Assembly (NCBI GenBank): GCA_016124905.1
Contig: WGMV01000031.1
Coordinates: forward strand, 1 to 63,779
Length of the DNA: 63,779 nt
Direction: 5' to 3'
From: a bacterium
Lineage (GTDB): Bacteria; Pseudomonadota; Alphaproteobacteria; Rickettsiales; RI-342
Shown: positions 1-63,779 of the stretch, piece by piece
Layout of the letters: every line of letters begins with the position of its first letter
Numbering within the stretch: position 1 is the first letter of the stretch
Notes under the pieces: model-generated
Seen by the model: the letters and a program-made list of their open reading frames with translations, nothing else
The model's database searches: none
Told to the model about the DNA's origin: nothing
Program-made: the position numbers and the translations under genes

Positions 1-98
1 AAAAGATGCTAGCAGTTGTTTTTTCTCAAGGCTCTCCGTAGAGTGCCCGGCGAACATGACGGTTATACGGTATATGGCCTTCTAAACGAGAGATAAGC

Positions 99-962
99 AT
101 GTCACCACAAAAATCCAATAACGGGCTTGAAAAAATTGCCTTTCAGGGCCTACCGGGCGCCCATTCGGACATGGCCTGCCGCCGTGCCTATCCTTACATG
201 GAAACCCTGGCCTGCCCGACATTTGACGATGTTTTCACCGCCGTACAGACCGGCGATGCCCTCTACGGCCTTATCCCCATCGAAAACTCCCAGGCGGGCC
301 GCGTGGCGGAAATACACACCATCCTGCCCAAAACCAAGCTGCATTTCGTCAATGAGACCTTCCAGCCCATCCAGCACCACCTGCTTGGGGTGAAGGGCGC
401 CACCGCCAAGGGGGTGAAAGAGGTCTATTCCCACCCCCAGGGCCTGCTGCAATGCCGTGAGAGCCTCCGCAAGCTAGGCATCAACAACCGCATGGAATAT
501 TCCAACACCGCCCAGGCCGCCTCCGATGTCGCCAAATGGAACGACCCCACCAAGGCCGCCATCGCATCCCCCCTCGCGGCAGAGCTTTACGGCCTGGAAG
601 TCCTCCAGCCCAATATCGAGGATTCCAAGGACAACACCACCCTCTTCGTCTGCATCTCGCGTGAGCCGGTGGACCCCAACCCCGAGGACGGCAAAGTGCT
701 GATGACGCTCCTCTTCACCGTCCGCAACGTTCCCTCCGCCCTGTTCAAGGCGCTGGGCGGGTTCGCCACCAACAACATCAACATCCTGAAGCTGGAAAGC
801 TACATTTCCTTCACCTCGCAGGATGCTGCTCAGTTTTTCATCACCTTTGAAGGCCACCCGCGCCGGCGCGGCGTGCAGCTGGCACTGGAGGAGCTTGGCT
901 TCTTCTGCAAAAAGGTGGACGTGCTCGGCGTGTACCCGGCCGATCCGCGTCGCTTCAAGTAA
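99..962 (+). CDS. pheA: Prephenate dehydratase, monofunctional
   Basis: Converts prephenate to phenylpyruvate in phenylalanine synthesis in the cytoplasm. The 287-residue protein has the periplasmic-binding-like dehydratase domain (about residues 5-190) with the substrate motif DNTTLF at 178-183 (equivalent of the family TRF motif), followed by an ACT regulatory domain at about 201-280. The ACT motif reads KLESY at 231-235 in place of the enterobacterial ESRP; an ESY form is usual in alphaproteobacteria as far as I know. No chorismate mutase domain is attached; a separate one lies at 27079-27888. A GAGAG stretch precedes the ATG. It is first in a run with ppsR, aroE, coaE and dnaQ. Feedback control by phenylalanine through ACT is expected from the family. 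Confidence 0.95.
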   Translation: MSPQKSNNGLEKIAFQGLPGAHSDMACRRAYPYMETLACPTFDDVFTAVQTGDALYGLIPIENSQAGRVAEIHTILPKTKLHFVNETFQPIQHHLLGVKGATAKGVKEVYSHPQGLLQCRESLRKLGINNRMEYSNTAQAASDVAKWNDPTKAAIASPLAAELYGLEVLQPNIEDSKDNTTLFVCISREPVDPNPEDGKVLMTLLFTVRNVPSALFKALGGFATNNINILKLESYISFTSQDAAQFFITFEGHPRRRGVQLALEELGFFCKKVDVLGVYPADPRRFK

Positions 963-971
963 GGCGGCATC

Positions 972-1835
972 ATGAGCGGCGGCCCCACCATTCTCCACCT
1001 GCACCTTATCTCGGATTCAACGGGGGAGACGGCTGCCAGCGTCGCCCGCGCCAGCGTGGTGCAGTTCAACAACGTGCATGCCATCGAGCATCACTGGCCT
1101 TTGGTGCGCAGCCGCAGCCAGATGCAAAAGGCCATCGACAGCGTCGCCGCCAACCCCGGCGTGGTTATTTATACCCTGGTGGATGGCGGCCTCAGCCAGG
1201 CGCTCAACGAAGCCTGCGTGGAGCTCAATGTCCCCTGCATCCCCATCATCTCCCGCGTGGTGAAAGAGATCTCCGCCTACCTCAATATCGAAACCAGCGC
1301 CATGCCGGGGCGGCAATATATCCTCGATGAAGAATATTTTTCCCGCATGGAAGCCATCAACTATTCGCTCGTGCATGATGACGGCCAGCATGCCGACCAT
1401 CTCGACCAGGCGGATATCGTGCTGGTCGGCCCGTCGCGCACATCCAAGACACCCACCTGCATCTACCTGTCCTACCGGGGCTACAAGGCCGCCAACGTAC
1501 CCTTCGTCCCCAATATTCCGCTGCCCGATAAGCTGTTTGAACTGAAACGCGCCTTCATTGTCGGCCTTACCATCAACCCGGAAAACCTCGTGCAGATCCG
1601 TAAAAACCGTCTGCTCTCATTGCACGAGCATGAGAATACGGACTACGTGGATATCGAGCAGGTGAAAGAGGAGATGGCCGCCGCCCGCCGCCTGTTCACC
1701 AAGCAGCGCTGGCCGGTAATCGATGTCACCCGCCGCTCGGTGGAGGAAACCGCCGCCACCATCTTGAAGCTGTACCACGAAAAGAAAGAAAAGAACGAAA
1801 ACAAGGAGAACGAACATGGCGCTCATCCAGGCTGA
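972..1835 (+). CDS. ppsR: PEP synthase / pyruvate, phosphate dikinase regulatory protein (DUF299 kinase-pyrophosphorylase)
   Basis: Bifunctional regulator that adds or removes phosphate on a threonine of PEP synthase or pyruvate, phosphate dikinase, and so switches gluconeogenic PEP formation. The 287-residue protein opens with the family motif SDSTGET (14-20) and has the P-loop-like GPSRTSKT at 153-160 followed by the IYLSYRGYKAANVP block; both are diagnostic of DUF299. It starts 9 bases after pheA and its 3' end overlaps the start of aroE by 20 bases, so the run is probably one transcript. The regulated enzyme is not in this window. The C-terminal tail is rich in Lys, Glu and Asn. Length matches the family. 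Confidence 0.93.
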   Translation: MSGGPTILHLHLISDSTGETAASVARASVVQFNNVHAIEHHWPLVRSRSQMQKAIDSVAANPGVVIYTLVDGGLSQALNEACVELNVPCIPIISRVVKEISAYLNIETSAMPGRQYILDEEYFSRMEAINYSLVHDDGQHADHLDQADIVLVGPSRTSKTPTCIYLSYRGYKAANVPFVPNIPLPDKLFELKRAFIVGLTINPENLVQIRKNRLLSLHEHENTDYVDIEQVKEEMAAARRLFTKQRWPVIDVTRRSVEETAATILKLYHEKKEKNENKENEHGAHPG

Positions 1836-2709
1836 CGGCGCAAAGCCTTATTCCTGCGGCAATCACCTGATTTCCGGCATGGCGAAACTCGCCGGCGTGA
1901 TTGGGGATCCCATCGGCCATTCGCTCTCACCCGCCATGCATGGCTATTGGTTGGCCCGCCATGGCATTGATGCCGCTTACGTGCCGCTGGCCATCAAGCC
2001 GCAACATTTCGAATCCGTCTTTCGTGAACTGCCCAAGCTCGGATTTTGCGGCGTCAACATCACCATTCCCTACAAGGAGCTGGTTATGCCGCTGCTTGAT
2101 GAGGTGGAACCGGAGGCCGAGCAAATCGGCGCGGTGAACACGGTTATCTTCAAGGATAACGGCAAAATACTCGGTGCCAACACCGATGGTTTCGGCTTTC
2201 GCGTTGCCATGTCGGAAGCCATGCCCCGCTGGGAAAAGCAGGTAAAAACGGCCCTGATTCTCGGCGCGGGCGGCGCCACCCATGCCATCGTGCACGAGTT
2301 GCAGCGCGCTAAAATCAACACTATCTATGTCGCCAACCGTACCTTTGAGAAAGCCGAAGCCATCGCCCAGCGCTTCGGCAAAAAAGTAACGGCGCTGCCA
2401 TGGGAGGAGCAGGATGCGCAGCACAGGGAAGTCGATCTGCTGGTCAACACCACCTCGCTTGGCATGCTGCACGAACTGCCGCTGGAAATCGACGTGCGCA
2501 ACCTCAAGCCATCCGCCATGGTGATGGATGCCGTCTATAACCCGTTGGAAACCGACCTGCTGCGCAAGGCACGCCAGAACGGCCACCTCACCGTCAGCGG
2601 CCTCGGCATGCTTATCCATCAGGGCAGGGCGGCCTTTCAGCGCTGGTTCGGCATCGACCCCAAGGTGGATGAGGCCATCAAGGTTATTCTGGCCTCAAGG
2701 CTTAGCTGA
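1816..2709 (+). CDS. aroE: Shikimate dehydrogenase (NADP+)
   Basis: Reduces 3-dehydroshikimate to shikimate in the chorismate pathway. Visible motifs are SLSP (36-39, shikimate binding), the catalytic lysine in NITIPYK (K87), NTDG (122-125, catalytic Asp) and the Rossmann motif GAGGA (150-154). The chosen ATG has an AAGGAG site 8 bases upstream, which gives an N-terminal extension of about 20 residues before the usual AKLAGVIGDP start; an internal ATG at 1879 would give the conventional length but lacks a good ribosome site. The stop overlaps the coaE start by one base (TGATG). Together with pheA and the tyrA operon further on, it supplies aromatic amino acids. Confidence 0.95.
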   Translation: MALIQADGAKPYSCGNHLISGMAKLAGVIGDPIGHSLSPAMHGYWLARHGIDAAYVPLAIKPQHFESVFRELPKLGFCGVNITIPYKELVMPLLDEVEPEAEQIGAVNTVIFKDNGKILGANTDGFGFRVAMSEAMPRWEKQVKTALILGAGGATHAIVHELQRAKINTIYVANRTFEKAEAIAQRFGKKVTALPWEEQDAQHREVDLLVNTTSLGMLHELPLEIDVRNLKPSAMVMDAVYNPLETDLLRKARQNGHLTVSGLGMLIHQGRAAFQRWFGIDPKVDEAIKVILASRLS

Positions 2710-3293
2710 TGAAGATCATCGGCCTCACCGGTTCCATCGGCATGGGCAAAAGCACCGTGGCCGCCATGTTGCGGCAAATGGGCGTTCCCGTTTTCTGCAG
2801 CGATGAAGCCGTGCACGCGCTGCTGGAAAAAGGCGGCCCCGGCGTGCGCCCCGTGTCGGAGCATTTCAAGGATGTGCTGGTGGATGGCCGTATCGACCGT
2901 CAAAAGCTCGGCCGCGCCGTGTTCGGCAATCCGGACCTTCGCCGCCAGTTGGAATCCATCCTGCATCCTCTGGTATGGCAAATGCAGAATGCTTTCCTCA
3001 ACCGCGCCCGGCGCGAAAAGAAAAAACTCGTCGTGCTCGACATCCCGCTTCTGTTTGAAACGGGCAGGGAGGCCGACATGGACGAGGTCTGGGTTGTTCA
3101 TTCCCCCGCCTTCATTCAGGAGCGCCGCGTGCTGAAACGCCCCGGGATGACGCGCGAAAAATTCGCCGCCATCCGCGCCAGCCAGCTGCCGAACCACATC
3201 AAGAAAAAACACGCCACGCGCCATCTTCACACCTCGCTGGGGATAGGCTACACTCGCAGGCAGTTGCAGAGCTTCTTGAAGGAAATCCTCTAA
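2709..3293 (+). CDS. coaE: Dephospho-CoA kinase
   Basis: Last step of coenzyme A synthesis: phosphorylates the 3'-OH of dephospho-CoA. The 194-residue P-loop kinase shows GSIGMGKST at residues 8-16 and the family's DIPLLFE segment near the middle. It overlaps aroE by one base at the start and dnaQ by one base at the end (TAATG), so translation is probably coupled. The order aroE-coaE-dnaQ is a familiar alphaproteobacterial arrangement. Length and motifs are ordinary for the family. Confidence 0.95.
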   Translation: MKIIGLTGSIGMGKSTVAAMLRQMGVPVFCSDEAVHALLEKGGPGVRPVSEHFKDVLVDGRIDRQKLGRAVFGNPDLRRQLESILHPLVWQMQNAFLNRARREKKKLVVLDIPLLFETGREADMDEVWVVHSPAFIQERRVLKRPGMTREKFAAIRASQLPNHIKKKHATRHLHTSLGIGYTRRQLQSFLKEIL

Positions 3294-4015
3294 TGCGTGG
3301 CAAAAGGGAAATCGCCCTCGATACGGAAACCACGGGTCTGGAGCCGGAGGAGGGCCACCGCATCGTCGAGATCGGCTGTGTGGAGATGATAGACGGCATC
3401 CGCACCGGCAATACCTTTCATAAATACCTCAACCCCCAGCGAGACATGCCGGAGGAAGCCCAGCGCATCCACGGACTGAGCAGCGATTTCCTCAAAGACA
3501 AGCCCACCTTCAAACAGGTGGTCAAGGAATTCGTTTCCTTCATCGGCAACGCGCCGCTGGTGATTCACAATGCCGCCTTCGACATGAAATTTTTGAACGC
3601 GGAGCTCATCAACGCCAAACATCCGCCGTTACCCGGCATGCGTGCCATCGATACGCTGATGATGGCCAAGCGCATGTTCCCCGGTTCGCCTTCCAGCCTG
3701 GATGCGCTCTGCAAACGCTTCAACATCGACCTGGGCAAACGCGTCTATCACGGCGCGCTTTTGGATGCTGAACTGCTGGCCGATATCTACCTGGAACTCA
3801 CCGGCGGCAAACAGAACAGCCTCTGGCAGGATGAAACCGGCAACGCGGCCGATCCCATGCTCTACATCCCCGCGGCGGACATGGCGGCGATGGCAACCAG
3901 CATCATCGTGATAGAGCCAACCGAAGAGGAAAAGGCCAACCACCTGGCTTTCATCAAAGGGGTGAAACAGGCCATATGGTTGGATTACTTCCCGCAGGAA
4001 AGCCAAAGCGCCTGA
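3293..4015 (+). CDS. dnaQ: DNA polymerase III epsilon subunit (3'-5' exonuclease)
   Basis: Proofreading exonuclease of the replicative polymerase, expected to bind the alpha subunit. All three Exo motifs are intact: ExoI DTETTG with D10 and E12, ExoII in HNAAFDMKF with D97, and ExoIII HGALLDAE with H153 and D158 (DEDDh type). The 240-residue length fits the bacterial epsilon family, with a C-terminal region after about residue 175 for polymerase binding. Its ATG overlaps the coaE stop. A 6-bp hairpin lies 13 bases downstream (4028-4042), and the next gene, ppa, appears to have its own promoter. Confidence 0.94.
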   Translation: MRGKREIALDTETTGLEPEEGHRIVEIGCVEMIDGIRTGNTFHKYLNPQRDMPEEAQRIHGLSSDFLKDKPTFKQVVKEFVSFIGNAPLVIHNAAFDMKFLNAELINAKHPPLPGMRAIDTLMMAKRMFPGSPSSLDALCKRFNIDLGKRVYHGALLDAELLADIYLELTGGKQNSLWQDETGNAADPMLYIPAADMAAMATSIIVIEPTEEEKANHLAFIKGVKQAIWLDYFPQESQSA

Positions 4016-4027
4016 TAAAACACGGCT

Positions 4028-4042
4028 TGCTGCATCGCAGCA
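4028..4042 (+). other. Short hairpin after dnaQ
   Basis: TGCTGC-ATC-GCAGCA is a perfect 6-bp stem 13 bases after the dnaQ stop. There is no T-run, so it is at most a weak or factor-assisted end of the pheA-dnaQ transcript. Confidence 0.35.
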
Positions 4043-4054
4043 TAAGCAATGGCC

Positions 4055-4082
4055 TTTACACCACCCCCCTTGGCGTTATAAG
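4055..4082 (+). promoter_or_regulatory. Candidate sigma-70 promoter for ppa
   Basis: TTTACA (4055-4060) and TATAAG (4077-4082) are separated by 16 bases and lie 38 bases before the ppa start. Both boxes are one or two bases from consensus. The assignment is from sequence only. Confidence 0.5.
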
Positions 4083-4119
4083 TCACCCTTCATTAATCAA
4101 TATTCTGTAGGCTTGAATC

Positions 4120-4656
4120 ATGGATATCAGCAAGATTTCGCCGGGCAAGGACGCCCCCTGGGACATCAACGTCATTATCGAAGTGCCGATGGGCGTCTCC
4201 CCCATTAAATACGAAATCGACAAGGATTCCGGTGCGCTGTTTGTGGATCGCTTCCTGCACACCGCCATGTATTACCCCTGCAATTACGGCTTCATCCCGC
4301 ACAGCCTCTCTGGCGATGGCGACCCGGCAGATGTGCTCGTGGTTTCCCCATTCCCCGTTCAGCCCTGCTCTGTGCTGCGCAGCCGCCCCGTCGGTGTGCT
4401 GCTGATGGAGGATGAGTCCGGCCAGGATGAGAAAATCCTCGCCGTTCCCGTCAACAAGATGATCCCATTTTATGAAAACGTGAAAAACTACACCGATCTG
4501 CCCAAAATCCTGCTGGACCAGATCGCCCATTTCTTTGAGCATTACAAAGATCTGGAAAAGAATAAATGGGTCAAGGTAATTGGCTGGAAAGATGCCGAAA
4601 CGGCAGCCGACCTGATTACCGACAGCCTGAAACGTGCAACATCCAAAGCGGCCTAA
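4120..4656 (+). CDS. ppa: Inorganic pyrophosphatase (family I)
   Basis: Soluble enzyme that hydrolyses pyrophosphate to phosphate and so pulls biosynthetic reactions forward. The 178-residue protein carries the family I signature DGDPAD at 66-71, giving the three metal-binding aspartates D66, D68 and D71, and the upstream [10 protein letters not shown] block with the active-site tyrosines. The length is typical of bacterial hexameric enzymes. It has its own candidate promoter 5' and is followed after 11 bases by a LOG-family gene on the same strand. Confidence 0.95.
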
Positions 4657-4667
4657 GGAAAACACAT

Positions 4668-5222
4668 ATGGCAAGAAAACGCGCGGTTTGCGTGTATTGC
4701 GGGGCTCAAAACCGGGTTCCCGATCATTATCTGGAAGCAGGCCGGGCCTTCGGCAAACTCCTGGTGGATAACGATATCACACTCGTCTATGGCGGCGGTA
4801 ATTCCGGCATGATGGGCGCGGTAGCCAACTCCGTACTCACCAACGGCGGGCGCGTCATCGGCGTGTTTCCGGAAGAGCTTCGCGGTCTTGAGGCCGAGCA
4901 CAGCGCGCTGACGGAAATCTACGTGGTGTCCGGTATGCACGAACGCAAAAAGATGATGTTCGATTTTTCCGACGGCTTTCTGGCACTGCCGGGCGGTTTC
5001 GGCACGCTGGATGAGCTGTTTGAGATGATCACCTGGCGTCAGCTCGGCTTCCACGATCGCCCCATCATCATCTACAACCACAAAGGTTATTGGGATCATT
5101 GGGTTAAGCTGACCGAAAACATCATGAAGGAAGGCTTCGCCCCGGCCCACACCAGCACCTGCTACAACGTGGTGAACGAGCTGGAAGGCATTTTGCCCGC
5201 CATTTTCGGCAAAAACCTCTAA
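4668..5222 (+). CDS. LOG-family protein (cytokinin riboside phosphoribohydrolase-like; TIGR00730 type)
   Basis: Member of the former 'lysine decarboxylase' family, now known to include nucleoside 5'-monophosphate phosphoribohydrolases. The 184-residue protein has the Rossmann motif [11 protein letters not shown] (40-50) and the family signature PGGFGTLDE (108-116). I start it at the ATG preceded by TAAGGAA; an in-frame start at 4566 lies inside ppa and would need a 34-residue extension with no family similarity. It follows ppa by 11 bases, so the two may share a message. The substrate is not evident from sequence; many bacteria carry such a protein without a known cytokinin role. Confidence 0.85.
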
Positions 5223-5239
5223 AAATCCTGCGTTAACAC

Positions 5240-5268
5240 TTGCGTTTTCAAGGGGGCTGGGCTATAGC
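5240..5268 (+). promoter_or_regulatory. Candidate sigma-70 promoter for rpsB-tsf
   Basis: TTGCGT (5240-5245) and TATAGC (5263-5268) with a 17-base spacer lie 114 bases before the rpsB start. This would leave a leader of about 110 bases, long enough for the autoregulatory leader expected upstream of S2 genes, though I recognise no specific fold. Confidence 0.45.
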
Positions 5269-5382
5269 CAGCCTCCCGAAGCCGTCATCCGGCGGTTTCG
5301 TATAACTCACGCAGTGTCATTTCCTGTGGATCTTCAAGGTTCGCTAGACGCTGCGGCGGCCAAACAGGAAAAGGATTTTACC

Positions 5383-6249
5383 ATGGCTCAAGTAGATTTC
5401 ACCATCCGGGAACTGATGGAAGCCGGCGTTCACTTCGGTCACAAGACCAAGCGCTGGAACCCGAAAATGGCGCCGTTCCTCTTCGGTATCCGTCACGATA
5501 TCCACATCATCGATCTCCAGCAGACCTACCCGATGCTGAAGCGCGCCCTGAAGGCCGTCAACGACGTCGTGTCCCGCAACGGCCGCGTGCTGTTTGTCGG
5601 CACCAAGCGCCAGGCGCAAACCATCGTGGCCGAGCATGCCAGGCGCAGCGGTCAATATTACGTGAACCACCGCTGGCTCGGCGGCATGCTCACCAACTGG
5701 AAGACCATCTCCCACTCCATTAAGCGCCTGCGCGAGATCGAAACGATCATGACCCAGGAGCAGACCGGCTTCACCAAAAAGGAAATGCTCCAGCTTGAGC
5801 GCGAGCGCGAGTCCCTGGACAAGACCCTTGGCGGTATCCGTGATATGGGCGGCCTGCCGGACATCATCTTCGTGATCGATACCAACAAGGAATCCATCGC
5901 GCTGAAAGAAGCCGCCCGCCTTGGCATCCCCGTGATCGCCATCCTCGACAGCAACTCCGATCCGGACGGCGTGACCTATCCGGTTCCGGGCAACGACGAC
6001 TCCGCCCGCGCCATTGAGACCTACTGCCGCCTGGTGGCTGATTCCGCCCTGGCCGGTATCGAAGCGGGCATGATCCGCTCCGGCGTGGATATCGGCGAAG
6101 CCGAGAACCTGCCGGAAGGCTTTGGTGCCGAAGGCGAAGGCAAAAAAGGCGCGGCCAAGCCTGCTGCCCGTAAGCGCGCTCCCGCCAAGCCGAAAGCTGC
6201 CGCGAATGAAACGGTAGCCGAGGACGAGAAGAAGGCCGCTTCCGCCTAA
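5383..6249 (+). CDS. rpsB: 30S ribosomal protein S2
   Basis: Small-subunit ribosomal protein that binds 16S rRNA with S1. The start [20 protein letters not shown] is the standard S2 N-terminus, and the ATG is preceded by AGGAAAAGGA; an in-frame upstream ATG at 5314 adds 23 unrelated residues and is rejected. The 288-residue protein is longer than the enterobacterial one because of a C-terminal tail rich in Ala, Lys and Pro from about residue 245, common in alphaproteobacteria. It is followed by tsf after an intergenic stretch with two hairpins. Confidence 0.97.
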
Positions 6250-6264
6250 TTTCGCCTACCTTGT

Positions 6265-6308
6265 ATAGGTCCCTCCGGGGACCTATCTTAGGCCAAATAA
6301 TTTTGGCC
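6265..6308 (+). other. Two tandem hairpins between rpsB and tsf
   Basis: The first is ATAGGTCCC/GGGACCTAT, a perfect 9-bp stem with loop TCCG (6265-6286). The second is GGCCAAA/TTTGGCC, 7 bp with loop TAAT (6291-6308). Neither is followed by a T-run. The second ends 11 bases before the tsf ribosome site (AGGAG, 6319-6323). A role in attenuation, mRNA processing or control of tsf translation is inference. Confidence 0.6.
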
Positions 6309-6332
6309 CAGTATTTTTAGGAGTTTCACACC

Positions 6333-7265
6333 ATGGGGATCGTTATGTCCGCATCACCTGCACTGATTAAAGAACTTCGCGAGCGTTCCGGCGCTGGCAT
6401 GATGGATTGCAAACGCGCGCTCGATGAGAACGGTGGCGATATGGAAGCCGCCGTTGACTGGCTGCGCAAAAAAGGTCTGGCCGCTGCCGCCAAGAAAGCC
6501 TCCCGCGTGGCCGCTGAAGGCCTCGTGGCCGTTGCCTCCGCCGGCAACAAGGCCGCCGTGGTCGAACTGAACTCCGAAACGGACTTCGTTGGCCGTAACG
6601 ACCAGTTCCAGGCCCTCGTGGAAAACATCGCCAAAGTGGCCCTTCAGCAGAAGACGCTGGAAGCGACCCTTTCCGCCGCTTACCCCAATACCGGCCGCAG
6701 CGTGCAGGATGAGATCGTCCAGCACGTGGCCAGCATTGGCGAGAACATGAACCTCCGCCGCGTAGCCTTCCTTGAAGTCGGCACCGGTGTGGTGGCCACC
6801 TATGTCCACAGCGCGGTAAAGCCGGGCCTCGGCAAAATCGGCATCCTGGTCGGTCTGGAAAGCACCGGCAATGCGGATAAGCTGAACGAGATCGGCCGCC
6901 AGATCGCCATGCACATCGCTGCCGCCAAACCGGAATCCCTGGATTCGGGAAGCCTGTCGCAAGAGCTGATCGAGCGTGAAAAGCAGATATTCTCCGAGCA
7001 GGCAGCCGCCTCCGGCAAGCCCGCCAACATCATCGAAAAGATGATCGAAGGTCGTATCCGCAAATATTACGAAGAAGTATGTCTGCTCGAGCAGGTCTTC
7101 GTGATCGACGGCAAGACCAAGATCTCCGATGTGGTCAAGCAATCCGAAGCCACCGTTGGCGCTCCGGTGAAGCTGACCGGCTTCGTCCGCTTCCAGCTGG
7201 GCGATGGCATCGAGAAGGAAACCTCCGACTTTGCCGAGGAAGTCCGCAAAGCCGCTGGTGCCTAA
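6333..7265 (+). CDS. tsf: Translation elongation factor Ts
   Basis: Nucleotide exchange factor that regenerates EF-Tu-GTP. The N-terminal UBA-like domain with SGAGMMDCK (19-27) and the following TDFVGRN block are the EF-Ts signatures. Length is 310 residues, usual for alphaproteobacteria. AGGAG at 6319-6323 favours the ATG at 6333 (MGIVMSAS) over the one at 6345, which would sit too far away. The gene follows rpsB and ends at a strong terminator, so rpsB-tsf is a two-gene unit. Confidence 0.96.
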
Positions 7266-7283
7266 TCGGTCCCGATAAAACAG

Positions 7284-7314
7284 AAAAGCCCGCTGGAAAC
7301 AGCGGGCTTTTTTT
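7284..7314 (+). terminator. Intrinsic terminator of rpsB-tsf
   Basis: GCCCGCTG-GAAA-CAGCGGGC is a perfect 8-bp GC-rich stem with a GAAA tetraloop, flanked by A and T runs, with seven T's following. It lies 22 bases after the tsf stop. Confidence 0.93.
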
Positions 7315-7343
7315 ATGCCTGAATGGCGGATTAGAAATGGTAA

Positions 7344-7709
7344 CTAGAAGGGATAATCGTCCACGTCCTCGACATTGAAACGGTCCGGCGTCGGTTCGCT
7401 GCCCACCAGGTTCACCGAAACGATGCCCAGTTCCTTCGCCACTTCCTGCTGCAATTCTTCTGAAGGTTTACCCAGCCCAGCCGCGACGATCGTGCCATAG
7501 GCACGCGGGTCCACCACATCGGCATTGGCGATCTTTTCTTTCAGCTCACTGTATTTTTCAAATGGAAGTTTGAGGTAGCAGAAAATCATGTCGCCAAAAT
7601 GATTGCTGGCCTGCAAAAGCAGCACCACTTCCTCATGCGGTGGCACGTTGGCGGCGGGCAAATCTGCCCGAAACCCAATTGCCTTGGCTACCCAGCTGTT
7701 GTTTGTCAT
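7344..7709 (-). CDS. Hypothetical protein, 121 residues
   Basis: I do not recognise this family. The protein is soluble-looking, without signal peptide or membrane segment, moderately acidic, and ends in an Asp-rich tail (VEDVDDYPF). The start has AAGG a few bases upstream. It lies convergent to tsf, beyond the tsf terminator, and in the same direction as the next unknown gene at 7869-8300, but a terminator separates the two. Codon use looks like that of the neighbours, which favours a real gene. No function is proposed. Confidence 0.65.
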   Translation of the reverse strand: MTNNSWVAKAIGFRADLPAANVPPHEEVVLLLQASNHFGDMIFCYLKLPFEKYSELKEKIANADVVDPRAYGTIVAAGLGKPSEELQQEVAKELGIVSVNLVGSEPTPDRFNVEDVDDYPF

Positions 7710-7821
7710 GCTGCCTTACTCGAACCACCAACCCATAGAACAGCAAGCTTAACGATGCCTTAACCTGCGCTATATCATGGGGATTTATGGCTTCTTCTAT
7801 AAGCATACCATGCGAAAAAGC

Positions 7822-7854
7822 AAAAAAATAGGCCGCATTGCGGCCTATTTTCTC
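7822..7854 (-). terminator. Intrinsic terminator for the 7869-8300 gene
   Basis: ATAGGCCGC-ATT-GCGGCCTAT is a 9-bp stem extended by A/T pairs. Read on the minus strand it is followed by seven T's, just after the stop at 7869. T's on the other side could let it work in both directions. Confidence 0.8.
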
Positions 7855-7868
7855 AAATTTCCTTGAAA

Positions 7869-8300
7869 TTACCTGGAGAAACCCTGATTTGCCTTGGAAG
7901 CAAGATTGGCAATTTGCAGCTTTTCCATCAGCTTCTGGGATGCATGGAAGGCAACCTGTAGCGCATTTTTGGCTTTGTCGCCAACATTGGTCATTTCATT
8001 CATCAGGCCGCGCTGGGTCATTTCGGCCAGGGTCATTTCCGGCTGGCTTTGCATCGCCAGCATCATGTCGCCGAAAATCTGCTGGAACTTATCCGCATGT
8101 TCCGGCAGTTCAATATCAGCCATATCGGGGTTCTGTTCAAACTGCTGCGGGTTCAGCATGAACAGGGTGGCGCCTTCATGCTCCACGGTCTGCACGCTTT
8201 CCACTTCGGCAAAATAGTCACGCAGGCGGGTTTCGGGGTCCGAATTGTTGAATTCGTCGTTCATGATTTCGTTGATATATTTATCGGAATCAAACGCCAT
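7869..8300 (-). CDS. Hypothetical protein, 143 residues
   Basis: Not recognised. The protein is cytoplasmic by appearance and predicted largely helical, rich in Met, Gln, Asn and Glu, with an acidic N-terminal half and a more basic C-terminus (KLMEKLQIANLASKANQ). GGGGAT precedes the ATG and a good terminator follows, so it is probably a single-gene transcript with its promoter in the AT-rich gap 8301-8603. It has no obvious relation to tldD upstream or to the other unknown gene at 7344. Confidence 0.7.
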   Translation of the reverse strand: MAFDSDKYINEIMNDEFNNSDPETRLRDYFAEVESVQTVEHEGATLFMLNPQQFEQNPDMADIELPEHADKFQQIFGDMMLAMQSQPEMTLAEMTQRGLMNEMTNVGDKAKNALQVAFHASQKLMEKLQIANLASKANQGFSR

Positions 8301-8603
8301 GTATATCCCCGTAAGGTCCCTGTCTAAACGTTAATTTAGCACCGATAGGCTTAACAATGGTTAATTCGCTCATTGCTACCTTCGATGTCTAATTATTACA
8401 CCGCCGATATGACGGTTCCATGACAGATAAGACTACCTGTAGCGATTTGATAGATTTTTTCATTAGCGATTGAATTTTAGAGAGATTTAAAACGAGCTTA
8501 AAAAGCGTAAAAACTAAGCATTTGATATTTCTGAGGCTGGTTTTCACACAGATGGAGCTGAAAACAGAACGGGAAGAAGAAATAAGCGAAAAAGCGCCCC
8601 TGT
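8301..8603. other. AT-rich intergenic stretch between an unknown gene and tldD
   Basis: These 303 bases are clearly richer in A+T than the flanking genes. They should hold the promoter of the minus-strand gene ending at 7869 and the 3' end of tldD. A small inverted repeat TTAAC/GTTAA lies near 8351-8364. A 72-codon minus-strand reading frame runs through part of it (8389-8607) but overlaps tldD and looks non-coding. I see no clear terminator or RNA gene. Confidence 0.5.
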
Positions 8604-10040
8604 TCATGCCGCCGTTCCACCCACGGTCAACCCGTCGATGCGCAGTGTCGGCTGCCCCACCCCTACCGGCACGCTCTGCCCGGCTTTTCCGCAGGTGCCG
8701 ATGCCGTCATCCAGGCGGGCATCGTTGCCAATGGCGGTGATGCGCGTCAGCACATCCGGTCCGTTGCCGATAAGGGTAGCCCCTTTGATGGGGGAGGTGA
8801 GGCGCCCATCCTCGATCAGGTAGGCCTCCGATGCCGAAAACACGAATTTGCCCGAGGTGATATCCACCTGGCCGCCACCAAAATAAGGGGCATAAATGCC
8901 GCGTTTCACGCCTTGGATGATTTCCTCCGGCGTTTGCTCGCCTCCGAGCATATAGGTATTGGTCATGCGCGGCATCGGCGCGCAGGCGTAGCTTTCGCGT
9001 CGCCCGTTGCCGGTAGGTTTTTGTCCCATCAGCCGCGCATTCATCCGGTCATGGATGAAGCCTTTTAAAATACCATCCTCAATCAGGGTGGTGCAGCCGC
9101 TCGGTGTGCCCTCGTCGTCAATGGTGATGGAGCCACGCCGGTCGGGCAGGGTGCCGTCATCCACAATGGTAACCCCCTTGGCCGCCACGCGTGTGCCCAC
9201 CTTGTTATGGAAGGCCGAGGTCTGCTTGCGGTTGAAATCGCCCTCCAGCCCGTGCCCGATGGCCTCATGCAGCAGCACGCCGGGCCAGCCCGGCCCAAGC
9301 ACCACATTATATTCCCCCGCGGGCGCGGCAATCGCGTCCAGGTTAATCAGGGACTGACGCAGCGCGTCATCGGCGATTTTTTGCCATTCATGCGGCTGCA
9401 TATACCGGTCAAACCCGAAGCGTCCGCCCGCGCCGGCGCTCCCCCGTTCCAGCCTGCCGTCCTGTTCCACCACCACGCTCACATTCAGCCGCACCAGCGG
9501 GCGCACATCGGTCGCCCACACGCCGTCGCTGCGCAGAATGCCCACCACCTGCCATTCGCTGTAGATGCTCACGCTCACCTGCCGCACGCGGTTATCCTTG
9601 CGGCGCACATACTGATCGATGCTCTGCAGCAGGGCGATCTTCTCCGCCTGCGGCACCTGGCCGATCGGGTTGGCCTCGGTGTAAAGCGGGGCATGGGCGG
9701 GCTGTTCGCCCACATCCGCATGTGCCGCATGGTTGCCTTTCAGAAGCGAGATGGTTTCCGCCGCCCGTTTCAAACTTGGCATATCCAGGCGCGAACTATG
9801 CGCATAGGCCACCGTCTCATCCAGAATACCCCGCAGGCCGAACCCGCTGGAGCTGTTCTGCGAGGCCTGCCTCAGGCGCCCGTCATCCCAGGCCAGCTGC
9901 TCGGAATAGAGTTTTTCAAGGAATAATTCACCGTCGTCCAGCCCGTGCAGCGCCTCGTTGGTAAAGCGCGCAAGCTCTTCCTGTCCCAGATGGTTAGGGT
10001 GCAGCAGCTGCTCCGATAAAATGCTGAAATGGTCGGCCAT
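8604..10040 (-). CDS. tldD: Metalloprotease TldD
   Basis: Subunit of the TldD/TldE zinc protease that degrades unfolded or modified peptides (for example microcin B17 precursors, and CcdA). The 478-residue protein has the zinc motif HEAIGHGLEGD at 258-268 (H258, E259, H263) and the C-terminal CGKAGQSVPVGVGQPT block, both diagnostic of TldD as opposed to TldE. Its partner gene tldE/pmbA is not in the window. It is transcribed divergently from the cytochrome oxidase operon across a gap of about 100 bases. The usual length and intact motif suggest a functional protease subunit. Confidence 0.95.
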   Translation of the reverse strand: MADHFSILSEQLLHPNHLGQEELARFTNEALHGLDDGELFLEKLYSEQLAWDDGRLRQASQNSSSGFGLRGILDETVAYAHSSRLDMPSLKRAAETISLLKGNHAAHADVGEQPAHAPLYTEANPIGQVPQAEKIALLQSIDQYVRRKDNRVRQVSVSIYSEWQVVGILRSDGVWATDVRPLVRLNVSVVVEQDGRLERGSAGAGGRFGFDRYMQPHEWQKIADDALRQSLINLDAIAAPAGEYNVVLGPGWPGVLLHEAIGHGLEGDFNRKQTSAFHNKVGTRVAAKGVTIVDDGTLPDRRGSITIDDEGTPSGCTTLIEDGILKGFIHDRMNARLMGQKPTGNGRRESYACAPMPRMTNTYMLGGEQTPEEIIQGVKRGIYAPYFGGGQVDITSGKFVFSASEAYLIEDGRLTSPIKGATLIGNGPDVLTRITAIGNDARLDDGIGTCGKAGQSVPVGVGQPTLRIDGLTVGGTAA

Positions 10041-10065
10041 ATATGAATCGCATAAGGAAAATCAG

Positions 10066-10092
10066 TTGAAATATACGGACAAGCTCTATAAA
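10066..10092 (+). promoter_or_regulatory. Candidate promoter of the cytochrome oxidase operon
   Basis: TTGAAA (10066-10071) and TATAAA (10087-10092) lie in the tldD-coxB gap, about 50 bases before coxB. The boxes are good but the spacer is only 15 bases, so confidence is limited. Confidence 0.35.
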
Positions 10093-10142
10093 AACGCAAG
10101 CGAGCTGCGAAAAAATCTACATGTAGCGAAATGGAAGGCCAC

Positions 10143-10997
10143 ATGGTACGCAAAATACTTTATATAGTACAATCCGTTATCGCCACGCTACTGCTGGCGA
10201 ATCCCGCAATGGCGTTTGAGCTTCCCGGCAGGGGAGACGGTCATCCGGTTCCGTGGCAGCTTGATTTTCAAGTGCCTGCCACCCCGGTGATGGAAATGCT
10301 CAATGGCATGCATAACGAGCTGCTGGTCATCATCACCTGCATCAGCGTGTTCGTGATGGGCCTTCTCGGCTACACCTGCTGGCGTTTCAGCGCCAAGCGC
10401 AACCCGGTGCCGAGCAAAAATTCGCACAACACCATGCTGGAAATCGTCTGGACCACCATCCCGGTGCTCATCCTGGTGATCATCACCATTCCCGCGCTGC
10501 GCACCCTCTATTACATGGACAAGACCGAGCATGCCGACATGACGCTGAAGGTCGTCGGCTATCAATGGTACTGGCACTACGAATACCCCGATCAGCAGAT
10601 CGGCTTCGACAGCTACATCAACCGCGATGCCGACCCCGCCAAAGGACAGATTCGCCTGCTGGAAGTCGATAACCGCCTGGTCATTCCCGTGGATACGAGC
10701 GTTCGCGTGCTGGTCACGGGGGCGGATGTGAACCACAGCTTCGCCATGCCCGCCTTCGGCGTGAAGCGCGACGCCATTCCCGGCAAGCTTAACGAGACCT
10801 GGTTCCGCGCCACGCGTGAAGGCACGTACCGCGGCCAGTGCTCGGAGCTTTGCGGCAAGGATCACGGCTTCATGCCGATCGTGATCGATGTCGTTTCCAA
10901 GGAGAAATTCGCCGCATGGGTGGCTGAAGCGAAAACCAAATTCGCCATCAGCCAGGACAATGCGCCCGCTGCGTCCACCCTTGCTTCCGCTCAATAA
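10143..10997 (+). CDS. coxB: Cytochrome c oxidase subunit II
   Basis: Carries the CuA centre that takes electrons from cytochrome c in the aa3-type oxidase. A signal peptide (about residues 1-24, ending PAMA) and two membrane helices are followed by a periplasmic cupredoxin domain with the QWYWHYEYP aromatic motif. The CuA ligands are H198 and C233/E235/C237/H241/M244 within CSELCGKDHGFM. GGAAGG at 10133-10138 favours the ATG at 10143 over an in-frame ATG at 10131. First gene of the oxidase operon coxB-coxA-ctaB-coxF-ctaG-coxC. No haem-binding C-terminal extension is present. Confidence 0.96.
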   Translation: MVRKILYIVQSVIATLLLANPAMAFELPGRGDGHPVPWQLDFQVPATPVMEMLNGMHNELLVIITCISVFVMGLLGYTCWRFSAKRNPVPSKNSHNTMLEIVWTTIPVLILVIITIPALRTLYYMDKTEHADMTLKVVGYQWYWHYEYPDQQIGFDSYINRDADPAKGQIRLLEVDNRLVIPVDTSVRVLVTGADVNHSFAMPAFGVKRDAIPGKLNETWFRATREGTYRGQCSELCGKDHGFMPIVIDVVSKEKFAAWVAEAKTKFAISQDNAPAASTLASAQ

Positions 10998-11026
10998 TCA
11001 AGCCAACTTCCTATTCAGGACTTTGA

Positions 11027-12637
<1,611 letters not shown>

Positions 12638-12643
12638 GGAAAA

Positions 12644-13555
12644 ATGACCCACGTCATCGCATGGAAAGATGTGGAGGAAGTGGCGGCGACGCCATCTTCC
12701 TCCCTTCGTGATTTCTGGCAGCTGTTGAAACCCCGCGTCATGACGCTTGTGGTATTCTGCGGGGCGGTGGGCATGTGGCTCGCGCCGGGTAATCTTCATC
12801 CTTTCCGCGCCTTCATGGTCGTGCTGTGCATCGCCATGGCCACCGGCGCCAGTGGCGCTTATAACATGTGGTACGAGCGCCGCACGGACGCCCTGATGCA
12901 GCGCACGAAAAACCGCCCCATTCCCGGCGGCCGCATCCAGCCGGATGACGCACTCAGCTTTTCCATTTTTCTGAATCTCTTTTCCGTCATGATCCTCGGC
13001 ATGGTGGCCAACTGGCCGGCTGCTTTTTGCCTGCTGGCCGCCATTCTTTCCTATTGCTGGCTTTACACCATGTTCCTGAAGCCCCGCACGCACCAGAATA
13101 TCGTCATCGGCGGCATCGCTGGCGCGCTTCCGCCGCTCATCGGCTGGATGGCAGTCACCGGTGAAATGGCCTTGCTGCCCTGGTTGATGGTGGCCATCAT
13201 TTTCTTTTGGACGCCGCCGCATTTCTGGGCGCTCTCCCTCTACCGCCATGATGACTATAAACATGCGGGTATCCCCATGCTGCCGGTAGTGAAGGGGGAA
13301 ATCACCACCCGCCGCTACATCATGGGCTACACGCTGCTGCTGGCCGTCATCGCCACCGCGCCGCTCTATTTTCGCGAGCTCGGCTGGGTCTATTTGGCGG
13401 CCTGTGTGCCGTTGAACGGCTGGATGCTGCTGGCCGCATGGAAGCTGCTTCGCCATGGCACACCGCAAAATGCCATGAAGCTGTTTGGCATTTCCATCCT
13501 CTATCTCTTCGGCCTGTTCGGTGCCATGGTGCTGGATTACGCGGTGGGGGCCTAG
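12644..13555 (+). CDS. ctaB: Protoheme IX farnesyltransferase (heme O synthase)
   Basis: Integral membrane UbiA-family prenyltransferase that converts haem b to haem o, the precursor of haem a for this oxidase. The first aspartate-rich motif runs from N74 to D82, followed by M-Q-R-T-K-N-R-P; the second lies near YRHDDYKHAG. About nine membrane helices are visible over 303 residues. It lies 6 bases after coxA, and its stop codon directly abuts a small coxF-like gene. The heme A synthase (ctaA) that would complete the pathway is not in the window. Confidence 0.94.
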   Translation: MTHVIAWKDVEEVAATPSSSLRDFWQLLKPRVMTLVVFCGAVGMWLAPGNLHPFRAFMVVLCIAMATGASGAYNMWYERRTDALMQRTKNRPIPGGRIQPDDALSFSIFLNLFSVMILGMVANWPAAFCLLAAILSYCWLYTMFLKPRTHQNIVIGGIAGALPPLIGWMAVTGEMALLPWLMVAIIFFWTPPHFWALSLYRHDDYKHAGIPMLPVVKGEITTRRYIMGYTLLLAVIATAPLYFRELGWVYLAACVPLNGWMLLAAWKLLRHGTPQNAMKLFGISILYLFGLFGAMVLDYAVGA

Positions 13556-13678
13556 ATGCCGCTTTCCCCGCTACATAAAAAGCAACGCGCCAAAAACTTC
13601 GCCCTGCTTGCCATATTGCTGGCGATGATGGCCGTGTTCTTTGCCATTACGGTGATCCGCCTCGGCAGCGCGTCATGA
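13556..13678 (+). CDS. coxF: CoxF-like small membrane protein of the oxidase operon, 40 residues
   Basis: A short gene between ctaB and ctaG. The ATG follows the ctaB TAG without a gap, and the TGA overlaps the ctaG ATG (ATGA). The product starts with a basic stretch (HKKQRAKN), has one membrane helix of about 20 residues and ends in ITVIRLGSAS. This size, the N-terminal KK-RAKN pattern and the terminal VIRLG match the small protein commonly found at this position in alphaproteobacterial cox operons. A role in oxidase assembly or stability is inferred from position only. It is easily missed by gene finders because of its length. Confidence 0.8.
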   Translation: MPLSPLHKKQRAKNFALLAILLAMMAVFFAITVIRLGSAS

Positions 13679-14229
13679 AGGGCGACATCGGGCGGCGAAA
13701 CCGCAACCTGGCCATTAATTGCACCGCTATTGTGATTGGGATGCTTCTGCTAGCCTATGCCTCGGTGCCGCTTTACCGCATTTTCTGCCGCGTAACCGGC
13801 TTTGCCGGCACCACCCAGTTTGCCACCAAAATCCCGTCCACCATCGTCAAAGACCGTAAAATCACCGTGCAGTTCAACAGCGATGTCGCGCCCGGTCTTC
13901 CCTGGCATTTCAAGCCTGAAAAAAGGGAAGTGGAGGTGATGATCGGCGAAAACCGCCTGGTTTTTTTCGATGTGGAGAATAAATCCGACCACATGACCTA
14001 CGGCGTGGCGAGTTACAACGTCACCCCCGTAAAAGTGGGGGCCTATTTCAACAAAATTAAATGTTTTTGTTATAACAAGCAGCCACTGCAACCGCATCAG
14101 AAGGCCACCATGCCCGTTTCCTTTTTTATCGACCCCGATTTTATGAAGGATCCTGACATGAAGGACGTGGATACGGTGACTTTATCCTATACTTTTTTTT
14201 CCTCTACCGATAAAAATCCCGCTAACTAG
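13675..14229 (+). CDS. ctaG: Cytochrome c oxidase assembly protein CtaG/Cox11 (CuB insertion)
   Basis: Periplasm-facing copper chaperone that delivers copper to the CuB site of subunit I. The 184-residue protein has one N-terminal membrane helix (about 12-32) and the copper-binding CFC motif at 130-132 within KIKCFCYNKQ, as in the Cox11 family. The start overlaps coxF by four bases. The 3' end shows an 18-bp perfect tandem duplication that includes the stop codon (14218-14253), so a second in-frame stop follows 18 bases later. coxC follows after 38 bases. Confidence 0.95.
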   Translation: MKGDIGRRNRNLAINCTAIVIGMLLLAYASVPLYRIFCRVTGFAGTTQFATKIPSTIVKDRKITVQFNSDVAPGLPWHFKPEKREVEVMIGENRLVFFDVENKSDHMTYGVASYNVTPVKVGAYFNKIKCFCYNKQPLQPHQKATMPVSFFIDPDFMKDPDMKDVDTVTLSYTFFSSTDKNPAN

Positions 14230-14253
14230 CCAACCCCCGCTAACTAGCCAACC
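14218..14253 (+). repeat. 18-bp perfect tandem duplication across the ctaG stop codon
   Basis: The unit CCCGCTAACTAGCCAACC occurs at 14218-14235 and again at 14236-14253. The first copy carries the last ctaG codons and the stop; the second repeats them downstream in the same frame. Replication slippage is the simplest explanation. Confidence 0.95.
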
Positions 14254-14267
14254 TATGAGTGTGACCC

Positions 14268-15089
14268 ATGGCCCACAGCAAACCACAGCATGATTTCCAC
14301 CTGGTAAATCCAAGCCCCTGGCCCATTTTGATGAGCTTTGCCATGCTTAGCCTGACGCTCGGCACCGCGCTTTTCATGCATGAGCATAAATTCGGCGAAG
14401 TGTTGATGGGCGTCGGTCTCATTTCCATCCTCAGCATGATGTATACCTGGTGGCGCGATGTGGTGCGCGAAAGCATGGTGGACCATGCGCATACTCCCAT
14501 TGTCCGTCGCGGTTTGCGCGCAGGCATGGCGCTTTTCATCGTCTCGGAGATCATGTTTTTCTTCGCCTTTTTCTGGGCCTTCTTCAACGCCAGCCTCATG
14601 CCCGTCCAACCGTTGACCGATGTCTGGGCCATGGCCAAGGGCGTCTGGCCGCCAAAAGGCGTGGAAGTGCTGGACCCCTGGCACCTGCCGTTCATGAACA
14701 CGCTGATCCTGCTGCTTTCCGGCACCACGGTCACCTGGGCGCACCATGCGCTTCTACATAACGACCGCAAGGGGCTGATTCAGGGCCTGGCCTGCACCGT
14801 GGCGCTCGGCATCTTCTTCACCAGCGTTCAGGCATATGAATACCATCATGCTGTTTTCAAGTTCAAAGACGGCATCTATTCCTCCGCCTTTTACATGGCC
14901 ACCGGTTTCCATGGCCTCCACGTGCTGATCGGCACCATCTTCCTGCTGGTTTGCCTGCTGCGCGCCCGCCGTGGCCACTTCACGCCGGAACAGCATCTGG
15001 GCTTTGAATTCGCCGCCTGGTACTGGCACTTTGTGGACGTGGTCTGGCTCTTCCTGTTCATGTTCGTCTATGTCTGGGGCAATGCCTGA
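14268..15089 (+). CDS. coxC: Cytochrome c oxidase subunit III
   Basis: Seven-helix core subunit of the aa3 oxidase that stabilises subunit I and the D-channel. The 273-residue protein starts with the family's H-x-F-H-L-V-x-P-S-P-W-P pattern and shows the conserved SEIMFFFAFFWAFF helix, the TGFHGLHVLIG segment and the C-terminal WYWHFVDVVWLFLF. Helices 1-2 and 3-7 are arranged as in the mitochondrial-type subunit. It follows ctaG after 38 bases and is followed by the DUF983 gene 21 bases on. No loss of key residues is evident. Confidence 0.96.
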   Translation: MAHSKPQHDFHLVNPSPWPILMSFAMLSLTLGTALFMHEHKFGEVLMGVGLISILSMMYTWWRDVVRESMVDHAHTPIVRRGLRAGMALFIVSEIMFFFAFFWAFFNASLMPVQPLTDVWAMAKGVWPPKGVEVLDPWHLPFMNTLILLLSGTTVTWAHHALLHNDRKGLIQGLACTVALGIFFTSVQAYEYHHAVFKFKDGIYSSAFYMATGFHGLHVLIGTIFLLVCLLRARRGHFTPEQHLGFEFAAWYWHFVDVVWLFLFMFVYVWGNA

Positions 15090-15110
15090 TCGGGCGGATA
15101 GGTTGCACAG

Positions 15111-15479
15111 ATGGAAGCGATAGGGCTGTCTCGCATCGTCAGGTCGGCCCTGTTGCTTCGCTGCTGCAACTGCATGAAGGGCCATGTCTATAGTGGCGTT
15201 TTGAACGTTGCGAAAACCTGCGATGTTTGTGGATTTCCGCTCGCTAAACACGAAGCGGGCGATGGCCCGGCTTTCTTTGTCATGACTTTTTTATGCCTGT
15301 TGGTGTCTGCTCTGGCTGGCTGGGTTGAACTGGCGTTCGCCCCGCCCTTGTGGGTGCATGCGCTTTTATGGCCTTTTGTAACGCTGGGGCTTGGCCTATA
15401 CCTGTTAAGGGTGGTCAAAGCGGCGATGATCGGTCTGGAGATCAAAACCCTGCCTGAAAATTTCAAGAATAAGCCATAG
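15111..15479 (+). CDS. DUF983 family membrane protein
   Basis: Small integral membrane protein of unknown biochemical role that regularly sits between subunit III and surf1 in alphaproteobacteria. The 122-residue protein has an N-terminal CxxC pair (RCCNCMKG, about 18-25), a second CxxC (CDVCG, about 38-42), the GDGPAFF motif (about 50-56) and two membrane helices after that. The paired cysteines suggest metal binding, possibly a zinc ribbon. An oxidase-related role is inferred from the genomic context only. Confidence 0.88.
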   Translation: MEAIGLSRIVRSALLLRCCNCMKGHVYSGVLNVAKTCDVCGFPLAKHEAGDGPAFFVMTFLCLLVSALAGWVELAFAPPLWVHALLWPFVTLGLGLYLLRVVKAAMIGLEIKTLPENFKNKP

Positions 15480-15486
15480 GTTTTTC

Positions 15487-16212
15487 ATGTTTAAACCCAA
15501 GCTGATACCGACCCTCGTGACGGTGCCATGCCTGCTCATGGTGATTGCGCTGGGCTGCTGGCAGGTTCAGCGCCTGCAATGGAAGGAAGCCCTGCTTGCC
15601 AATCTGAGCGAGGAGCTCTCCAGCCCGCCCAAGCCCCTGGACGACGACATGCTGCGCACGCCGCTTGAGCGCTTCCGCTTCCGCCATGTGAATTTTGACG
15701 CCAGCCTTCCGGCCCATACGCCGGCCACATTTGCCGCCAAATATTACAAAGGCTCACTCGGTTATAACGTGGTCAGCGCCGCGCAATTGCCTTCGGGCGG
15801 GGAGGTGCTCGTCAATCGCGGCTGGATTCCCCAAGCCATGCGCGATAGCTTTTTGATGAAAGAATCCAAGCGCGATAAGCCCGAGCATATCCAGGTGGAG
15901 GGCATGATGCGCGCCCTGCCGCCTCAGGGGCTTTTTGTACCCAACAACACCCCGAAGGATAACATGTGGTTCTGGTACGATGCGCCCGCGCTGAAAGAGG
16001 CATTGGGCATGCAGTCCGTTCCCTCCATGGTGGTGGATGCCACGCGCATTGAACCCGCGGCTAATTACCCCATGACGGCCAAGGCGGAAATCACGCTGCG
16101 CAATGACCATCTCATGTATGCCCTGACATGGTTCGGCCTGGCCCTGGCCCTGGCGGTGATTTATGTCGTGTATCATCTGCAATTGGAAAAAAGGCCGAAA
16201 TCCGATGATTAA
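15487..16212 (+). CDS. surf1: SURF1-family cytochrome oxidase assembly protein
   Basis: Assembly factor that helps insert haem a into subunit I. The 241-residue protein has the expected topology: one N-terminal helix (about 8-22), a large periplasmic domain and a C-terminal helix (about 208-230) before a basic tail. The first helix is followed by GCWQVQRLQWKE, the canonical family motif. NRGWIP and the later ITLRNDHLMYALTWFGLA are also conserved. It lies 7 bases after DUF983, and its last 8 bases overlap thrC. Confidence 0.93.
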   Translation: MFKPKLIPTLVTVPCLLMVIALGCWQVQRLQWKEALLANLSEELSSPPKPLDDDMLRTPLERFRFRHVNFDASLPAHTPATFAAKYYKGSLGYNVVSAAQLPSGGEVLVNRGWIPQAMRDSFLMKESKRDKPEHIQVEGMMRALPPQGLFVPNNTPKDNMWFWYDAPALKEALGMQSVPSMVVDATRIEPAANYPMTAKAEITLRNDHLMYALTWFGLALALAVIYVVYHLQLEKRPKSDD

Positions 16213-17596
16213 GCCGCTCACCTATATCAGCACGCGTGGCGATGCCGAGCCTGTCGGTTTCGACGATGTGCTGCTGGCGGGCATGGCGCCGGACGGTGGG
16301 CTTTATGTACCCTCCAAATGGCCGCACATCACCCTCCCGCAATGGACCAAACTCTCCCAGGCGCCCTATCAGACGTTGGCCACCGCCATGCTCACGCCCT
16401 TCATGCAGGGCAGCAGCCTTCTGCCGCAGCTGGATGAAATCGTGGAAGAGGCCTATCGCGGCTTTCATCATGCCGCCATTGCGCCGCTGGTGCAGCTGAG
16501 CGCGGATGAATGGGTGCTGGAACTGTTTCACGGCCCGACCCTGGCGTTCAAGGACGTCGCCCTGCAGTTCCTCGGCCAGTGCCTGCGCCGCATGCTGGAA
16601 ACCAGGCAGCAGCAGGTCACCGTCATCGGTGCGACGTCGGGCGATACTGGCTCCGCTGCCATCGAAGCCTGCCGCGGCAACCCGAACATCCGCTGCGTTA
16701 TCCTGCACCCGCATGGTAAAATCAGCCATGTCCAGCGCCTGCAGATGACCACCGTGCCGGATGACAACATCCACAACATCGCCATCGACGGCAGCTTCGA
16801 CGATTGTCAATTTCTGGTGAAGCAGCTTTTCGCCGATGCCGAATTTCGTCAGAAGCTTCGGCTGACAGCCGTCAATTCCATCAACTGGTGCCGCATCATG
16901 GCCCAGTCCGTTTATTATGCCTATGCGGCGCTGCGTCTAGGCGGTCCATGGCAGTCGGTGAACATGGTGGTGCCCACGGGTAATTTCGGCAATATCTTCG
17001 CCGGTCATGTCGCCCGCCACATGGGCCTGCCGCTCGGTCGTCTGGTGGTCGCAACCAACCGCAACGATATCCTCTCGCGCCTATGGAACGAGGGCGATTA
17101 CCATACACGTTCCGTCGAGCACAGCCTCGCCCCGAGCATGGATATCCAGGTGGCCAGCAACCTGGAGCGCCTGTTGCTGGAGGCCGACCACGGCCCCGCG
17201 CCGCTCACCAAACAGATGCGCGCCCTGCGCGAGGAAGGCGGCTTCCAGCTCAAGGGGGCGCCGCTCAGCTATTTGCGCAAACGCATGGCCGCAGGCAGTG
17301 CGGGTGACGAGGATATTGCCGCCACCATCCAGCAGGTGCATCAGCAAACCGGCATGGTGGTGGATCCGCATACGGCGGCTGGCATCCATGTGGGCCGCCA
17401 GATGAAACTGCAAGGTCCCACCGTCTATCTGGCCACCGCGCACCCGGCCAAATTCCCCGATGCCGTGCACAAGGCCATCGGCCTTAACCCGGCATTGCCG
17501 CCCCACCTGTCCGATTTAACCACGCGCAAGGAACGGTTCGATGTCATGCCAAACGACATCGCCAAGCTGCGCGGCTACCTGCAGAAATCAGCCTGA
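16205..17596 (+). CDS. thrC: Threonine synthase
   Basis: PLP enzyme that turns O-phosphohomoserine into threonine. The ATG lies within the 3' end of surf1 (8-base overlap) and gives the standard start YISTRG near residue 7; the in-frame ATG at 16163 would only extend into surf1. The PLP lysine is K116 in HGPTLAFKDVALQ. GATSGDTGSAA, the phosphate-binding loop, follows. The 463-residue length is that of the bacterial and fungal class. The surf1-thrC-M16 peptidase order is common in alphaproteobacteria, so the linkage with the oxidase genes is ancestral and need not reflect shared function. Confidence 0.95.
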   Translation: MIKPLTYISTRGDAEPVGFDDVLLAGMAPDGGLYVPSKWPHITLPQWTKLSQAPYQTLATAMLTPFMQGSSLLPQLDEIVEEAYRGFHHAAIAPLVQLSADEWVLELFHGPTLAFKDVALQFLGQCLRRMLETRQQQVTVIGATSGDTGSAAIEACRGNPNIRCVILHPHGKISHVQRLQMTTVPDDNIHNIAIDGSFDDCQFLVKQLFADAEFRQKLRLTAVNSINWCRIMAQSVYYAYAALRLGGPWQSVNMVVPTGNFGNIFAGHVARHMGLPLGRLVVATNRNDILSRLWNEGDYHTRSVEHSLAPSMDIQVASNLERLLLEADHGPAPLTKQMRALREEGGFQLKGAPLSYLRKRMAAGSAGDEDIAATIQQVHQQTGMVVDPHTAAGIHVGRQMKLQGPTVYLATAHPAKFPDAVHKAIGLNPALPPHLSDLTTRKERFDVMPNDIAKLRGYLQKSA

Positions 17597-17597
17597 T

Positions 17598-18863
17598 ATG
17601 AATATGAAACAAGAAACCACTGTTCTGGAAAACGGCCTGCGCGTCGCCACCATCACCATGCCGCATGCGCAGAGCGTGGCCATCAGCATCGCGGTCAATG
17701 CGGGTGCGCGCAGCGAAACGGAAAAAGAACACGGCATCGCTCATTTTCTGGAGCACATGGCCTTCAAAGGCACCGAGCGCCGCTCCGCCCGCCAGATCGC
17801 CGAGGAATTCGATGCCATCGGCGGCAACCTGAACGCCTACACCTCCATGGAACACACGGTCTATTATGCGCGCATGCTGCCGCATGACTTGCCGCTGGCC
17901 GCCGACATCCTGGCCGACATCATGTGCAATTCCACCTTCGTGCAGGAGGAGATGGAGCGCGAACGCCAGGTCATCCTGCAGGAAATCGCCATGCATCACG
18001 ATGCACCGGAAGACATGGTGCTGGATCAGTTCACGGCCCTGGCCTATCCGGGCCAGATGCTCGGCCGCAGCATTCTCGGCACAAATGAATCTATCACCAC
18101 GGCCGACCGTGACATGCTCAAGCATTTCACCACGCGCTATTACGGCATGAAAAACATTGCGCTCATCGCCACCGGTGCGGTGGAGCATCAGCAGCTGGTG
18201 GATATCGCCCGCCGCTATTTCAGCAGCGCGCCGCAAGGGGAGGGTAATGTCATCCCCACGGCCGCATACGGCGGCGGCGTAAAACTGGTGGAGGCTGACT
18301 TCGAGCAGTGCCATGTGCTGGTGGGCTACAACGCCGTATCGGTGCATCACCCGCATTACCGCGCCGCACAGGTGATGGCCACGGCGCTTGGCGGCGGCAT
18401 GTCCTCGCGCCTGTTTCAGGAAATCCGTGAGAAGCGCGGCCTTTGCTATACCGTCAATTCCTTCGTTTCCAGCTACATCGACACCGGCCTGCTCGGCGTT
18501 TACGCCGCCTGCGGCGAAGACCATGCCGATGAACTTTTATCCGTCATTGCCGATGAGCTGCGCGGCTTTGCCGCCACCATTACCGAGGATGAGCTGCAGC
18601 GCGCGAAAAACCAGCTTCGCGCGGGCATCCTGATGGGGCTTGAAAGCCCTGGCGGCCTGGCGGAAACACTTGGCCGACATATGCTCTATTATGGCACCTA
18701 CAAACAGCCGCAAACGGTGATCGACGCCATCATGGCCGTCACGCGTGAGGAGGTAGGTCTTTTGCTGAACGAATGCCTCAAGAGCAAGCCCACCGTATGT
18801 GCCCTGGGACTTACCGCCAAATGCCCGGATGAAACGTCGCTGCTGAAGCGCTTCGCCAATTAA
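17598..18863 (+). CDS. M16 zinc metallopeptidase, mitochondrial processing peptidase-like
   Basis: Inverted-motif zinc protease related to the beta subunit of the mitochondrial processing peptidase. The motif HFLEH at 49-53 supplies two histidines and the catalytic glutamate E52; E129 is at the right distance (76 residues) to be the third ligand. GGNLNAYTSMEHTVYYA and the C-terminal half GLCYTVNSF are typical. It begins one base after the thrC stop; an alternative ATG lies 6 bases on. The natural substrate is not evident. Its stop codon shares bases with the stop of the convergent gene at 18860-20347. A second M16 gene lies at 49922. Confidence 0.92.
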   Translation: MNMKQETTVLENGLRVATITMPHAQSVAISIAVNAGARSETEKEHGIAHFLEHMAFKGTERRSARQIAEEFDAIGGNLNAYTSMEHTVYYARMLPHDLPLAADILADIMCNSTFVQEEMERERQVILQEIAMHHDAPEDMVLDQFTALAYPGQMLGRSILGTNESITTADRDMLKHFTTRYYGMKNIALIATGAVEHQQLVDIARRYFSSAPQGEGNVIPTAAYGGGVKLVEADFEQCHVLVGYNAVSVHHPHYRAAQVMATALGGGMSSRLFQEIREKRGLCYTVNSFVSSYIDTGLLGVYAACGEDHADELLSVIADELRGFAATITEDELQRAKNQLRAGILMGLESPGGLAETLGRHMLYYGTYKQPQTVIDAIMAVTREEVGLLLNECLKSKPTVCALGLTAKCPDETSLLKRFAN

Positions 18864-20347
18864 AGTGCGAGCACGCCGGTGCGGCTGTTCATGGCCGTGG
18901 CGTCCGGCGCGGCTTGGGTGCCATCCGCATCCACCACGGAACTCATGCCGCTATCGGCAAGCTTATCGGCAATCCAGTCCAGATCGAACGCATAAACCTC
19001 ACGGTTGATGGGGCCATTGTCGAACACATTGGCGGCCTGCGCATCCGTCAGTTCCATCGGCTGGCTGGTCTGATAGGGCGCCGTGGCGGTGATACCTTCT
19101 TCATTCAGCGCGATGTTCATCGCCTGGAAATTTGGAAACTCACACACACCGTCGATGCTGGCGTCATTCACCTGGCTGTTGAACAGCGAAATACCTTCCT
19201 GACCCAGAAACACACCCCGGCTTGCCGTATAAACGCTGTTCTCATGCCCCGGCTGTGCCGCATAATCGCGCAGGCTTTCCATCGAGATGGCATCCGCATG
19301 GTGGCCGGTCAGCGCATAGAACGGGTCGATCAGCGGGGCGGCTTTATCCGGCGCAATCATCAGCCCGGCCTTTTCCAGCAGCCAGGGCGTCGTTGCGGCC
19401 AGGTCGCCCTTATATTGCGGGTCCGTCACTAGCTTGGCCCAGGCGGCTTCCAGCACCGTGGCGCCGATGGAGCCGCGTGCGCCGTTATAGGCCAGCGCCT
19501 CGTCATAGCTCAGATGAATCACCACTCCTTCAGGCGGGTGAATACCGTCAAAATACACGGCGAACTGCTGCGTGGCCGGGTCATACTGCACGGTATGCTC
19601 ATTCAGGTAACGCTCGCCCTGCGGCGTTTGCTGAAGCGCGCTGACAGCCGAAAGCAGACCCGATGTCGGCAAGTCACCGGCGACGAAATCCTTCGTCACG
19701 CTGAACGGCGCGGTGATGGTGGTCAGCGCCGCGGCGTCGCGCTCCAGGTTTGGCAGGGCGTAATGATTATCCGCCATGAAGCTGTTGCTGGTGGTGGTGT
19801 TTGCCGCGCGGAAGGCCGGGCCGAATTCGTTATTGCTGATCACGCTGTTGCTGAAGGCAACGCTGTCCCACACGGTCACGGCAAAGTTATTGCCCGTAAC
19901 GGGGCCGAAAAACTGAACATGATACAGTTTGCTGCCGCCGAAATCATTGGTATCCACCCCGCCGGAAAAGGTAACGTCGGTCAGTTTGGCGCCGCCCAGG
20001 TCGTTATGGCCGAAAGCCCCGTCAATTGCCACGCGCTCCAGCGTTGCCAGGCGGAGGTTGCTGTTATCCAGCGTACCGCGAAAGCGGGTGTCGGAAAGCG
20101 CGGTGCTCTGAAAATCGCAATCATCCACCGCCTGTGCAAAAACCGTCCCGCTCAGGTTCGCGCCGTTGAAGCGGCTATGGGAAACCGGCTGCTCAAACAG
20201 CGCATCGCTCAGGTTCAGCCCCGAGAAGTTGACGGCGGGTGAACCGTTAAACTCGCACGAAAAGGTGCAATGGCTGAAATCGGTCCTGCCTGTCGCAATG
20301 GCGGCCTGAACATCGGCAACGGTGGTAAAGCGGGTGGTATCGGTCAT
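18860..20347 (-). CDS. Pentapeptide-repeat protein with unknown C-terminal region
   Basis: The N-terminal part (about residues 20-195 of 495) consists of tandem five-residue repeats of the A(D/N)LXX/F type, for example NFSGLNLSDALF, RFNGANLSGTVF and DTRFRGTLDNSNL, which should fold as a right-handed quadrilateral beta helix. The remaining 300 residues match no family I recognise. There is no signal peptide, membrane segment or evident catalytic motif. GAGGAT precedes the start. The stop codon overlaps that of the convergent M16 peptidase in the tetranucleotide TTAA. The gene stands alone. A target-mimic, scaffold or secreted-effector role is possible but unproven. Confidence 0.75.
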   Translation of the reverse strand: MTDTTRFTTVADVQAAIATGRTDFSHCTFSCEFNGSPAVNFSGLNLSDALFEQPVSHSRFNGANLSGTVFAQAVDDCDFQSTALSDTRFRGTLDNSNLRLATLERVAIDGAFGHNDLGGAKLTDVTFSGGVDTNDFGGSKLYHVQFFGPVTGNNFAVTVWDSVAFSNSVISNNEFGPAFRAANTTTSNSFMADNHYALPNLERDAAALTTITAPFSVTKDFVAGDLPTSGLLSAVSALQQTPQGERYLNEHTVQYDPATQQFAVYFDGIHPPEGVVIHLSYDEALAYNGARGSIGATVLEAAWAKLVTDPQYKGDLAATTPWLLEKAGLMIAPDKAAPLIDPFYALTGHHADAISMESLRDYAAQPGHENSVYTASRGVFLGQEGISLFNSQVNDASIDGVCEFPNFQAMNIALNEEGITATAPYQTSQPMELTDAQAANVFDNGPINREVYAFDLDWIADKLADSGMSSVVDADGTQAAPDATAMNSRTGVLAL

Positions 20348-20422
20348 GATATCCTCAACAGAATGAACGGCCCAAAAGCATTACCACGGCAATATGATGG
20401 TTTTGTGATGATTCACAAACGC

Positions 20423-21016
20423 TTAAGCATGCCCGACATCGCCGGAGAGCTTAAAGATGTCCACCCCGCCCAAAGCGGCGGCCGTCTGCCATTTTTCATC
20501 ATCCGTGGTGAGGAACACCAGCTCATGCGTCACCGGTGAAACCAGCCAGCTGTTGGTCTCCAGCTCGCTTTCCAGCTGGCCTGCGCCCCATCCGGCATAG
20601 CCGAGCGCCAGCATGGCGTCCTTGGGCCCCCGGCCCGCGGCAATATCCTTGAGGATTTCGATGGTGCAGGTAAGCGCCATGTCATCGCCAAGCATCAGCG
20701 TGTCGTTCAGCGTATAATCCGCGCTGTGCAGCACAAACCCGCGGGCGGATTCCACCGGCCCGCCGAAATAGACCTTCACCTCGTTGGCCTGCTTGCTCAG
20801 GTGAATATTGAGCTGGGAGAACACATCCTTGCTTTTCAGCGCTTCCATGGGCTGATTGATGATGATGCCCATCGCGCCCTCATCATTATGGGCGCAAATA
20901 TAAATAACGGATTTTTCAAAGCAGGAGCCGGTCAGCTGCGGCGTGGCGATCAGCAGCTGCCCCTCCAGGTATCGCCCCGTTTTTTTCTTCTCGCGGATGT
21001 TTTTGAACTTATCCAT
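20423..21016 (-). CDS. yqgE: YqgE/AlgH family protein (UPF0301)
   Basis: Conserved protein of uncertain role, named for AlgH in Pseudomonas. The 197-residue protein shows the family signatures: LEGQLLIATPQL near the start, the MGIIINQP block, YFGGPVE, and the LGYAGWGAGQLE block before the C-terminal segment. It is encoded divergently from a DsbD-alpha-like gene across a 60-base gap, a pairing I know from other alphaproteobacteria. It is cytoplasmic by sequence (no signal peptide). No catalytic residues can be assigned. Confidence 0.9.
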   Translation of the reverse strand: MDKFKNIREKKKTGRYLEGQLLIATPQLTGSCFEKSVIYICAHNDEGAMGIIINQPMEALKSKDVFSQLNIHLSKQANEVKVYFGGPVESARGFVLHSADYTLNDTLMLGDDMALTCTIEILKDIAAGRGPKDAMLALGYAGWGAGQLESELETNSWLVSPVTHELVFLTTDDEKWQTAAALGGVDIFKLSGDVGHA

Positions 21017-21076
21017 TGGCGAAACTCGCTAGGTTGCGGTAAACGATAACGGATAATAACATGATGGACAACACGC

Positions 21077-22003
21077 ATGCGCACAAAACCGCTTTTCGTG
21101 AACGTTTCCACGGTGATTGCGTTCGGTTTATTCGCTGTTTTTATCGCAACCTCGTTCAGTTCGGCTGCGCTGGCGTTTTCTACTCCCTGGCAAGCCCACC
21201 TGCATGGCCGCACACGTGTGCTGATTGCCAAAAGCGAGCAGGTAAACGGCAAAACCTACCTGGATGGCGTGGTTCAGCACGAGCTGGATAAAGGCTGGAA
21301 GACTTACTGGCGCTACGCAGGCGATGCCGGGCTGCCGCTCACGGTTTCCAGCGACATCAACAAACCGGCCCTGGGCGAAGTTGAGCTGATGTGGCCGGCC
21401 CCGGAGCGGGTGATGGAAACCAACATGCAAAGCTTCATCTACAGCGGCAACATCGCCATTCCCTTTCGCGCGGAATGGAAAACCCCGGGGAAAACCAGTG
21501 AGGATGAGCTGAACCTGTCATTCATGGTATGCGAGAATATCTGCGTGCCGGTCAACCTCGTCATCCCGCTGCAGGTTAAGGCCGATATCGTAAAAACGGA
21601 AGACAAGGAAGCCGTGTCCGCCCTGGCATCGGCGCTAAAAACCATTCCTCAGCGAGACTCAAAGAGCTTCACTATCCGGGATGTAAAATGGGTCAAGCGC
21701 GACGCGGTGGAATTCATCGAGCTGGATGTCATCTCCAAACAGCCGCTGGATAAGGCGGATGTGATTGTGGAAGGCGCGGGCGCCTATCGTTTCAATCCGC
21801 CCGGGGCCAGCCCGCATGAAGGCGGGACGCGCTTCCGCATCGCGGTGGAGCGTCAAATCAAGCATGCGCCGGTTCCATCAACCCTGCATGTCACCATCAT
21901 AACGCCTACCGAATCGGCGGAATATGACGTCACTCCGGCGAGCGACGAACCAAAAGCAGGCGAACCTACTCCGTCATCCAGCCCGGCTGCGGTGAAACCG
22001 TAA
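21077..22003 (+). CDS. Periplasmic DsbD N-terminal-domain-like (DsbD-alpha) protein
   Basis: A 308-residue exported protein. A hydrophobic signal segment (about 11-33, ending ALA) is followed by a region resembling the first periplasmic domain of thiol:disulfide interchange protein DsbD: DKGWKTYWRYAGDAGLP near 71-87 and C152/C156 in VCENICVPV. The transmembrane and thioredoxin domains of full DsbD are absent, so it may accept electrons from another membrane partner such as CcdA or ScsB, or act as a copper-tolerance or cytochrome-maturation protein. The C-terminus is Pro/Ser rich. Its last 38 bases overlap the convergent ygfZ. Confidence 0.8.
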   Translation: MRTKPLFVNVSTVIAFGLFAVFIATSFSSAALAFSTPWQAHLHGRTRVLIAKSEQVNGKTYLDGVVQHELDKGWKTYWRYAGDAGLPLTVSSDINKPALGEVELMWPAPERVMETNMQSFIYSGNIAIPFRAEWKTPGKTSEDELNLSFMVCENICVPVNLVIPLQVKADIVKTEDKEAVSALASALKTIPQRDSKSFTIRDVKWVKRDAVEFIELDVISKQPLDKADVIVEGAGAYRFNPPGASPHEGGTRFRIAVERQIKHAPVPSTLHVTIITPTESAEYDVTPASDEPKAGEPTPSSSPAAVKP

Positions 22004-22757
22004 CCACCGTTTCGCCACATTCCAGCCTATTACCCGTGGTGGCATGTTCCGTGCGCAACATGGCGATGCCATGGGCGCCATCGTTGGAAAACATCGTGCC
22101 GATAAGCTTGCCGTCTTTATGAATTTCGGTGCCGTTTGGCACCGCCGCTTCTAGCGTCACGGCATAAATCTGTTTGTGCAGTGTGGCACGGTGCTTGCTT
22201 CGCGCCGTCACTTCCTGCCCGACATAACAGCCTTTACGAAAATCGATGGCATGCAGGCGGTCCATACGGAATTCCATGGGCAGGGCCTTGTCCTGCATCA
22301 TGTCGTCATAGGCTTCGGGTATGGCGAGCTCAAGCCGTCTGCGTTGCCACGCATCTTCGGCAATGGAAGCGGGGAGTAAGGCCCCCTTCTGTTCGTAGCA
22401 GCGCAGGCCCAGCGCATCGTGACGCGGATCGTGAAAGGCGAGTTTTCCCGTGGCATCATCCGTGCGAATCACGCGCATATCCTCCAGGGGGGTAATCTCC
22501 ACCTCCGCCCGCAACCGGTACATGGAAAGCAACCGCCATAAGGCGGGCGCGAAACGCGTGTCCGCATCGATCACGAAGCCGTTATCCCCGTGAAAAATAA
22601 AAAAACCATGCAAAAATTTTCCCTGGGGCGTCAGCAACAAGGCATAGCCGGGCGCATGATGCAGCGCATCCACGTCGATGCTCAGCAATCCTTGTAAAAA
22701 CCCTTGTGAATCCTTGCCTTTTACATTCGCAAGCGCGCGTGTGCCAGAGTAATCCAT
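21966..22757 (-). CDS. ygfZ: Folate-binding protein YgfZ / CAF17-IBA57 family
   Basis: Tetrahydrofolate-dependent factor needed for maturation or repair of certain iron-sulfur proteins. The signature KGCYVGQEVTAR lies at about residue 172-183 of 263, with the fold of glycine cleavage T-proteins before it. I use the ATG at 22757; the reading frame also has a TTG start 7 codons upstream (22778). The gene overlaps the convergent DsbD-alpha gene by 38 bases, and its start faces the Flp pilin gene across an AT-rich gap. Length and signature are ordinary. Confidence 0.92.
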   Translation of the reverse strand: MDYSGTRALANVKGKDSQGFLQGLLSIDVDALHHAPGYALLLTPQGKFLHGFFIFHGDNGFVIDADTRFAPALWRLLSMYRLRAEVEITPLEDMRVIRTDDATGKLAFHDPRHDALGLRCYEQKGALLPASIAEDAWQRRRLELAIPEAYDDMMQDKALPMEFRMDRLHAIDFRKGCYVGQEVTARSKHRATLHKQIYAVTLEAAVPNGTEIHKDGKLIGTMFSNDGAHGIAMLRTEHATTGNRLECGETVVTVSPQPGWMTE

Positions 22758-22884
22758 ACCGAAAATTACGACTACCAATTGTGGGGCGGATGTCAGAAAA
22801 AAATGCCAACATCTAGACGTTTAAATGATTTTTTAAGATTTGGCCACGTATAGTCGTGAAAATCCACTGAGGGAGCCTAATGCT

Positions 22885-23082
22885 ATGACTCTGATTAAAA
22901 AATTCATCCGTGACGAATCCGGCGCCACCGCCATCGAATACGGCCTGATCGCCGCGCTCATCAGCGTGGCCGCCATCGTGGCGTTGAACTATCTGGGTGA
23001 TGAATTGTACAACGTGTTCAATTACATCGCCTGCGCGCTCGGAACGGGTCAAAAATCCTCCGGCGCAGTCGGCTGCCAATAA
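22885..23082 (+). CDS. flp: Flp/Fap-type pilin, orphan
   Basis: A 65-residue prepilin of the type IVb Flp family. A short basic leader (MTLIKKFIRDESG) ends at G13 with the prepilin-peptidase junction G/ATAIEYGL, and the mature part has the required Glu at +5 and a 20-residue hydrophobic helix. GGGAG at 22871-22875 sets the ATG; a longer in-frame start at 22840 is rejected. No tad/cpa assembly genes or prepilin peptidase lie in the window, so assembly factors must be elsewhere or the gene is an outlier copy. The stop is only two bases before gshB. The C-terminal segment contains two cysteines (CALGTG... GCQ). Confidence 0.92.
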   Translation: MTLIKKFIRDESGATAIEYGLIAALISVAAIVALNYLGDELYNVFNYIACALGTGQKSSGAVGCQ

Positions 23083-23084
23083 GC

Positions 23085-24014
23085 ATGTTGCGAATTGGGT
23101 TGCAAATGGAGCCGTTGGCGCAGGCCGACGGCTCCAAGAGCACCAGTTACGCGCTGGCTAAAGAGGCTGCGAAACGCGGACACCGCTGCGTTCAGTTTCT
23201 GCCGCATACGGTGCATCGCCACAAGGGCGACATCACCATCAGCCATGCCAGTCATGTTGAGTGGCGTGATGATGGTTTTGTCGAAAAGCCGGTCAACGGC
23301 ATAAAGGGCGATGCGCTGGATGTGGTGCTCATCCGTCAGGACCCGCCCTATGACATGGGCTACCTGACCAATGCGCACCTGTGGCGGCTGTTGGACGGCA
23401 AGGTGAAATTCATCAATCCCCCCGCGGCATTGATCGAATTTCCCGAAAAAATCGCGCCCATGCTCTTCCCCGATCTGGTGCCGGAAACGCTGATCGGCAG
23501 CGACCCTGCCGAGTTTCAGTTGTTCCTGCAGCAGCATGGCGAAATCATCATCAAACCGCTCTACGCCTTTGGCGGCGAGGCCGTGCTTTATTTTAAAAAG
23601 GGCGACAGCAACCTCATTCCCGCCGTGGAACTGATGCTGTCACGCTATAACGTTCCCTGCATTGCGCAGCGTTTCATTCCTGAAGTCAAAAAAGGCGATG
23701 CCCGCATCCTGCTGATGGATGGCGAGGTCATCGGTGCGTTCCACCGCGTTCCCCAGACGGACGCCCACCGCGCCAACCTCATGGCCGGCGGCAGCCTTGC
23801 CAATTACACATTATCCAAACGCGACCACGAAATCTGCGAAAGCCTGAAACCCTGGCTGAAAAATCACGGCATCTTCTTCGCCGGCATCGACGTCATCGGC
23901 GACTACCTTACCGAAATCAACATCACATCCCCCCTCGGCATCGCCCAGGTGAAAAAACTCACCGGGCAGGATCTCGCCGTCAGTTTCTGGGATAAGGTGG
24001 AAGCATCTCTATAA
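23085..24014 (+). CDS. gshB: Glutathione synthetase
   Basis: ATP-grasp ligase joining gamma-glutamylcysteine and glycine. The 309-residue protein begins MLRIGLQMEPL, equivalent to the usual KIAFQMDP, and has R-Q-D-P-P-Y-D-M near 89-96, the IIIKPLYAFGGEAV ATP-grasp loop, RFIPEVKKGDARI, and ITSPLG close to the C-terminus. It starts two bases after the pilin stop without an obvious ribosome site of its own, which suggests translational coupling or a weak internal start. gshA is not in the window. A dispersed palindrome lies just after the stop. Confidence 0.95.
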   Translation: MLRIGLQMEPLAQADGSKSTSYALAKEAAKRGHRCVQFLPHTVHRHKGDITISHASHVEWRDDGFVEKPVNGIKGDALDVVLIRQDPPYDMGYLTNAHLWRLLDGKVKFINPPAALIEFPEKIAPMLFPDLVPETLIGSDPAEFQLFLQQHGEIIIKPLYAFGGEAVLYFKKGDSNLIPAVELMLSRYNVPCIAQRFIPEVKKGDARILLMDGEVIGAFHRVPQTDAHRANLMAGGSLANYTLSKRDHEICESLKPWLKNHGIFFAGIDVIGDYLTEINITSPLGIAQVKKLTGQDLAVSFWDKVEASL

Positions 24015-24031
24015 CAGCGGTTTCTTTAAGA

Positions 24032-24058
24032 CGTCATTCCAGCGAAAGCTGGAATCCA
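24032..24058. repeat. Dispersed palindromic repeat, family A, copy 1
   Basis: CGTCATTCCAGC-GAAA-GCTGGAATCCA contains an 8-bp perfect stem (24036-24055) with a GAAA loop. The same 27 bases recur at 45304-45330, and an inverted variant at 45370-45396. It lies between gshB and queF. It may also serve as the 3' hairpin for both convergent genes. Confidence 0.85.
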
Positions 24059-24088
24059 ACCGAACGTAACGCACACGCTGACTTTAAA

Positions 24089-24544
24089 TCACCGCCCCCG
24101 ATAATTCGCCACTTCCTGCTCCGGAATCCACACGCCCTCGGGTGGCTTACCCGTCTGGTAAAATACATCAATCGGAATCCCCCCACGCGGATACCAGTAT
24201 CCGCCGATGCGCAGCCAGCGTGGCTTGGTGGCGGCGACGATCTTTTCCGCAATGCCCACCGTGCAGGCCTCATGAAAATCCCCATGATTGCGGAAGGAGG
24301 CAAGATAAAGCTTCAGTGATTTGCTCTCCACCAGATGCCCGTCCGGCACATAATCGATCACCAGATGCGCAAAATCCGGCTGGCCGGTGATCGGGCAAAG
24401 CGAGGTAAATTCCGGGCAACTGAAGCGCACATTGTAATGCTTGCCGGGGTGCGGGTTGCTCACCACCTCCAGCACGGCCTCATCGGGGGAGGCGGGCATG
24501 GGCGTTTTATTGCCAAGCTGCTCAAGTCCGTCATACCGGCTCAT
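24089..24544 (-). CDS. queF: NADPH-dependent preQ0 reductase
   Basis: Reduces 7-cyano-7-deazaguanine (preQ0) to preQ1 in queuosine synthesis. The 151-residue protein is of the short, unimodular type. The thioimide-forming cysteine is C50 in [13 protein letters not shown], with D57 as the proton donor, and the substrate motif [14 protein letters not shown] follows. AGGAG just upstream fixes the start at 24544; an upstream in-frame ATG at 24604 adds 20 unrelated residues. It is convergent with gshB. Other queuosine genes (queC, queD, queE) are not in this window. Confidence 0.95.
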
Positions 24545-24610
24545 GCGACATCTCCTCTGTATATCAAGCCTAACATTATAAGGGAGCGCAGCGACTGGGT
24601 GCAAGCGCCC

Positions 24611-24627
24611 CGCGCCTTATTGGCGCG
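24611..24627. other. Small GC hairpin between queF and tyrA
   Basis: CGCGCC-TTATT-GGCGCG, a 6-bp perfect stem in the 130-base gap. No T-run follows in either direction. Its function is unknown. Confidence 0.4.
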
Positions 24628-24656
24628 TGAAAGCGAGCGTCGCGAGCCAGCAAGGG

Positions 24657-24686
24657 TATAAGGACTAACATTCGTTAGTCCTTATA
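24657..24686 (-). other. 13-bp hairpin spanning the tyrA stop codon
   Basis: TATAAGGACTAAC-ATTC-GTTAGTCCTTATA is a perfect 13-bp inverted repeat that includes the last codons and stop of tyrA. No T-run follows, so it is more likely an mRNA 3'-end stabiliser or factor-dependent terminator than a classical intrinsic one. Confidence 0.6.
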
Positions 24687-25892
24687 ATGGATAGTGGAAA
24701 CCAGATTCTGCCGCGCCACCGCCAGTTCCGCAAGCCGCTTATGGATCGCCTCAAGCGATTCGGCCGTATCAAGCATCTCCTCGGCAATCACCATATAGCG
24801 GTCCATCAACGCGCGTATGGGCGTGTTCACCATCAGCTCCAGCACATCCTGCACCGGCGTGACGGATGGTGTGGAAAAACTCATGAACCCTTCGCCCACA
24901 TGGGCGTAAAGCGATTCGTTCAATATATCCTCCGCACGCATCGTGCCGTCCACTAGGCTGTAGGCAATCGCCACGGGCAGGGCGCGGTAAATCGGCGGCA
25001 GATAGGGATCGTGCAAATGGGTGGGCAGCCACTGCACCGGCCGCAGCATGCGCCGCGCTTCCATCCGCCAGTGATGAATGGCCGGTATCCTGCTCGCATC
25101 CCCCCCTTCCAGCACCGGGGAGATATCCTGCTGCCAGCTTCGCTTGAAACGCAGCCACGCATCCTGCAGCGCCACATGGTTGAAATGGAACACATCCGCC
25201 CAGGTGGCCGCGCCCGCGCCGTTCAACCGCATGAACTGGCGGAAGATGCTGTCCACATCCTTGCCCGGCGGCGTGCGGCTTTCCACCAGCAGCGCCAGAT
25301 AGGCAAACGCCAGCAAATGGGGCAGGTGGGAGCTGCTGGCGAAAATCATGTCATGCCGCACGGGGTCGAGTGTCTCTACTTTTGCGCCCAGTTCCTGCCA
25401 CAATTGCACCACGGTGTTCACGCTCGCCACATGCATGTCCGTCGGTGTCAGGTATGTTTTGCGGTTGCGGAAAAACTGCGCATTCGCGTGCTGCGGCCCG
25501 GTGCGGTCATCCCCTGCAATCGGGTGGCCGGGCACATAACGGTGGCTTGGCATTAACTTCGCCGCGGCCTGCACCAGCGCCATTTTGGAAGACCCGATAT
25601 CCGTCACCAGCACCGGCTCTTTGGCATAAGCTTCGACGAGCTTGAACCAGTCTTGCGTTGCTCCAAGCGGGCAGCACAGCACAATCAGGTTGCTGGCCTC
25701 GATCAGCTGCTGCGGCGTTTTCGCCGCCTCGTGCGCCACGCCCAGGATCATGGCCTGTGTCAATGCCTGCTCATTGGCATCATAGGCGATGCGCCGCGCT
25801 ACGATATCGCTGTCGGCCAATGCCATGCCGAGCGAGGTTCCCAGTTGCCCGGTCCCCACAATCCCGACATGCATCTCCGCCAGTTTCGCCAT
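24675..25892 (-). CDS. tyrA: Prephenate dehydrogenase with long C-terminal extension
   Basis: NAD-dependent oxidative decarboxylation of prephenate to 4-hydroxyphenylpyruvate on the way to tyrosine. The N-terminal Rossmann motif GIVGTGQLG (10-18) and the GHPIAGDDRTGP and SSSHLPHLLAF blocks identify the family; the latter two carry the catalytic histidines. At 405 residues it is about 100 longer than usual: after the helical dimerisation domain there is an extra segment (about 290-405) without a recognisable ACT domain. It is the last gene of the minus-strand operon methyltransferase-chorismate mutase-hisC-tyrA, four bases after hisC. Confidence 0.9.
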   Translation of the reverse strand: MAKLAEMHVGIVGTGQLGTSLGMALADSDIVARRIAYDANEQALTQAMILGVAHEAAKTPQQLIEASNLIVLCCPLGATQDWFKLVEAYAKEPVLVTDIGSSKMALVQAAAKLMPSHRYVPGHPIAGDDRTGPQHANAQFFRNRKTYLTPTDMHVASVNTVVQLWQELGAKVETLDPVRHDMIFASSSHLPHLLAFAYLALLVESRTPPGKDVDSIFRQFMRLNGAGAATWADVFHFNHVALQDAWLRFKRSWQQDISPVLEGGDASRIPAIHHWRMEARRMLRPVQWLPTHLHDPYLPPIYRALPVAIAYSLVDGTMRAEDILNESLYAHVGEGFMSFSTPSVTPVQDVLELMVNTPIRALMDRYMVIAEEMLDTAESLEAIHKRLAELAVARQNLVSTIHYKD

Positions 25893-25896
25893 AAGG

Positions 25897-27021
25897 CTAC
25901 AGCTTCATGAAGGTCGCCAGCGAATCGATCGCCACGCTGTTCTCAACCCCCAGACCAATCGTCATGCGCAGGCAGTTCGGCAACCCATAGGCCACCGTAT
26001 CGCGCAGGATGATACCCTTGGAGAGCAAAAACTTGTTGGCATCTTCCGCGCGTTTGCCTTTTTTATCCGGGAATTCCAGCAGCAGAAAATTCGTCACGCT
26101 CGGGTGCACCTTGATGCCGATTTCCTCGAACTGCGGCGGCAGCTCCTTTAGGCAGCGGCTGTTCCAGGCGCGCGCCTCGCGGATATGGTCCTGGTCGCGC
26201 ATCGCTACCGCGCCCGCCACATTGGCCAGCCCGTTGACGTTGAAGGGCGAGCGGATGCGGTTCAGCACATCGGCCACCGGCTCCGGCGCATAGGCCCAGC
26301 CCACACGGATCAGCGGCAGAGCATAGATTTTGGAAAACGTATGCAGCACGACCGTGTTTTCACCCTCGGCCACCAGCTCGTGCCCATCGGTATAATCCTC
26401 ACGCTCCACATATTCGCTATAGGCGTTGTCGAGCACCAGCAGCACATGCGGCGGCAGCTTTTTGCGCAACCGCGCCACTTCACGCTGGGAGATGTAGCTG
26501 CCGGTCGGGTTGTTCGGGTTGGCGATGAACACTACCTTGGTCTTGTCCGTCACGCAGCCAAGCACGGCATCCACGTCGGTCTTCAGGTTCTTCTCCGGCG
26601 CGGCCACGGCCTTCACGCCAAATGCCTTGGCATAAATACGATACATCAAAAAGCCGTACTGGCTGTAAATCATCTCGTCGCCCGGGTCACAATAGGCCTG
26701 AATCAGCAGGCCGATCAGCTCGTCCGAGCCGTTGCCGCACACAATTTGCCCGGCTGGCAGCTTGTGCACCTCGGCAATCGCCTCGCGCAGCAGCTGGGCG
26801 CTGCCTTCAGGGTAACGGTGCAGCTCGCGCTCGGCCTTGCGCAGCACGTCATATACTTTGGGCGATGGGCCGAGGTTGGATTCGTTGGAGGAAAGCTTGA
26901 TCACCGCGCCCTGGCCGGCCACTTTTGCCTTGCCCTGCTGATAGGGCGAAATATCCATGATCATGGCGCGCGGCTGCGGGGTGGAGGGGAAAGTATCACT
27001 CTGTTTGGCTTTGGTTTTCAT
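25897..27021 (-). CDS. hisC: Histidinol-phosphate / aromatic aminotransferase (class I/II)
   Basis: PLP-dependent fold-type I aminotransferase. Key residues are N171 in ANPNNPTG, D198 and Y201 in LDNAYSEY, the PLP lysine K231 in TFSKIYALPL, and R239. Start options are the ATG at 27021 (374 residues, used here) or a GTG at 27033; neither has a strong ribosome site. It sits between chorismate mutase and tyrA and far from any his gene in view, so the enzyme may well transaminate phenylpyruvate and 4-hydroxyphenylpyruvate as its main or second job, as HisC homologues in such clusters do in several bacteria. The specificity is inference. Confidence 0.88.
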   Translation of the reverse strand: MKTKAKQSDTFPSTPQPRAMIMDISPYQQGKAKVAGQGAVIKLSSNESNLGPSPKVYDVLRKAERELHRYPEGSAQLLREAIAEVHKLPAGQIVCGNGSDELIGLLIQAYCDPGDEMIYSQYGFLMYRIYAKAFGVKAVAAPEKNLKTDVDAVLGCVTDKTKVVFIANPNNPTGSYISQREVARLRKKLPPHVLLVLDNAYSEYVEREDYTDGHELVAEGENTVVLHTFSKIYALPLIRVGWAYAPEPVADVLNRIRSPFNVNGLANVAGAVAMRDQDHIREARAWNSRCLKELPPQFEEIGIKVHPSVTNFLLLEFPDKKGKRAEDANKFLLSKGIILRDTVAYGLPNCLRMTIGLGVENSVAIDSLATFMKL

Positions 27022-27078
27022 CGAGGTAACCACAATGTTATTGTTATGAAGGCAAAATGCTGAAAATGAGGGAAACAG

Positions 27079-27888
27079 CTATTTGGCGATGGTCTGCGGC
27101 AAGGCATAGCTGCCAATGAACCAGATGTCCATGCCCGTTTGGGCTTGTTTCGTCTTGAGGGCATCGAAGGCCTCGGGCGTCAGGAAATGCTCCATTCGCC
27201 AAAGCCCGTACCATCGGCCGTCTTTTTGAATAGAGGCAAGCTTTTCCGCCCCCTCCAGTATCACTGGTCCAGCCGACTGACTCACCACCAGGCTGGCATC
27301 CCTGCCGCTGGCTTCCGGCTCCACATCCGCCACCAGCAGCGCGCGGGGCAGCCCCGGGCTTTCAAACAGCGGCGCGGTGGCAAACACCCTGAGCTTCGGG
27401 TGCCGGGTAAGCTGAACCCACCAGTCATCCGCATTGGCCGGCCCCTCACCGGGCATGGGCAAGGCGCCCACCATCGCACGCCCGGCGGCGATATCGGCCA
27501 GCACATCCCCGCTTTCGCCACGCTCCTGCACCTGTGTCACCGCGCCGAAATATTCCCGCGCCAGCCACACATAATCCCGCGCGCCGTTTCGCACCGGGGC
27601 GCTGGCATTGATGGGCTGCTCGATATTCAGGGATCCGTTGATGATGTTGCGCCATATCAGCGCCATATAGGCCTTGGGGAAGGGCGCCGCATCCCAGCCC
27701 ATGGCGGCTTCCGTCATGTTCGCTTCCCGCGCGGGGCGGATGTAGCAGGCGGTGGGGTGGAAGGATTGCTTCACATGCCCCACCTGCTGCACCACCTGGC
27801 TGCGTTTTTTCAGCAGTTGCACCAGCTCGCGGTCGATGGCGTCGATCTGGTCGCGCAGCGGTTGAATGGCGTCACGGTATATGTTCAT
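27079..27888 (-). CDS. Chorismate mutase (AroQ type) with C-terminal domain
   Basis: Rearranges chorismate to prephenate. The first 90 of 269 residues form the AroQ helical domain: R12, R29, K40 and the RPAREANM segment (51-58) match the active site. The rest (about 100-269) looks like a two-lobed ligand-binding fold, as in other alphaproteobacterial chorismate mutases of this length; it lacks convincing dehydratase motifs and may be regulatory. The start MNIYRDAIQPLRDQIDAID lies one base after the stop of the upstream methyltransferase (TGATATG). It supplies prephenate to both pheA (99-962) and tyrA. Confidence 0.87.
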   Translation of the reverse strand: MNIYRDAIQPLRDQIDAIDRELVQLLKKRSQVVQQVGHVKQSFHPTACYIRPAREANMTEAAMGWDAAPFPKAYMALIWRNIINGSLNIEQPINASAPVRNGARDYVWLAREYFGAVTQVQERGESGDVLADIAAGRAMVGALPMPGEGPANADDWWVQLTRHPKLRVFATAPLFESPGLPRALLVADVEPEASGRDASLVVSQSAGPVILEGAEKLASIQKDGRWYGLWRMEHFLTPEAFDALKTKQAQTGMDIWFIGSYALPQTIAK

Positions 27889-27889
27889 A

Positions 27890-28627
27890 TCAGGCGGTGG
27901 CGGCTTGTGCTGTTCCAAGGATTTTGCTGCGTTTTGAATAAACGGGCCGCGCCTGTGTGGCAAACACTGTTTTCACTCCCTGCGCCACCAGCAGGCCGGG
28001 CATCAGGCTGAAACCCTTATTGCCGATATTCTCAAGCCCGAGCGCCATTTTCAGCAAAAGCCGCCGTTGACTGGGCGGGAAGTGGAGGGCTGTGTCAATA
28101 CGCTCCACGCTGAACTGCGCATCATGCAGCAGCCGCTGCAACTGGCGGCGGCTGTAAGGGCGGCCATAGCCGAACGGCGTCTCATCCGCCTGCGCCCACA
28201 GCCCCATGCGGTTGGGCACCAGTGCCAGCAGCCGCCCGCCGGGTTTCAACACGCGCCAGCATTCCGCCAGCATGGGCTGTGGCGCGGCCGTATGTTCCAG
28301 CACATGCATCAGCAGCAGGCAATCGGCGCTCTGGTCGGGGAAGGGCAGGTCGAACTCATCCGCCACTACGCTGCGGTTGGTGCCACCCTGACTTTGGAGG
28401 TTTTCCGGCCAGCGCACGCCGCCCTGCCCGCCGGGGATGCAAAGCCAGGCCGTTTCGGACTGCGCCAATGCACCCAGCACCGGCTGGCAATGGCCGATGG
28501 CAATCAACTGATCTCCGGGTTGGGCGCAAAGCTTCTGCCGTGCATGCTGCCGCAACGCGCGCTTGACCAGCAGCCCCAGGTCGGAACTGTAAAATCCCTG
28601 GCAAATAAGGCTGTCGGGCCAGAACAT
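27890..28627 (-). CDS. Class I SAM-dependent methyltransferase
   Basis: A 245-residue methyltransferase-like protein of unknown substrate. A recognisable methyltransferase core is present: LPFPDQSADCLLLMHVLEH (about 94-112), the acidic loop and LKPGGRLLALVPN (about 126-138). The usual N-terminal GxGxG motif I is replaced by a weaker stretch (IGHCQPVLG), so activity cannot be taken for granted. It is divergent from gloB across 102 bases, a pairing common in alphaproteobacteria, and forms the promoter-proximal gene of the aromatic operon, one base ahead of chorismate mutase. Confidence 0.82.
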   Translation of the reverse strand: MFWPDSLICQGFYSSDLGLLVKRALRQHARQKLCAQPGDQLIAIGHCQPVLGALAQSETAWLCIPGGQGGVRWPENLQSQGGTNRSVVADEFDLPFPDQSADCLLLMHVLEHTAAPQPMLAECWRVLKPGGRLLALVPNRMGLWAQADETPFGYGRPYSRRQLQRLLHDAQFSVERIDTALHFPPSQRRLLLKMALGLENIGNKGFSLMPGLLVAQGVKTVFATQARPVYSKRSKILGTAQAATA

Positions 28628-28729
28628 CCTGTGCCTTTCGGTTGAACTGCAAAACCTATAATGCTTTTCCTCCTCCCATCCAATCCCTCATTGCGCATGA
28701 ACACGCGATGGGGGATAAGGAAGCCCATT

Positions 28730-29494
28730 ATGGGCCTCACCGTCACGCCGATACCGCTGCTCAAGGATAATTACGCCTACCTCCTGGCGGAAGACGGCCA
28801 TGCCGTGCTGATCGATCCGTCCGAGGGCGAACCCGTGCTGAACGTCCTGCGTGAAAAAGGCGTGGCGCTGGACGCCATCTGGTGCACCCACCACCATGGC
28901 GACCATATCGGCGGGGTGGAGGCCATCCATGTGGAAACCGCCTGCGAGGTCATCGCCTCCGATACGGACAAACAACGCATCCCCTGCGTCACCATGGCAT
29001 TTCATGACAATGAGGCTTTTCACTGGCACGGCCACCGGGTCGAGGTCATGCACATTCCAGGCCACACGCAGGGCGCCATTGCCTATTATCTCCCGAACGA
29101 CAACCTGATCTTCACCGGGGACACGCTCTTTTCCGTCGGCTGCGGCCGCACGCTGGAAGGCACCATGGCCCAGCTCTTTCACAGCCTGCTGCGCCTTTCC
29201 TCCCTGCCTGAGCAGGTGCTCATCTATGCCGGGCATGAATACACGATGAAAAACATCGAATTCGCCCTCACCATCGAGCCCGATAACGACGTGCTGCAAT
29301 CCCACGCAGAGACGGTGCGCATCCTGCAATCGCGCAAACTCTGCACCTACCCGAGCTCGGTCGGTTTCGAGAATGCCATCAATCCCTTCCTGCGCACCTA
29401 TCTGCCCGTCATGCGCCGCACGCTCGGGCTTGGCTCCGATGCCAGCGATCTGGATGTTTTTATCGAACTGCGAACCCGTAAGGATCATTTCTGA
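28730..29494 (+). CDS. gloB: Hydroxyacylglutathione hydrolase (glyoxalase II)
   Basis: Splits S-lactoylglutathione to lactate and glutathione in methylglyoxal detoxification; it depends on the glutathione made via gshB. The metallo-beta-lactamase motif HHHGDH gives H54, H56, D58 and H59, and the later GHT, GDTLF and AGHEYT blocks complete the dinuclear site. AAGGAA (28717-28722) sets the ATG at 28730; the earlier in-frame ATG at 28661 is rejected. The 254-residue length is usual. Its stop overlaps the next gene by one base (TGATG). Confidence 0.94.
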   Translation: MGLTVTPIPLLKDNYAYLLAEDGHAVLIDPSEGEPVLNVLREKGVALDAIWCTHHHGDHIGGVEAIHVETACEVIASDTDKQRIPCVTMAFHDNEAFHWHGHRVEVMHIPGHTQGAIAYYLPNDNLIFTGDTLFSVGCGRTLEGTMAQLFHSLLRLSSLPEQVLIYAGHEYTMKNIEFALTIEPDNDVLQSHAETVRILQSRKLCTYPSSVGFENAINPFLRTYLPVMRRTLGLGSDASDLDVFIELRTRKDHF

Positions 29495-30363
29495 TGTCAC
29501 GCGTTGCCTATGCCGAGCGCCGCTACCAGCCCCATGCCGAAGCCGTCACCCCGATCGAGGATCGCGGCCTGCAATTCGCCGACGGCATCTACGAGGTGAT
29601 GGAATATTTCAACCTCCACATCCTCGATGCCGAAGAGCATATGGACCGTCTGGAGCGTTCCCTCGGCGAAATGCACATGCCCATGCCCATGTCACGCAAG
29701 GCCATGCTCCATATGCTGAACGAATTGGTGCGCAAAAACGTCCGCCGCCACGGCCTCATCTACCTTCAGGTCAACCGGGGCGCGGGCATGCGCAACCACG
29801 AGATCAGGCCCATGAAGCCCATCGTGATCGCCCACATTCTGCCGCGCCGCACGCCGACGGCGGAAACCTACCGCCAGGGCATCAAGGTCACCACCGCGCC
29901 CGACATCCGCTGGGGCCGCTGCGACATCAAAACCGTCTCCCTGCTCGGTAACATCCTCATGAAATACGAAGCCGCCCAACAGGGCGCAAAAGATGTGTTT
30001 ATCTTCGACGAAAAAAACAACCTGCGTGAAAGCTCCTCCAGCAACATCTTCATCGTCACCGACAAGGGCATCATCGCCACCCCGCCGCGCAACCACCACA
30101 TTCTGCCGGGTGTCACGCGCATCCACGTGCTGAAATTCGCCGCCGAGCTCGGTATTAAGGTGGAAGAGCGTATGATTAGCAAAGAGGAGGTCATGAACGC
30201 GAAGGAATGCTTCATCACCTCCACCAGCGCCCATGTGCTGCCCGTTACCAGCATCGACGGCAAAAAAATCTCCGACGGTATCGGGCCCGTCAGCAAACAG
30301 CTGCTCAATCATTACCATCATCACATCCTCAACATCACAGGCGAAGCATGCCCCATCCTTTAA
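29494..30363 (+). CDS. dat: Class IV aminotransferase, D-amino-acid transaminase type
   Basis: PLP fold-type IV enzyme that most closely resembles D-alanine aminotransferases: IEDRGLQFADGIYEV (21-35), RWGRCDIKTVSLLGNI with PLP lysine K146, and the RESSSSNIF loop. D-amino-acid aminotransferases of this family run 280-290 residues; this one has 289. It is coupled to gloB (one-base overlap) and to the HAD gene (16-base overlap). With dadA one gene on, it suggests D-amino-acid interconversion for wall precursors or turnover. A branched-chain or 4-amino-4-deoxychorismate lyase role is less likely but not excluded. Confidence 0.85.
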   Translation: MSRVAYAERRYQPHAEAVTPIEDRGLQFADGIYEVMEYFNLHILDAEEHMDRLERSLGEMHMPMPMSRKAMLHMLNELVRKNVRRHGLIYLQVNRGAGMRNHEIRPMKPIVIAHILPRRTPTAETYRQGIKVTTAPDIRWGRCDIKTVSLLGNILMKYEAAQQGAKDVFIFDEKNNLRESSSSNIFIVTDKGIIATPPRNHHILPGVTRIHVLKFAAELGIKVEERMISKEEVMNAKECFITSTSAHVLPVTSIDGKKISDGIGPVSKQLLNHYHHHILNITGEACPIL

Positions 30364-31004
30364 AACCCCAATGCGTAATTTTTGACTGGGACAACACCCT
30401 GGTCGACAGCTGGCCCATCATCCACCGCGCCATGAACATGACGCTGGAAAAATGGGGCATGCCAACCTGGAGCATCGAGGACGTGAAAAACCGCATCCGC
30501 CACTCCATGCGCGATGCCTTTCCGGTACTGTTCGGCGATGATTGGAAAGAGGCCGGCGAGGTCTATCGCGGCTATTTTCGCCAGCTCCACATCAACAACC
30601 TTCAGCCGCTGGATGGCGCCAAAGCCGTGCTGGACGCGCTGAAGGCCAAAGGCATCCTTGCGGCCATTCTCAGCAACAAAACGGGCGAGATCCTCCGGCT
30701 GGAATGCACCCACCTCGGCTGGAACGATTATTTCGCCGCCATCGTCGGCTCCAGCGATTACAGTGCCGACAAGCCCTCTCATATCCCCGTGGACGGCATC
30801 CGCGAGCGCCTGAACATCACCGCCGAGACGCCGACCTGGTTCGTCGGCGACAGCATCGTGGACGTGGAATGCGCGCGAAATACCGGTTGCATTCCAGTGT
30901 TTTATGGCGATCATTTCCATTACGATGGCGGCCGGGTGGAATTGCAGCCGGGTGAGTGGCATGCGCCGAACCACCAGTCCATGCTGGCCTGGCTGAACGC
31001 GTAA
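30348..31004 (+). CDS. HAD-superfamily phosphatase (Gph-like)
   Basis: A 218-residue haloacid dehalogenase-type hydrolase. The four motifs are visible: DWDNT (13-17), SNKTG (about 105-109), K in DKPS (about 139-142) and GDSIVDVE (about 166-173). The cap domain sits between motifs I and II. Substrate is unknown; the closest well-known homologues are phosphoglycolate phosphatases. The ATG is within the 3' end of dat, so the two are translationally linked. The upstream in-frame start at 30207 would overlap dat extensively and is rejected. Confidence 0.85.
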   Translation: MPHPLKPQCVIFDWDNTLVDSWPIIHRAMNMTLEKWGMPTWSIEDVKNRIRHSMRDAFPVLFGDDWKEAGEVYRGYFRQLHINNLQPLDGAKAVLDALKAKGILAAILSNKTGEILRLECTHLGWNDYFAAIVGSSDYSADKPSHIPVDGIRERLNITAETPTWFVGDSIVDVECARNTGCIPVFYGDHFHYDGGRVELQPGEWHAPNHQSMLAWLNA

Positions 31005-31034
31005 CATAAGCGATAGAGGGACGGGGTAGGGACC

Positions 31035-32273
31035 ATGCATGTACTGATTATCGGCGCGGGAGTGATCGGGCTGACCAGTGCCGCCGAGCTGGTGCTGCGT
31101 GGTCACCGCGTCACGCTGGTGGACCAGCAGCCCACCCCCGCTTCCGTTACCAGTTACGCCAATGGCGGCCAGTTGAGCTACAGCCACGCCGAGCCATGGG
31201 CCAACCCGCGCGTCATTCCTTATCTCATCAAGGCCTTCAGGGGTATGGATGCGCCTATCCGCTGGCACCCGAGCCTCAACCCCGACGAATGGCGCTGGGC
31301 CATGCATTTCGCCGGGCTATGCTTTTCTCCATGGAGCCAAAAGGACGACATGGAGGCCATTTATGCGCTTACCCATGCCAGCCGCACGGCGCTGCACCGC
31401 ATGCAGCAGTCGCTCGGCATCGAGATGGCGCACCGCCAGTGCGGCACACTTCATTTATACGATTCCCCTCAGGCCGCTGAAAAAGCATGGAAGCAGCTCG
31501 AGCCGCTTCGCAAACTCAGTTGCCCCATGCAGCAGCTTGAGCGCCAGGCTGTGCTGAATGTGGAGGCCAGCCTATCCCAGAGCAGCTTCCAGTCCGCTAT
31601 CTTTTTCGCGCAGGACGAAGTGGGCGATGCCCACAGCTGGTGCCTTGGCCTGGCCGACTGGCTGAGTCGCCAGCCCGGCTGCGAGCTGCGCTTCAACAGT
31701 CCCATGCACGCGCTTCATGAATTCGGCCAGGGCTGGCGCGCCAACCTGGGGGGGGAGGTGATCGAAACCAACGCCTGTGTGCTGGCCACCGGCAATGCCA
31801 CCAACATGCTGCTCAAGCCGCTTGGCGTGCAGTACCCGGTTCACCCGCTCGCCGGTTACAGCGTCACGTACAGCAACGTGGATGCGGGCCTTCTGCCGCA
31901 GGCTTCCATCACGGACAATCAGGCCAAAATCGTCGCTTCGCGCCTTGGCAACCACCTGCGTGTGGCCGGCATGGGCGATCTGGGGCGCATCAGCCAGAAT
32001 TGGCAGAATCACCGCTACGACATGCTCCGTGCCTGGACGGAACGCACCTTTCCGCATCTGAGGAGCATGGCTTCAATTCCCTGGACAGGTTACCGTCCCG
32101 CTACGCCGTCGGGCCTGCCGCTCATTGGCCATGTCAGCAACCAGCGGGGGCTCTTTGTCAATATCGGCCATGGCTCGCTCGGCTGGACCATGGCTGCCGG
32201 CAGCGCCGCCTGGCTGGCCGACCTGATGGAAGGCAAACCTGTTCCTCCCGCCTGGAACCGGATGAGGGCATGA
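31035..32273 (+). CDS. dadA: D-amino acid dehydrogenase, small subunit (DadA type)
   Basis: FAD-dependent membrane-associated oxidase that turns D-amino acids into 2-oxo acids and passes electrons to quinone. The N-terminal GAGVIG (7-12) FAD motif and the SYANGGQLSYSHAEPWANP block, which is typical of DadA, are clear, as is the C-terminal GYRPATPSGLPLIG segment. 412 residues is the usual length. AGGGA precedes the ATG. A four-base overlap (ATGA) links it to the hydrolase gene that follows. No alanine racemase (dadX) is present here. Confidence 0.92.
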   Translation: MHVLIIGAGVIGLTSAAELVLRGHRVTLVDQQPTPASVTSYANGGQLSYSHAEPWANPRVIPYLIKAFRGMDAPIRWHPSLNPDEWRWAMHFAGLCFSPWSQKDDMEAIYALTHASRTALHRMQQSLGIEMAHRQCGTLHLYDSPQAAEKAWKQLEPLRKLSCPMQQLERQAVLNVEASLSQSSFQSAIFFAQDEVGDAHSWCLGLADWLSRQPGCELRFNSPMHALHEFGQGWRANLGGEVIETNACVLATGNATNMLLKPLGVQYPVHPLAGYSVTYSNVDAGLLPQASITDNQAKIVASRLGNHLRVAGMGDLGRISQNWQNHRYDMLRAWTERTFPHLRSMASIPWTGYRPATPSGLPLIGHVSNQRGLFVNIGHGSLGWTMAAGSAAWLADLMEGKPVPPAWNRMRA

Positions 32274-33181
32274 TGGAGCCTGTTTTTTTCACGGAACTGT
32301 TCAACCATCCCACGCGCGAAGGCGAGCGCATTCCCATCCACGTCACCGCATGGGGCGATTCATCCGGGCCGCTCGTCTTCTGCCTGCACGGCCTTACGCG
32401 AAACGGCCGGGATTTCGACCGCCCCGCCCGGATGCTGGCTGACATGGGGTATTACGCTCTCTGCCCGGACATGCCAGGCCGTGGCGAAAGCCCCAACCTT
32501 CCGCATGGAGAAGACTATCAGCTGCCGCTCTATGTCGGCCTCATGCTGCCATGGCTGGCAAAGCTGGGCAATCCCTCATTCGGCATTCTCGGTACCTCCA
32601 TGGGGGGGATGATCGGCATGGCGCTGGGCCCCGTAGTGAAAGAAAAACTCCAATGGCTTATCCTCAATGATGTCGGCAGCCAGGTGGATTACGGCGGGCT
32701 GAAACGCATCAACACCTATGTGGGGGAAGGGCATTTTCACCAGACACGCGAACAGGCCGAGCGCGTCGTGCGGCTCAACCTCGCCACCTGGGCCCTGCCG
32801 GACGAACAAGCCACGGAACATTTCCTCCGCCATTCCATCACCGGGCTTCCGGCTCCTTTGTCGGATGGCTCCCGCTACAGCCTGGCCTATGATCTGGCCA
32901 TTGCCGATTGCTTCAAGCAGGCGTTCAGCGGCATGGAGGCCGGCACGCCGATTGATCTCACGGCATTTTATAACCAGCTGACCTGTCCGGTGCTCATCAT
33001 ACACGGGGAATATTCCGACCTGCTGCTCCCTGGCACCATAGAAATCATGAAAACGGCCCGTCCCGGCGCCGTCACCCGCACGCACACCGTGCCGGGGGCG
33101 GGGCATGCTCCCAGCCTGTGGGATGCCGGCAGCCTGCAGGCTATTAAAAACTTCGTCCATGAAACTGGACAATCGGCATAA
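32270..33181 (+). CDS. Alpha/beta hydrolase
   Basis: A 303-residue serine hydrolase fold protein. The nucleophile elbow GTSMGG has S110, the oxyanion region is FCLHGLTRNG (37-46), and the likely catalytic His is in GAGHAPSLWD near residue 279, with an Asp upstream in the GEYSDLLLPG loop. Substrate is not evident. It is coupled to dadA by ATGA overlap; the longer reading frame from 32000 runs inside dadA and is not used. It may process a product of D-amino acid metabolism, but that is guesswork. Confidence 0.85.
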   Translation: MMEPVFFTELFNHPTREGERIPIHVTAWGDSSGPLVFCLHGLTRNGRDFDRPARMLADMGYYALCPDMPGRGESPNLPHGEDYQLPLYVGLMLPWLAKLGNPSFGILGTSMGGMIGMALGPVVKEKLQWLILNDVGSQVDYGGLKRINTYVGEGHFHQTREQAERVVRLNLATWALPDEQATEHFLRHSITGLPAPLSDGSRYSLAYDLAIADCFKQAFSGMEAGTPIDLTAFYNQLTCPVLIIHGEYSDLLLPGTIEIMKTARPGAVTRTHTVPGAGHAPSLWDAGSLQAIKNFVHETGQSA

Positions 33182-33221
33182 AACGCCTATCCTGTCATCC
33201 TGCAAAAACCGGAGGATGAAC

Positions 33222-33419
33222 ATGCGTGGCCACCTGTTAGCCTGTGCCCTATGCCTGGTTCTCGTCGCCTGCATGGACAGGCCGCAGAAATACAAATACC
33301 ACCCTCCGCAATATGTCCCCGCGCAGCAATATAACAACGCCACCGTGCGCGATAACGACACGGAATACATGCTGCTGATGGACCCCACCAACGACCAGAG
33401 CAATCGCTATTATTATTGA
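33222..33419 (+). CDS. Small lipoprotein, 65 residues
   Basis: A short secreted lipoprotein. The lipobox LVAC places the modified cysteine at residue 17, after the charged N-terminus MRGH and a hydrophobic core. The mature part (about 48 residues) is rich in Tyr, Gln, Asn and Pro (KYKYHPPQYVPAQQYN) and ends in RYYY. GGAGG at 33211-33215 is six bases before the ATG at 33222, which rules out the ATG at 33216. No family recognised. The preceding gene on the strand is the alpha/beta hydrolase; the convergent slt follows. Confidence 0.7.
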   Translation: MRGHLLACALCLVLVACMDRPQKYKYHPPQYVPAQQYNNATVRDNDTEYMLLMDPTNDQSNRYYY

Positions 33420-33482
33420 TAATGGCCGTATCGCCAGCCCGGCGGATTAGCACCGGCAAGGCAATAGCCTGTTTATTGAGAA

Positions 33483-35438
33483 TTACCGCTCCAAATCCTG
33501 CGGCAGCGTCACCGGCAGCGGCCGGTACTTGTTCAGCCGGTGGCGATACATGATGAGGTTCTCCATCACCCGGTGCACATAATTGCGCGTTTCCGTGATG
33601 GGAATCCGCTCAATCCACAGCAGCGGTTCGATCTCCCCCTTGCGCGGGTCGCCGAATTCTTTCAGCCAGCGGCTCACGCGGCCCGGCCCGGCATTATAGG
33701 CGGCAATGGCCAGGATGTAAGATCCGCCGTAATTCTCCACCAGGTGGTTGAGGAAATAGGAGCCGACCATGATATTGTATTCCGGCTCATACAGCCGGTC
33801 TTTGTTGAAGCCGATACCCATCTTTTTGGCTTCATGGGCAGCGGTGGAGGGCAAAAGCTGCATCAGCCCCCGTGCATCTGCGCCGCTGAGCGCACGGCTG
33901 TTGAATTCGCTTTCCTGCCGCATGATGGCCAGCGCCAGCGCCCGCTCGCCCGACACCTGCTTGGGCATGGGTGGGATGGGATAACCCAGCTCCGGCAGAA
34001 TACTGCCATTTTGCAAGGCCTGCTTGCTGGCCTTCACCTGCATCTGCGGCGTCATTTCAGTGGAAAGCTGGGCGGCCAGGCTGCGCTCGGCGGGCGAACG
34101 GGCGTTGTCGATCAGGTAATCCATGAATCGCTTGGTCAGCACCACTTCGTCCGCATCCATCAGTACCAGCGCCGCGCGCGCCACCGGGCGCTTACGGAAG
34201 CGGTCGTAATCCTCGTTGGAAATCCGCGCGGGCGGCGGTAGGTTGTTGGTGGCGTTGGGCGAAAGCGCCGCCAGCGCCATCTGCCCGTAGAAGGTGGAAG
34301 GATATTGCGCCGCCACCTGGTACCAGCGCGTGGCGATATCCAGGCTGCCATGCTTCTGCGCCGCCCGTGCCGCCCAATAAGCCCCACGAGAGAGGCTCAC
34401 CGGATACTGCACCTTGTCGTAGATTTTATAGAAATGCTTATACGCCTCGCCCGGGTTGCGCAGGTAAGCATATTGCAGCCACCCGGCGAACCACTCGGCT
34501 TCCGCCTGGCTGGCGCCGTCCACCTGCCCATGGTTGCGCAGCAGGGCATAAGCCTCCTGATACCGCCGTTCCTCGATCTTGTTCCAGATGGCCGTTTTTC
34601 GTATTTTCCACCATAATTCCGGCTTGGGCACCTTGGTCGGGGCCATGCGTAGCAATTCATTCACGCCTTCTTCCATCCCGCGCTTGTCGCGCCACACCAG
34701 GCGGGCATAGAGAAAGCCCGGGTCGTTCAGCAATTTGGGCGGCACGCGGCGCACGGCCGTTTCCAGCCCCCCGCCGCCCTGCGTCAGTTTGATGCGCGCG
34801 GTAAACAGCCGTTGATATTCTTCCGGCACCATCTCCATCAGCCGTTGCGCCTGGTCGAAACGGTCGTTCCACAGCAGCCCGTCCACGGCGGCGATATGGT
34901 CCTGCGTGGTCAGCATATTGCCGAACTCACTGTAAAACTGTTTCTGGTCGCTGCTGTCCAGCTCCCCGCTACGCCACGCCTCGCGGATGAGGTCCTGCGC
35001 CTCGCGCGCCTTGCCGCCTTTCTGCTCCAGCAGGCTCTGCGCGTACAGCATCTTGCCATGCGCCGTTTTGGGTGGGTTATGGGCAAACCATTTCAGGCGC
35101 GTCTCCAGCGGATGGCTGCCCATCAGCGCCTGCTCGCCCCGGGTGATGATCATATCGCGGTCCGGCCAGTCCGGGTCTTTGCCAAGAAATTCGGTGATCG
35201 CGTCAAACGGCGCGCCGCTCTTGCTGTCGCGCACGTAATACCAATACATGAATTCCTTCACATAGCCGCTTTGCCTGCGGGCGATGCCTGCCGCATCGCT
35301 CCATCGGTTCGCCCGCGCGGCATCCAGAAACTGCTTCATCACCGTTGCGTCCGATGCGCGCGCAACATCCGCCCCGGCGGAAAGCAGGATGATCATGATC
35401 AGTGCCAGCAGCCTCCACAGGGAGGAAAAGCTTGCCAT
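33483..35438 (-). CDS. slt: Soluble lytic murein transglycosylase (Slt70 type)
   Basis: Periplasmic muramidase that cleaves the MurNAc-GlcNAc bond and leaves 1,6-anhydro ends. From the ATG at 35438 the 651-residue protein opens with a signal peptide (MASFSSLWRLLALIMIILLS, cleaved after ARA), consistent with export; two upstream in-frame starts (35477, 35531) add residues without similarity. A long helical superhelix domain is followed by the SLT domain: E509 in RQESEF is the catalytic acid, then GLMQLLPSTA and AYNAGPGRVSRWL. It is divergent from phhB. Confidence 0.93.
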   Translation of the reverse strand: MASFSSLWRLLALIMIILLSAGADVARASDATVMKQFLDAARANRWSDAAGIARRQSGYVKEFMYWYYVRDSKSGAPFDAITEFLGKDPDWPDRDMIITRGEQALMGSHPLETRLKWFAHNPPKTAHGKMLYAQSLLEQKGGKAREAQDLIREAWRSGELDSSDQKQFYSEFGNMLTTQDHIAAVDGLLWNDRFDQAQRLMEMVPEEYQRLFTARIKLTQGGGGLETAVRRVPPKLLNDPGFLYARLVWRDKRGMEEGVNELLRMAPTKVPKPELWWKIRKTAIWNKIEERRYQEAYALLRNHGQVDGASQAEAEWFAGWLQYAYLRNPGEAYKHFYKIYDKVQYPVSLSRGAYWAARAAQKHGSLDIATRWYQVAAQYPSTFYGQMALAALSPNATNNLPPPARISNEDYDRFRKRPVARAALVLMDADEVVLTKRFMDYLIDNARSPAERSLAAQLSTEMTPQMQVKASKQALQNGSILPELGYPIPPMPKQVSGERALALAIMRQESEFNSRALSGADARGLMQLLPSTAAHEAKKMGIGFNKDRLYEPEYNIMVGSYFLNHLVENYGGSYILAIAAYNAGPGRVSRWLKEFGDPRKGEIEPLLWIERIPITETRNYVHRVMENLIMYRHRLNKYRPLPVTLPQDLER

Positions 35439-35554
35439 GCGCTGCAACCTGACGATATTGGACAAGATACGTACCATTGTGAAATCGGACCTGCACCATA
35501 TCTGGTGGAGCATGCTTTCGCAACCAACCATCCGTAGGAAAAACAGGTTTTGTC

Positions 35555-35863
35555 ATGAGCAGCCCTGCGCTTAATGCTTCCGATATCGATGCCGGTCTTG
35601 CCACGCTGCCGGGCTGGCAGCGTGCGCCCAATACCGATGGCAAGGGGGAGGTGCTGCACAAACGCTACGCGTTTAAAAATTTTCGTGAGGCCATGGGTTT
35701 CATGCTTCAGGTATCCTATATTGCCGAGAAGCATCAGCACCATCCGGATGCCAAACTGGGCTGGGGCTATTGCGAAATCGCCCTGCAAACGCACGATGCG
35801 GGCAACAGCATCACCGAAAAAGACATCACCGTGGCCACGGCCATCGAAAAACTGAGCAGATAG
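35555..35863 (+). CDS. phhB: Pterin-4a-carbinolamine dehydratase
   Basis: Dehydrates 4a-hydroxytetrahydrobiopterin during recycling of the cofactor of aromatic amino-acid hydroxylases. The 102-residue protein carries the active-site motif EKHQHHPD at 58-65. No phenylalanine hydroxylase gene is next to it, so it could recycle pterin for a hydroxylase elsewhere or have the molybdopterin-related role proposed for some bacterial homologues. It sits 10 bases before dapA on the same strand. Length is typical. Confidence 0.93.
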   Translation: MSSPALNASDIDAGLATLPGWQRAPNTDGKGEVLHKRYAFKNFREAMGFMLQVSYIAEKHQHHPDAKLGWGYCEIALQTHDAGNSITEKDITVATAIEKLSR

Positions 35864-35873
35864 GGACCGGATC

Positions 35874-36761
35874 ATGTTTCAAGGCGTCTACACCGCACTC
35901 ATCACCCCGTTCAAATCCGACGGCTCGCTGGACCATGCCAGCTTCGAGAAATTCGTCGAATGGCAGTTCAATTCCGGCATTCAGGGGGTGGTGCCCTGCG
36001 GCACCACGGGGGAATCCCCCACGCTGGATGCCGAGGAGCAACTCTGGCTCATCCGCTGTGCTGTGGATGTCGCCCATAAGAAAAAACACGGCCAGCAGGT
36101 CATCGCCGGCACCGGCTCCAACCACACGGGCAAGGCCATCAAACGCACGCAGATCGCACAGAATGCGGGTGTGGATGCCGCCATGCTGGTCACGCCTTAT
36201 TATAACAAGCCGAGCGAGGAGGGGCTGTACCAGCACTTCAAGGCCATCCACGATGCCACCGACATCCCGCTCATTCTCTATAACATCCCCGGCCGCGCCG
36301 TACTCAACATGAGCGACGGGCTCATCGCCCGCCTGGCCGAGCTTCCGCGCATCGTGGCGCTCAAGGACGCCACCGGCGACCTGGCGCGCGTCAGCACGCT
36401 CCGCATGCTGGTGGGGGCGGAATTCGTCCAGCTTTCCGGTGAGGACATGACCGCGCTGGCCTTCAACGCCCAGGGCGGCCGTGGTGTTATCTCGGTTACT
36501 TCCAATGTGGCGCCCAAACTCTGCGCCGCGCTGCAAGCCGCCTGGTTTGAAGGCGACATCAATGCCTGCCTCGCCATTCAGGATCAGCTTGCTCCTTTAC
36601 ATCAGGCCATGTTCTTAGAGACCAACCCAGGTCCAGTGAAATACGCCGCCCATAAGCTCGGCTTCTGCGGCATGAACCTGCGCCTGCCGCTCGTCCCGCC
36701 CGGCGATGCCACCCGCCGCGCGATGGACGAGGCCATGAAAAAGGCCGGCATCATCGAATAA
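35874..36761 (+). CDS. dapA: 4-hydroxy-tetrahydrodipicolinate synthase
   Basis: Condenses pyruvate and aspartate semialdehyde in lysine/diaminopimelate synthesis. The Schiff-base lysine is K164 in VALKDATGD, with the catalytic triad T45 (GTTGE), Y136 and Y110, and the substrate arginine R141 in YNIPGRA. 295 residues, as usual. It is followed 7 bases after its stop by smpB. Lysine feedback is a property of the family; residues for it are not examined here. Confidence 0.96.
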   Translation: MFQGVYTALITPFKSDGSLDHASFEKFVEWQFNSGIQGVVPCGTTGESPTLDAEEQLWLIRCAVDVAHKKKHGQQVIAGTGSNHTGKAIKRTQIAQNAGVDAAMLVTPYYNKPSEEGLYQHFKAIHDATDIPLILYNIPGRAVLNMSDGLIARLAELPRIVALKDATGDLARVSTLRMLVGAEFVQLSGEDMTALAFNAQGGRGVISVTSNVAPKLCAALQAAWFEGDINACLAIQDQLAPLHQAMFLETNPGPVKYAAHKLGFCGMNLRLPLVPPGDATRRAMDEAMKKAGIIE

Positions 36762-36768
36762 GAAGAAA

Positions 36769-37257
36769 ATGTCCAAAGAGAGCAAACCAACGAACCGTTA
36801 TATCAGCCACGGGCAGGTGTCGGAAAACCGCAAGGCCCGCTTTGAGTATGACGTGCTCGAAACCATCGAGGCAGGCATGGTCCTTACCGGGTCGGAGGTT
36901 AAATCCCTCCGCCGCGGCCAGTGCAATATTCAGGAATCCTATGCCGGTGAGTTCAAAGGTGAGCTCTGGCTTTTCAACAGCACCATTGCGGAGTGGGAGG
37001 GCGGCAACCGCTACAATCACGAGCCCAAGCGCAACCGCAAACTGCTGGTCAGCAAAAAACAGCTGAATAAATTACAAGGCTTCAGCAACACCAAAGGAAT
37101 GACCCTGGTGCCGCTGAAGATTTATTTCAACGACAAGGGGCTGGCCAAATGCCTGCTCGGGGTCGCCAAAGGCAAGCAACTTCACGAGAAGCGCGACAGC
37201 ATCAAGGACCGTGAGTGGAAGCGTGACCAGCAACGCATCATGAAGGATAAATGGTGA
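36769..37257 (+). CDS. smpB: SsrA-binding protein SmpB
   Basis: Binds tmRNA and brings it to stalled ribosomes for trans-translation. The 162-residue protein has the standard sequence: RFEYDVLETIEAGMVLTGSEVKSLR near residues 24-48 and the basic C-terminal tail (RDSIKDREWKRDQQRIMKDKW) that enters the empty mRNA channel. It follows dapA closely and overlaps the malonyl-CoA decarboxylase gene by one base. No tmRNA gene (ssrA) was found in the window. Confidence 0.96.
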   Translation: MSKESKPTNRYISHGQVSENRKARFEYDVLETIEAGMVLTGSEVKSLRRGQCNIQESYAGEFKGELWLFNSTIAEWEGGNRYNHEPKRNRKLLVSKKQLNKLQGFSNTKGMTLVPLKIYFNDKGLAKCLLGVAKGKQLHEKRDSIKDREWKRDQQRIMKDKW

Positions 37258-38651
37258 TGGTGGCTGCACTCAAAAACAAAACCGTGATCGGCATGCTCCG
37301 TGCCTGGCAGAATGCCGCTTCCTCGGCACGCTATGCCATGTTCGGCACCCTCACGCCTGATCTCAAGCGCGACGATGCCGAACGCATCGTCAAACTCATG
37401 GCCAGCTGCCTGGATGGCAAAGGCGGCGAGGTGGCCTCCCGCGCCCGCACCATCGAGCTGGGCGAGATGTACCTGCGCCTGTCCGACAAGGGCAGAACGC
37501 GCTTTCTTACCCTGTTGGCAGAGCGTTTTGACGTGCCCCACGCCAAGGTCTCAGAATGGTGCAAACGCTACCTGGACGCCACCGAGGATGCCACCCGTGC
37601 CGAGCTGGAAACCAGCCTGCGCGAGATGCTCATCTCCGGCCGCATCCGCATTCTCCGTCAGTTCAGCGGCCTGCCCAACGGCATGAAGTTCCTTGTCGAC
37701 CTCCGCAACGACCTGGTGCCGCTCACCAAGGAAAGCCCCCAGTGCAAAAGCCTGGAAACGGAGCTCAAGCTCCTGCTCGCTTCCTGGTTCGATGTCGACC
37801 TGCTCGACATGGTGCAGATCGACTGGCGCTCACCTGCCGCCATCCTTGAAAAACTGATCGAATACGAAGCCGTCCATAAAATCGAATCCTGGGCGGACCT
37901 GAAAAACCGATTGGATTCCGACCGTCGCTGCTTTGCCTTCTTCCATCACAAAATGCCCGATGAACCGCTCATCTTCATCGAAGTGGCGCTGGAAAAGGGC
38001 ATCCCCGACAATGTGCAGACATTGCTGGATGAGTCCAAACCCGTCGGCAATCCCAAAGAGGCGGATACGGCGGTGTTCTACTCCATCTCCAACACGCAAA
38101 AGGGTTTGAACGGCATCAGCTTCGGTAATTTTCTCATCAAGCGGGTGGTGGCCAAGCTCTCCAGCGAGTTCAAGAACCTCAAGCATTTTGTTACGCTCTC
38201 ACCCGTGCCCGGCTTCATGGCATGGCTGGCTTCTGACGCCCCCAAACCCAAGCCGGAGGATATCCTCGCCCCCGCTGCCCTTCGCCGCCTTGGCAAGGAT
38301 GCCTGGAAAACCCTGCAAGCCATGCTGGCTGAACCTGGCCAGCGCGAAAAAGGGCAGGAGGAATGGCTGCAACAGGCGCTCACTTCCCTTTGCGCCTATT
38401 ACTTGTGCGAAGCCAAAAACAAAAAAGGCTACGCGCTGGATCCCGTCGCCCATTTCCACCTCAGCAACGGCGCGCGGCTGGAACGCATCAACTGCCTGGC
38501 GGATGTCTCCGCCAAGGGCTTTAAGCAGGCTGCGGGCATCATGGTGAATTATTATTACGACCTGGACGAGATTGACGATTGCCACGAGGCCTATTTTGAG
38601 AAACAAAAGGTCACGGCATCCCGCCAGGTGAAAACCTATCTGAAGAAATAA
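37257..38651 (+). CDS. mcd: Malonyl-CoA decarboxylase
   Basis: Decarboxylates malonyl-CoA to acetyl-CoA. The MCD signatures are the FFHHKMPDEPLIFIEVAL block and the C-terminal-domain segment FYSISNTQKGLNGISFGNFLIKRVV; a helical N-terminal domain occupies the first 150 residues. AAGGA at 37243-37247 is better spaced for the ATG at 37257 (464 residues) than for 37251. No matB (malonyl-CoA synthetase) or malonate transporter lies near, so the source of malonyl-CoA may be general fatty acid metabolism. The linkage to smpB, with overlap, is probably incidental. Confidence 0.9.
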   Translation: MVAALKNKTVIGMLRAWQNAASSARYAMFGTLTPDLKRDDAERIVKLMASCLDGKGGEVASRARTIELGEMYLRLSDKGRTRFLTLLAERFDVPHAKVSEWCKRYLDATEDATRAELETSLREMLISGRIRILRQFSGLPNGMKFLVDLRNDLVPLTKESPQCKSLETELKLLLASWFDVDLLDMVQIDWRSPAAILEKLIEYEAVHKIESWADLKNRLDSDRRCFAFFHHKMPDEPLIFIEVALEKGIPDNVQTLLDESKPVGNPKEADTAVFYSISNTQKGLNGISFGNFLIKRVVAKLSSEFKNLKHFVTLSPVPGFMAWLASDAPKPKPEDILAPAALRRLGKDAWKTLQAMLAEPGQREKGQEEWLQQALTSLCAYYLCEAKNKKGYALDPVAHFHLSNGARLERINCLADVSAKGFKQAAGIMVNYYYDLDEIDDCHEAYFEKQKVTASRQVKTYLKK

Positions 38652-38662
38652 GGGAGAGACAG

Positions 38663-39115
38663 ATGCGTCGCGTGCTTTATCTACTGGTGAAATCCACCAG
38701 CTATGCCTTGATGGCCATGCTGGCCCTCATCCTGATCGGCGGCGGCCTGTCCATTTCCGCCATGGCAAAAAATGCCGACAAAATCGATGCCGAGCAGATT
38801 CTGAAAGAGCGTTTCGGCATCCGCCCCGAAGGCGTGAAGGAACTGAAAGGCGGCGGTGAATCCTGGGTGAAGAAGGACCTGTGGATTTCTTTTATTGCGG
38901 AAGGCCCTGCCAAACCATTGGATCAGGATGGCCTGAAGCCCTGTGCCGACATGCGCCGCCCCTTTGGCTATTTTCTTGAAAAATATCCCGGCCTTCCCCT
39001 GGTGGGCGAGTGGCTTTGTTTTGAGAAGGTTAACGAGAAAGACCCGGCTTCTGCCGGTGTGGTGTGGATGTGGCTGAAAGAAAAACAGCTCAACCTTTAC
39101 CATGAATGGAAATAA
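38663..39115 (+). CDS. Hypothetical membrane-anchored protein, 150 residues
   Basis: Not recognised. A single N-terminal membrane segment (about 12-34, with GGG in the middle) precedes a soluble domain of some 115 residues with two cysteines (C93 in KPCADMRRPF and C118 in EWLCFEK) that could form a disulfide in the periplasm. GGGAGAGA precedes the ATG. It follows malonyl-CoA decarboxylase after 11 bases and is probably in the same transcript. Downstream is a tandem repeat and then tsaD. Confidence 0.7.
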   Translation: MRRVLYLLVKSTSYALMAMLALILIGGGLSISAMAKNADKIDAEQILKERFGIRPEGVKELKGGGESWVKKDLWISFIAEGPAKPLDQDGLKPCADMRRPFGYFLEKYPGLPLVGEWLCFEKVNEKDPASAGVVWMWLKEKQLNLYHEWK

Positions 39116-39121
39116 GCCGGT

Positions 39122-39191
39122 AGCGGTTGCGCAACGCGCAGAGCGAAGACACATGAAGCGGTTGCGCAACGCGCAGAGCAACGACACATAA
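39122..39191 (+). repeat. 35-bp tandem repeat, two copies
   Basis: Units start at 39122 and 39157. The first 23 bases are identical, and the remainder differs at a few positions. Each contains the perfect palindrome GTTGCGCAAC (39126-39135 and 39161-39170). It is located in the gap before tsaD. Confidence 0.85.
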
Positions 39192-39244
39192 ATGATAGCG
39201 CTATGGTCAGAAGCAACACCAACCGAAACACTTCGCTAGGCGCT

Positions 39245-40267
39245 ATGAAGGTTCTGGGCATTGAAACCAGTTGCGATGAAACCGCCGTTGCCATTGTAAA
39301 CGACGAACGCGAAATCCTTGCCCAGCAGCTCTGGTCCCAGCAGGAGCACGAAGCCTATGGCGGCGTGGTGCCCGAGCTCGCCTCCCGCGCGCATCTGGAT
39401 CGGCTCGACGGCATGATCGCCGACAGTCTGGCCGAAGCCAACCTCACCTGGAACGAGATCGACGCCATCGCCGTCACCTCCGGCCCTGGCCTGATCGGCG
39501 GCCTCATTGTCGGCGTCATGACGGCCAAAACCCTTGCCGCCTGCCTGAACAAACCCCTTATCGGCGTCAATCATCTGGAAGGCCACGCGCTCACCGTCGG
39601 CCTGTCGGACGGCCTTGAACCGCCATACCTGCTGCTGCTCGTCTCCGGCGGTCATTGTCAGTGGCTGGAGGTCACCGGCATAGGTCGATACCGCCTGCTC
39701 GGCCAAACACTCGACGATGCCGTGGGCGAGGCCTTCGACAAATGTGCCAAGATGCTCGGCCTGCCATATCCCGGTGGCCCCTCGGTGGAAAAAGCCGCAC
39801 AAACCGGCAACCCCAAACGCTTCAAGCTCCCCATGCCGCTGGAAGGCCGCAAGGGCTGCGACATGTCCTTCTCCGGCCTGAAAACCGCCGTGCGCAATCT
39901 GGCGCTGGAACTGAACCAAGGTAAACCACTGTCGGATAAAGACTGCACAGATCTCTGCGCCTCCTTCCAATACACCGTCGGCGAAAGCCTCGCCCAGCGC
40001 TTCCGTTACGCCGCCGAACAGACCGATGGCATCTCCAAACTCGTCATCGCGGGTGGGGTTGCCGCCAACCAGTATCTCCGCATGCGCCTATTGCAGGAGT
40101 GCGATGCGCTGGGGTGGCAGCTCGCCGCGCCGCCATTGAAACTCTGTACCGACAATGCCGCCATGATCGCCTGGGCAGGCCTTCAGAATTACAAGGCCGG
40201 CAGGCATGATGATCTCATGCTGACACCCCGCGCCCGCTGGCCCCTATCGGACCTGATGCAAGCCTAG
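39245..40267 (+). CDS. tsaD: tRNA N6-adenosine threonylcarbamoyltransferase TsaD
   Basis: Catalytic subunit for t6A37 formation in ANN-decoding tRNAs, acting with TsaB and TsaE. The ASKHA-fold protein of 340 residues starts MKVLGIETSCDETAVA, the standard TsaD N-terminus; an in-frame ATG at 39203 adds 14 unrelated residues. Metal-binding H110 and H114 lie in HLEGH, and GGVAAN with the C-terminal DNAAMIAWAG block completes the nucleotide site. tsaB and tsaE are not in view. pdhA follows after 92 bases. Confidence 0.95.
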   Translation: MKVLGIETSCDETAVAIVNDEREILAQQLWSQQEHEAYGGVVPELASRAHLDRLDGMIADSLAEANLTWNEIDAIAVTSGPGLIGGLIVGVMTAKTLAACLNKPLIGVNHLEGHALTVGLSDGLEPPYLLLLVSGGHCQWLEVTGIGRYRLLGQTLDDAVGEAFDKCAKMLGLPYPGGPSVEKAAQTGNPKRFKLPMPLEGRKGCDMSFSGLKTAVRNLALELNQGKPLSDKDCTDLCASFQYTVGESLAQRFRYAAEQTDGISKLVIAGGVAANQYLRMRLLQECDALGWQLAAPPLKLCTDNAAMIAWAGLQNYKAGRHDDLMLTPRARWPLSDLMQA

Positions 40268-40359
40268 CAATGCCTCAAATTGCTGCGCTGCACAAACCAC
40301 TTTTCCTTGCACCCTCTAAGGAATTGATTACAAAGGTTCCGCTTCAACGGAGGCTATAC

Positions 40360-41382
40360 ATGGCAAAAGCAATGGCGGCAGAGCAACAGAACATGGGCAA
40401 ACAAGGGCATAATTCTAAATTGAACGCGGAAGAATTGCTTCAATATTACAAGGACATGCTCCTTATTCGCCGTTTCGAGGAAAAAGCGGGCCAGCTCTAC
40501 GGCATGGGCCTGATCGGCGGCTTCTGCCACCTTTATATCGGCCAGGAAGCCGTGGTTGTCGGCGCCCGCGCCGCCACCAAAAAGGGCGATGGCTGCATCA
40601 CCGGCTACCGCGACCACGGCCATTGTCTCATGTGGGGCATGACGCCGGAATCCGTAATGTCCGAACTCACCGGCCGCTCCACCGGCTGCTCCAAGGGCAA
40701 GGGCGGCTCCATGCACATGTTCAACGTGCCCGAGAATTTCTTCGGCGGCCACGGCATCGTCGGCGCGCAGATCCCCCTTGGCGTCGGCATGGCCTTCGCT
40801 CACAAATATGAAGAGAACGACCACGTCACCATGGCCTTCATCGGCGATGGCGGTGCCAACCAGGGCCAGGTGTATGAGGCCTTCAACATGGCTGCCCTCT
40901 GGAAACTCCCTGTCATCTTCGTCATCGAGAATAACGGCTACGCCATGGGCACCGCCGTCAAACGCGCCGCCTCCGGCACCGCGCTCTACAACCGCGGCGC
41001 GGGCTTCGGCATTGAAGGCAAAGAGGTGGACGGCATGGACGTGCTGGCCGTCAAAGCCGCCGTAAAAGAAGCCGCCGATAAATGCCGCAAAGGTGAGGGC
41101 CCCGTCATCCTTGAGATGAAAACCTACCGCTACCGCGGCCACTCCATGTCCGACCCCGCGAAATACCGCACCAAGGACGAAGTGGAAACGATGAAAGAAA
41201 AGCACGACCCCATCGAGCACGTAAAAAAACTGCTCATGGATAACGGTTTCGCCACTGAGGACCAGCTGACCGCGCTTGATAAGGACATCAAGAAACAGGT
41301 CAACGACGCCGCCGAATTTTCCAAAACCGCGCCAGAGCCGGATGCATCCGAACTCTGGACCGATGTGTACCTATCGAACTAA
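40360..41382 (+). CDS. pdhA: Pyruvate dehydrogenase E1 component, alpha subunit
   Basis: With PdhB it forms the thiamin-diphosphate enzyme that decarboxylates pyruvate and loads acetyl groups on E2. The ThDP motif runs from GDG (162-164) to NN (191-192), and the phosphorylation-loop-like YRYRGHSMSDPAKYR segment is present. AACGGAGG just upstream fixes the ATG at 40360; an in-frame start at 40270 adds 30 residues in a region that looks like leader. First gene of the pdhA-pdhB-pdhC-lpdA run. Similarity to mitochondrial E1 alpha is the alphaproteobacterial hallmark. Confidence 0.96.
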   Translation: MAKAMAAEQQNMGKQGHNSKLNAEELLQYYKDMLLIRRFEEKAGQLYGMGLIGGFCHLYIGQEAVVVGARAATKKGDGCITGYRDHGHCLMWGMTPESVMSELTGRSTGCSKGKGGSMHMFNVPENFFGGHGIVGAQIPLGVGMAFAHKYEENDHVTMAFIGDGGANQGQVYEAFNMAALWKLPVIFVIENNGYAMGTAVKRAASGTALYNRGAGFGIEGKEVDGMDVLAVKAAVKEAADKCRKGEGPVILEMKTYRYRGHSMSDPAKYRTKDEVETMKEKHDPIEHVKKLLMDNGFATEDQLTALDKDIKKQVNDAAEFSKTAPEPDASELWTDVYLSN

Positions 41383-41393
41383 CACCTGCCTTG

Positions 41394-41432
41394 CTCCCTC
41401 TCCCCTAGTGGGAGAGGGGTAGGGTGAGGGGG
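41394..41432. repeat. REP-like palindrome, family B, copy 1 (pdhA-pdhB gap)
   Basis: CTCCCTCTCCC-CTAGT-GGGAGAGGG (9-bp stem, 41396-41418) followed by GTAGGGTGAGGGGG. The same layout occurs at 48557-48596 and, degenerated to homopolymers, at 43767-43810. Confidence 0.85.
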
Positions 41433-41455
41433 CCTCTTAAAGGAGTCTACCAAAC

Positions 41456-42445
41456 ATGCCCGTTCAAACCGTACGTGAAGCGCTGCGCGATGCCATGGCC
41501 GAGGAAATGCGCCAGGATAACAAAATCTTCGTCATGGGCGAGGAAGTGGCCGAATACCAGGGCGCTTACAAAGTGACTCAAGGGTTGCTGGAAGAATTCG
41601 GCGCCAAACGCGTCATCGACACCCCCATCACCGAATACGGCTTTGCGGGCCTCGGCGTCGGCGCGGCTTTCATGGGCCTCAAGCCCGTGGTGGAGTTCAT
41701 GACCTTCAACTTCGCCATGCAGGCCATCGACCACATCATCAATTCCGCTGCCAAAACGCTCTACATGTCCGGCGGTCAGGTGAAATGCCCCATCGTCTTC
41801 CGCGGCCCCAACGGCGCGGCCTCCCGCGTGGGAGCGCAGCACTCCCAGTGCTACGCCAGCTGGTATGCCCATGTGCCGGGCCTGAAAGTTCTCGCTCCTT
41901 ATTCCGCTGATGACGCCAAAGGCCTGCTAAAAGCCGCCATCCGTGACCCAAACCCGGTTGTCTTCCTCGAGAATGAGATTCTCTACGGCCAGAGTTTCGA
42001 GGTACCCGAAAACGACAACCACATCGTCGAAATCGGCAAAGCCCGCATCCGCCGCGAAGGCAAGGATGTTACCATCGCCACCTTCTCCATCGGCGTTGGC
42101 CATGCCCTTCAGGCAGCCGAGGTGCTGGAGAAAGAAGACGGCATCTCCGTGGAAGTCATCGACCTTCGCACCATCCGCCCGCTGGATACCGAAACCGTCA
42201 TCGAATCCGTCAAAAAGACCAGCCGCCTGGTGACGGTGGAAGAAGGCTGGGCCCAAAGCGGCATCGGCGCCGAACTCGCCGCCGTGATGATGGAACACGC
42301 GTTCGATTACCTCGACGCTCCCGTCACCCGCGTGGCCGGCCTCGACATCCCGCTGCCCTACGCCGCCAACCTGGAAGCCCTGGCCCTGCCGAAAGCACCA
42401 CAGATCATCGAAGCCGTCCGCAAGGCGTGCTACCGCAATAAGTAA
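41456..42445 (+). CDS. pdhB: Pyruvate dehydrogenase E1 component, beta subunit
   Basis: Second half of the E1 heterotetramer. The 329-residue protein begins directly with the transketolase-like domain ([16 protein letters not shown]) and so lacks the N-terminal lipoyl domain that many alphaproteobacterial PdhB proteins carry; lipoylation in this complex then rests on E2 alone. The [14 protein letters not shown] and [16 protein letters not shown] blocks are conserved. An AGGAG site lies 11 bases upstream, after the REP-like palindrome. It is separated from pdhC by 17 bases. Confidence 0.95.
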
Positions 42446-42462
42446 ATCCTGGGAGATTCACG

Positions 42463-43746
42463 ATGCCAATTGAAATCCTGATGCCTGCTCTGTCCCCCAC
42501 CATGACCGAGGGCAATCTGGCCCGCTGGCTCGTGAAAGAAGGCGACAAGATCAAATCCGGCCAGGTCATTGCCGAAATCGAGACCGACAAAGCCACCATG
42601 GAAGTGGAAGCCGTCGACGAAGGCATCATCGGCAAGATCATGGTGCCCGACGGCGCCCAGGCCGTGAAAGTGAACGACCTCATCGCCCTGCTGCTGGAAG
42701 ACGGTGAAGACAAAAAAGCGCTGGAAGGCTACGCCGCCAACAGCAACAGCCCCGCTGCCGCAGCACCCGCCAAAAAAGACACAGCCCCCGCCGCTGCCGC
42801 ATCCGCTCCGGCTGCTGCGCCTGCTACCTCCAAATCAGGCGAAAAGGTTTTCGCCAGCCCGCTCGCCAAACGTGTGGCGGAGCAGGGCGGCGTGAGCCTC
42901 GGCAACGTCCAGGGCACGGGCCCACATGGCCGCATCATCAAGGCCGATGTCGAGGAAGCCATTGCCTCCGGCTCCGCTAAGGGCGGCAAACCCGCCAAGG
43001 GCGCTGCCGCCTCCCTCGTTGGCCGCAATCCGGTCGAAAGCATCGATGTCCCGCTTTCCATGATGCGCAAGGTCATCGCCTCCCGCCTGCTGGAATCCAA
43101 ACAGAACGTCCCGCATTTCTACCTCTCCGTCGATATCGAGATGGATAGTCTCCTGAACGCCCGCAAACAGCTCAATACCGCTGCCGAAGCAAGCCTGAAG
43201 GACAAGGACGCCCAGCCCGCCTACAAAATCTCCGTCAACGACATGATCGTGAAAGCCACGGCCCAGGCCCTGCGCGACGTGCCGGAGGCCAACGCCTCCT
43301 GGGGCGGCGACAAGATCATCCAGTTCAACAACGTGGATGTCTCCGTAGCCGTTGCCATCGATGGCGGCCTCATCACCCCCATCGTCCGCAATGCCGACCA
43401 GAAGAGCCTCTCCACCCTCTCCAACGAGCTGAAAGACCTCATCAAGCGCGCCCGCGCTGGCAAGCTCCAGCCGGAGGAATTCCAAGGCGGCGGTTTCTCC
43501 ATCTCCAACCTCGGCATGTATGGCATCAAGCAATTCAACGCCATCATCAACCCGCCACAGGCCTGCATCCTCGCCGTCGGCGCGACGGAAGAGCGTGTGG
43601 TCGCCAAAAAAGGCCAGATGCACGTGGCCCATGTCGCCACCATCACCCTCTCATCCGACCACCGCGTGGTCGATGGCGCAGTCGGTGCCGTCTTCCTCGA
43701 AGCGCTCAAGCGCTACCTCGAAAACCCACTCGCCATGATGGCCTAA
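42463..43746 (+). CDS. pdhC: Dihydrolipoamide acetyltransferase (E2 of pyruvate dehydrogenase)
   Basis: Core of the complex. Domains in order: one lipoyl domain (1-80) with lipoyl lysine K43 in ETDKATME; an Ala/Pro/Lys-rich linker (about 88-125); the peripheral-subunit-binding domain (about 127-165, [15 protein letters not shown]); a second linker; and the catalytic domain with the DHRVVDGA motif (H400, D404) near the C-terminus. One lipoyl domain and 427 residues resemble the mitochondrial-like alphaproteobacterial form. It is followed by a homopolymer-rich palindrome and lpdA. Confidence 0.96.
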
Positions 43747-43766
43747 CCCATTAACCGGCCTCTATT

Positions 43767-43810
43767 CCCCCCCCCCCCGCTTGCGGGGGGGGGGTGGGGG
43801 TGAGGGGGCC
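43767..43810. repeat. REP-like palindrome, family B, copy with C12/G10 tracts (pdhC-lpdA gap)
   Basis: A run of 12 C (43767-43778), GCTTGC, then 10 G (43785-43794), continuing TGGGGGTGAGGGGG. The 3' part matches the tails of the other two family B copies. Homopolymer tracts of this length are prone to slippage and to sequencing error. Confidence 0.85.
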
Positions 43811-43829
43811 TAAACACAAGAGGACACCC

Positions 43830-45227
43830 ATGCCCATCTCCTGCGACATTGCCATCATCGGCGGCGGCCCCGGCGGTTACGTTGCCGCCATCCGCGCTGC
43901 CCAGCTCGGCCTGAAAACCGTGGTAATCGAGAAGGAACACATGGGCGGCATCTGCCTCAACTGGGGTTGCATCCCCACCAAAGCCCTGCTGCGCAGCGCC
44001 GAGGTGCTTCACCTCGCCAAACATGGCGATGCCTTCGGTATCAAGGTGGAGAATGTCAGCTTTGACCTAAAAAAGATCGTCGAACGCTCCCGCGCCGTCT
44101 CCAAGCAGCTGACGCAGGGCATCGGCCACCTGATGAAAAAGAACAAGGTCACCGTGGTGGACGGCTTCGGCAAACTGGCCGGCAAAGGCAAGATCGAGGT
44201 CTCCAAGGACGGCAAAAAGGTCGAGGAAGTCACCGCCAAACACATCATCATCGCCACCGGCGCCCGCGCCCGCCAATTGCCTGGGCTGGAAAGCGATGGC
44301 AAACTCGTCTGGAGCTACCGCGAAGCCATGGTGCCGGATGTCATGCCCAAAAAACTCCTCGTCGTCGGCAGCGGCGCCATCGGCATCGAATTCGCCAGCT
44401 TCTACCGCACCCTGGGTGCCGAAGTCACCGTGGTCGAGGTCATGGACCGCGTCATGCTGGTGGAGGATGAGGAAATCTCCAAACTCGCTCGCAAATCCTT
44501 CGAGAAACAAGGCATGGTCATCAAGACCGGTGCCACCGTCAAAGCCCTGAAGAAAGGCGCGAACAACGTCACCGCCACCGTGGAATCCGGCGGCAAGACG
44601 GAAGAAATCACCGTCGACCGCGTCATCATGGCCGTCGGCATCACCGCCAACACCGAGAATATCGGCCTTGAGAACACCAAGGTAAAGGTCGAAAAAGGCA
44701 ACATTGTCGTCAACGAATGGCTCGAAACCGCCGAACAAGGTGTCTATGCCATCGGCGACGTCGCCGGTGCCCCATGGCTCGCCCACAAAGCCAGCCACGA
44801 AGGCGTGATCTGCGTCGAGAAAATCGCCGGCAAAAAACACGTCCACCCCATGAAACGCGAAAACATCCCCGGCTGCACCTATTGCCACCCGCAGGTCGCA
44901 AGCGTCGGCCTGACGGAAGCCAAAGCCAAGGAAAAAGGCTTCAGCATCAAGGTAGGCCGCTTCCCCTTTATGGGCAACGGCAAGGCCATTGCCCTCGGTG
45001 AGCCCGAAGGCCTGGTGAAAACCATCTTTGATACCAAGACCGGCGAACTCCTCGGCGCCCACATGATCGGCGCGGAAGTCACCGAACTCATCCAGGGCTA
45101 CGTCCTCGGCAAAACGCTGGAAGCCACTGAAGCCGAATTCATGCACACCATCTTCCCACATCCAACCCTGTCGGAAATGATGCACGAATCCGTGCTGGAT
45201 GCCTACGGCCAGGTAATCCACATGTGA
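43830..45227 (+). CDS. lpdA: Dihydrolipoamide dehydrogenase (E3)
   Basis: FAD enzyme that reoxidises dihydrolipoamide and reduces NAD+. The GGGPGG FAD motif (11-16), the redox-active pair C42/C47 in GGICLNWGCIPTK, the second dinucleotide motif in VVGSGAIGIEFASF, and the C-terminal HPTLSE with H444 and E449 are all present. AGAGGA precedes the ATG at 43830; the start at 43794 falls in the repeat and is rejected. Being linked to pdhABC it probably serves that complex first. The gene is followed by a large hairpin. Confidence 0.96.
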   Translation: MPISCDIAIIGGGPGGYVAAIRAAQLGLKTVVIEKEHMGGICLNWGCIPTKALLRSAEVLHLAKHGDAFGIKVENVSFDLKKIVERSRAVSKQLTQGIGHLMKKNKVTVVDGFGKLAGKGKIEVSKDGKKVEEVTAKHIIIATGARARQLPGLESDGKLVWSYREAMVPDVMPKKLLVVGSGAIGIEFASFYRTLGAEVTVVEVMDRVMLVEDEEISKLARKSFEKQGMVIKTGATVKALKKGANNVTATVESGGKTEEITVDRVIMAVGITANTENIGLENTKVKVEKGNIVVNEWLETAEQGVYAIGDVAGAPWLAHKASHEGVICVEKIAGKKHVHPMKRENIPGCTYCHPQVASVGLTEAKAKEKGFSIKVGRFPFMGNGKAIALGEPEGLVKTIFDTKTGELLGAHMIGAEVTELIQGYVLGKTLEATEAEFMHTIFPHPTLSEMMHESVLDAYGQVIHM

Positions 45228-45264
45228 CAGGTTGCTTAGCGCGTCCAGCGCTTAGCCAACCTGT
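45227..45264 (+). terminator. Hairpin after lpdA, possible end of the pdh operon
   Basis: ACAGGTT...AGCGC-GTCCA-TT-type structure: the outer arms ACAGGTT/AACCTGT (7 bp) and inner arms AGCGC/GCGCT (5 bp) are perfect, with a mismatched GCTT/TAGCC bulge between. No T-run follows, so termination would be weak or Rho-assisted. It begins in the lpdA stop codon. Confidence 0.45.
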
Positions 45265-45289
45265 CATCCTGAGCGCAGCGAAGGATCCA
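45263..45289. repeat. GTCATCCTGAGCG...AAGGATCC-type dispersed repeat
   Basis: A 26-base element, GTCATCCTGAGC then GCAGCGAAGGATCC, with terminal ATCCT/AGGAT complementarity. From memory this motif is widespread between genes in unrelated bacteria. A single copy is seen in this window. Confidence 0.55.
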
Positions 45290-45303
45290 CACCTCCCCAC
45301 AGC

Positions 45304-45396
45304 CGTCATTCCAGCGAAAGCTGGAATCCATCTCTCATCCGTAATAACCTGTCATGTACGACAGAAGGCTGGATTCCAGCCTCCGCTGGAATGACG
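45304..45396. repeat. Palindromic repeat family A: copy 2 and inverted copy 3
   Basis: Copy 2 (45304-45330) equals copy 1 at 24032-24058. Copy 3 (45370-45396) is the reverse complement with GAAA/GAGG loop differences. The two face each other across about 39 bases, so the whole unit can form a long hairpin (MITE- or BIME-like). No transposase is encoded. Confidence 0.85.
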
Positions 45397-45404
45397 AGCA
45401 AACC

Positions 45405-45881
45405 ATGCCCTTTTCCGACTGGCTTTACGACTGGCACGAACCTTCCCACATCACGCGGGAATGCGCCCGCCTGCTGAAAGCCCGCAGCGCCAACCTCCAT
45501 TTCGACATCACTCCCGCGGACTGGACCGCGCTGGAGCAAGCCCACATCATCGCCCAAACAGTGGATGTCGCCCATCATGGCGAAATGGCTGAATGCCGCC
45601 TCACCAAAGAGCAGGGCCAGGCAGAATACCGCCTCAACGAATCCACCTCACACCCCATCCATCTCCCCAAAATCCCTGAAAATCCCTCCTTGCCTTGGCT
45701 GCAAACCGCGCTAAAAGACCTGAAGCAGGACGCTTTGCTGGTATTGGCCGCGCCCCAAAAAACAAAACAGGATCAGGTCAAAAACCTCCTTGCCGCCATG
45801 CCCCAGCCGCCAGCCTGCGCAATATGGTTTTATTCCGAGGGCGACATACAATCATGGCCACCATCACCATCCGCGAAATAG
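45405..45881 (+). CDS. Hypothetical protein, 158 residues
   Basis: Not recognised. The ATG at 45405 lies just after the inverted repeat; the longer frame from 45354 would be coded by the repeat itself and is rejected. The product is soluble, with a His- and Trp-containing N-terminus (SDWLYDWHEPSHI) and a Pro-rich middle, without signal peptide. Its 3' end overlaps the GNAT gene by 28 bases, and that gene abuts a third small gene, so the three probably form one unit. No function is proposed. Confidence 0.65.
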   Translation: MPFSDWLYDWHEPSHITRECARLLKARSANLHFDITPADWTALEQAHIIAQTVDVAHHGEMAECRLTKEQGQAEYRLNESTSHPIHLPKIPENPSLPWLQTALKDLKQDALLVLAAPQKTKQDQVKNLLAAMPQPPACAIWFYSEGDIQSWPPSPSAK

Positions 45882-46351
45882 CATACGAAGAAGCAGCCCA
45901 AACCTGCTACCCGCTGCTCTATTCCCTCAACCCCGACATGACGGACGAAGCCTTCCAGCGCCTGCTGAAAATCGTCACCGATGAAGGGGAGGTGCTCGTC
46001 GGCCTGTTTGAGGATAACAAGCTCGCCGCTCTGGTCGGCTACTGGCTCGCCCACCAGTTCTGGTGCGACAAGTTCCTGGAACCCGACAACCTCATCGTCC
46101 TGCCCGAACACCGCGGCAAAAACTACGGTCGCATGCTGATGGACTGGCTGGAAAAACGCGCCGAGGAACTCGGCTGCAAACTGGTGCTGCTCAAATCCTA
46201 CAAAGGCAACGAGAACGCCACGAAATTCTATGACCGCATCGGCTATGTCGCCCTAGGTAATGTTTTCCTCAAGCCGCTGGGCGAGGAGAACCAGAAAGTC
46301 TTCGCCGACATGCTCGCCGCCCGCAACATCGGCAATAAGAGTGCTGCGTAG
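45854..46351 (+). CDS. GNAT-family N-acetyltransferase
   Basis: A 165-residue acetyltransferase-like protein. The acetyl-CoA-binding motif A is seen in LIVLPEHRGKNYGRMLMDWLEKRAEELG (about 77-103; R-x-x-G-x-G/A region RGKNYG), followed by the FYDRIGY segment typical of motif B (about 127-133). Substrate unknown. The ATG is inside the previous gene (28-base overlap) with a GAGGG stretch 12 bases upstream; the longer frame from 45695 lacks similarity. Its stop overlaps the GTG of the next gene (TAGTG). Confidence 0.82.
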   Translation: MATITIREIAYEEAAQTCYPLLYSLNPDMTDEAFQRLLKIVTDEGEVLVGLFEDNKLAALVGYWLAHQFWCDKFLEPDNLIVLPEHRGKNYGRMLMDWLEKRAEELGCKLVLLKSYKGNENATKFYDRIGYVALGNVFLKPLGEENQKVFADMLAARNIGNKSAA

Positions 46352-46644
46352 TGGCCTGGCTCATCACCTTTTTTTCGGAAAAAGAAGATGCTCAGGCCTT
46401 CCTGGCCAGTGAGGATTACCGTCAGTTCTGCCAGCAGCCGGACAATGCACTGGTTACATTGACGCATGACAGCGATGATGAAATGAACCATGAATACGCG
46501 GTATTCGGTGAATTGAAGCCGGATGCCACGCCCATCGATGTCGAAGCCCTGGATGACTGGCTGATGCAGATTGAGGATGAAAACGATGCCTCCATGGCCT
46601 TCATCTCGGAAAAACCCCGCGACAAAGTCGTTCTGGACTTCTAA
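46351..46644 (+). CDS. Hypothetical acidic protein, 97 residues
   Basis: Not recognised. It starts with GTG overlapping the GNAT stop (TAGTG), which points to translational coupling. The small protein is strongly acidic in its C-terminal half (DEMNHEYAVFGELKPDATPIDVEALDDWLMQIEDEND) and lacks a signal peptide or membrane helix. It may be a partner of the acetyltransferase, but that rests on position only. It ends 58 bases before thiC. Confidence 0.6.
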   Translation: MAWLITFFSEKEDAQAFLASEDYRQFCQQPDNALVTLTHDSDDEMNHEYAVFGELKPDATPIDVEALDDWLMQIEDENDASMAFISEKPRDKVVLDF

Positions 46645-46647
46645 CGC

Positions 46648-46675
46648 TTGTAAGCCCCCCGCGTTTTGCTACACT
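46648..46675 (+). promoter_or_regulatory. Candidate sigma-70 promoter for thiC
   Basis: TTGTAA (46648-46653) and TACACT (46670-46675), spacer 16 bases, with TGC directly upstream of the -10 box. It leaves a leader of under 30 bases, too short for a TPP riboswitch, and no THI-box sequence is seen. Confidence 0.5.
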
Positions 46676-46690
46676 GGCCAGCCAATCTGA

Positions 46691-48553
<1,863 letters not shown>

Positions 48554-48556
48554 TCT

Positions 48557-48596
48557 CTCCCTCTCCCCTTGTGGGAGAGGGCTGGGGTGAGGGGGC
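48557..48596. repeat. REP-like palindrome, family B, copy 3 (thiC-dinB gap)
   Basis: CTCCCTCTCCCC-TT-GTGGGAGAGGG with tail CTGGGGTGAGGGGG. It fills almost the whole gap between thiC and the polymerase gene. Its terminal GAGGGGG lies 10 bases before the next ATG and may act as that gene's ribosome site. Confidence 0.88.
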
Positions 48597-48605
48597 TTTG
48601 TTTAT

Positions 48606-49829
48606 ATGCCCCAGGTCCAATGGCTAGTGCTCGATCTCAATAGTTTCTTCGCCTCCTGCGAACAGCAGGAGAACCCTGAACTGCGCGGCAAGCCCGTCGG
48701 CGTCATCGCCGTGGAGACCGACTACACCTCCATCCTCGCCGCCAGCTATGAAGCCAAGCGATACGGCATCAAAACCGGCACCGGCGTAAAAGAGGCGAGG
48801 GCCATGTGCCCCGGCATGCGCTTCGTCCTTAGCCGCCCGAAAACCTACCTTCAGTACCATCATCGCATCCTCGATGCGATCGACACCTGCATACCGGTGG
48901 AGCGTATTATGTCCATCGACGAAGTCGCCTGCCGCCTCATGGGCCCGGAAAAAGAACTGGAAAATGCCATTGCCCTGGCAAAGAAAATCAAAAAAGCCAT
49001 CACTACCCAGGTCGGAGAGTGCCTTACATCCTCGGTTGGGCTGGCCCCCAACATCCTGCTGGCCAAGCTGGGGTCGGACATGCAAAAGCCCGATGGTCTC
49101 ACGGTGCTGACTAAGGAATCCTTGCCCCAATCCATCGAGCACCTGCCGCTTCAGGCCATTCCCGGCATCGGCCCGCGCATGGCGCGTCGGCTCTACAAAT
49201 GCGGCATCGGCACCATCACCCAGCTTTATGCGTGCGATTCCATGCAGCTTCGCGCCATCTGGGGCAATGTTGGCGGTGCGCGTTTCCATCAGCTTCTGCA
49301 TGGGGAGCAGATAGAGCCGCAGGATACCAACACCAGCACCATCGGCCACCAGCACGTGCTGGAACCCAACCTGCGCAACTGGAAGGATGCCTACGAGATC
49401 ACCCGCGGCCTCCTCACCAAAGCCGCCGAACGTCTTCGCAGCAAAGGTTACTACGCCCGCAACCTCAGCATCCACGTCAAACTGGCGGATCATGCAGGCT
49501 ATTGGGCCGAACAGATTCGCTTCAACGAAACGCAGGACACCTCCTTCCTGCTCCGGCAGCTGGAAGAAGCCTGGCGCCTCCACCCGCCAAACACCCGCCC
49601 GCACCGCACCGGTGTGGTGCTGCACGGCCTGGTGGCCGCCCAGCACCATCAGGACGACCTCTTCACCGCGCCCAAACGCAACAAGGTGATGCAGACGGTC
49701 GACGCCCTCAACCGCAAATTCGGCCGCAACACCATCACCTTCGGCGTGAACGAAGACGTAAAAAAGAAAATCGGCGGCGACAAAATTGCCTTCAGCCGCG
49801 TACCCGGTATGTATGAGGCGCAGGATTAA
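48606..49829 (+). CDS. Y-family DNA polymerase (DinB/UmuC-like)
   Basis: Translesion polymerase of 407 residues. Catalytic residues are intact: D10 in LDLNSFF (metal A) and D105-E106 in MSIDEV. The steric-gate region FFASCEQQ, the helix-hairpin-helix thumb (PGIGPRMARRLYKCGIG, about 180-196) and the C-terminal little-finger domain follow. The ending KIAFSRVPGMYEA recalls a group of alphaproteobacterial Y-polymerases distinct from the classical DinB; no C-terminal clamp-binding peptide is obvious. The start relies on GAGGGGG from the REP-like element. No LexA box was identified upstream. Confidence 0.88.
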   Translation: MPQVQWLVLDLNSFFASCEQQENPELRGKPVGVIAVETDYTSILAASYEAKRYGIKTGTGVKEARAMCPGMRFVLSRPKTYLQYHHRILDAIDTCIPVERIMSIDEVACRLMGPEKELENAIALAKKIKKAITTQVGECLTSSVGLAPNILLAKLGSDMQKPDGLTVLTKESLPQSIEHLPLQAIPGIGPRMARRLYKCGIGTITQLYACDSMQLRAIWGNVGGARFHQLLHGEQIEPQDTNTSTIGHQHVLEPNLRNWKDAYEITRGLLTKAAERLRSKGYYARNLSIHVKLADHAGYWAEQIRFNETQDTSFLLRQLEEAWRLHPPNTRPHRTGVVLHGLVAAQHHQDDLFTAPKRNKVMQTVDALNRKFGRNTITFGVNEDVKKKIGGDKIAFSRVPGMYEAQD

Positions 49830-49921
49830 AAACAGCGATTCAATGGCTTATAGGCAGTGCTTGCATTGGAATGGCAATCGCTGTTACGCTGCCGATACAA
49901 ATAAAAAAACAGGGCAGGTTT

Positions 49922-51373
49922 ATGTTTAACAACACGGCATTTGCGCCGCGCAGTTTCAATGCGCGCACGGTACAGGTACTGGCGGATAACGACATTCATG
50001 TGGCCGATCTGGATAACGGCATGCGCGTGATCGTCATCCCGGAATATGATTCCAGAAAAGAAGGGGTGGTGGTGCGGCTTCACATCCATTCCGGTCAGGC
50101 CATGGAAAAAAAGAAAACGACCTACGGTCTCTCTCATCTTTCCGAGCATGTTGTTCCCCATACCGAGCAATACCCCCAGGAGCCGGAGCTCATGGCCCGC
50201 ATCACGGCCTTCGGCAACCGCGAGAATCCTTTTCAGGTAGGACAGGAAACCACCATCTTCACCATTGAATGCCTGCGCGACGAACTCCCCGATGCGCTGG
50301 AGCTAATGGCCCATATGGCCGCCGCCAAAGACATCGCGCCGGATGTTTTCGAGGAACAAAAAGCTATCGTCGTGCAGGAAATGCGTGAGGCCAACAAACC
50401 CTCCTACCAGGCCGCGCAAAAACTGATGGAGCTGATCTACGCCAATTTTCCTCACAACAAGCTGGTCGGCGGGCAGCCAGCCACGGTAAGCAACATCACC
50501 CTGCCAGAGCTGCAACGCTATGTGGATGAGCATTACAGGGCAGGCAATATGGTGCTGACATTAAGCGGCTCCATCAAGCCGGACATGGAATTGCTAGAAA
50601 CCGTGCGGGAACATATGCACCTCATCCCGCCCGGTTCCACGCAATGGCGCGACGAGCGCTACAACCCCGATGGCGGATGGGTGCTCTTTCCCTATCCGAA
50701 TGCAGAACAGCTTTCCTTGCGGCTCTATTTCCCATCGGTTGCCATCAGCGATACGCAGAACATGGCTGCCCTCTTTATGCTGGGAAACATGCTTTCCGCC
50801 TGGCGTGATGGGTGGATGAGCTCAAAATTACGTGGGGATGGGCTTGGCTACGACATCAATGCGTCCATAGAGGAAGATTACACGCGTAGCGGCCTCTACA
50901 TTGGAACAGAGGTCGAAAGCGAATATTTTATGGACGCTGCCAATATTATTGCGGAAGGGCTTGAAGCCTTCCTGCGTGAACCCGATGAGCGTTTTCTGCG
51001 GCTGTTCAATGAAACGAAAGAAGCCACCGTCAAGGCCATGCGGCTGGATGGCGCGCGTTTTGGTATGTCGCGCATAGCCAAATGCCTGCTGCAGAATCCC
51101 GAATTCGAAGTGACGGATAATTTAGTGAATCTGCTCAACCGCATCACGTATGAGGATGTGAGGCGTATGGCTCTGCACACGTTTGCCAACCCTCTCAGCC
51201 TGGTTCTGGACGGCAATGCCTATGCTGTGGACGGGGAGGCGATCTACAATCGCCTGAACGCTGTCCGGGAAAAAGCCATGGGGCTGATCTCCCAGGAGCC
51301 GATCGACACCCTTATCCCAAACCTCATCATCACGACATCGCGCGATGATGCCCCCAGAAAGCACGTTGCCTGA
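49922..51373 (+). CDS. M16 zinc metallopeptidase, second copy
   Basis: Pitrilysin/MPP-type protease of 483 residues. The inverted zinc motif HLSEH (72-76) gives H72, E75 and H76, and E153 in QEMRE is at the right distance for the third ligand, so it looks active although the surrounding motif (GLSHLSEHVVPHT) departs from the usual GxAHxLEHMxFxG. Two M16 domains are present, the C-terminal one without zinc site. The ATG at 49922 follows GGGCAGG. It shares only modest similarity with the MPP-like protein at 17598. It is convergent, eight bases away, with the GH13 fusion gene. Confidence 0.87.
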   Translation: MFNNTAFAPRSFNARTVQVLADNDIHVADLDNGMRVIVIPEYDSRKEGVVVRLHIHSGQAMEKKKTTYGLSHLSEHVVPHTEQYPQEPELMARITAFGNRENPFQVGQETTIFTIECLRDELPDALELMAHMAAAKDIAPDVFEEQKAIVVQEMREANKPSYQAAQKLMELIYANFPHNKLVGGQPATVSNITLPELQRYVDEHYRAGNMVLTLSGSIKPDMELLETVREHMHLIPPGSTQWRDERYNPDGGWVLFPYPNAEQLSLRLYFPSVAISDTQNMAALFMLGNMLSAWRDGWMSSKLRGDGLGYDINASIEEDYTRSGLYIGTEVESEYFMDAANIIAEGLEAFLREPDERFLRLFNETKEATVKAMRLDGARFGMSRIAKCLLQNPEFEVTDNLVNLLNRITYEDVRRMALHTFANPLSLVLDGNAYAVDGEAIYNRLNAVREKAMGLISQEPIDTLIPNLIITTSRDDAPRKHVA

Positions 51374-51381
51374 CGCCTTGT

Positions 51382-54243
51382 TTAGGCAACCCAGCTGGCT
51401 CGGTGCTCCGTCGCCCGGTGCTGAATATCGGAAAACGCACCAGCCAGATGCTCGTCCCCAAGCGAAGCAATCGCCGTATTCAGCGCCTGCGTCGGCTCGT
51501 GAAGGAACACTTCCGGTGCATTCTGTTCGTGCTTGATACGCTGCATCTGCAATGCGAGCCTGACGGATTCCAGATGCGACAGATCCTCGCAGTAACCGGC
51601 CATGAACCCCGCAATCGCCGCATGGAGGGAGCCAAGCCTGCTGCCTTCGGCTTTTGGCTGTGGCTGCTGCACGGTTTCCACACCATTGGCGGTCACCAGA
51701 ACGGCATCGCCATTCTCACGCAGCATCACGGCGGCCTGGCCGTTCCAGTGCTGCGGCATGCCGTCGCGTTGCAGCACGTTCTTGGCGAATTCCAGCTGGA
51801 TGCGTTCGATGATGGCGTCCTGCGAGGCCGGGCTGTCCACCTCCAGCTGGTATAACCGGCAAAACTGGTCGTAAGAGCCGATCACCACATTGGCGCTGGC
51901 CACCAGCCCGCGGAACAGGTTCACATCGTCATAGCCGAATTCGGCATTCACCGGCAGCGCCAGCACCAGCTCCTTCTGGTGGAAATAACGGTCCTTCAGG
52001 ATGGCGTTGGTCAGCATCACGCCATATTTCTGCGCAACCGAGGCAGGCAGATACACCAGGTCGGACTGGGCAATCCAGTCCTCCACATCGTGATAGGAAC
52101 TGTTGCGCGTGCTGCGCAGGTAATTCCACATATCCTGCTGCGCCGTGCCCGTGTAGGTCAGCACCCGCAGCGGCTCGTTGCCATCCTCAATCACATGGGA
52201 AATGGCGCTGCTTTCACCCCAGTAGCGCTTATTTTGCGGCACCAGGCGAATGTCGGCATTTTCCATGAACGCACTCAGTCGCCCGCCAATATCGTCCTTT
52301 GCACGGCTGGTGAGCAGGGTGACGTCACAGGCATCGCCCAGCATTTCCTTCAAGGTCCACATCACGGTGGAAGTGGAACCGCCGGGCGCGCCTTCGCCGC
52401 CGCCGTAATTCAGGGCCTCGTGCAGGGTTCCGTCGATCAGCCGCTTGCGCGGCAGCTCGTCATTATGGATGGCGCCGTTCAGATGCGCCAGATTATCTAT
52501 CTGGTGGAACTGGTCCCAGAACATCATGTCACAGGCGAACACGCGTTTGTGCCCCGGTATAGGCGGGCTTGGCTCAATGGCGCTGTCGCCGCCCTCGAAG
52601 CGAGACACCTCCTCCGGCGTTCTTACCCCCCGGTCGGCCCGGCCATAGGCGCGCAGCGTCATGCGGCCCACCGGCGCGCCATTCACATGCACATGGCTGA
52701 AATCCAGCGAGATCGGCACCCCGCTCATATTAAACGCCAGGAACACTTCCTGACCATCCGCCCGCCGAACGGCAGCCACCACATCCGGATGCCCGGAATC
52801 GACAAAGGTGATGTCGCCATATTGCAGGGCAGGGTTGGCCTTTCGCTCGGCGATCAAGCGACGGGTGACGTTCAGCACCGAGCTGGGGTCCGTTTCCTCC
52901 ACGGAGCGGGCGCGCGTGCGGTAGGAATCCGGTATGGGAAGATAAAGATCCGGCTCAGGGGCTGTCGAAAACCCGGCATTCCTGATCTCATCCGTGTCCT
53001 TTTGCCATGGAAAGGGAATCCGGCATCCATCCCGTGGGCGTTTTTTGTCGGACCAGTCCTTGCGCCGCCATTCGGGAATATCGTCAAATTGCGGCAGGCC
53101 CAGCTCATCGCCGTTATACAGGCAGAAGCTGCCCGGAATGAAGTGCAGCCCGATGGTCAGCACCTGTTTGATGATCTCGTCATGCAGCTCCTGCGGCGCG
53201 TGCGCCGTCAGGCGGCTCGCCATGCGGATGAAATCATGGTTGCCGAAATTGATCGTGCACCCTTCCGGCAAATGCTCCTGAAGCTGAAGCACCATGCTTT
53301 GCAGATCATAGGCGGTTGGGTATTTCCACATGGTGCCGATCGGCAGGTTGGTATAGGCCATGTGTAGCCCGGCCTTTTGATATTCGCTGGCCACGAAGAT
53401 GGAATTATTTCCACCCTCGCGCCCCGCGATGGCCTCGCCCAGCGCCTTCACCCCGTAAGCGTCGCACACTTCCTCGCGGATGCGCTTCACCAGCTCGTTG
53501 GTCTGCGGCTGGCACATGCTGTGCTGAAAATACTGGCTGCCCCAGCTGCGCCCATCGCCGTAATAACCTGGGTTATCATAAAGTTCCGGATGATAATTGG
53601 CGAAAGGGATGGCATCGATGCGCAGGTTCACACCCTTTTGCGCCCAGAATTTCATCTGCTCCAGCACATCGTTCTGCACTTCCACCCGGTTGAGGTTCAG
53701 CGCGGGCTGGGAGGTGGCGAAATGCCGCAGATAATAGGCCTGGCGCACATCGTCCCACTGCCAGGCGGATTGATCATCGAAACAGGAAAGCCAGTTGTTC
53801 GGCGGGCCGGATTGCCCCTCCGGCGGCGTCCACCACACATAATGGTCCTTGTAGCGCTCATGCTCGGGGTGGTGCGGGTCACGGCTTGCCTGAAACCACT
53901 CATGCTCGTCGGACGTATGGCACAGCACAAAATCCACGTAGATTTCAATGCCCATATCCCTGGCGGCCTGAACCAGTTCATCGAAATCGTCCATATTGCC
54001 GTATATGTCCGCCACCGCGCAATGGTCGCTCACCGCATAGCCGCCGTCGGAATTCTTCGGGTCCCGTGTGCTTGGGTAAAAGGGCGAAACCCAGATCGCA
54101 TCCACGCCCAGGCTTTTGATGTAATCCAGCTTCTCGCGAATACCTCTCAGGTCACCGGTGCCATCACTGTTGCTGTCATAAAAGGAGGATGTGTAAACAT
54201 GATAAATAACCGGATTGGCGGACGCCGCATCGACCCCACTCAT
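51382..54243 (-). CDS. GH13 alpha-glucosidase fused to a PfkB-like pseudokinase domain
   Basis: A 953-residue protein without signal peptide. Residues 10-540 are a GH13 alpha-glucosidase: region I reads DFVLCH at 104-109 (the GH13_23 group also lacks the Asn here), nucleophile D210 in NLRIDAIPF, acid/base E270 in LGEAIA and transition-state D337 in GNHDFIR. Residues about 565-910 resemble PfkB/adenosine-kinase-type sugar kinases: GGSTST (621-626), the LTYTGTAQQ region, a VVIGSYDQF segment like the family's NEDE, and GSLHAAIAGF (871-880), where the catalytic GAGD is replaced by GSLH. The second half is therefore probably non-catalytic or altered. GGGAG precedes the start. The function of the fusion is unknown; sugar sensing or substrate-binding is possible. 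Confidence 0.85.
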   Translation of the reverse strand: MSGVDAASANPVIYHVYTSSFYDSNSDGTGDLRGIREKLDYIKSLGVDAIWVSPFYPSTRDPKNSDGGYAVSDHCAVADIYGNMDDFDELVQAARDMGIEIYVDFVLCHTSDEHEWFQASRDPHHPEHERYKDHYVWWTPPEGQSGPPNNWLSCFDDQSAWQWDDVRQAYYLRHFATSQPALNLNRVEVQNDVLEQMKFWAQKGVNLRIDAIPFANYHPELYDNPGYYGDGRSWGSQYFQHSMCQPQTNELVKRIREEVCDAYGVKALGEAIAGREGGNNSIFVASEYQKAGLHMAYTNLPIGTMWKYPTAYDLQSMVLQLQEHLPEGCTINFGNHDFIRMASRLTAHAPQELHDEIIKQVLTIGLHFIPGSFCLYNGDELGLPQFDDIPEWRRKDWSDKKRPRDGCRIPFPWQKDTDEIRNAGFSTAPEPDLYLPIPDSYRTRARSVEETDPSSVLNVTRRLIAERKANPALQYGDITFVDSGHPDVVAAVRRADGQEVFLAFNMSGVPISLDFSHVHVNGAPVGRMTLRAYGRADRGVRTPEEVSRFEGGDSAIEPSPPIPGHKRVFACDMMFWDQFHQIDNLAHLNGAIHNDELPRKRLIDGTLHEALNYGGGEGAPGGSTSTVMWTLKEMLGDACDVTLLTSRAKDDIGGRLSAFMENADIRLVPQNKRYWGESSAISHVIEDGNEPLRVLTYTGTAQQDMWNYLRSTRNSSYHDVEDWIAQSDLVYLPASVAQKYGVMLTNAILKDRYFHQKELVLALPVNAEFGYDDVNLFRGLVASANVVIGSYDQFCRLYQLEVDSPASQDAIIERIQLEFAKNVLQRDGMPQHWNGQAAVMLRENGDAVLVTANGVETVQQPQPKAEGSRLGSLHAAIAGFMAGYCEDLSHLESVRLALQMQRIKHEQNAPEVFLHEPTQALNTAIASLGDEHLAGAFSDIQHRATEHRASWVA

Positions 54244-54416
54244 GGAAGCTCCCTGTGTTTTCTTGTACCTCGGCGCTTATGCTGCGCCGCAATAATTTCT
54301 TTTCCGATACAATCACTTGAGTACTCCCGGAAACCGCCGAAAGCAAAAGAATTTTTTATAATGCTGAATTGCTGAAAGAAAGGCGGAGTGTGCACTGCAG
54401 CGAAAATGCGCTCATG

Positions 54417-55085
54417 TTAAAAAGGATAGTTGGAGTAGACTTTTACCAGGCTGGCATCCTTTGCAATGCTGTCGGGCGTGATGAGCTCCTGACTCAACAG
54501 ATAATCATAACATTCCTTGAGGCCGAAATGCCTGGTCAAGCATTCCTCATGGCGTTTCCAGCGCTTCTTGATAAGTTGGCGTACAAGCATATTATCGAAA
54601 TGAAGTTCGGATAAGCGCTGTACTTTACCAATCGCCATGCCTGCCTGCTTATAGGCAAGATAGGGAAGCTCGCTGCAATAAATGGCGTCGTTCTTAAATG
54701 AAAAGAATGGGTCGTATGGCTTCCCTTTGTAACTTCCCGCTGTCACCAGAATGGTTTCAGCGGTTTCTTTTGGCATATTGGGATGTCTGTAAACGGCAAT
54801 ACGTTGCATAACGCCTCGCCTGGCCCAATCCTTTAACGGTGTTTCCCGAACTGTTCCGGCCGCTTCCAGAACCACAAATCCATTATGTCCAGCGCGCACA
54901 ATGCCCATATGGGTGTATAGGCTCGCGGTTGCGGTTAAAATAGCCAGGGATTGATTACTGGTGGATGTTTGAAAAACCAGATCGCCGTCCTGAAGTTTGA
55001 TTTCTGAAAAATCGGGGCGGGTCAAATACAGCCATATGCACATCGCCCATACACCAAGAAAAACAAGGCCGACGAGCTTTTTCAT
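54417..55085 (-). CDS. YiiX-type permuted NlpC/P60-like cysteine hydrolase
   Basis: Resembles the YiiX/YebB group of circularly permuted papain-like amidases. From MKKLVGLVFL the 222-residue protein has an N-terminal membrane anchor or signal (about 3-22). The catalytic features are LQDGDLVFQ (31-39), H59 in YTHMGIV, and C137 in YCSEL, the permuted order expected for this family. E74 in VLEAAG may complete the site. The start is uncertain (55085 or 55097); the frame open to 55211 covers the tRNA and is not coding there. Likely substrates are peptidoglycan peptides or lipids; not established. Confidence 0.8.
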   Translation of the reverse strand: MKKLVGLVFLGVWAMCIWLYLTRPDFSEIKLQDGDLVFQTSTSNQSLAILTATASLYTHMGIVRAGHNGFVVLEAAGTVRETPLKDWARRGVMQRIAVYRHPNMPKETAETILVTAGSYKGKPYDPFFSFKNDAIYCSELPYLAYKQAGMAIGKVQRLSELHFDNMLVRQLIKKRWKRHEECLTRHFGLKECYDYLLSQELITPDSIAKDASLVKVYSNYPF

Positions 55086-55104
55086 GTCAGGGTCCATGAT
55101 CAAA

Positions 55105-55188
55105 TGGTGCGGATGAGAGGACTTGAACCTCCACGCCTCTCGGCGCCAGAACCTAAACCTGGTGCGTCTACCATTTCGCCACATCCGC
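55105..55188 (-). tRNA. tRNA-Leu (anticodon UAG)
   Basis: The minus-strand product of 84 bases has acceptor arms GCGGATG/CATCCGC, an encoded CCA end, D-loop GAAATGGTAGACGC, anticodon loop TTTAGGT (anticodon TAG, reading CUN codons), a long variable arm with CGCC-GAGA-GGCG as in class II tRNAs, and T-arm GAGGTTCAAGTCCTC. All stems pair. Confidence 0.96.
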
Positions 55189-55231
55189 AGGCAGGATTGC
55201 CTATAACGCACCCAGCGCCCTAGGGAAAGCC

Positions 55232-55573
55232 TTACCTGATGGTGGATGGGCCATAAACCTGTTCAAGCAGTTGCATGCTGCTTCGAATCAGGCCTTCATC
55301 CAGCGTCAGCCAGTAACCGCCCTGGCGGATTTCAAACTTATCGGAGCTGCTGTTGAGCACGGCTTGTTCAATATTCTGAATCGCTTTTATCACTTGGTCG
55401 GCTGGGCAGCCAAGCTGCTCCACCCACAAGTTCCACATGGCCGTGAGGTTGGCACGGTAAAAATGCGCATCCGCATCCGAAATCCCATGCATGAACTTCC
55501 CGGTCGCGCCAAGAAAATCCATGAGGCTGCTCATGGTCGTACGATTCCAGACCGAATGTTCAATGCTGATCAT
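55232..55573 (-). CDS. Hypothetical protein, 113 residues
   Basis: Not recognised. Soluble, helical by composition, with several Trp (SVWNRT, AMWNLWVEQL, YWLTLDE). No signal peptide or known motif. It starts five bases after the end of the upstream unknown gene on the same strand (55579-56292), so both are probably one transcript, and AGGG precedes the ATG. It lies in the AT-richer patch, directly upstream of the tRNA on the minus strand. Confidence 0.6.
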   Translation of the reverse strand: MISIEHSVWNRTTMSSLMDFLGATGKFMHGISDADAHFYRANLTAMWNLWVEQLGCPADQVIKAIQNIEQAVLNSSSDKFEIRQGGYWLTLDEGLIRSSMQLLEQVYGPSTIR

Positions 55574-55578
55574 AAACC

Positions 55579-56292
55579 CTAGAAATCATCCAAATTAACA
55601 TCGCCCAATGCATTGCCCCATATATCCGCTTCATTGGCAACCAACACGTCCGCTGCCTGATGCTGCGAATATTTGCCCAGCTCGTTTTCCACATCCACGG
55701 CCTTCAATACCAGTTCATCCATATTATTTAAATGATAATGGGGAAATTCAACGGCAGAAAAATGCATGGGTGGCAGTCCATAATCATCAAATAACTCACC
55801 CTGGATGGAAGTATCGATCAGCCTGGGCAACTGGTCGAATGCATTCACGATTCCATCATTCAGAAAGCGGGTGTTAATGAAAAGCGTTATGCCGCATTGA
55901 CGCATTCCCTCATCCGCAAAAGAAGGCATAACGGCTACATGCACGGCTTGGCCATCGCCATTCCCTTTGAAAAGGGGCAGCAATGCATTCTCCAGGTTGG
56001 CGCGCATCGCCTGCAATTGTAAGGGGCTGAAGCTATTGATACCGGGGAAATTTTCATTATTCACGCAAACGATAATTTCGCCAAAAGCCTTGGCGTCTTC
56101 TGGTGTTGCGCCGAAATTACGGAACCCCACGCCTCCACGTCTACTATCCCCGTCGGGCTCAATATTTGCCTGAAACATCAATTGATCGGGCGAATTGGTA
56201 GGAAAATGCCCGTGCAATATCTCAAGCAATTCATTGACGCGCTCGGCATAACGGACCGCTGCGGTGAACTCTTCTTTATTATCAAAACCCAT
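55579..56292 (-). CDS. Hypothetical protein, 237 residues
   Basis: Not recognised. A soluble acidic protein with an Asp/Asn-rich C-terminus (NEADIWGNALGDVNLDDF) and several Phe/His-rich segments, without export signal. GGGGAG precedes the ATG. It pairs with the 113-residue gene five bases downstream and is divergent from valS. The base composition is more AT-rich than that of housekeeping genes in the window, which suggests recent acquisition, though this was judged by eye. Confidence 0.62.
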   Translation of the reverse strand: MGFDNKEEFTAAVRYAERVNELLEILHGHFPTNSPDQLMFQANIEPDGDSRRGGVGFRNFGATPEDAKAFGEIIVCVNNENFPGINSFSPLQLQAMRANLENALLPLFKGNGDGQAVHVAVMPSFADEGMRQCGITLFINTRFLNDGIVNAFDQLPRLIDTSIQGELFDDYGLPPMHFSAVEFPHYHLNNMDELVLKAVDVENELGKYSQHQAADVLVANEADIWGNALGDVNLDDF

Positions 56293-56378
56293 TTAAAACT
56301 CCCCGAATCCTTGCTTTTCCCATTACTTTGCGTAATGAATCGTTTTTTGAAAACCTAATTTACCCATGTGACGGAATT

Positions 56379-58988
56379 ATGAAACTCCCCGCCTACGACG
56401 CCAAACACATCGAAGCCTCCCAGGCGCAAAACTGGAACAAGGCCAACACCTACGCGTGGGATGAAAACACAACCCGGGACGAGAGCTACGTCATCGACAC
56501 CCCCCCGCCCACCGTCTCCGGCGTGCTGCACATGGGCCATATCTTCAGCTACACCCAGGCGGATTTCGTGGCGCGCTACCAGCGCATGAAAGGCAAGAAC
56601 GTCTTTTACCCCATGGGTTTCGACGATAATGGCCTCCCCACTGAGCGACTGGTGGAAAAAACCAAAAAGGTCAAAGCCCACCAGGTCATCAAGGAACAGG
56701 GCAGGGAAGCCTTCATCGCCCTGTGCCAAAGCGTGGTGGATGATTCCCTCAAGCAGTTTCGCAGCCTGTTTGAGGCCGTCGGCCTGAGCGTGGACTGGAA
56801 CCAGCAATACGACACCATCAACCCCGAGGTGGTAAAGCTCAGCCAGATGTCCTTCCTTGATCTCGTCGGCAAAGGCCATGTCGAGCGCCGCATGCAGCCC
56901 ATGCTGTGGGACCCGGTGGACCAGACCGCCATCGCCCAGGCCGAAGTGGAGGACAAGGAAGAAGCCTCCCACATGAATCACGTCACCTTCTTCATCGACG
57001 AGATCCGCAAGCCCAACAATATGCGCGAGGAAGTCACCATTGCCACCACGCGCCCGGAATTGCTGGCCGCCTGCGTCGCCGTCTTCTACCATCCGGAGGA
57101 CGAGCGCTACAAACACCTCGAAGGCAAAACCGCCGTCACCCCGCTTTTTGGCGTGAAGGTTCCCTTCCTGGCGGATGAAATGGTCCAGCCCGACAAAGGC
57201 ACCGGCCTGGTAATGTGCTGCACCTTCGGCGACGAGACCGACATCCACTGGTGGAAAACCCACAACCTGCCGATGCGTCTCGTCCTCAACAAATACGGCA
57301 AGCTCTGCAACCTGGAACATGTCGGCAAAACCCACCCTGACACCGGCGAGGCCTGGAAATCCATCACGCACGAAGTGCGCCTCAAAGGTTTTGCCGACAT
57401 GCTGAACGGCAAAAAAACCACCGATGCCCGCATGCTGATGATCGCCCAGCTGCAGGAATACGGCCTGCTGATTAAGCAGGATCCCATCACCCATTCCGTG
57501 AAAATCGCCGAGCGCAGCGGCGCCACGCTGGAACTCCTGCCCACGCCGCAATGGTTCGTAAAACTGTTGGACAAAAAAGAAGCCCTCAAGCAGCGCAACC
57601 GCGAATGCGGCTGGCATCCCACCTTCATGAGCGTCCGCATGGAGCAATGGATCGACGGCCTGAAATGGGACTGGTGCATCAGCCGCCAGCGCTTCTTCGG
57701 CGTGCCTTTCCCCGTCTGGTATTCCAAACGTCCCGGCGAGGAAGGCAAACCCATCTACGCCCACCCGGACGACCTTCCGGTCAACCCGCTCATCACGCTT
57801 CCGCGCGGTTACAAGGCCGACGAGGTGGAAGCCGACCCCGACGTGATGGACACCTGGGCCACCAGCTCCATCTCCCCGCAAATCAGCAGCAAAGGCATCA
57901 CCGATAAGCTCTGCGTCGATGCCAAGCGCCATAAAAAACTCTTCCCGGCCGATCTTCGCCCCCAGGCGCACGAGATCATCCGCACCTGGGCCTTCTACAC
58001 GCTGGTGAAAGCCCACCTGCATGAGGAGACCACCCCCTGGAAGAACCTCATGATCTCCGGCTGGTGCCTCGCCAGCGACAAAAGCAAAATGTCCAAATCA
58101 AAGGGCAACATCGTCGACCCAACCGACCTGCTGAAACAGCACGGGGCCGATGCCGTCCGCTATTGGGCCTCCACCAGCCGCCTCGGCGCGGATACGGCCT
58201 ACACCGAAGACACGGTCAAAACCGGCCGCCGCCTAGTCACCAAACTCTGGAACGCCGCGCAATTCGCCGCCATGCATTTTGAAAAAGCCGAGGATCACGC
58301 AACCCTGGCCGAGGACATCTCCCGCATCACCCACGCCACCGACCGCTGGATGCTCGGCAAGCTCTCCGAGACCATCAAGGCCGCCACCAATGCCTTTGAT
58401 GAATACGAATATGCCGATGCCCGCCAGAAGGTGGAAGATTGCTTCTGGAAGGACTGGTGCGACAATTACCTGGAACTCTGCAAGGCCCGCATCTATGCCG
58501 AGGAAGACAGCGACAACCGCAAAAGCGCGGCCCTTACGCTGCGCCACGGCACACGCCTGTTCCTGCTGCTGTTCTCGCCCTTCATCCCCTTCGTGACGGA
58601 CGAGCTTTTCAGTCATCTTTATGCGGCGGATTACCTGAAACACGGCTCCATCCACCATCGCGGCAGCTGGCCGGAGGCCTTCAACCTGGCCAGTCCCGAG
58701 CTGATCGCCGCCGGCGATGACGTGGTTGCCATGCTGGCCACCATCCGCAAGCTGAAGGCGGAAAAGAACCTCTCCGTCAAATACCCGCTCACCGCCGTTC
58801 AGGTGGAAAACCTGCCGCCGGGTATCCCGCCGCAGGCGCTGGAAGAGCTGATGGCCGACATGCTGAGCGCCGCCAACGCGCCCGGCTACACCAAAGGCAA
58901 ACCATCCGCCCAGGCATCCAGCATGCCGCTGGAGGGCAATAAGGGAACCATCGGGGTGGAGTTCGCCGCGTCAAGCGAAGCAGCGTAA
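56379..58988 (+). CDS. valS: Valyl-tRNA synthetase, archaeal-like type
   Basis: Charges tRNA-Val. The class I motifs are HMGH (51-54) and KMSKS (near residue 569). After the HIGH motif the sequence reads PMGFDDNGLPTERLVEK, where common bacterial ValRS have PGTDHAGIATQ; together with DPDVMDTWATSSISPQI and the short length (869 residues), this marks the archaeal-like ValRS known from Rickettsiales and some other alphaproteobacteria. The start MKLPAYDAKHIE at 56379 is family-like; the frame open from 56328 adds 17 unrelated residues. It is divergent from an unknown gene. The C-terminal tail after residue 800 is short. Confidence 0.94.
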   Translation: MKLPAYDAKHIEASQAQNWNKANTYAWDENTTRDESYVIDTPPPTVSGVLHMGHIFSYTQADFVARYQRMKGKNVFYPMGFDDNGLPTERLVEKTKKVKAHQVIKEQGREAFIALCQSVVDDSLKQFRSLFEAVGLSVDWNQQYDTINPEVVKLSQMSFLDLVGKGHVERRMQPMLWDPVDQTAIAQAEVEDKEEASHMNHVTFFIDEIRKPNNMREEVTIATTRPELLAACVAVFYHPEDERYKHLEGKTAVTPLFGVKVPFLADEMVQPDKGTGLVMCCTFGDETDIHWWKTHNLPMRLVLNKYGKLCNLEHVGKTHPDTGEAWKSITHEVRLKGFADMLNGKKTTDARMLMIAQLQEYGLLIKQDPITHSVKIAERSGATLELLPTPQWFVKLLDKKEALKQRNRECGWHPTFMSVRMEQWIDGLKWDWCISRQRFFGVPFPVWYSKRPGEEGKPIYAHPDDLPVNPLITLPRGYKADEVEADPDVMDTWATSSISPQISSKGITDKLCVDAKRHKKLFPADLRPQAHEIIRTWAFYTLVKAHLHEETTPWKNLMISGWCLASDKSKMSKSKGNIVDPTDLLKQHGADAVRYWASTSRLGADTAYTEDTVKTGRRLVTKLWNAAQFAAMHFEKAEDHATLAEDISRITHATDRWMLGKLSETIKAATNAFDEYEYADARQKVEDCFWKDWCDNYLELCKARIYAEEDSDNRKSAALTLRHGTRLFLLLFSPFIPFVTDELFSHLYAADYLKHGSIHHRGSWPEAFNLASPELIAAGDDVVAMLATIRKLKAEKNLSVKYPLTAVQVENLPPGIPPQALEELMADMLSAANAPGYTKGKPSAQASSMPLEGNKGTIGVEFAASSEAA

Positions 58989-59001
58989 GATAAGGGCGTT
59001 A

Positions 59002-60237
59002 TTAATTGGTTGTGCTGCCGGTAAACACCGGCACGCTCGGCGCGCCGTAAATTGTCTGGTTTGCCGTTTCATCCTGCGGGTACACATTCCCCACGCCGGA
59101 TGTCACCTCTTCTGGCAGATAGGCATTCGGGTTTTCCAGAATATTCCCATCCCTGTCGCGCAGGCGAGGGGCCTTGCGCACCGGGATCACCTGCAAACGG
59201 TCTACCTGGTCGAGCTTCTTCACACCCACATTGGGCGACACCACCGGCGTATAGGTTTCCGGATCAAGAATCTCATACCGCTCAAGCTTCTTGTCATTGT
59301 CCTTATCGCGATATTGGTAGCTGGTCACGTTGCCCAGCATGGCGCGCGGCGTGCGGTCCCGCGTGATTTGCGGGCGGAATGCGTCAATCTCGCGTTCACC
59401 GCTGAAGGCCTTGTCGCCATAGCGCACATCCGCGCTGGTGATGGGCACATCAAAGGCCTTGGTGCTTACGCGCTTTTTGGCGGCCACACCTTGCCGGATA
59501 TAGCCCAGCTTATTGACTGTGTTCGGGTCCTTATATTGATCGACAGCCTGATACTGCACCTGGCTTTTGTCAATCCGCACATTCGGCACTTCCACCAGGT
59601 CGCTGAATTCATTCTGGCGGCCTGCATTCACCTTCACCCGGCTATAGCGGGAAATGGCGCTGCGGCGGTTATTGTCGCTGAAGGGGCGGATCGTGCTGTC
59701 CACCTGCTTGTTATCCATGCGCTCATACACATTGCCCTGAAGCGCGCGGTCAAATGCATTCAGGCGCACATACTGGTCCGGGTTCTGCACTTCCAGCAGC
59801 TTGCGGTTTACACGCGTGGCGTCAAATGCGCTGACACTTGCAACCCCGCGCGGATAATCCGCCAGCCGTGGCCGGTCGGTCGCCTGTGGGCCTTTGGGTT
59901 TGATGGGCTCAACCCGGTAAGGCTTGGCTTCCACCGGCTTGGGGCCGGTATCGTGATAAGGAGAGGAAACGGCAGGGGCGGAGCCCTGCGTGTTCTCGCG
60001 GGCCTGCTGAGGCATCACCGTGCGCCCGGCCGCCCAGCGGTCAATGGTCTTTTTCCGCTGCTTGGGAGACATGTCATGCAACGCCTCCAGCGAGCCACGG
60101 TCGATATAGATACGATTGCCATATTCCTTGTAGCCGCCCTTGGGCGCATCGGGCACATCCACCATGCGGTAGGGCTCCGCCGCCAGGCAGGGGGTGGAAA
60201 TAAAAAGGGCAAGCAATAGGGCTGATACATGTTTCAT
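59002..60237 (-). CDS. Hypothetical secreted protein, 411 residues
   Basis: Not recognised. A clear signal peptide (MKHVSALLLALFISTPCLAA, cut before EPYR) sends it to the periplasm or beyond. The mature part is rich in Arg, Asp, Asn, Pro and Tyr with few hydrophobic stretches, so it may be extended or low in secondary structure; short repeated patterns such as RDRDGN, RYGDKAF and DKDNDKK occur but no true repeat. No enzyme motif. It is convergent with valS (13-base gap), and apt lies upstream on the same strand. Confidence 0.7.
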   Translation of the reverse strand: MKHVSALLLALFISTPCLAAEPYRMVDVPDAPKGGYKEYGNRIYIDRGSLEALHDMSPKQRKKTIDRWAAGRTVMPQQARENTQGSAPAVSSPYHDTGPKPVEAKPYRVEPIKPKGPQATDRPRLADYPRGVASVSAFDATRVNRKLLEVQNPDQYVRLNAFDRALQGNVYERMDNKQVDSTIRPFSDNNRRSAISRYSRVKVNAGRQNEFSDLVEVPNVRIDKSQVQYQAVDQYKDPNTVNKLGYIRQGVAAKKRVSTKAFDVPITSADVRYGDKAFSGEREIDAFRPQITRDRTPRAMLGNVTSYQYRDKDNDKKLERYEILDPETYTPVVSPNVGVKKLDQVDRLQVIPVRKAPRLRDRDGNILENPNAYLPEEVTSGVGNVYPQDETANQTIYGAPSVPVFTGSTTN

Positions 60238-60279
60238 GCCCCCATCATGCCAGAAAAAAGCTGAATAAACGTTAATGCG

Positions 60280-60801
60280 TTAAGCGTATTCCACCAGCGT
60301 ACGCGGAGTAATCCGGTTCCAGCTCACCTCGTTCAAAGAGGCCAGATTGATAAGAATGGCCATGCCCATCACCTGATATCCCGCCCGCACGGCGATATCC
60401 GCCGCCGCATAGAGTGTATTTCCCGTGGCCAGCACATCATCGACAATCAGCATACGCCCGCTGCCTTCCTGCATCTCCAGGGCCGCCTCGCCATATTCCA
60501 GCTTATATTCCCGCGCCACAATGGCTCCCGGCAGCTTGCCTTTCTTGCGGATTTTCACAAACCCTTTGCCATGTTGATAGGCCATCGCCGCGCCCAGAAT
60601 AAACCCGCGGGATTCCACGCCGCCCACTACATCAATTGAACGCCATTCATCCTCGCTGAAGAGATTCGACAGCCCCTTGATCGTATCCACAAAATGTAGT
60701 TTCAACAGGGGAGAGATGTCCCGAAAGATAATCCCAGGCTTTGGGAAGTCAGGAACATCATAAATAAATTTTTTATAATCAATCGATTGTTCTTGATTCA
60801 T
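60280..60801 (-). CDS. apt: Adenine phosphoribosyltransferase
   Basis: Purine salvage: adenine plus PRPP to AMP. The 173-residue protein has the PRPP-binding motif MLIVDDVLATGNTL (about 117-130), the GGVESRGFILGAA block and the KIRKKGKLPG flexible loop, as expected. AAGG lies a few bases before the ATG. It is followed on the same strand by the unknown secreted gene after a 42-base gap. Upstream is a 213-base region shared with the diguanylate cyclase gene. Confidence 0.95.
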   Translation of the reverse strand: MNQEQSIDYKKFIYDVPDFPKPGIIFRDISPLLKLHFVDTIKGLSNLFSEDEWRSIDVVGGVESRGFILGAAMAYQHGKGFVKIRKKGKLPGAIVAREYKLEYGEAALEMQEGSGRMLIVDDVLATGNTLYAAADIAVRAGYQVMGMAILINLASLNEVSWNRITPRTLVEYA

Positions 60802-60846
60802 AAGGTAAAACCTTCAATCGCTCAGTTCCTGTAATCCCAAGGGCAG

Positions 60847-60861
60847 GGGAACTTATCCCCA
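60847..60861. other. Hairpin upstream of apt
   Basis: GGGGA-ACTTA-TCCCC, a 5-bp stem about 45 bases before the apt start within the shared apt/cyclase region. It is followed by an inverted pair AGCACGG (60887-60893) and CCGTGCT (60947-60953), 53 bases apart. Either could be a regulatory site; no known operator is matched. Confidence 0.35.
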
Positions 60862-61014
60862 GTTTTCACATCTAGGAATGGTATATAGCACGGTTGCATG
60901 AAAAACAAAATCATGTTATCAACCAAATCGTGAATACTACATATAGCCGTGCTTTTGTAGGGAATGCCTCGAATAAAACAGCGTTAAAAACATTGCCAAA
61001 AGGAGAGTAGGCGC

Positions 61015-62079
61015 ATGAGCCTGTTCACGAACCAGCAAGGAAAATCACGCGAAATGCGTGTCTTGAGCCGGTTTTTTGGCATGAAGGCGAAAAACAAGCT
61101 CGCAAGCGGCAAACAACTCATTGGATATGTTTCCCGCATCAATGAACTAAAATCTGAAATCGAGCTTCTAACTTCCTATTCCACCGATGTGATTTACCGC
61201 CTCCGTTACGACGGCATGCGCTACGATTACATTAGCCCCTCCGTCTTGCGCCTGCTGGGCTACACGACCGAGGAGATGAAGCAGCTGAATTTCCGTTCCC
61301 TTATCCGTGAAACCCGCATCGTGTCCGAGGGCATGCGCAAGGTTCAGTCCTTCAACCAGCTGGAAGAAAGCCGCCAGCGTGGCGATGTCAATAAATGGCA
61401 GGCCGATTACCTGATGAAAACCAAGGATGGCCGCCTCATCTGGGTATCCGATATTTCCTACCCCTGGTTCGACCAGAACGGCAACATCATCGGCTCCGTC
61501 GGTTCACTCCGCGACATTTCCGACCGCATCACGGCGGAGGAAAAGGCCAAGGAAGAACTCACCCGCATGGCCAATACGGATTCCCTGACCGGTCTCAGCA
61601 ATCGCCGCGCCTTCTTCGAGCGGCTGGATAACGAGCTGAAGCGCATCAAGCGCAACGGCAGCACGCTCTCCATCCTCATCATCGACATCGATCACTTCAA
61701 GAAAGTGAACGACAAGTTCGGCCACGATGTGGGCGATCATGTCATCCGTCAGGTATCCCGCATCATTCGCGAATGCCTGCGCGAAACCGACCTGGCCGCC
61801 CGCCTTGGCGGCGAGGAGTTTGGCGTCTTCCTGCCCGACACCCCTACCGAAGGCGCCTTCTGGGTAGCCGAGCGCATACGCTCCACCATCGCCAAGGAGG
61901 ATTTCGGCAGCGCCAATTCCCCCATCGGCGTCACGGTGTCCATCGGCGTAGGCGATACGGCCCATGTGAGCGATGTGGATTCCACCCATCTCTACAAACT
62001 GGCCGACACGCGCCTCTACATTGCCAAAAACACGGGGCGCAACCAGGTGTCCATGGACGAAATCATCGCCATGCACTAA
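61015..62079 (+). CDS. Diguanylate cyclase with PAS domain
   Basis: Makes cyclic di-GMP. Domains: a short N-terminal region; a PAS/PAC sensor (about 50-172, with the PAC-like segment LIWVSDISYPWFDQNGNIIGSV); a linker helix; and GGDEF (about 183-350). The active site reads GGEEF (265-269) with DIDHFKKVND before it, and the inhibitory I-site RETD (256-259) lies five residues upstream of it, so product inhibition is likely. No membrane segments, so the protein is cytoplasmic. AAAGGAG precedes the start. The input ligand of PAS is unknown. No EAL domain or partner in the window. Confidence 0.93.
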   Translation: MSLFTNQQGKSREMRVLSRFFGMKAKNKLASGKQLIGYVSRINELKSEIELLTSYSTDVIYRLRYDGMRYDYISPSVLRLLGYTTEEMKQLNFRSLIRETRIVSEGMRKVQSFNQLEESRQRGDVNKWQADYLMKTKDGRLIWVSDISYPWFDQNGNIIGSVGSLRDISDRITAEEKAKEELTRMANTDSLTGLSNRRAFFERLDNELKRIKRNGSTLSILIIDIDHFKKVNDKFGHDVGDHVIRQVSRIIRECLRETDLAARLGGEEFGVFLPDTPTEGAFWVAERIRSTIAKEDFGSANSPIGVTVSIGVGDTAHVSDVDSTHLYKLADTRLYIAKNTGRNQVSMDEIIAMH

Positions 62080-62149
62080 GGGGCACGGCCCTTGAAAACC
62101 ACGCAACCCCGCCTATCTGCCTGCTCAATGAAGCAAAGGGGGATGTGCC

Positions 62150-62758
62150 ATGAACCTGCATGATTTCGTCGGTGTCGTTACCTATATTTTCGCAATCGCC
62201 GATCCTATTGGCGTGGTGCCGGTATTCCTCGGTTACACCCAGAAACTCAGCAGTGCCGAATCCCGCCGCATGGCCTTTATTGCCAGTGTAGCCGTTGCGG
62301 GAGTATTGACCCTTTCCATCCTGGGCGGGGAGGCCGCCTTACGTTTCTTCGGCCTCAGCCTGGACGATTTTCGCATCGCAGGCGGCCTGCTGGTGCTGTT
62401 GATGGCCCTTCAGATGTTTCAGGGCGGCCATACGGACGTAGTAGAAACCGGTAAAACAACGGAGCTCGCCGTCACCCCGCTTGCCCTGCCGATGCTGGCC
62501 GGGCCGGGCCTTTTTTCCATTCTCATCACCTATAGCAGCGAAGCCCCCGGGCTGCCGGGCAAATTGTGGCTGATTGCGGCCTCCATTGTGGCGAGCATCG
62601 CCATCTGCGCGGTGTTGCTGGCCGCCGAACCCTTGCGAAAATGGCTCGGCACCATCGGCATTGCCGTCACCACGCGCCTCATGGGCCTGATTGTGGCTGC
62701 GCTGGGGGTGAATTTCATTCTAACGGGGTTGAAAAACAGCCTGCCCGGGCTGTTATAA
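62150..62758 (+). CDS. MarC-family integral membrane protein
   Basis: Six-helix membrane protein of the MarC/UPF0056 family, function still unclear despite the early antibiotic-resistance label. The 202-residue sequence begins LHDFVGVVTYIFAIADPIGVVPVFL, the standard first helix with the conserved DPIG, and shows a second copy-like PLALPMLAGPG in the fourth helix region. GGGGG precedes the ATG. It is convergent with the last gene of the window, four bases apart. Confidence 0.9.
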   Translation: MNLHDFVGVVTYIFAIADPIGVVPVFLGYTQKLSSAESRRMAFIASVAVAGVLTLSILGGEAALRFFGLSLDDFRIAGGLLVLLMALQMFQGGHTDVVETGKTTELAVTPLALPMLAGPGLFSILITYSSEAPGLPGKLWLIAASIVASIAICAVLLAAEPLRKWLGTIGIAVTTRLMGLIVAALGVNFILTGLKNSLPGLL

Positions 62759-62762
62759 CGAT

Positions 62763-63779
62763 TTACTGGCCGTTTGGCGTCACGCCGTCCTGGCCGATTT
62801 GCTGCTGCCGGGCGGCGGCATCCAGAGTGCTCCCATCGGCGATATTCACGCCTTCTTCAATCGCGCCGGCCTTGGTTTGCGCATCGGCTGCCGCGGCCTG
62901 CTGGAGCTTGGTCTGTTCAATCGCCTGAATAATGGCGGCAACCAGGTTGGGGTCCACCACCGCCGCCTCGGAAGGCTGGGCGGCAATCGGCGGCTGGTCT
63001 TTCTTGCTGTCCATCGGAATACCGACCTGCTGAAGCACAATCCTCTGCAACAGTTCAGGGTTCAGTTCCTTATCCGCGGGCACCACCACCTCGGGCTTTT
63101 CACCTATGCCGGTGGCGAAATAAACCTCCACCTCGGCGGAATCATTATCAAACCCGAGCTTAACGCCACGGTTTTGCTGCTCCATCGCACGCAGATGCTT
63201 AATCGGCATCTTGCCGCTATCGCCCACCAGCGCACTCAGCGGCACGCCATGCTGGAATCGCTGAATCGCAGCGGCCAGCGCCTGTTGGCCAAATGCCGGG
63301 TCAAGCTGGTCGGACACGGTCTTGAGCACCGCATTCAGCTCATCCACATCGGCAGGGAAGGCACCGCCTTTAGGCTGCACCACAATATCACTCAGCATTT
63401 TGCCGACCATGGCCTGATACAGGCTGGTCAGGGATTCAAACTGCGGCGGATCATTCGCCATCTCACGGCGTTCGCTGCCACGCATGGTCAAAATCAGGCT
63501 TGCCAGCTGCCATGCATGCTTGCGCTCATTCACCAGGCCCGCATCCACGGTCCCGGCCTTTTCGTCGGCCACGCCGTTGCTTTCCAGCGGGTTGTAAAGC
63601 TGCTTGAAGCCTGGCATCCAGGATTTGATGCGGTCATTCGTCACCACATCCATAACACGTTCAACCTGACGCGGCGTCACCTTGTGGCTGCTGAGGGCTT
63701 CCATCAGATGGCCCGGGCTGCTCAGGAATTTCTGGTCATATTCACGCGCCACACCGCCGGCAATATCGTAGGTCTCAAG
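62763..63779 (-). CDS. Hypothetical protein, 5' end outside the window
   Basis: The frame stays open to the right edge of the window (upstream residues LETYDIAGG before a GTG at 63752), and no ribosome site precedes that GTG, so the true start is probably further right and this entry is partial. Visible sequence: an N-terminal region with charged helices, a middle resembling a pore- or scaffold-like helical protein, and a C-terminal tail rich in Ala, Gln, Asp (QQAAAADAQTKAGA and AARQQQIGQDG), probably disordered. No known family is recognised. Confidence 0.65.
   Translation of the reverse strand, partial: LETYDIAGGVAREYDQKFLSSPGHLMEALSSHKVTPRQVERVMDVVTNDRIKSWMPGFKQLYNPLESNGVADEKAGTVDAGLVNERKHAWQLASLILTMRGSERREMANDPPQFESLTSLYQAMVGKMLSDIVVQPKGGAFPADVDELNAVLKTVSDQLDPAFGQQALAAAIQRFQHGVPLSALVGDSGKMPIKHLRAMEQQNRGVKLGFDNDSAEVEVYFATGIGEKPEVVVPADKELNPELLQRIVLQQVGIPMDSKKDQPPIAAQPSEAAVVDPNLVAAIIQAIEQTKLQQAAAADAQTKAGAIEEGVNIADGSTLDAAARQQQIGQDGVTPNGQ

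Follow-up and report, generated by a model that had tools for sequence, protein, structure and literature searches.

An archaeal-class valS as the very probable sole housekeeping valyl-tRNA synthetase gene of a high-GC member of the Rickettsiales

The window, by which we mean the whole stretch of 63,779 nucleotides that was analysed, carries a complete forward-strand reading frame for valyl-tRNA synthetase (ValRS) that begins at 56328 (TTG) or 56379 (ATG) and ends at 58988, giving a protein of 869-886 residues depending on whether the in-frame TTG at 56328 is taken as an alternative start. The gene and its two flanking frames are as follows.

55579..56292, minus strand: hypothetical protein with no Pfam match, upstream divergent neighbour of valS (frame list and Pfam search).
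56379..58988, plus strand: valS, valine--tRNA ligase, archaeal class, 869 aa (NF009687, 1036 bits; PF00133; PF08264).
59002..60237, minus strand: protein without a Pfam match, downstream convergent neighbour of valS (frame list and Pfam search).

The two flanking proteins are mere neighbours and stand outside the valS finding. The valS translation contains both strings quoted in a preliminary description of this DNA, PMGFDDNGLPTERLVEK and DPDVMDTWATSSISPQI, along with HMGH (the HIGH motif) and KMSKS, and thus carries the class motifs PMGFDDNG and DTWATSS as well as the HIGH and KMSKS signatures. Pfam searches recovered a class Ia catalytic domain (PF00133) and an anticodon-binding domain (PF08264), and the best match of solved structure was the ValRS 1GAX, no chain among the PDB matches listed being named as an archaeal or eukaryotic ValRS. 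Judged from its family, the enzyme would use its class Ia catalytic core to charge tRNA-Val with valine, and proofreading would be expected in the CP1 domain.

NCBIfam separates archaeal-class ValRS (NF009687/PRK13208) from the usual bacterial model (NF004349/PRK05729), and the window protein scored 1036 bits against the former (cut-off 738) and 528 bits against the latter, below its cut-off of 704. The pattern P-x-G-[FW]-D-x-N-G-x-x-T-E was present in all 45 ValRS examined from the order to which the window genome belongs and in 36/36 other archaeal-class sequences, and was absent from all ten bacterial-class alphaproteobacterial ValRS. Four of 14 named controls passed the NF009687 cut-off, in a set that includes four archaea and in which the passers were not matched to names. 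Bacterial-class ValRS, found in most Alphaproteobacteria and in Thermus thermophilus (1GAX), share the reaction and class Ia architecture of the window protein but have a PGTDHAGIATQ-type motif and DTWFSS in place of DTWATSS, at only ~27-30% identity. The presence of an archaeal-class ValRS at 56379-58988 is thereby confirmed as real and lies far beyond chance. The preliminary description had assigned the protein to a ValRS class known from Rickettsiales, which the NF009687 score and the order-wide motif bear out, and had stated that common alphaproteobacteria use the PGTDHAGIATQ class. Of 385 genomes drawn evenly from the Alphaproteobacteria, 16 passed NF009687, four being members of this order.

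The window genome (G000; 2.36 Mb in 47 contigs, 95% complete) contains a single valS when its contigs are searched with TIGR00422 and NF009687, the remaining matches being other class Ia enzymes: three frames read as IleRS (1111 aa, contig C36), LeuRS (876 aa, C40) and MetRS (512 aa, C28). A second, bacterial-type valS, which the preliminary description had proposed to look for, was not found in this 95%-complete assembly. An origin of the contig from a foreign organism was ruled out: over its longer piece, the CoxA encoded in the window is 82% identical to that of a genome of the same family (G001), the highest value among the genomes tested, and the contig therefore belongs to the genome. 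That the gene might be an accessory paralogue, such as an antibiotic-resistant second ValRS, is brought to mind by Streptomyces, Variovorax and Burkholderia, whose plasmids carry an archaeal-class valS that is plausibly an extra copy. We regard this as highly improbable here, however, as the window gene is the only valS detected and the idea survives only if another lies in the missing 5% of the genome, as no bacterial-type copy was found across the sampled order, and as the protein scores 819 against the alt_ValS exception model, below its cut-off of 900.

The position of the organism was addressed through marker families and a conserved protein. Matches to TIGR01045, the Rickettsia palindromic element RPE1, were found in all three tested genomes of genus f11/g12 (7, 21 and 48, respectively); the 14 other genomes tested and the 14 controls had none. 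Surface_Ag_2 is an expanded outer-membrane family of Anaplasmataceae, and genomes of family f19 encode 13-22 paralogues each. Both groups belong to the same GTDB order as G000, and this order is therefore the Rickettsiales, a name which in our analysis rests on these two marker families. SecA was used to place G000 itself because rpoB was not found in its assembly, rated 95% complete, an absence that is probably an assembly gap. In the SecA tree G000 fell within the clade of the order, which has an SH-aLRT support of 99, and branched close to the root of that clade together with its family mate G001. Basal Rickettsiales have GC contents of up to 61% and, in many cases, genomes larger than 2 Mb (PMC10847448), and deep-branching, metabolically rich families of the order have been described (PMC9352585, PMC10847448); the 56-60% GC and 2.36 Mb of G000 fit such families, and the organism is probably a high-GC, deep-branching member of the Rickettsiales.

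Within the order, 48 of 55 genomes, G000 included, passed the NF009687 cut-off. The seven that did not (G001, G004, G026, G027, G038, G048 and G052) were 58-87% complete in six cases and 99% complete in the case of G027, and no bacterial-type valS was found in any of them. G004 carries a fragment of an archaeal-class ValRS at a contig edge, and no valS was seen in G001, which is 81% complete. Neither class of valS was found in G027, probably owing to an assembly gap.

ValRS trees were built from 104 rows and then from 50 rows under a site-mixture model, in short searches with SH-aLRT as the only support and with no archaeal or eukaryotic ValRS among the rows. A long branch in the 104-row tree splits archaeal-class from bacterial-class ValRS, and the window protein together with 44 sequences of the order forms one side of a branch with a support of 97; the order sequences stay together in the site-mixture tree (SH-aLRT 93). 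Thus, in the comparison with rickettsial and other alphaproteobacterial sequences that the preliminary description had suggested, the window protein does not fall within ordinary bacterial ValRS. The window protein shares its class motifs and clade with the ValRS of Rickettsia and other Rickettsiales (NF009687/PRK13208), being mostly 46-59% identical to members of the order and 36-39% identical to three divergent ones, but differs from them in its high-GC lineage and long end branch (0.58-0.66), all sampled relatives being at most ~60% identical, and its branching position within the clade is weakly fixed. Archaeal-class ValRS of Actinomycetota, Acidobacteriota, Bdellovibrionota and Hydrogenedentota have the same class and motifs at ~40-45% identity and form a clade apart from that of the window protein (SH-aLRT 99-100). 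In a published ValRS tree Rickettsia prowazekii groups with tupanviruses, with bacteria all around (PMC11304981). 'Archaeal-like' is here a class label, since the nearest sampled relatives outside the order are bacteria.

Taken together, we consider it very likely that this is the sole, housekeeping valS of a rickettsialean that is rich in GC and probably deep-branching, the archaeal class of the gene having been inherited vertically from the ancestor of the order and the bacterial valS having been lost. The ancestor of all sampled Rickettsiales would have gained an archaeal-class valS, with the timing on the stem and the donor being our reconstruction, and the same ancestor would have lost the usual bacterial gene and passed the archaeal-class gene down vertically. 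Vertical descent is favoured because both the trees and the distribution support it, and as G000 itself belongs to the Rickettsiales an archaeal-class valS is its expected state. The preliminary description had singled out an archaeal-like ValRS in an alphaproteobacterial chromosome; the class stands, but the emphasis does not, since G000 is placed in the Rickettsiales by the RPE1 and Surface_Ag_2 content of its order and by SecA. A recent lateral gain of archaeal ValRS by one alphaproteobacterium outside the Rickettsiales has a precedent in sporadic acquisitions elsewhere in the class, where two separate archaeal-class clades exist. It is nonetheless most unlikely, given that G000 lies in an order with marker-identified Rickettsia and Anaplasmataceae, in agreement with SecA, and that its ValRS groups with those of Rickettsia and Anaplasmataceae in an order-wide distribution. 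Gain by G000 alone is ruled out by this distribution and by the trees.

Five sequences from other alphaproteobacteria are the nearest neighbours of the order clade in the 104-row tree: L137 (G329), L138 (G406), L145 (G154, with 10% contamination), L146 (G099) and L009, from a Methylocystis-labelled contig that may be misbinned. Two of these five source alphaproteobacteria have genomes of 5.5-7.4 Mb. SecA groups G099, G154, G329 and G406 with other alphaproteobacteria, outside the order, and the rpoB tree, in which rows G329 and G233 are wrong reading frames, does likewise for G406 and G154; these four genomes therefore likely owe their archaeal-class ValRS to lateral transfer or to a donor in common, and misbinning is possible for some of the five sequences. 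A second set stands apart, comprising G122 (L143), G345 (L144), G092 (L139 and L150), G225 (L142), G075, G206, G123, L017 and L018, and is nearer to ValRS of Bdellovibrionota and Myxococcota in both trees. G092 shows both ValRS classes, and two congeners of G122 have a ValRS that scores as bacterial-class, which suggests recent replacement of valS in this set. Archaeal-class ValRS thus occur in at least two separate clades of other alphaproteobacteria, suggesting repeated lateral replacement of valS. Archaeal-class valS genes were also seen on large plasmids of Streptomyces (L163), Variovorax (L164) and Burkholderia glumae (L165), and the two betaproteobacterial plasmid copies group with actinobacterial ValRS in the 104-row tree. 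Somewhat short of probable, in our judgement, is a fuller scenario with a single gain on the Rickettsiales stem, full replacement before the first known split (a synapomorphy) and onward transfer by a stem or unsampled member to unrelated alphaproteobacteria of ~5-7 Mb.

The preliminary description had further proposed that this ValRS, with the cox and pdh genes of the window, may place the organism near the origin of mitochondria. Rickettsiales have long been discussed as mitochondrial relatives, and the window does contain coxA and pdh genes, the E2 subunit scoring above the TIGR01349 (PDHac_trf_mito) cut-off. These are general alphaproteobacterial genes, however, and the CoxA of the window is about equally similar to those of ordinary alphaproteobacteria and of Rickettsia. 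The archaeal-class ValRS is common to the whole order and therefore cannot single out the lineage of G000. Eukaryotes use a bacterial-class ValRS, which would make a lineage with the archaeal class alone a poor donor. Phylogenomics of deep Rickettsiales has moreover found these clades to be unrelated to mitochondria (PMC9352585). That valS signals a position close to the mitochondrial ancestor is thus scarcely credible, and a tie between this gene and mitochondria is not supported, none having been found.

As a single gene, this valS is ordinary, being the expected housekeeping valS of Rickettsiales and offering no new clue to mitochondrial origin. As a marker, its class sets the Rickettsiales apart from almost every other alphaproteobacterium sampled. 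It does so even where, as here, the lineage is high in GC and the genome unreduced, an indication that the class switch came before genome reduction and host dependence. If the gain on the stem is true, valS class would be a synapomorphy with which claims on mitochondria or unplaced alphaproteobacteria could be tested.

Two further observations concern other genes. The presumed IleRS of G000 (C36:2095-4848; L161) is a long frame of 1111 aa, as in much of the order; the IleRS of Rickettsia is reported to be of the ileS2 type, transferred laterally into alphaproteobacteria such as Rickettsia (PMC4861432). The window also encodes, at 51382-54243 on the minus strand, a 953-aa protein in which the N-terminal stretch, residues ~10-517, is similar to enzymes of the trehalose synthase-like or alpha-glucosidase kind and is followed by a further 400 residues without an NCBIfam assignment.
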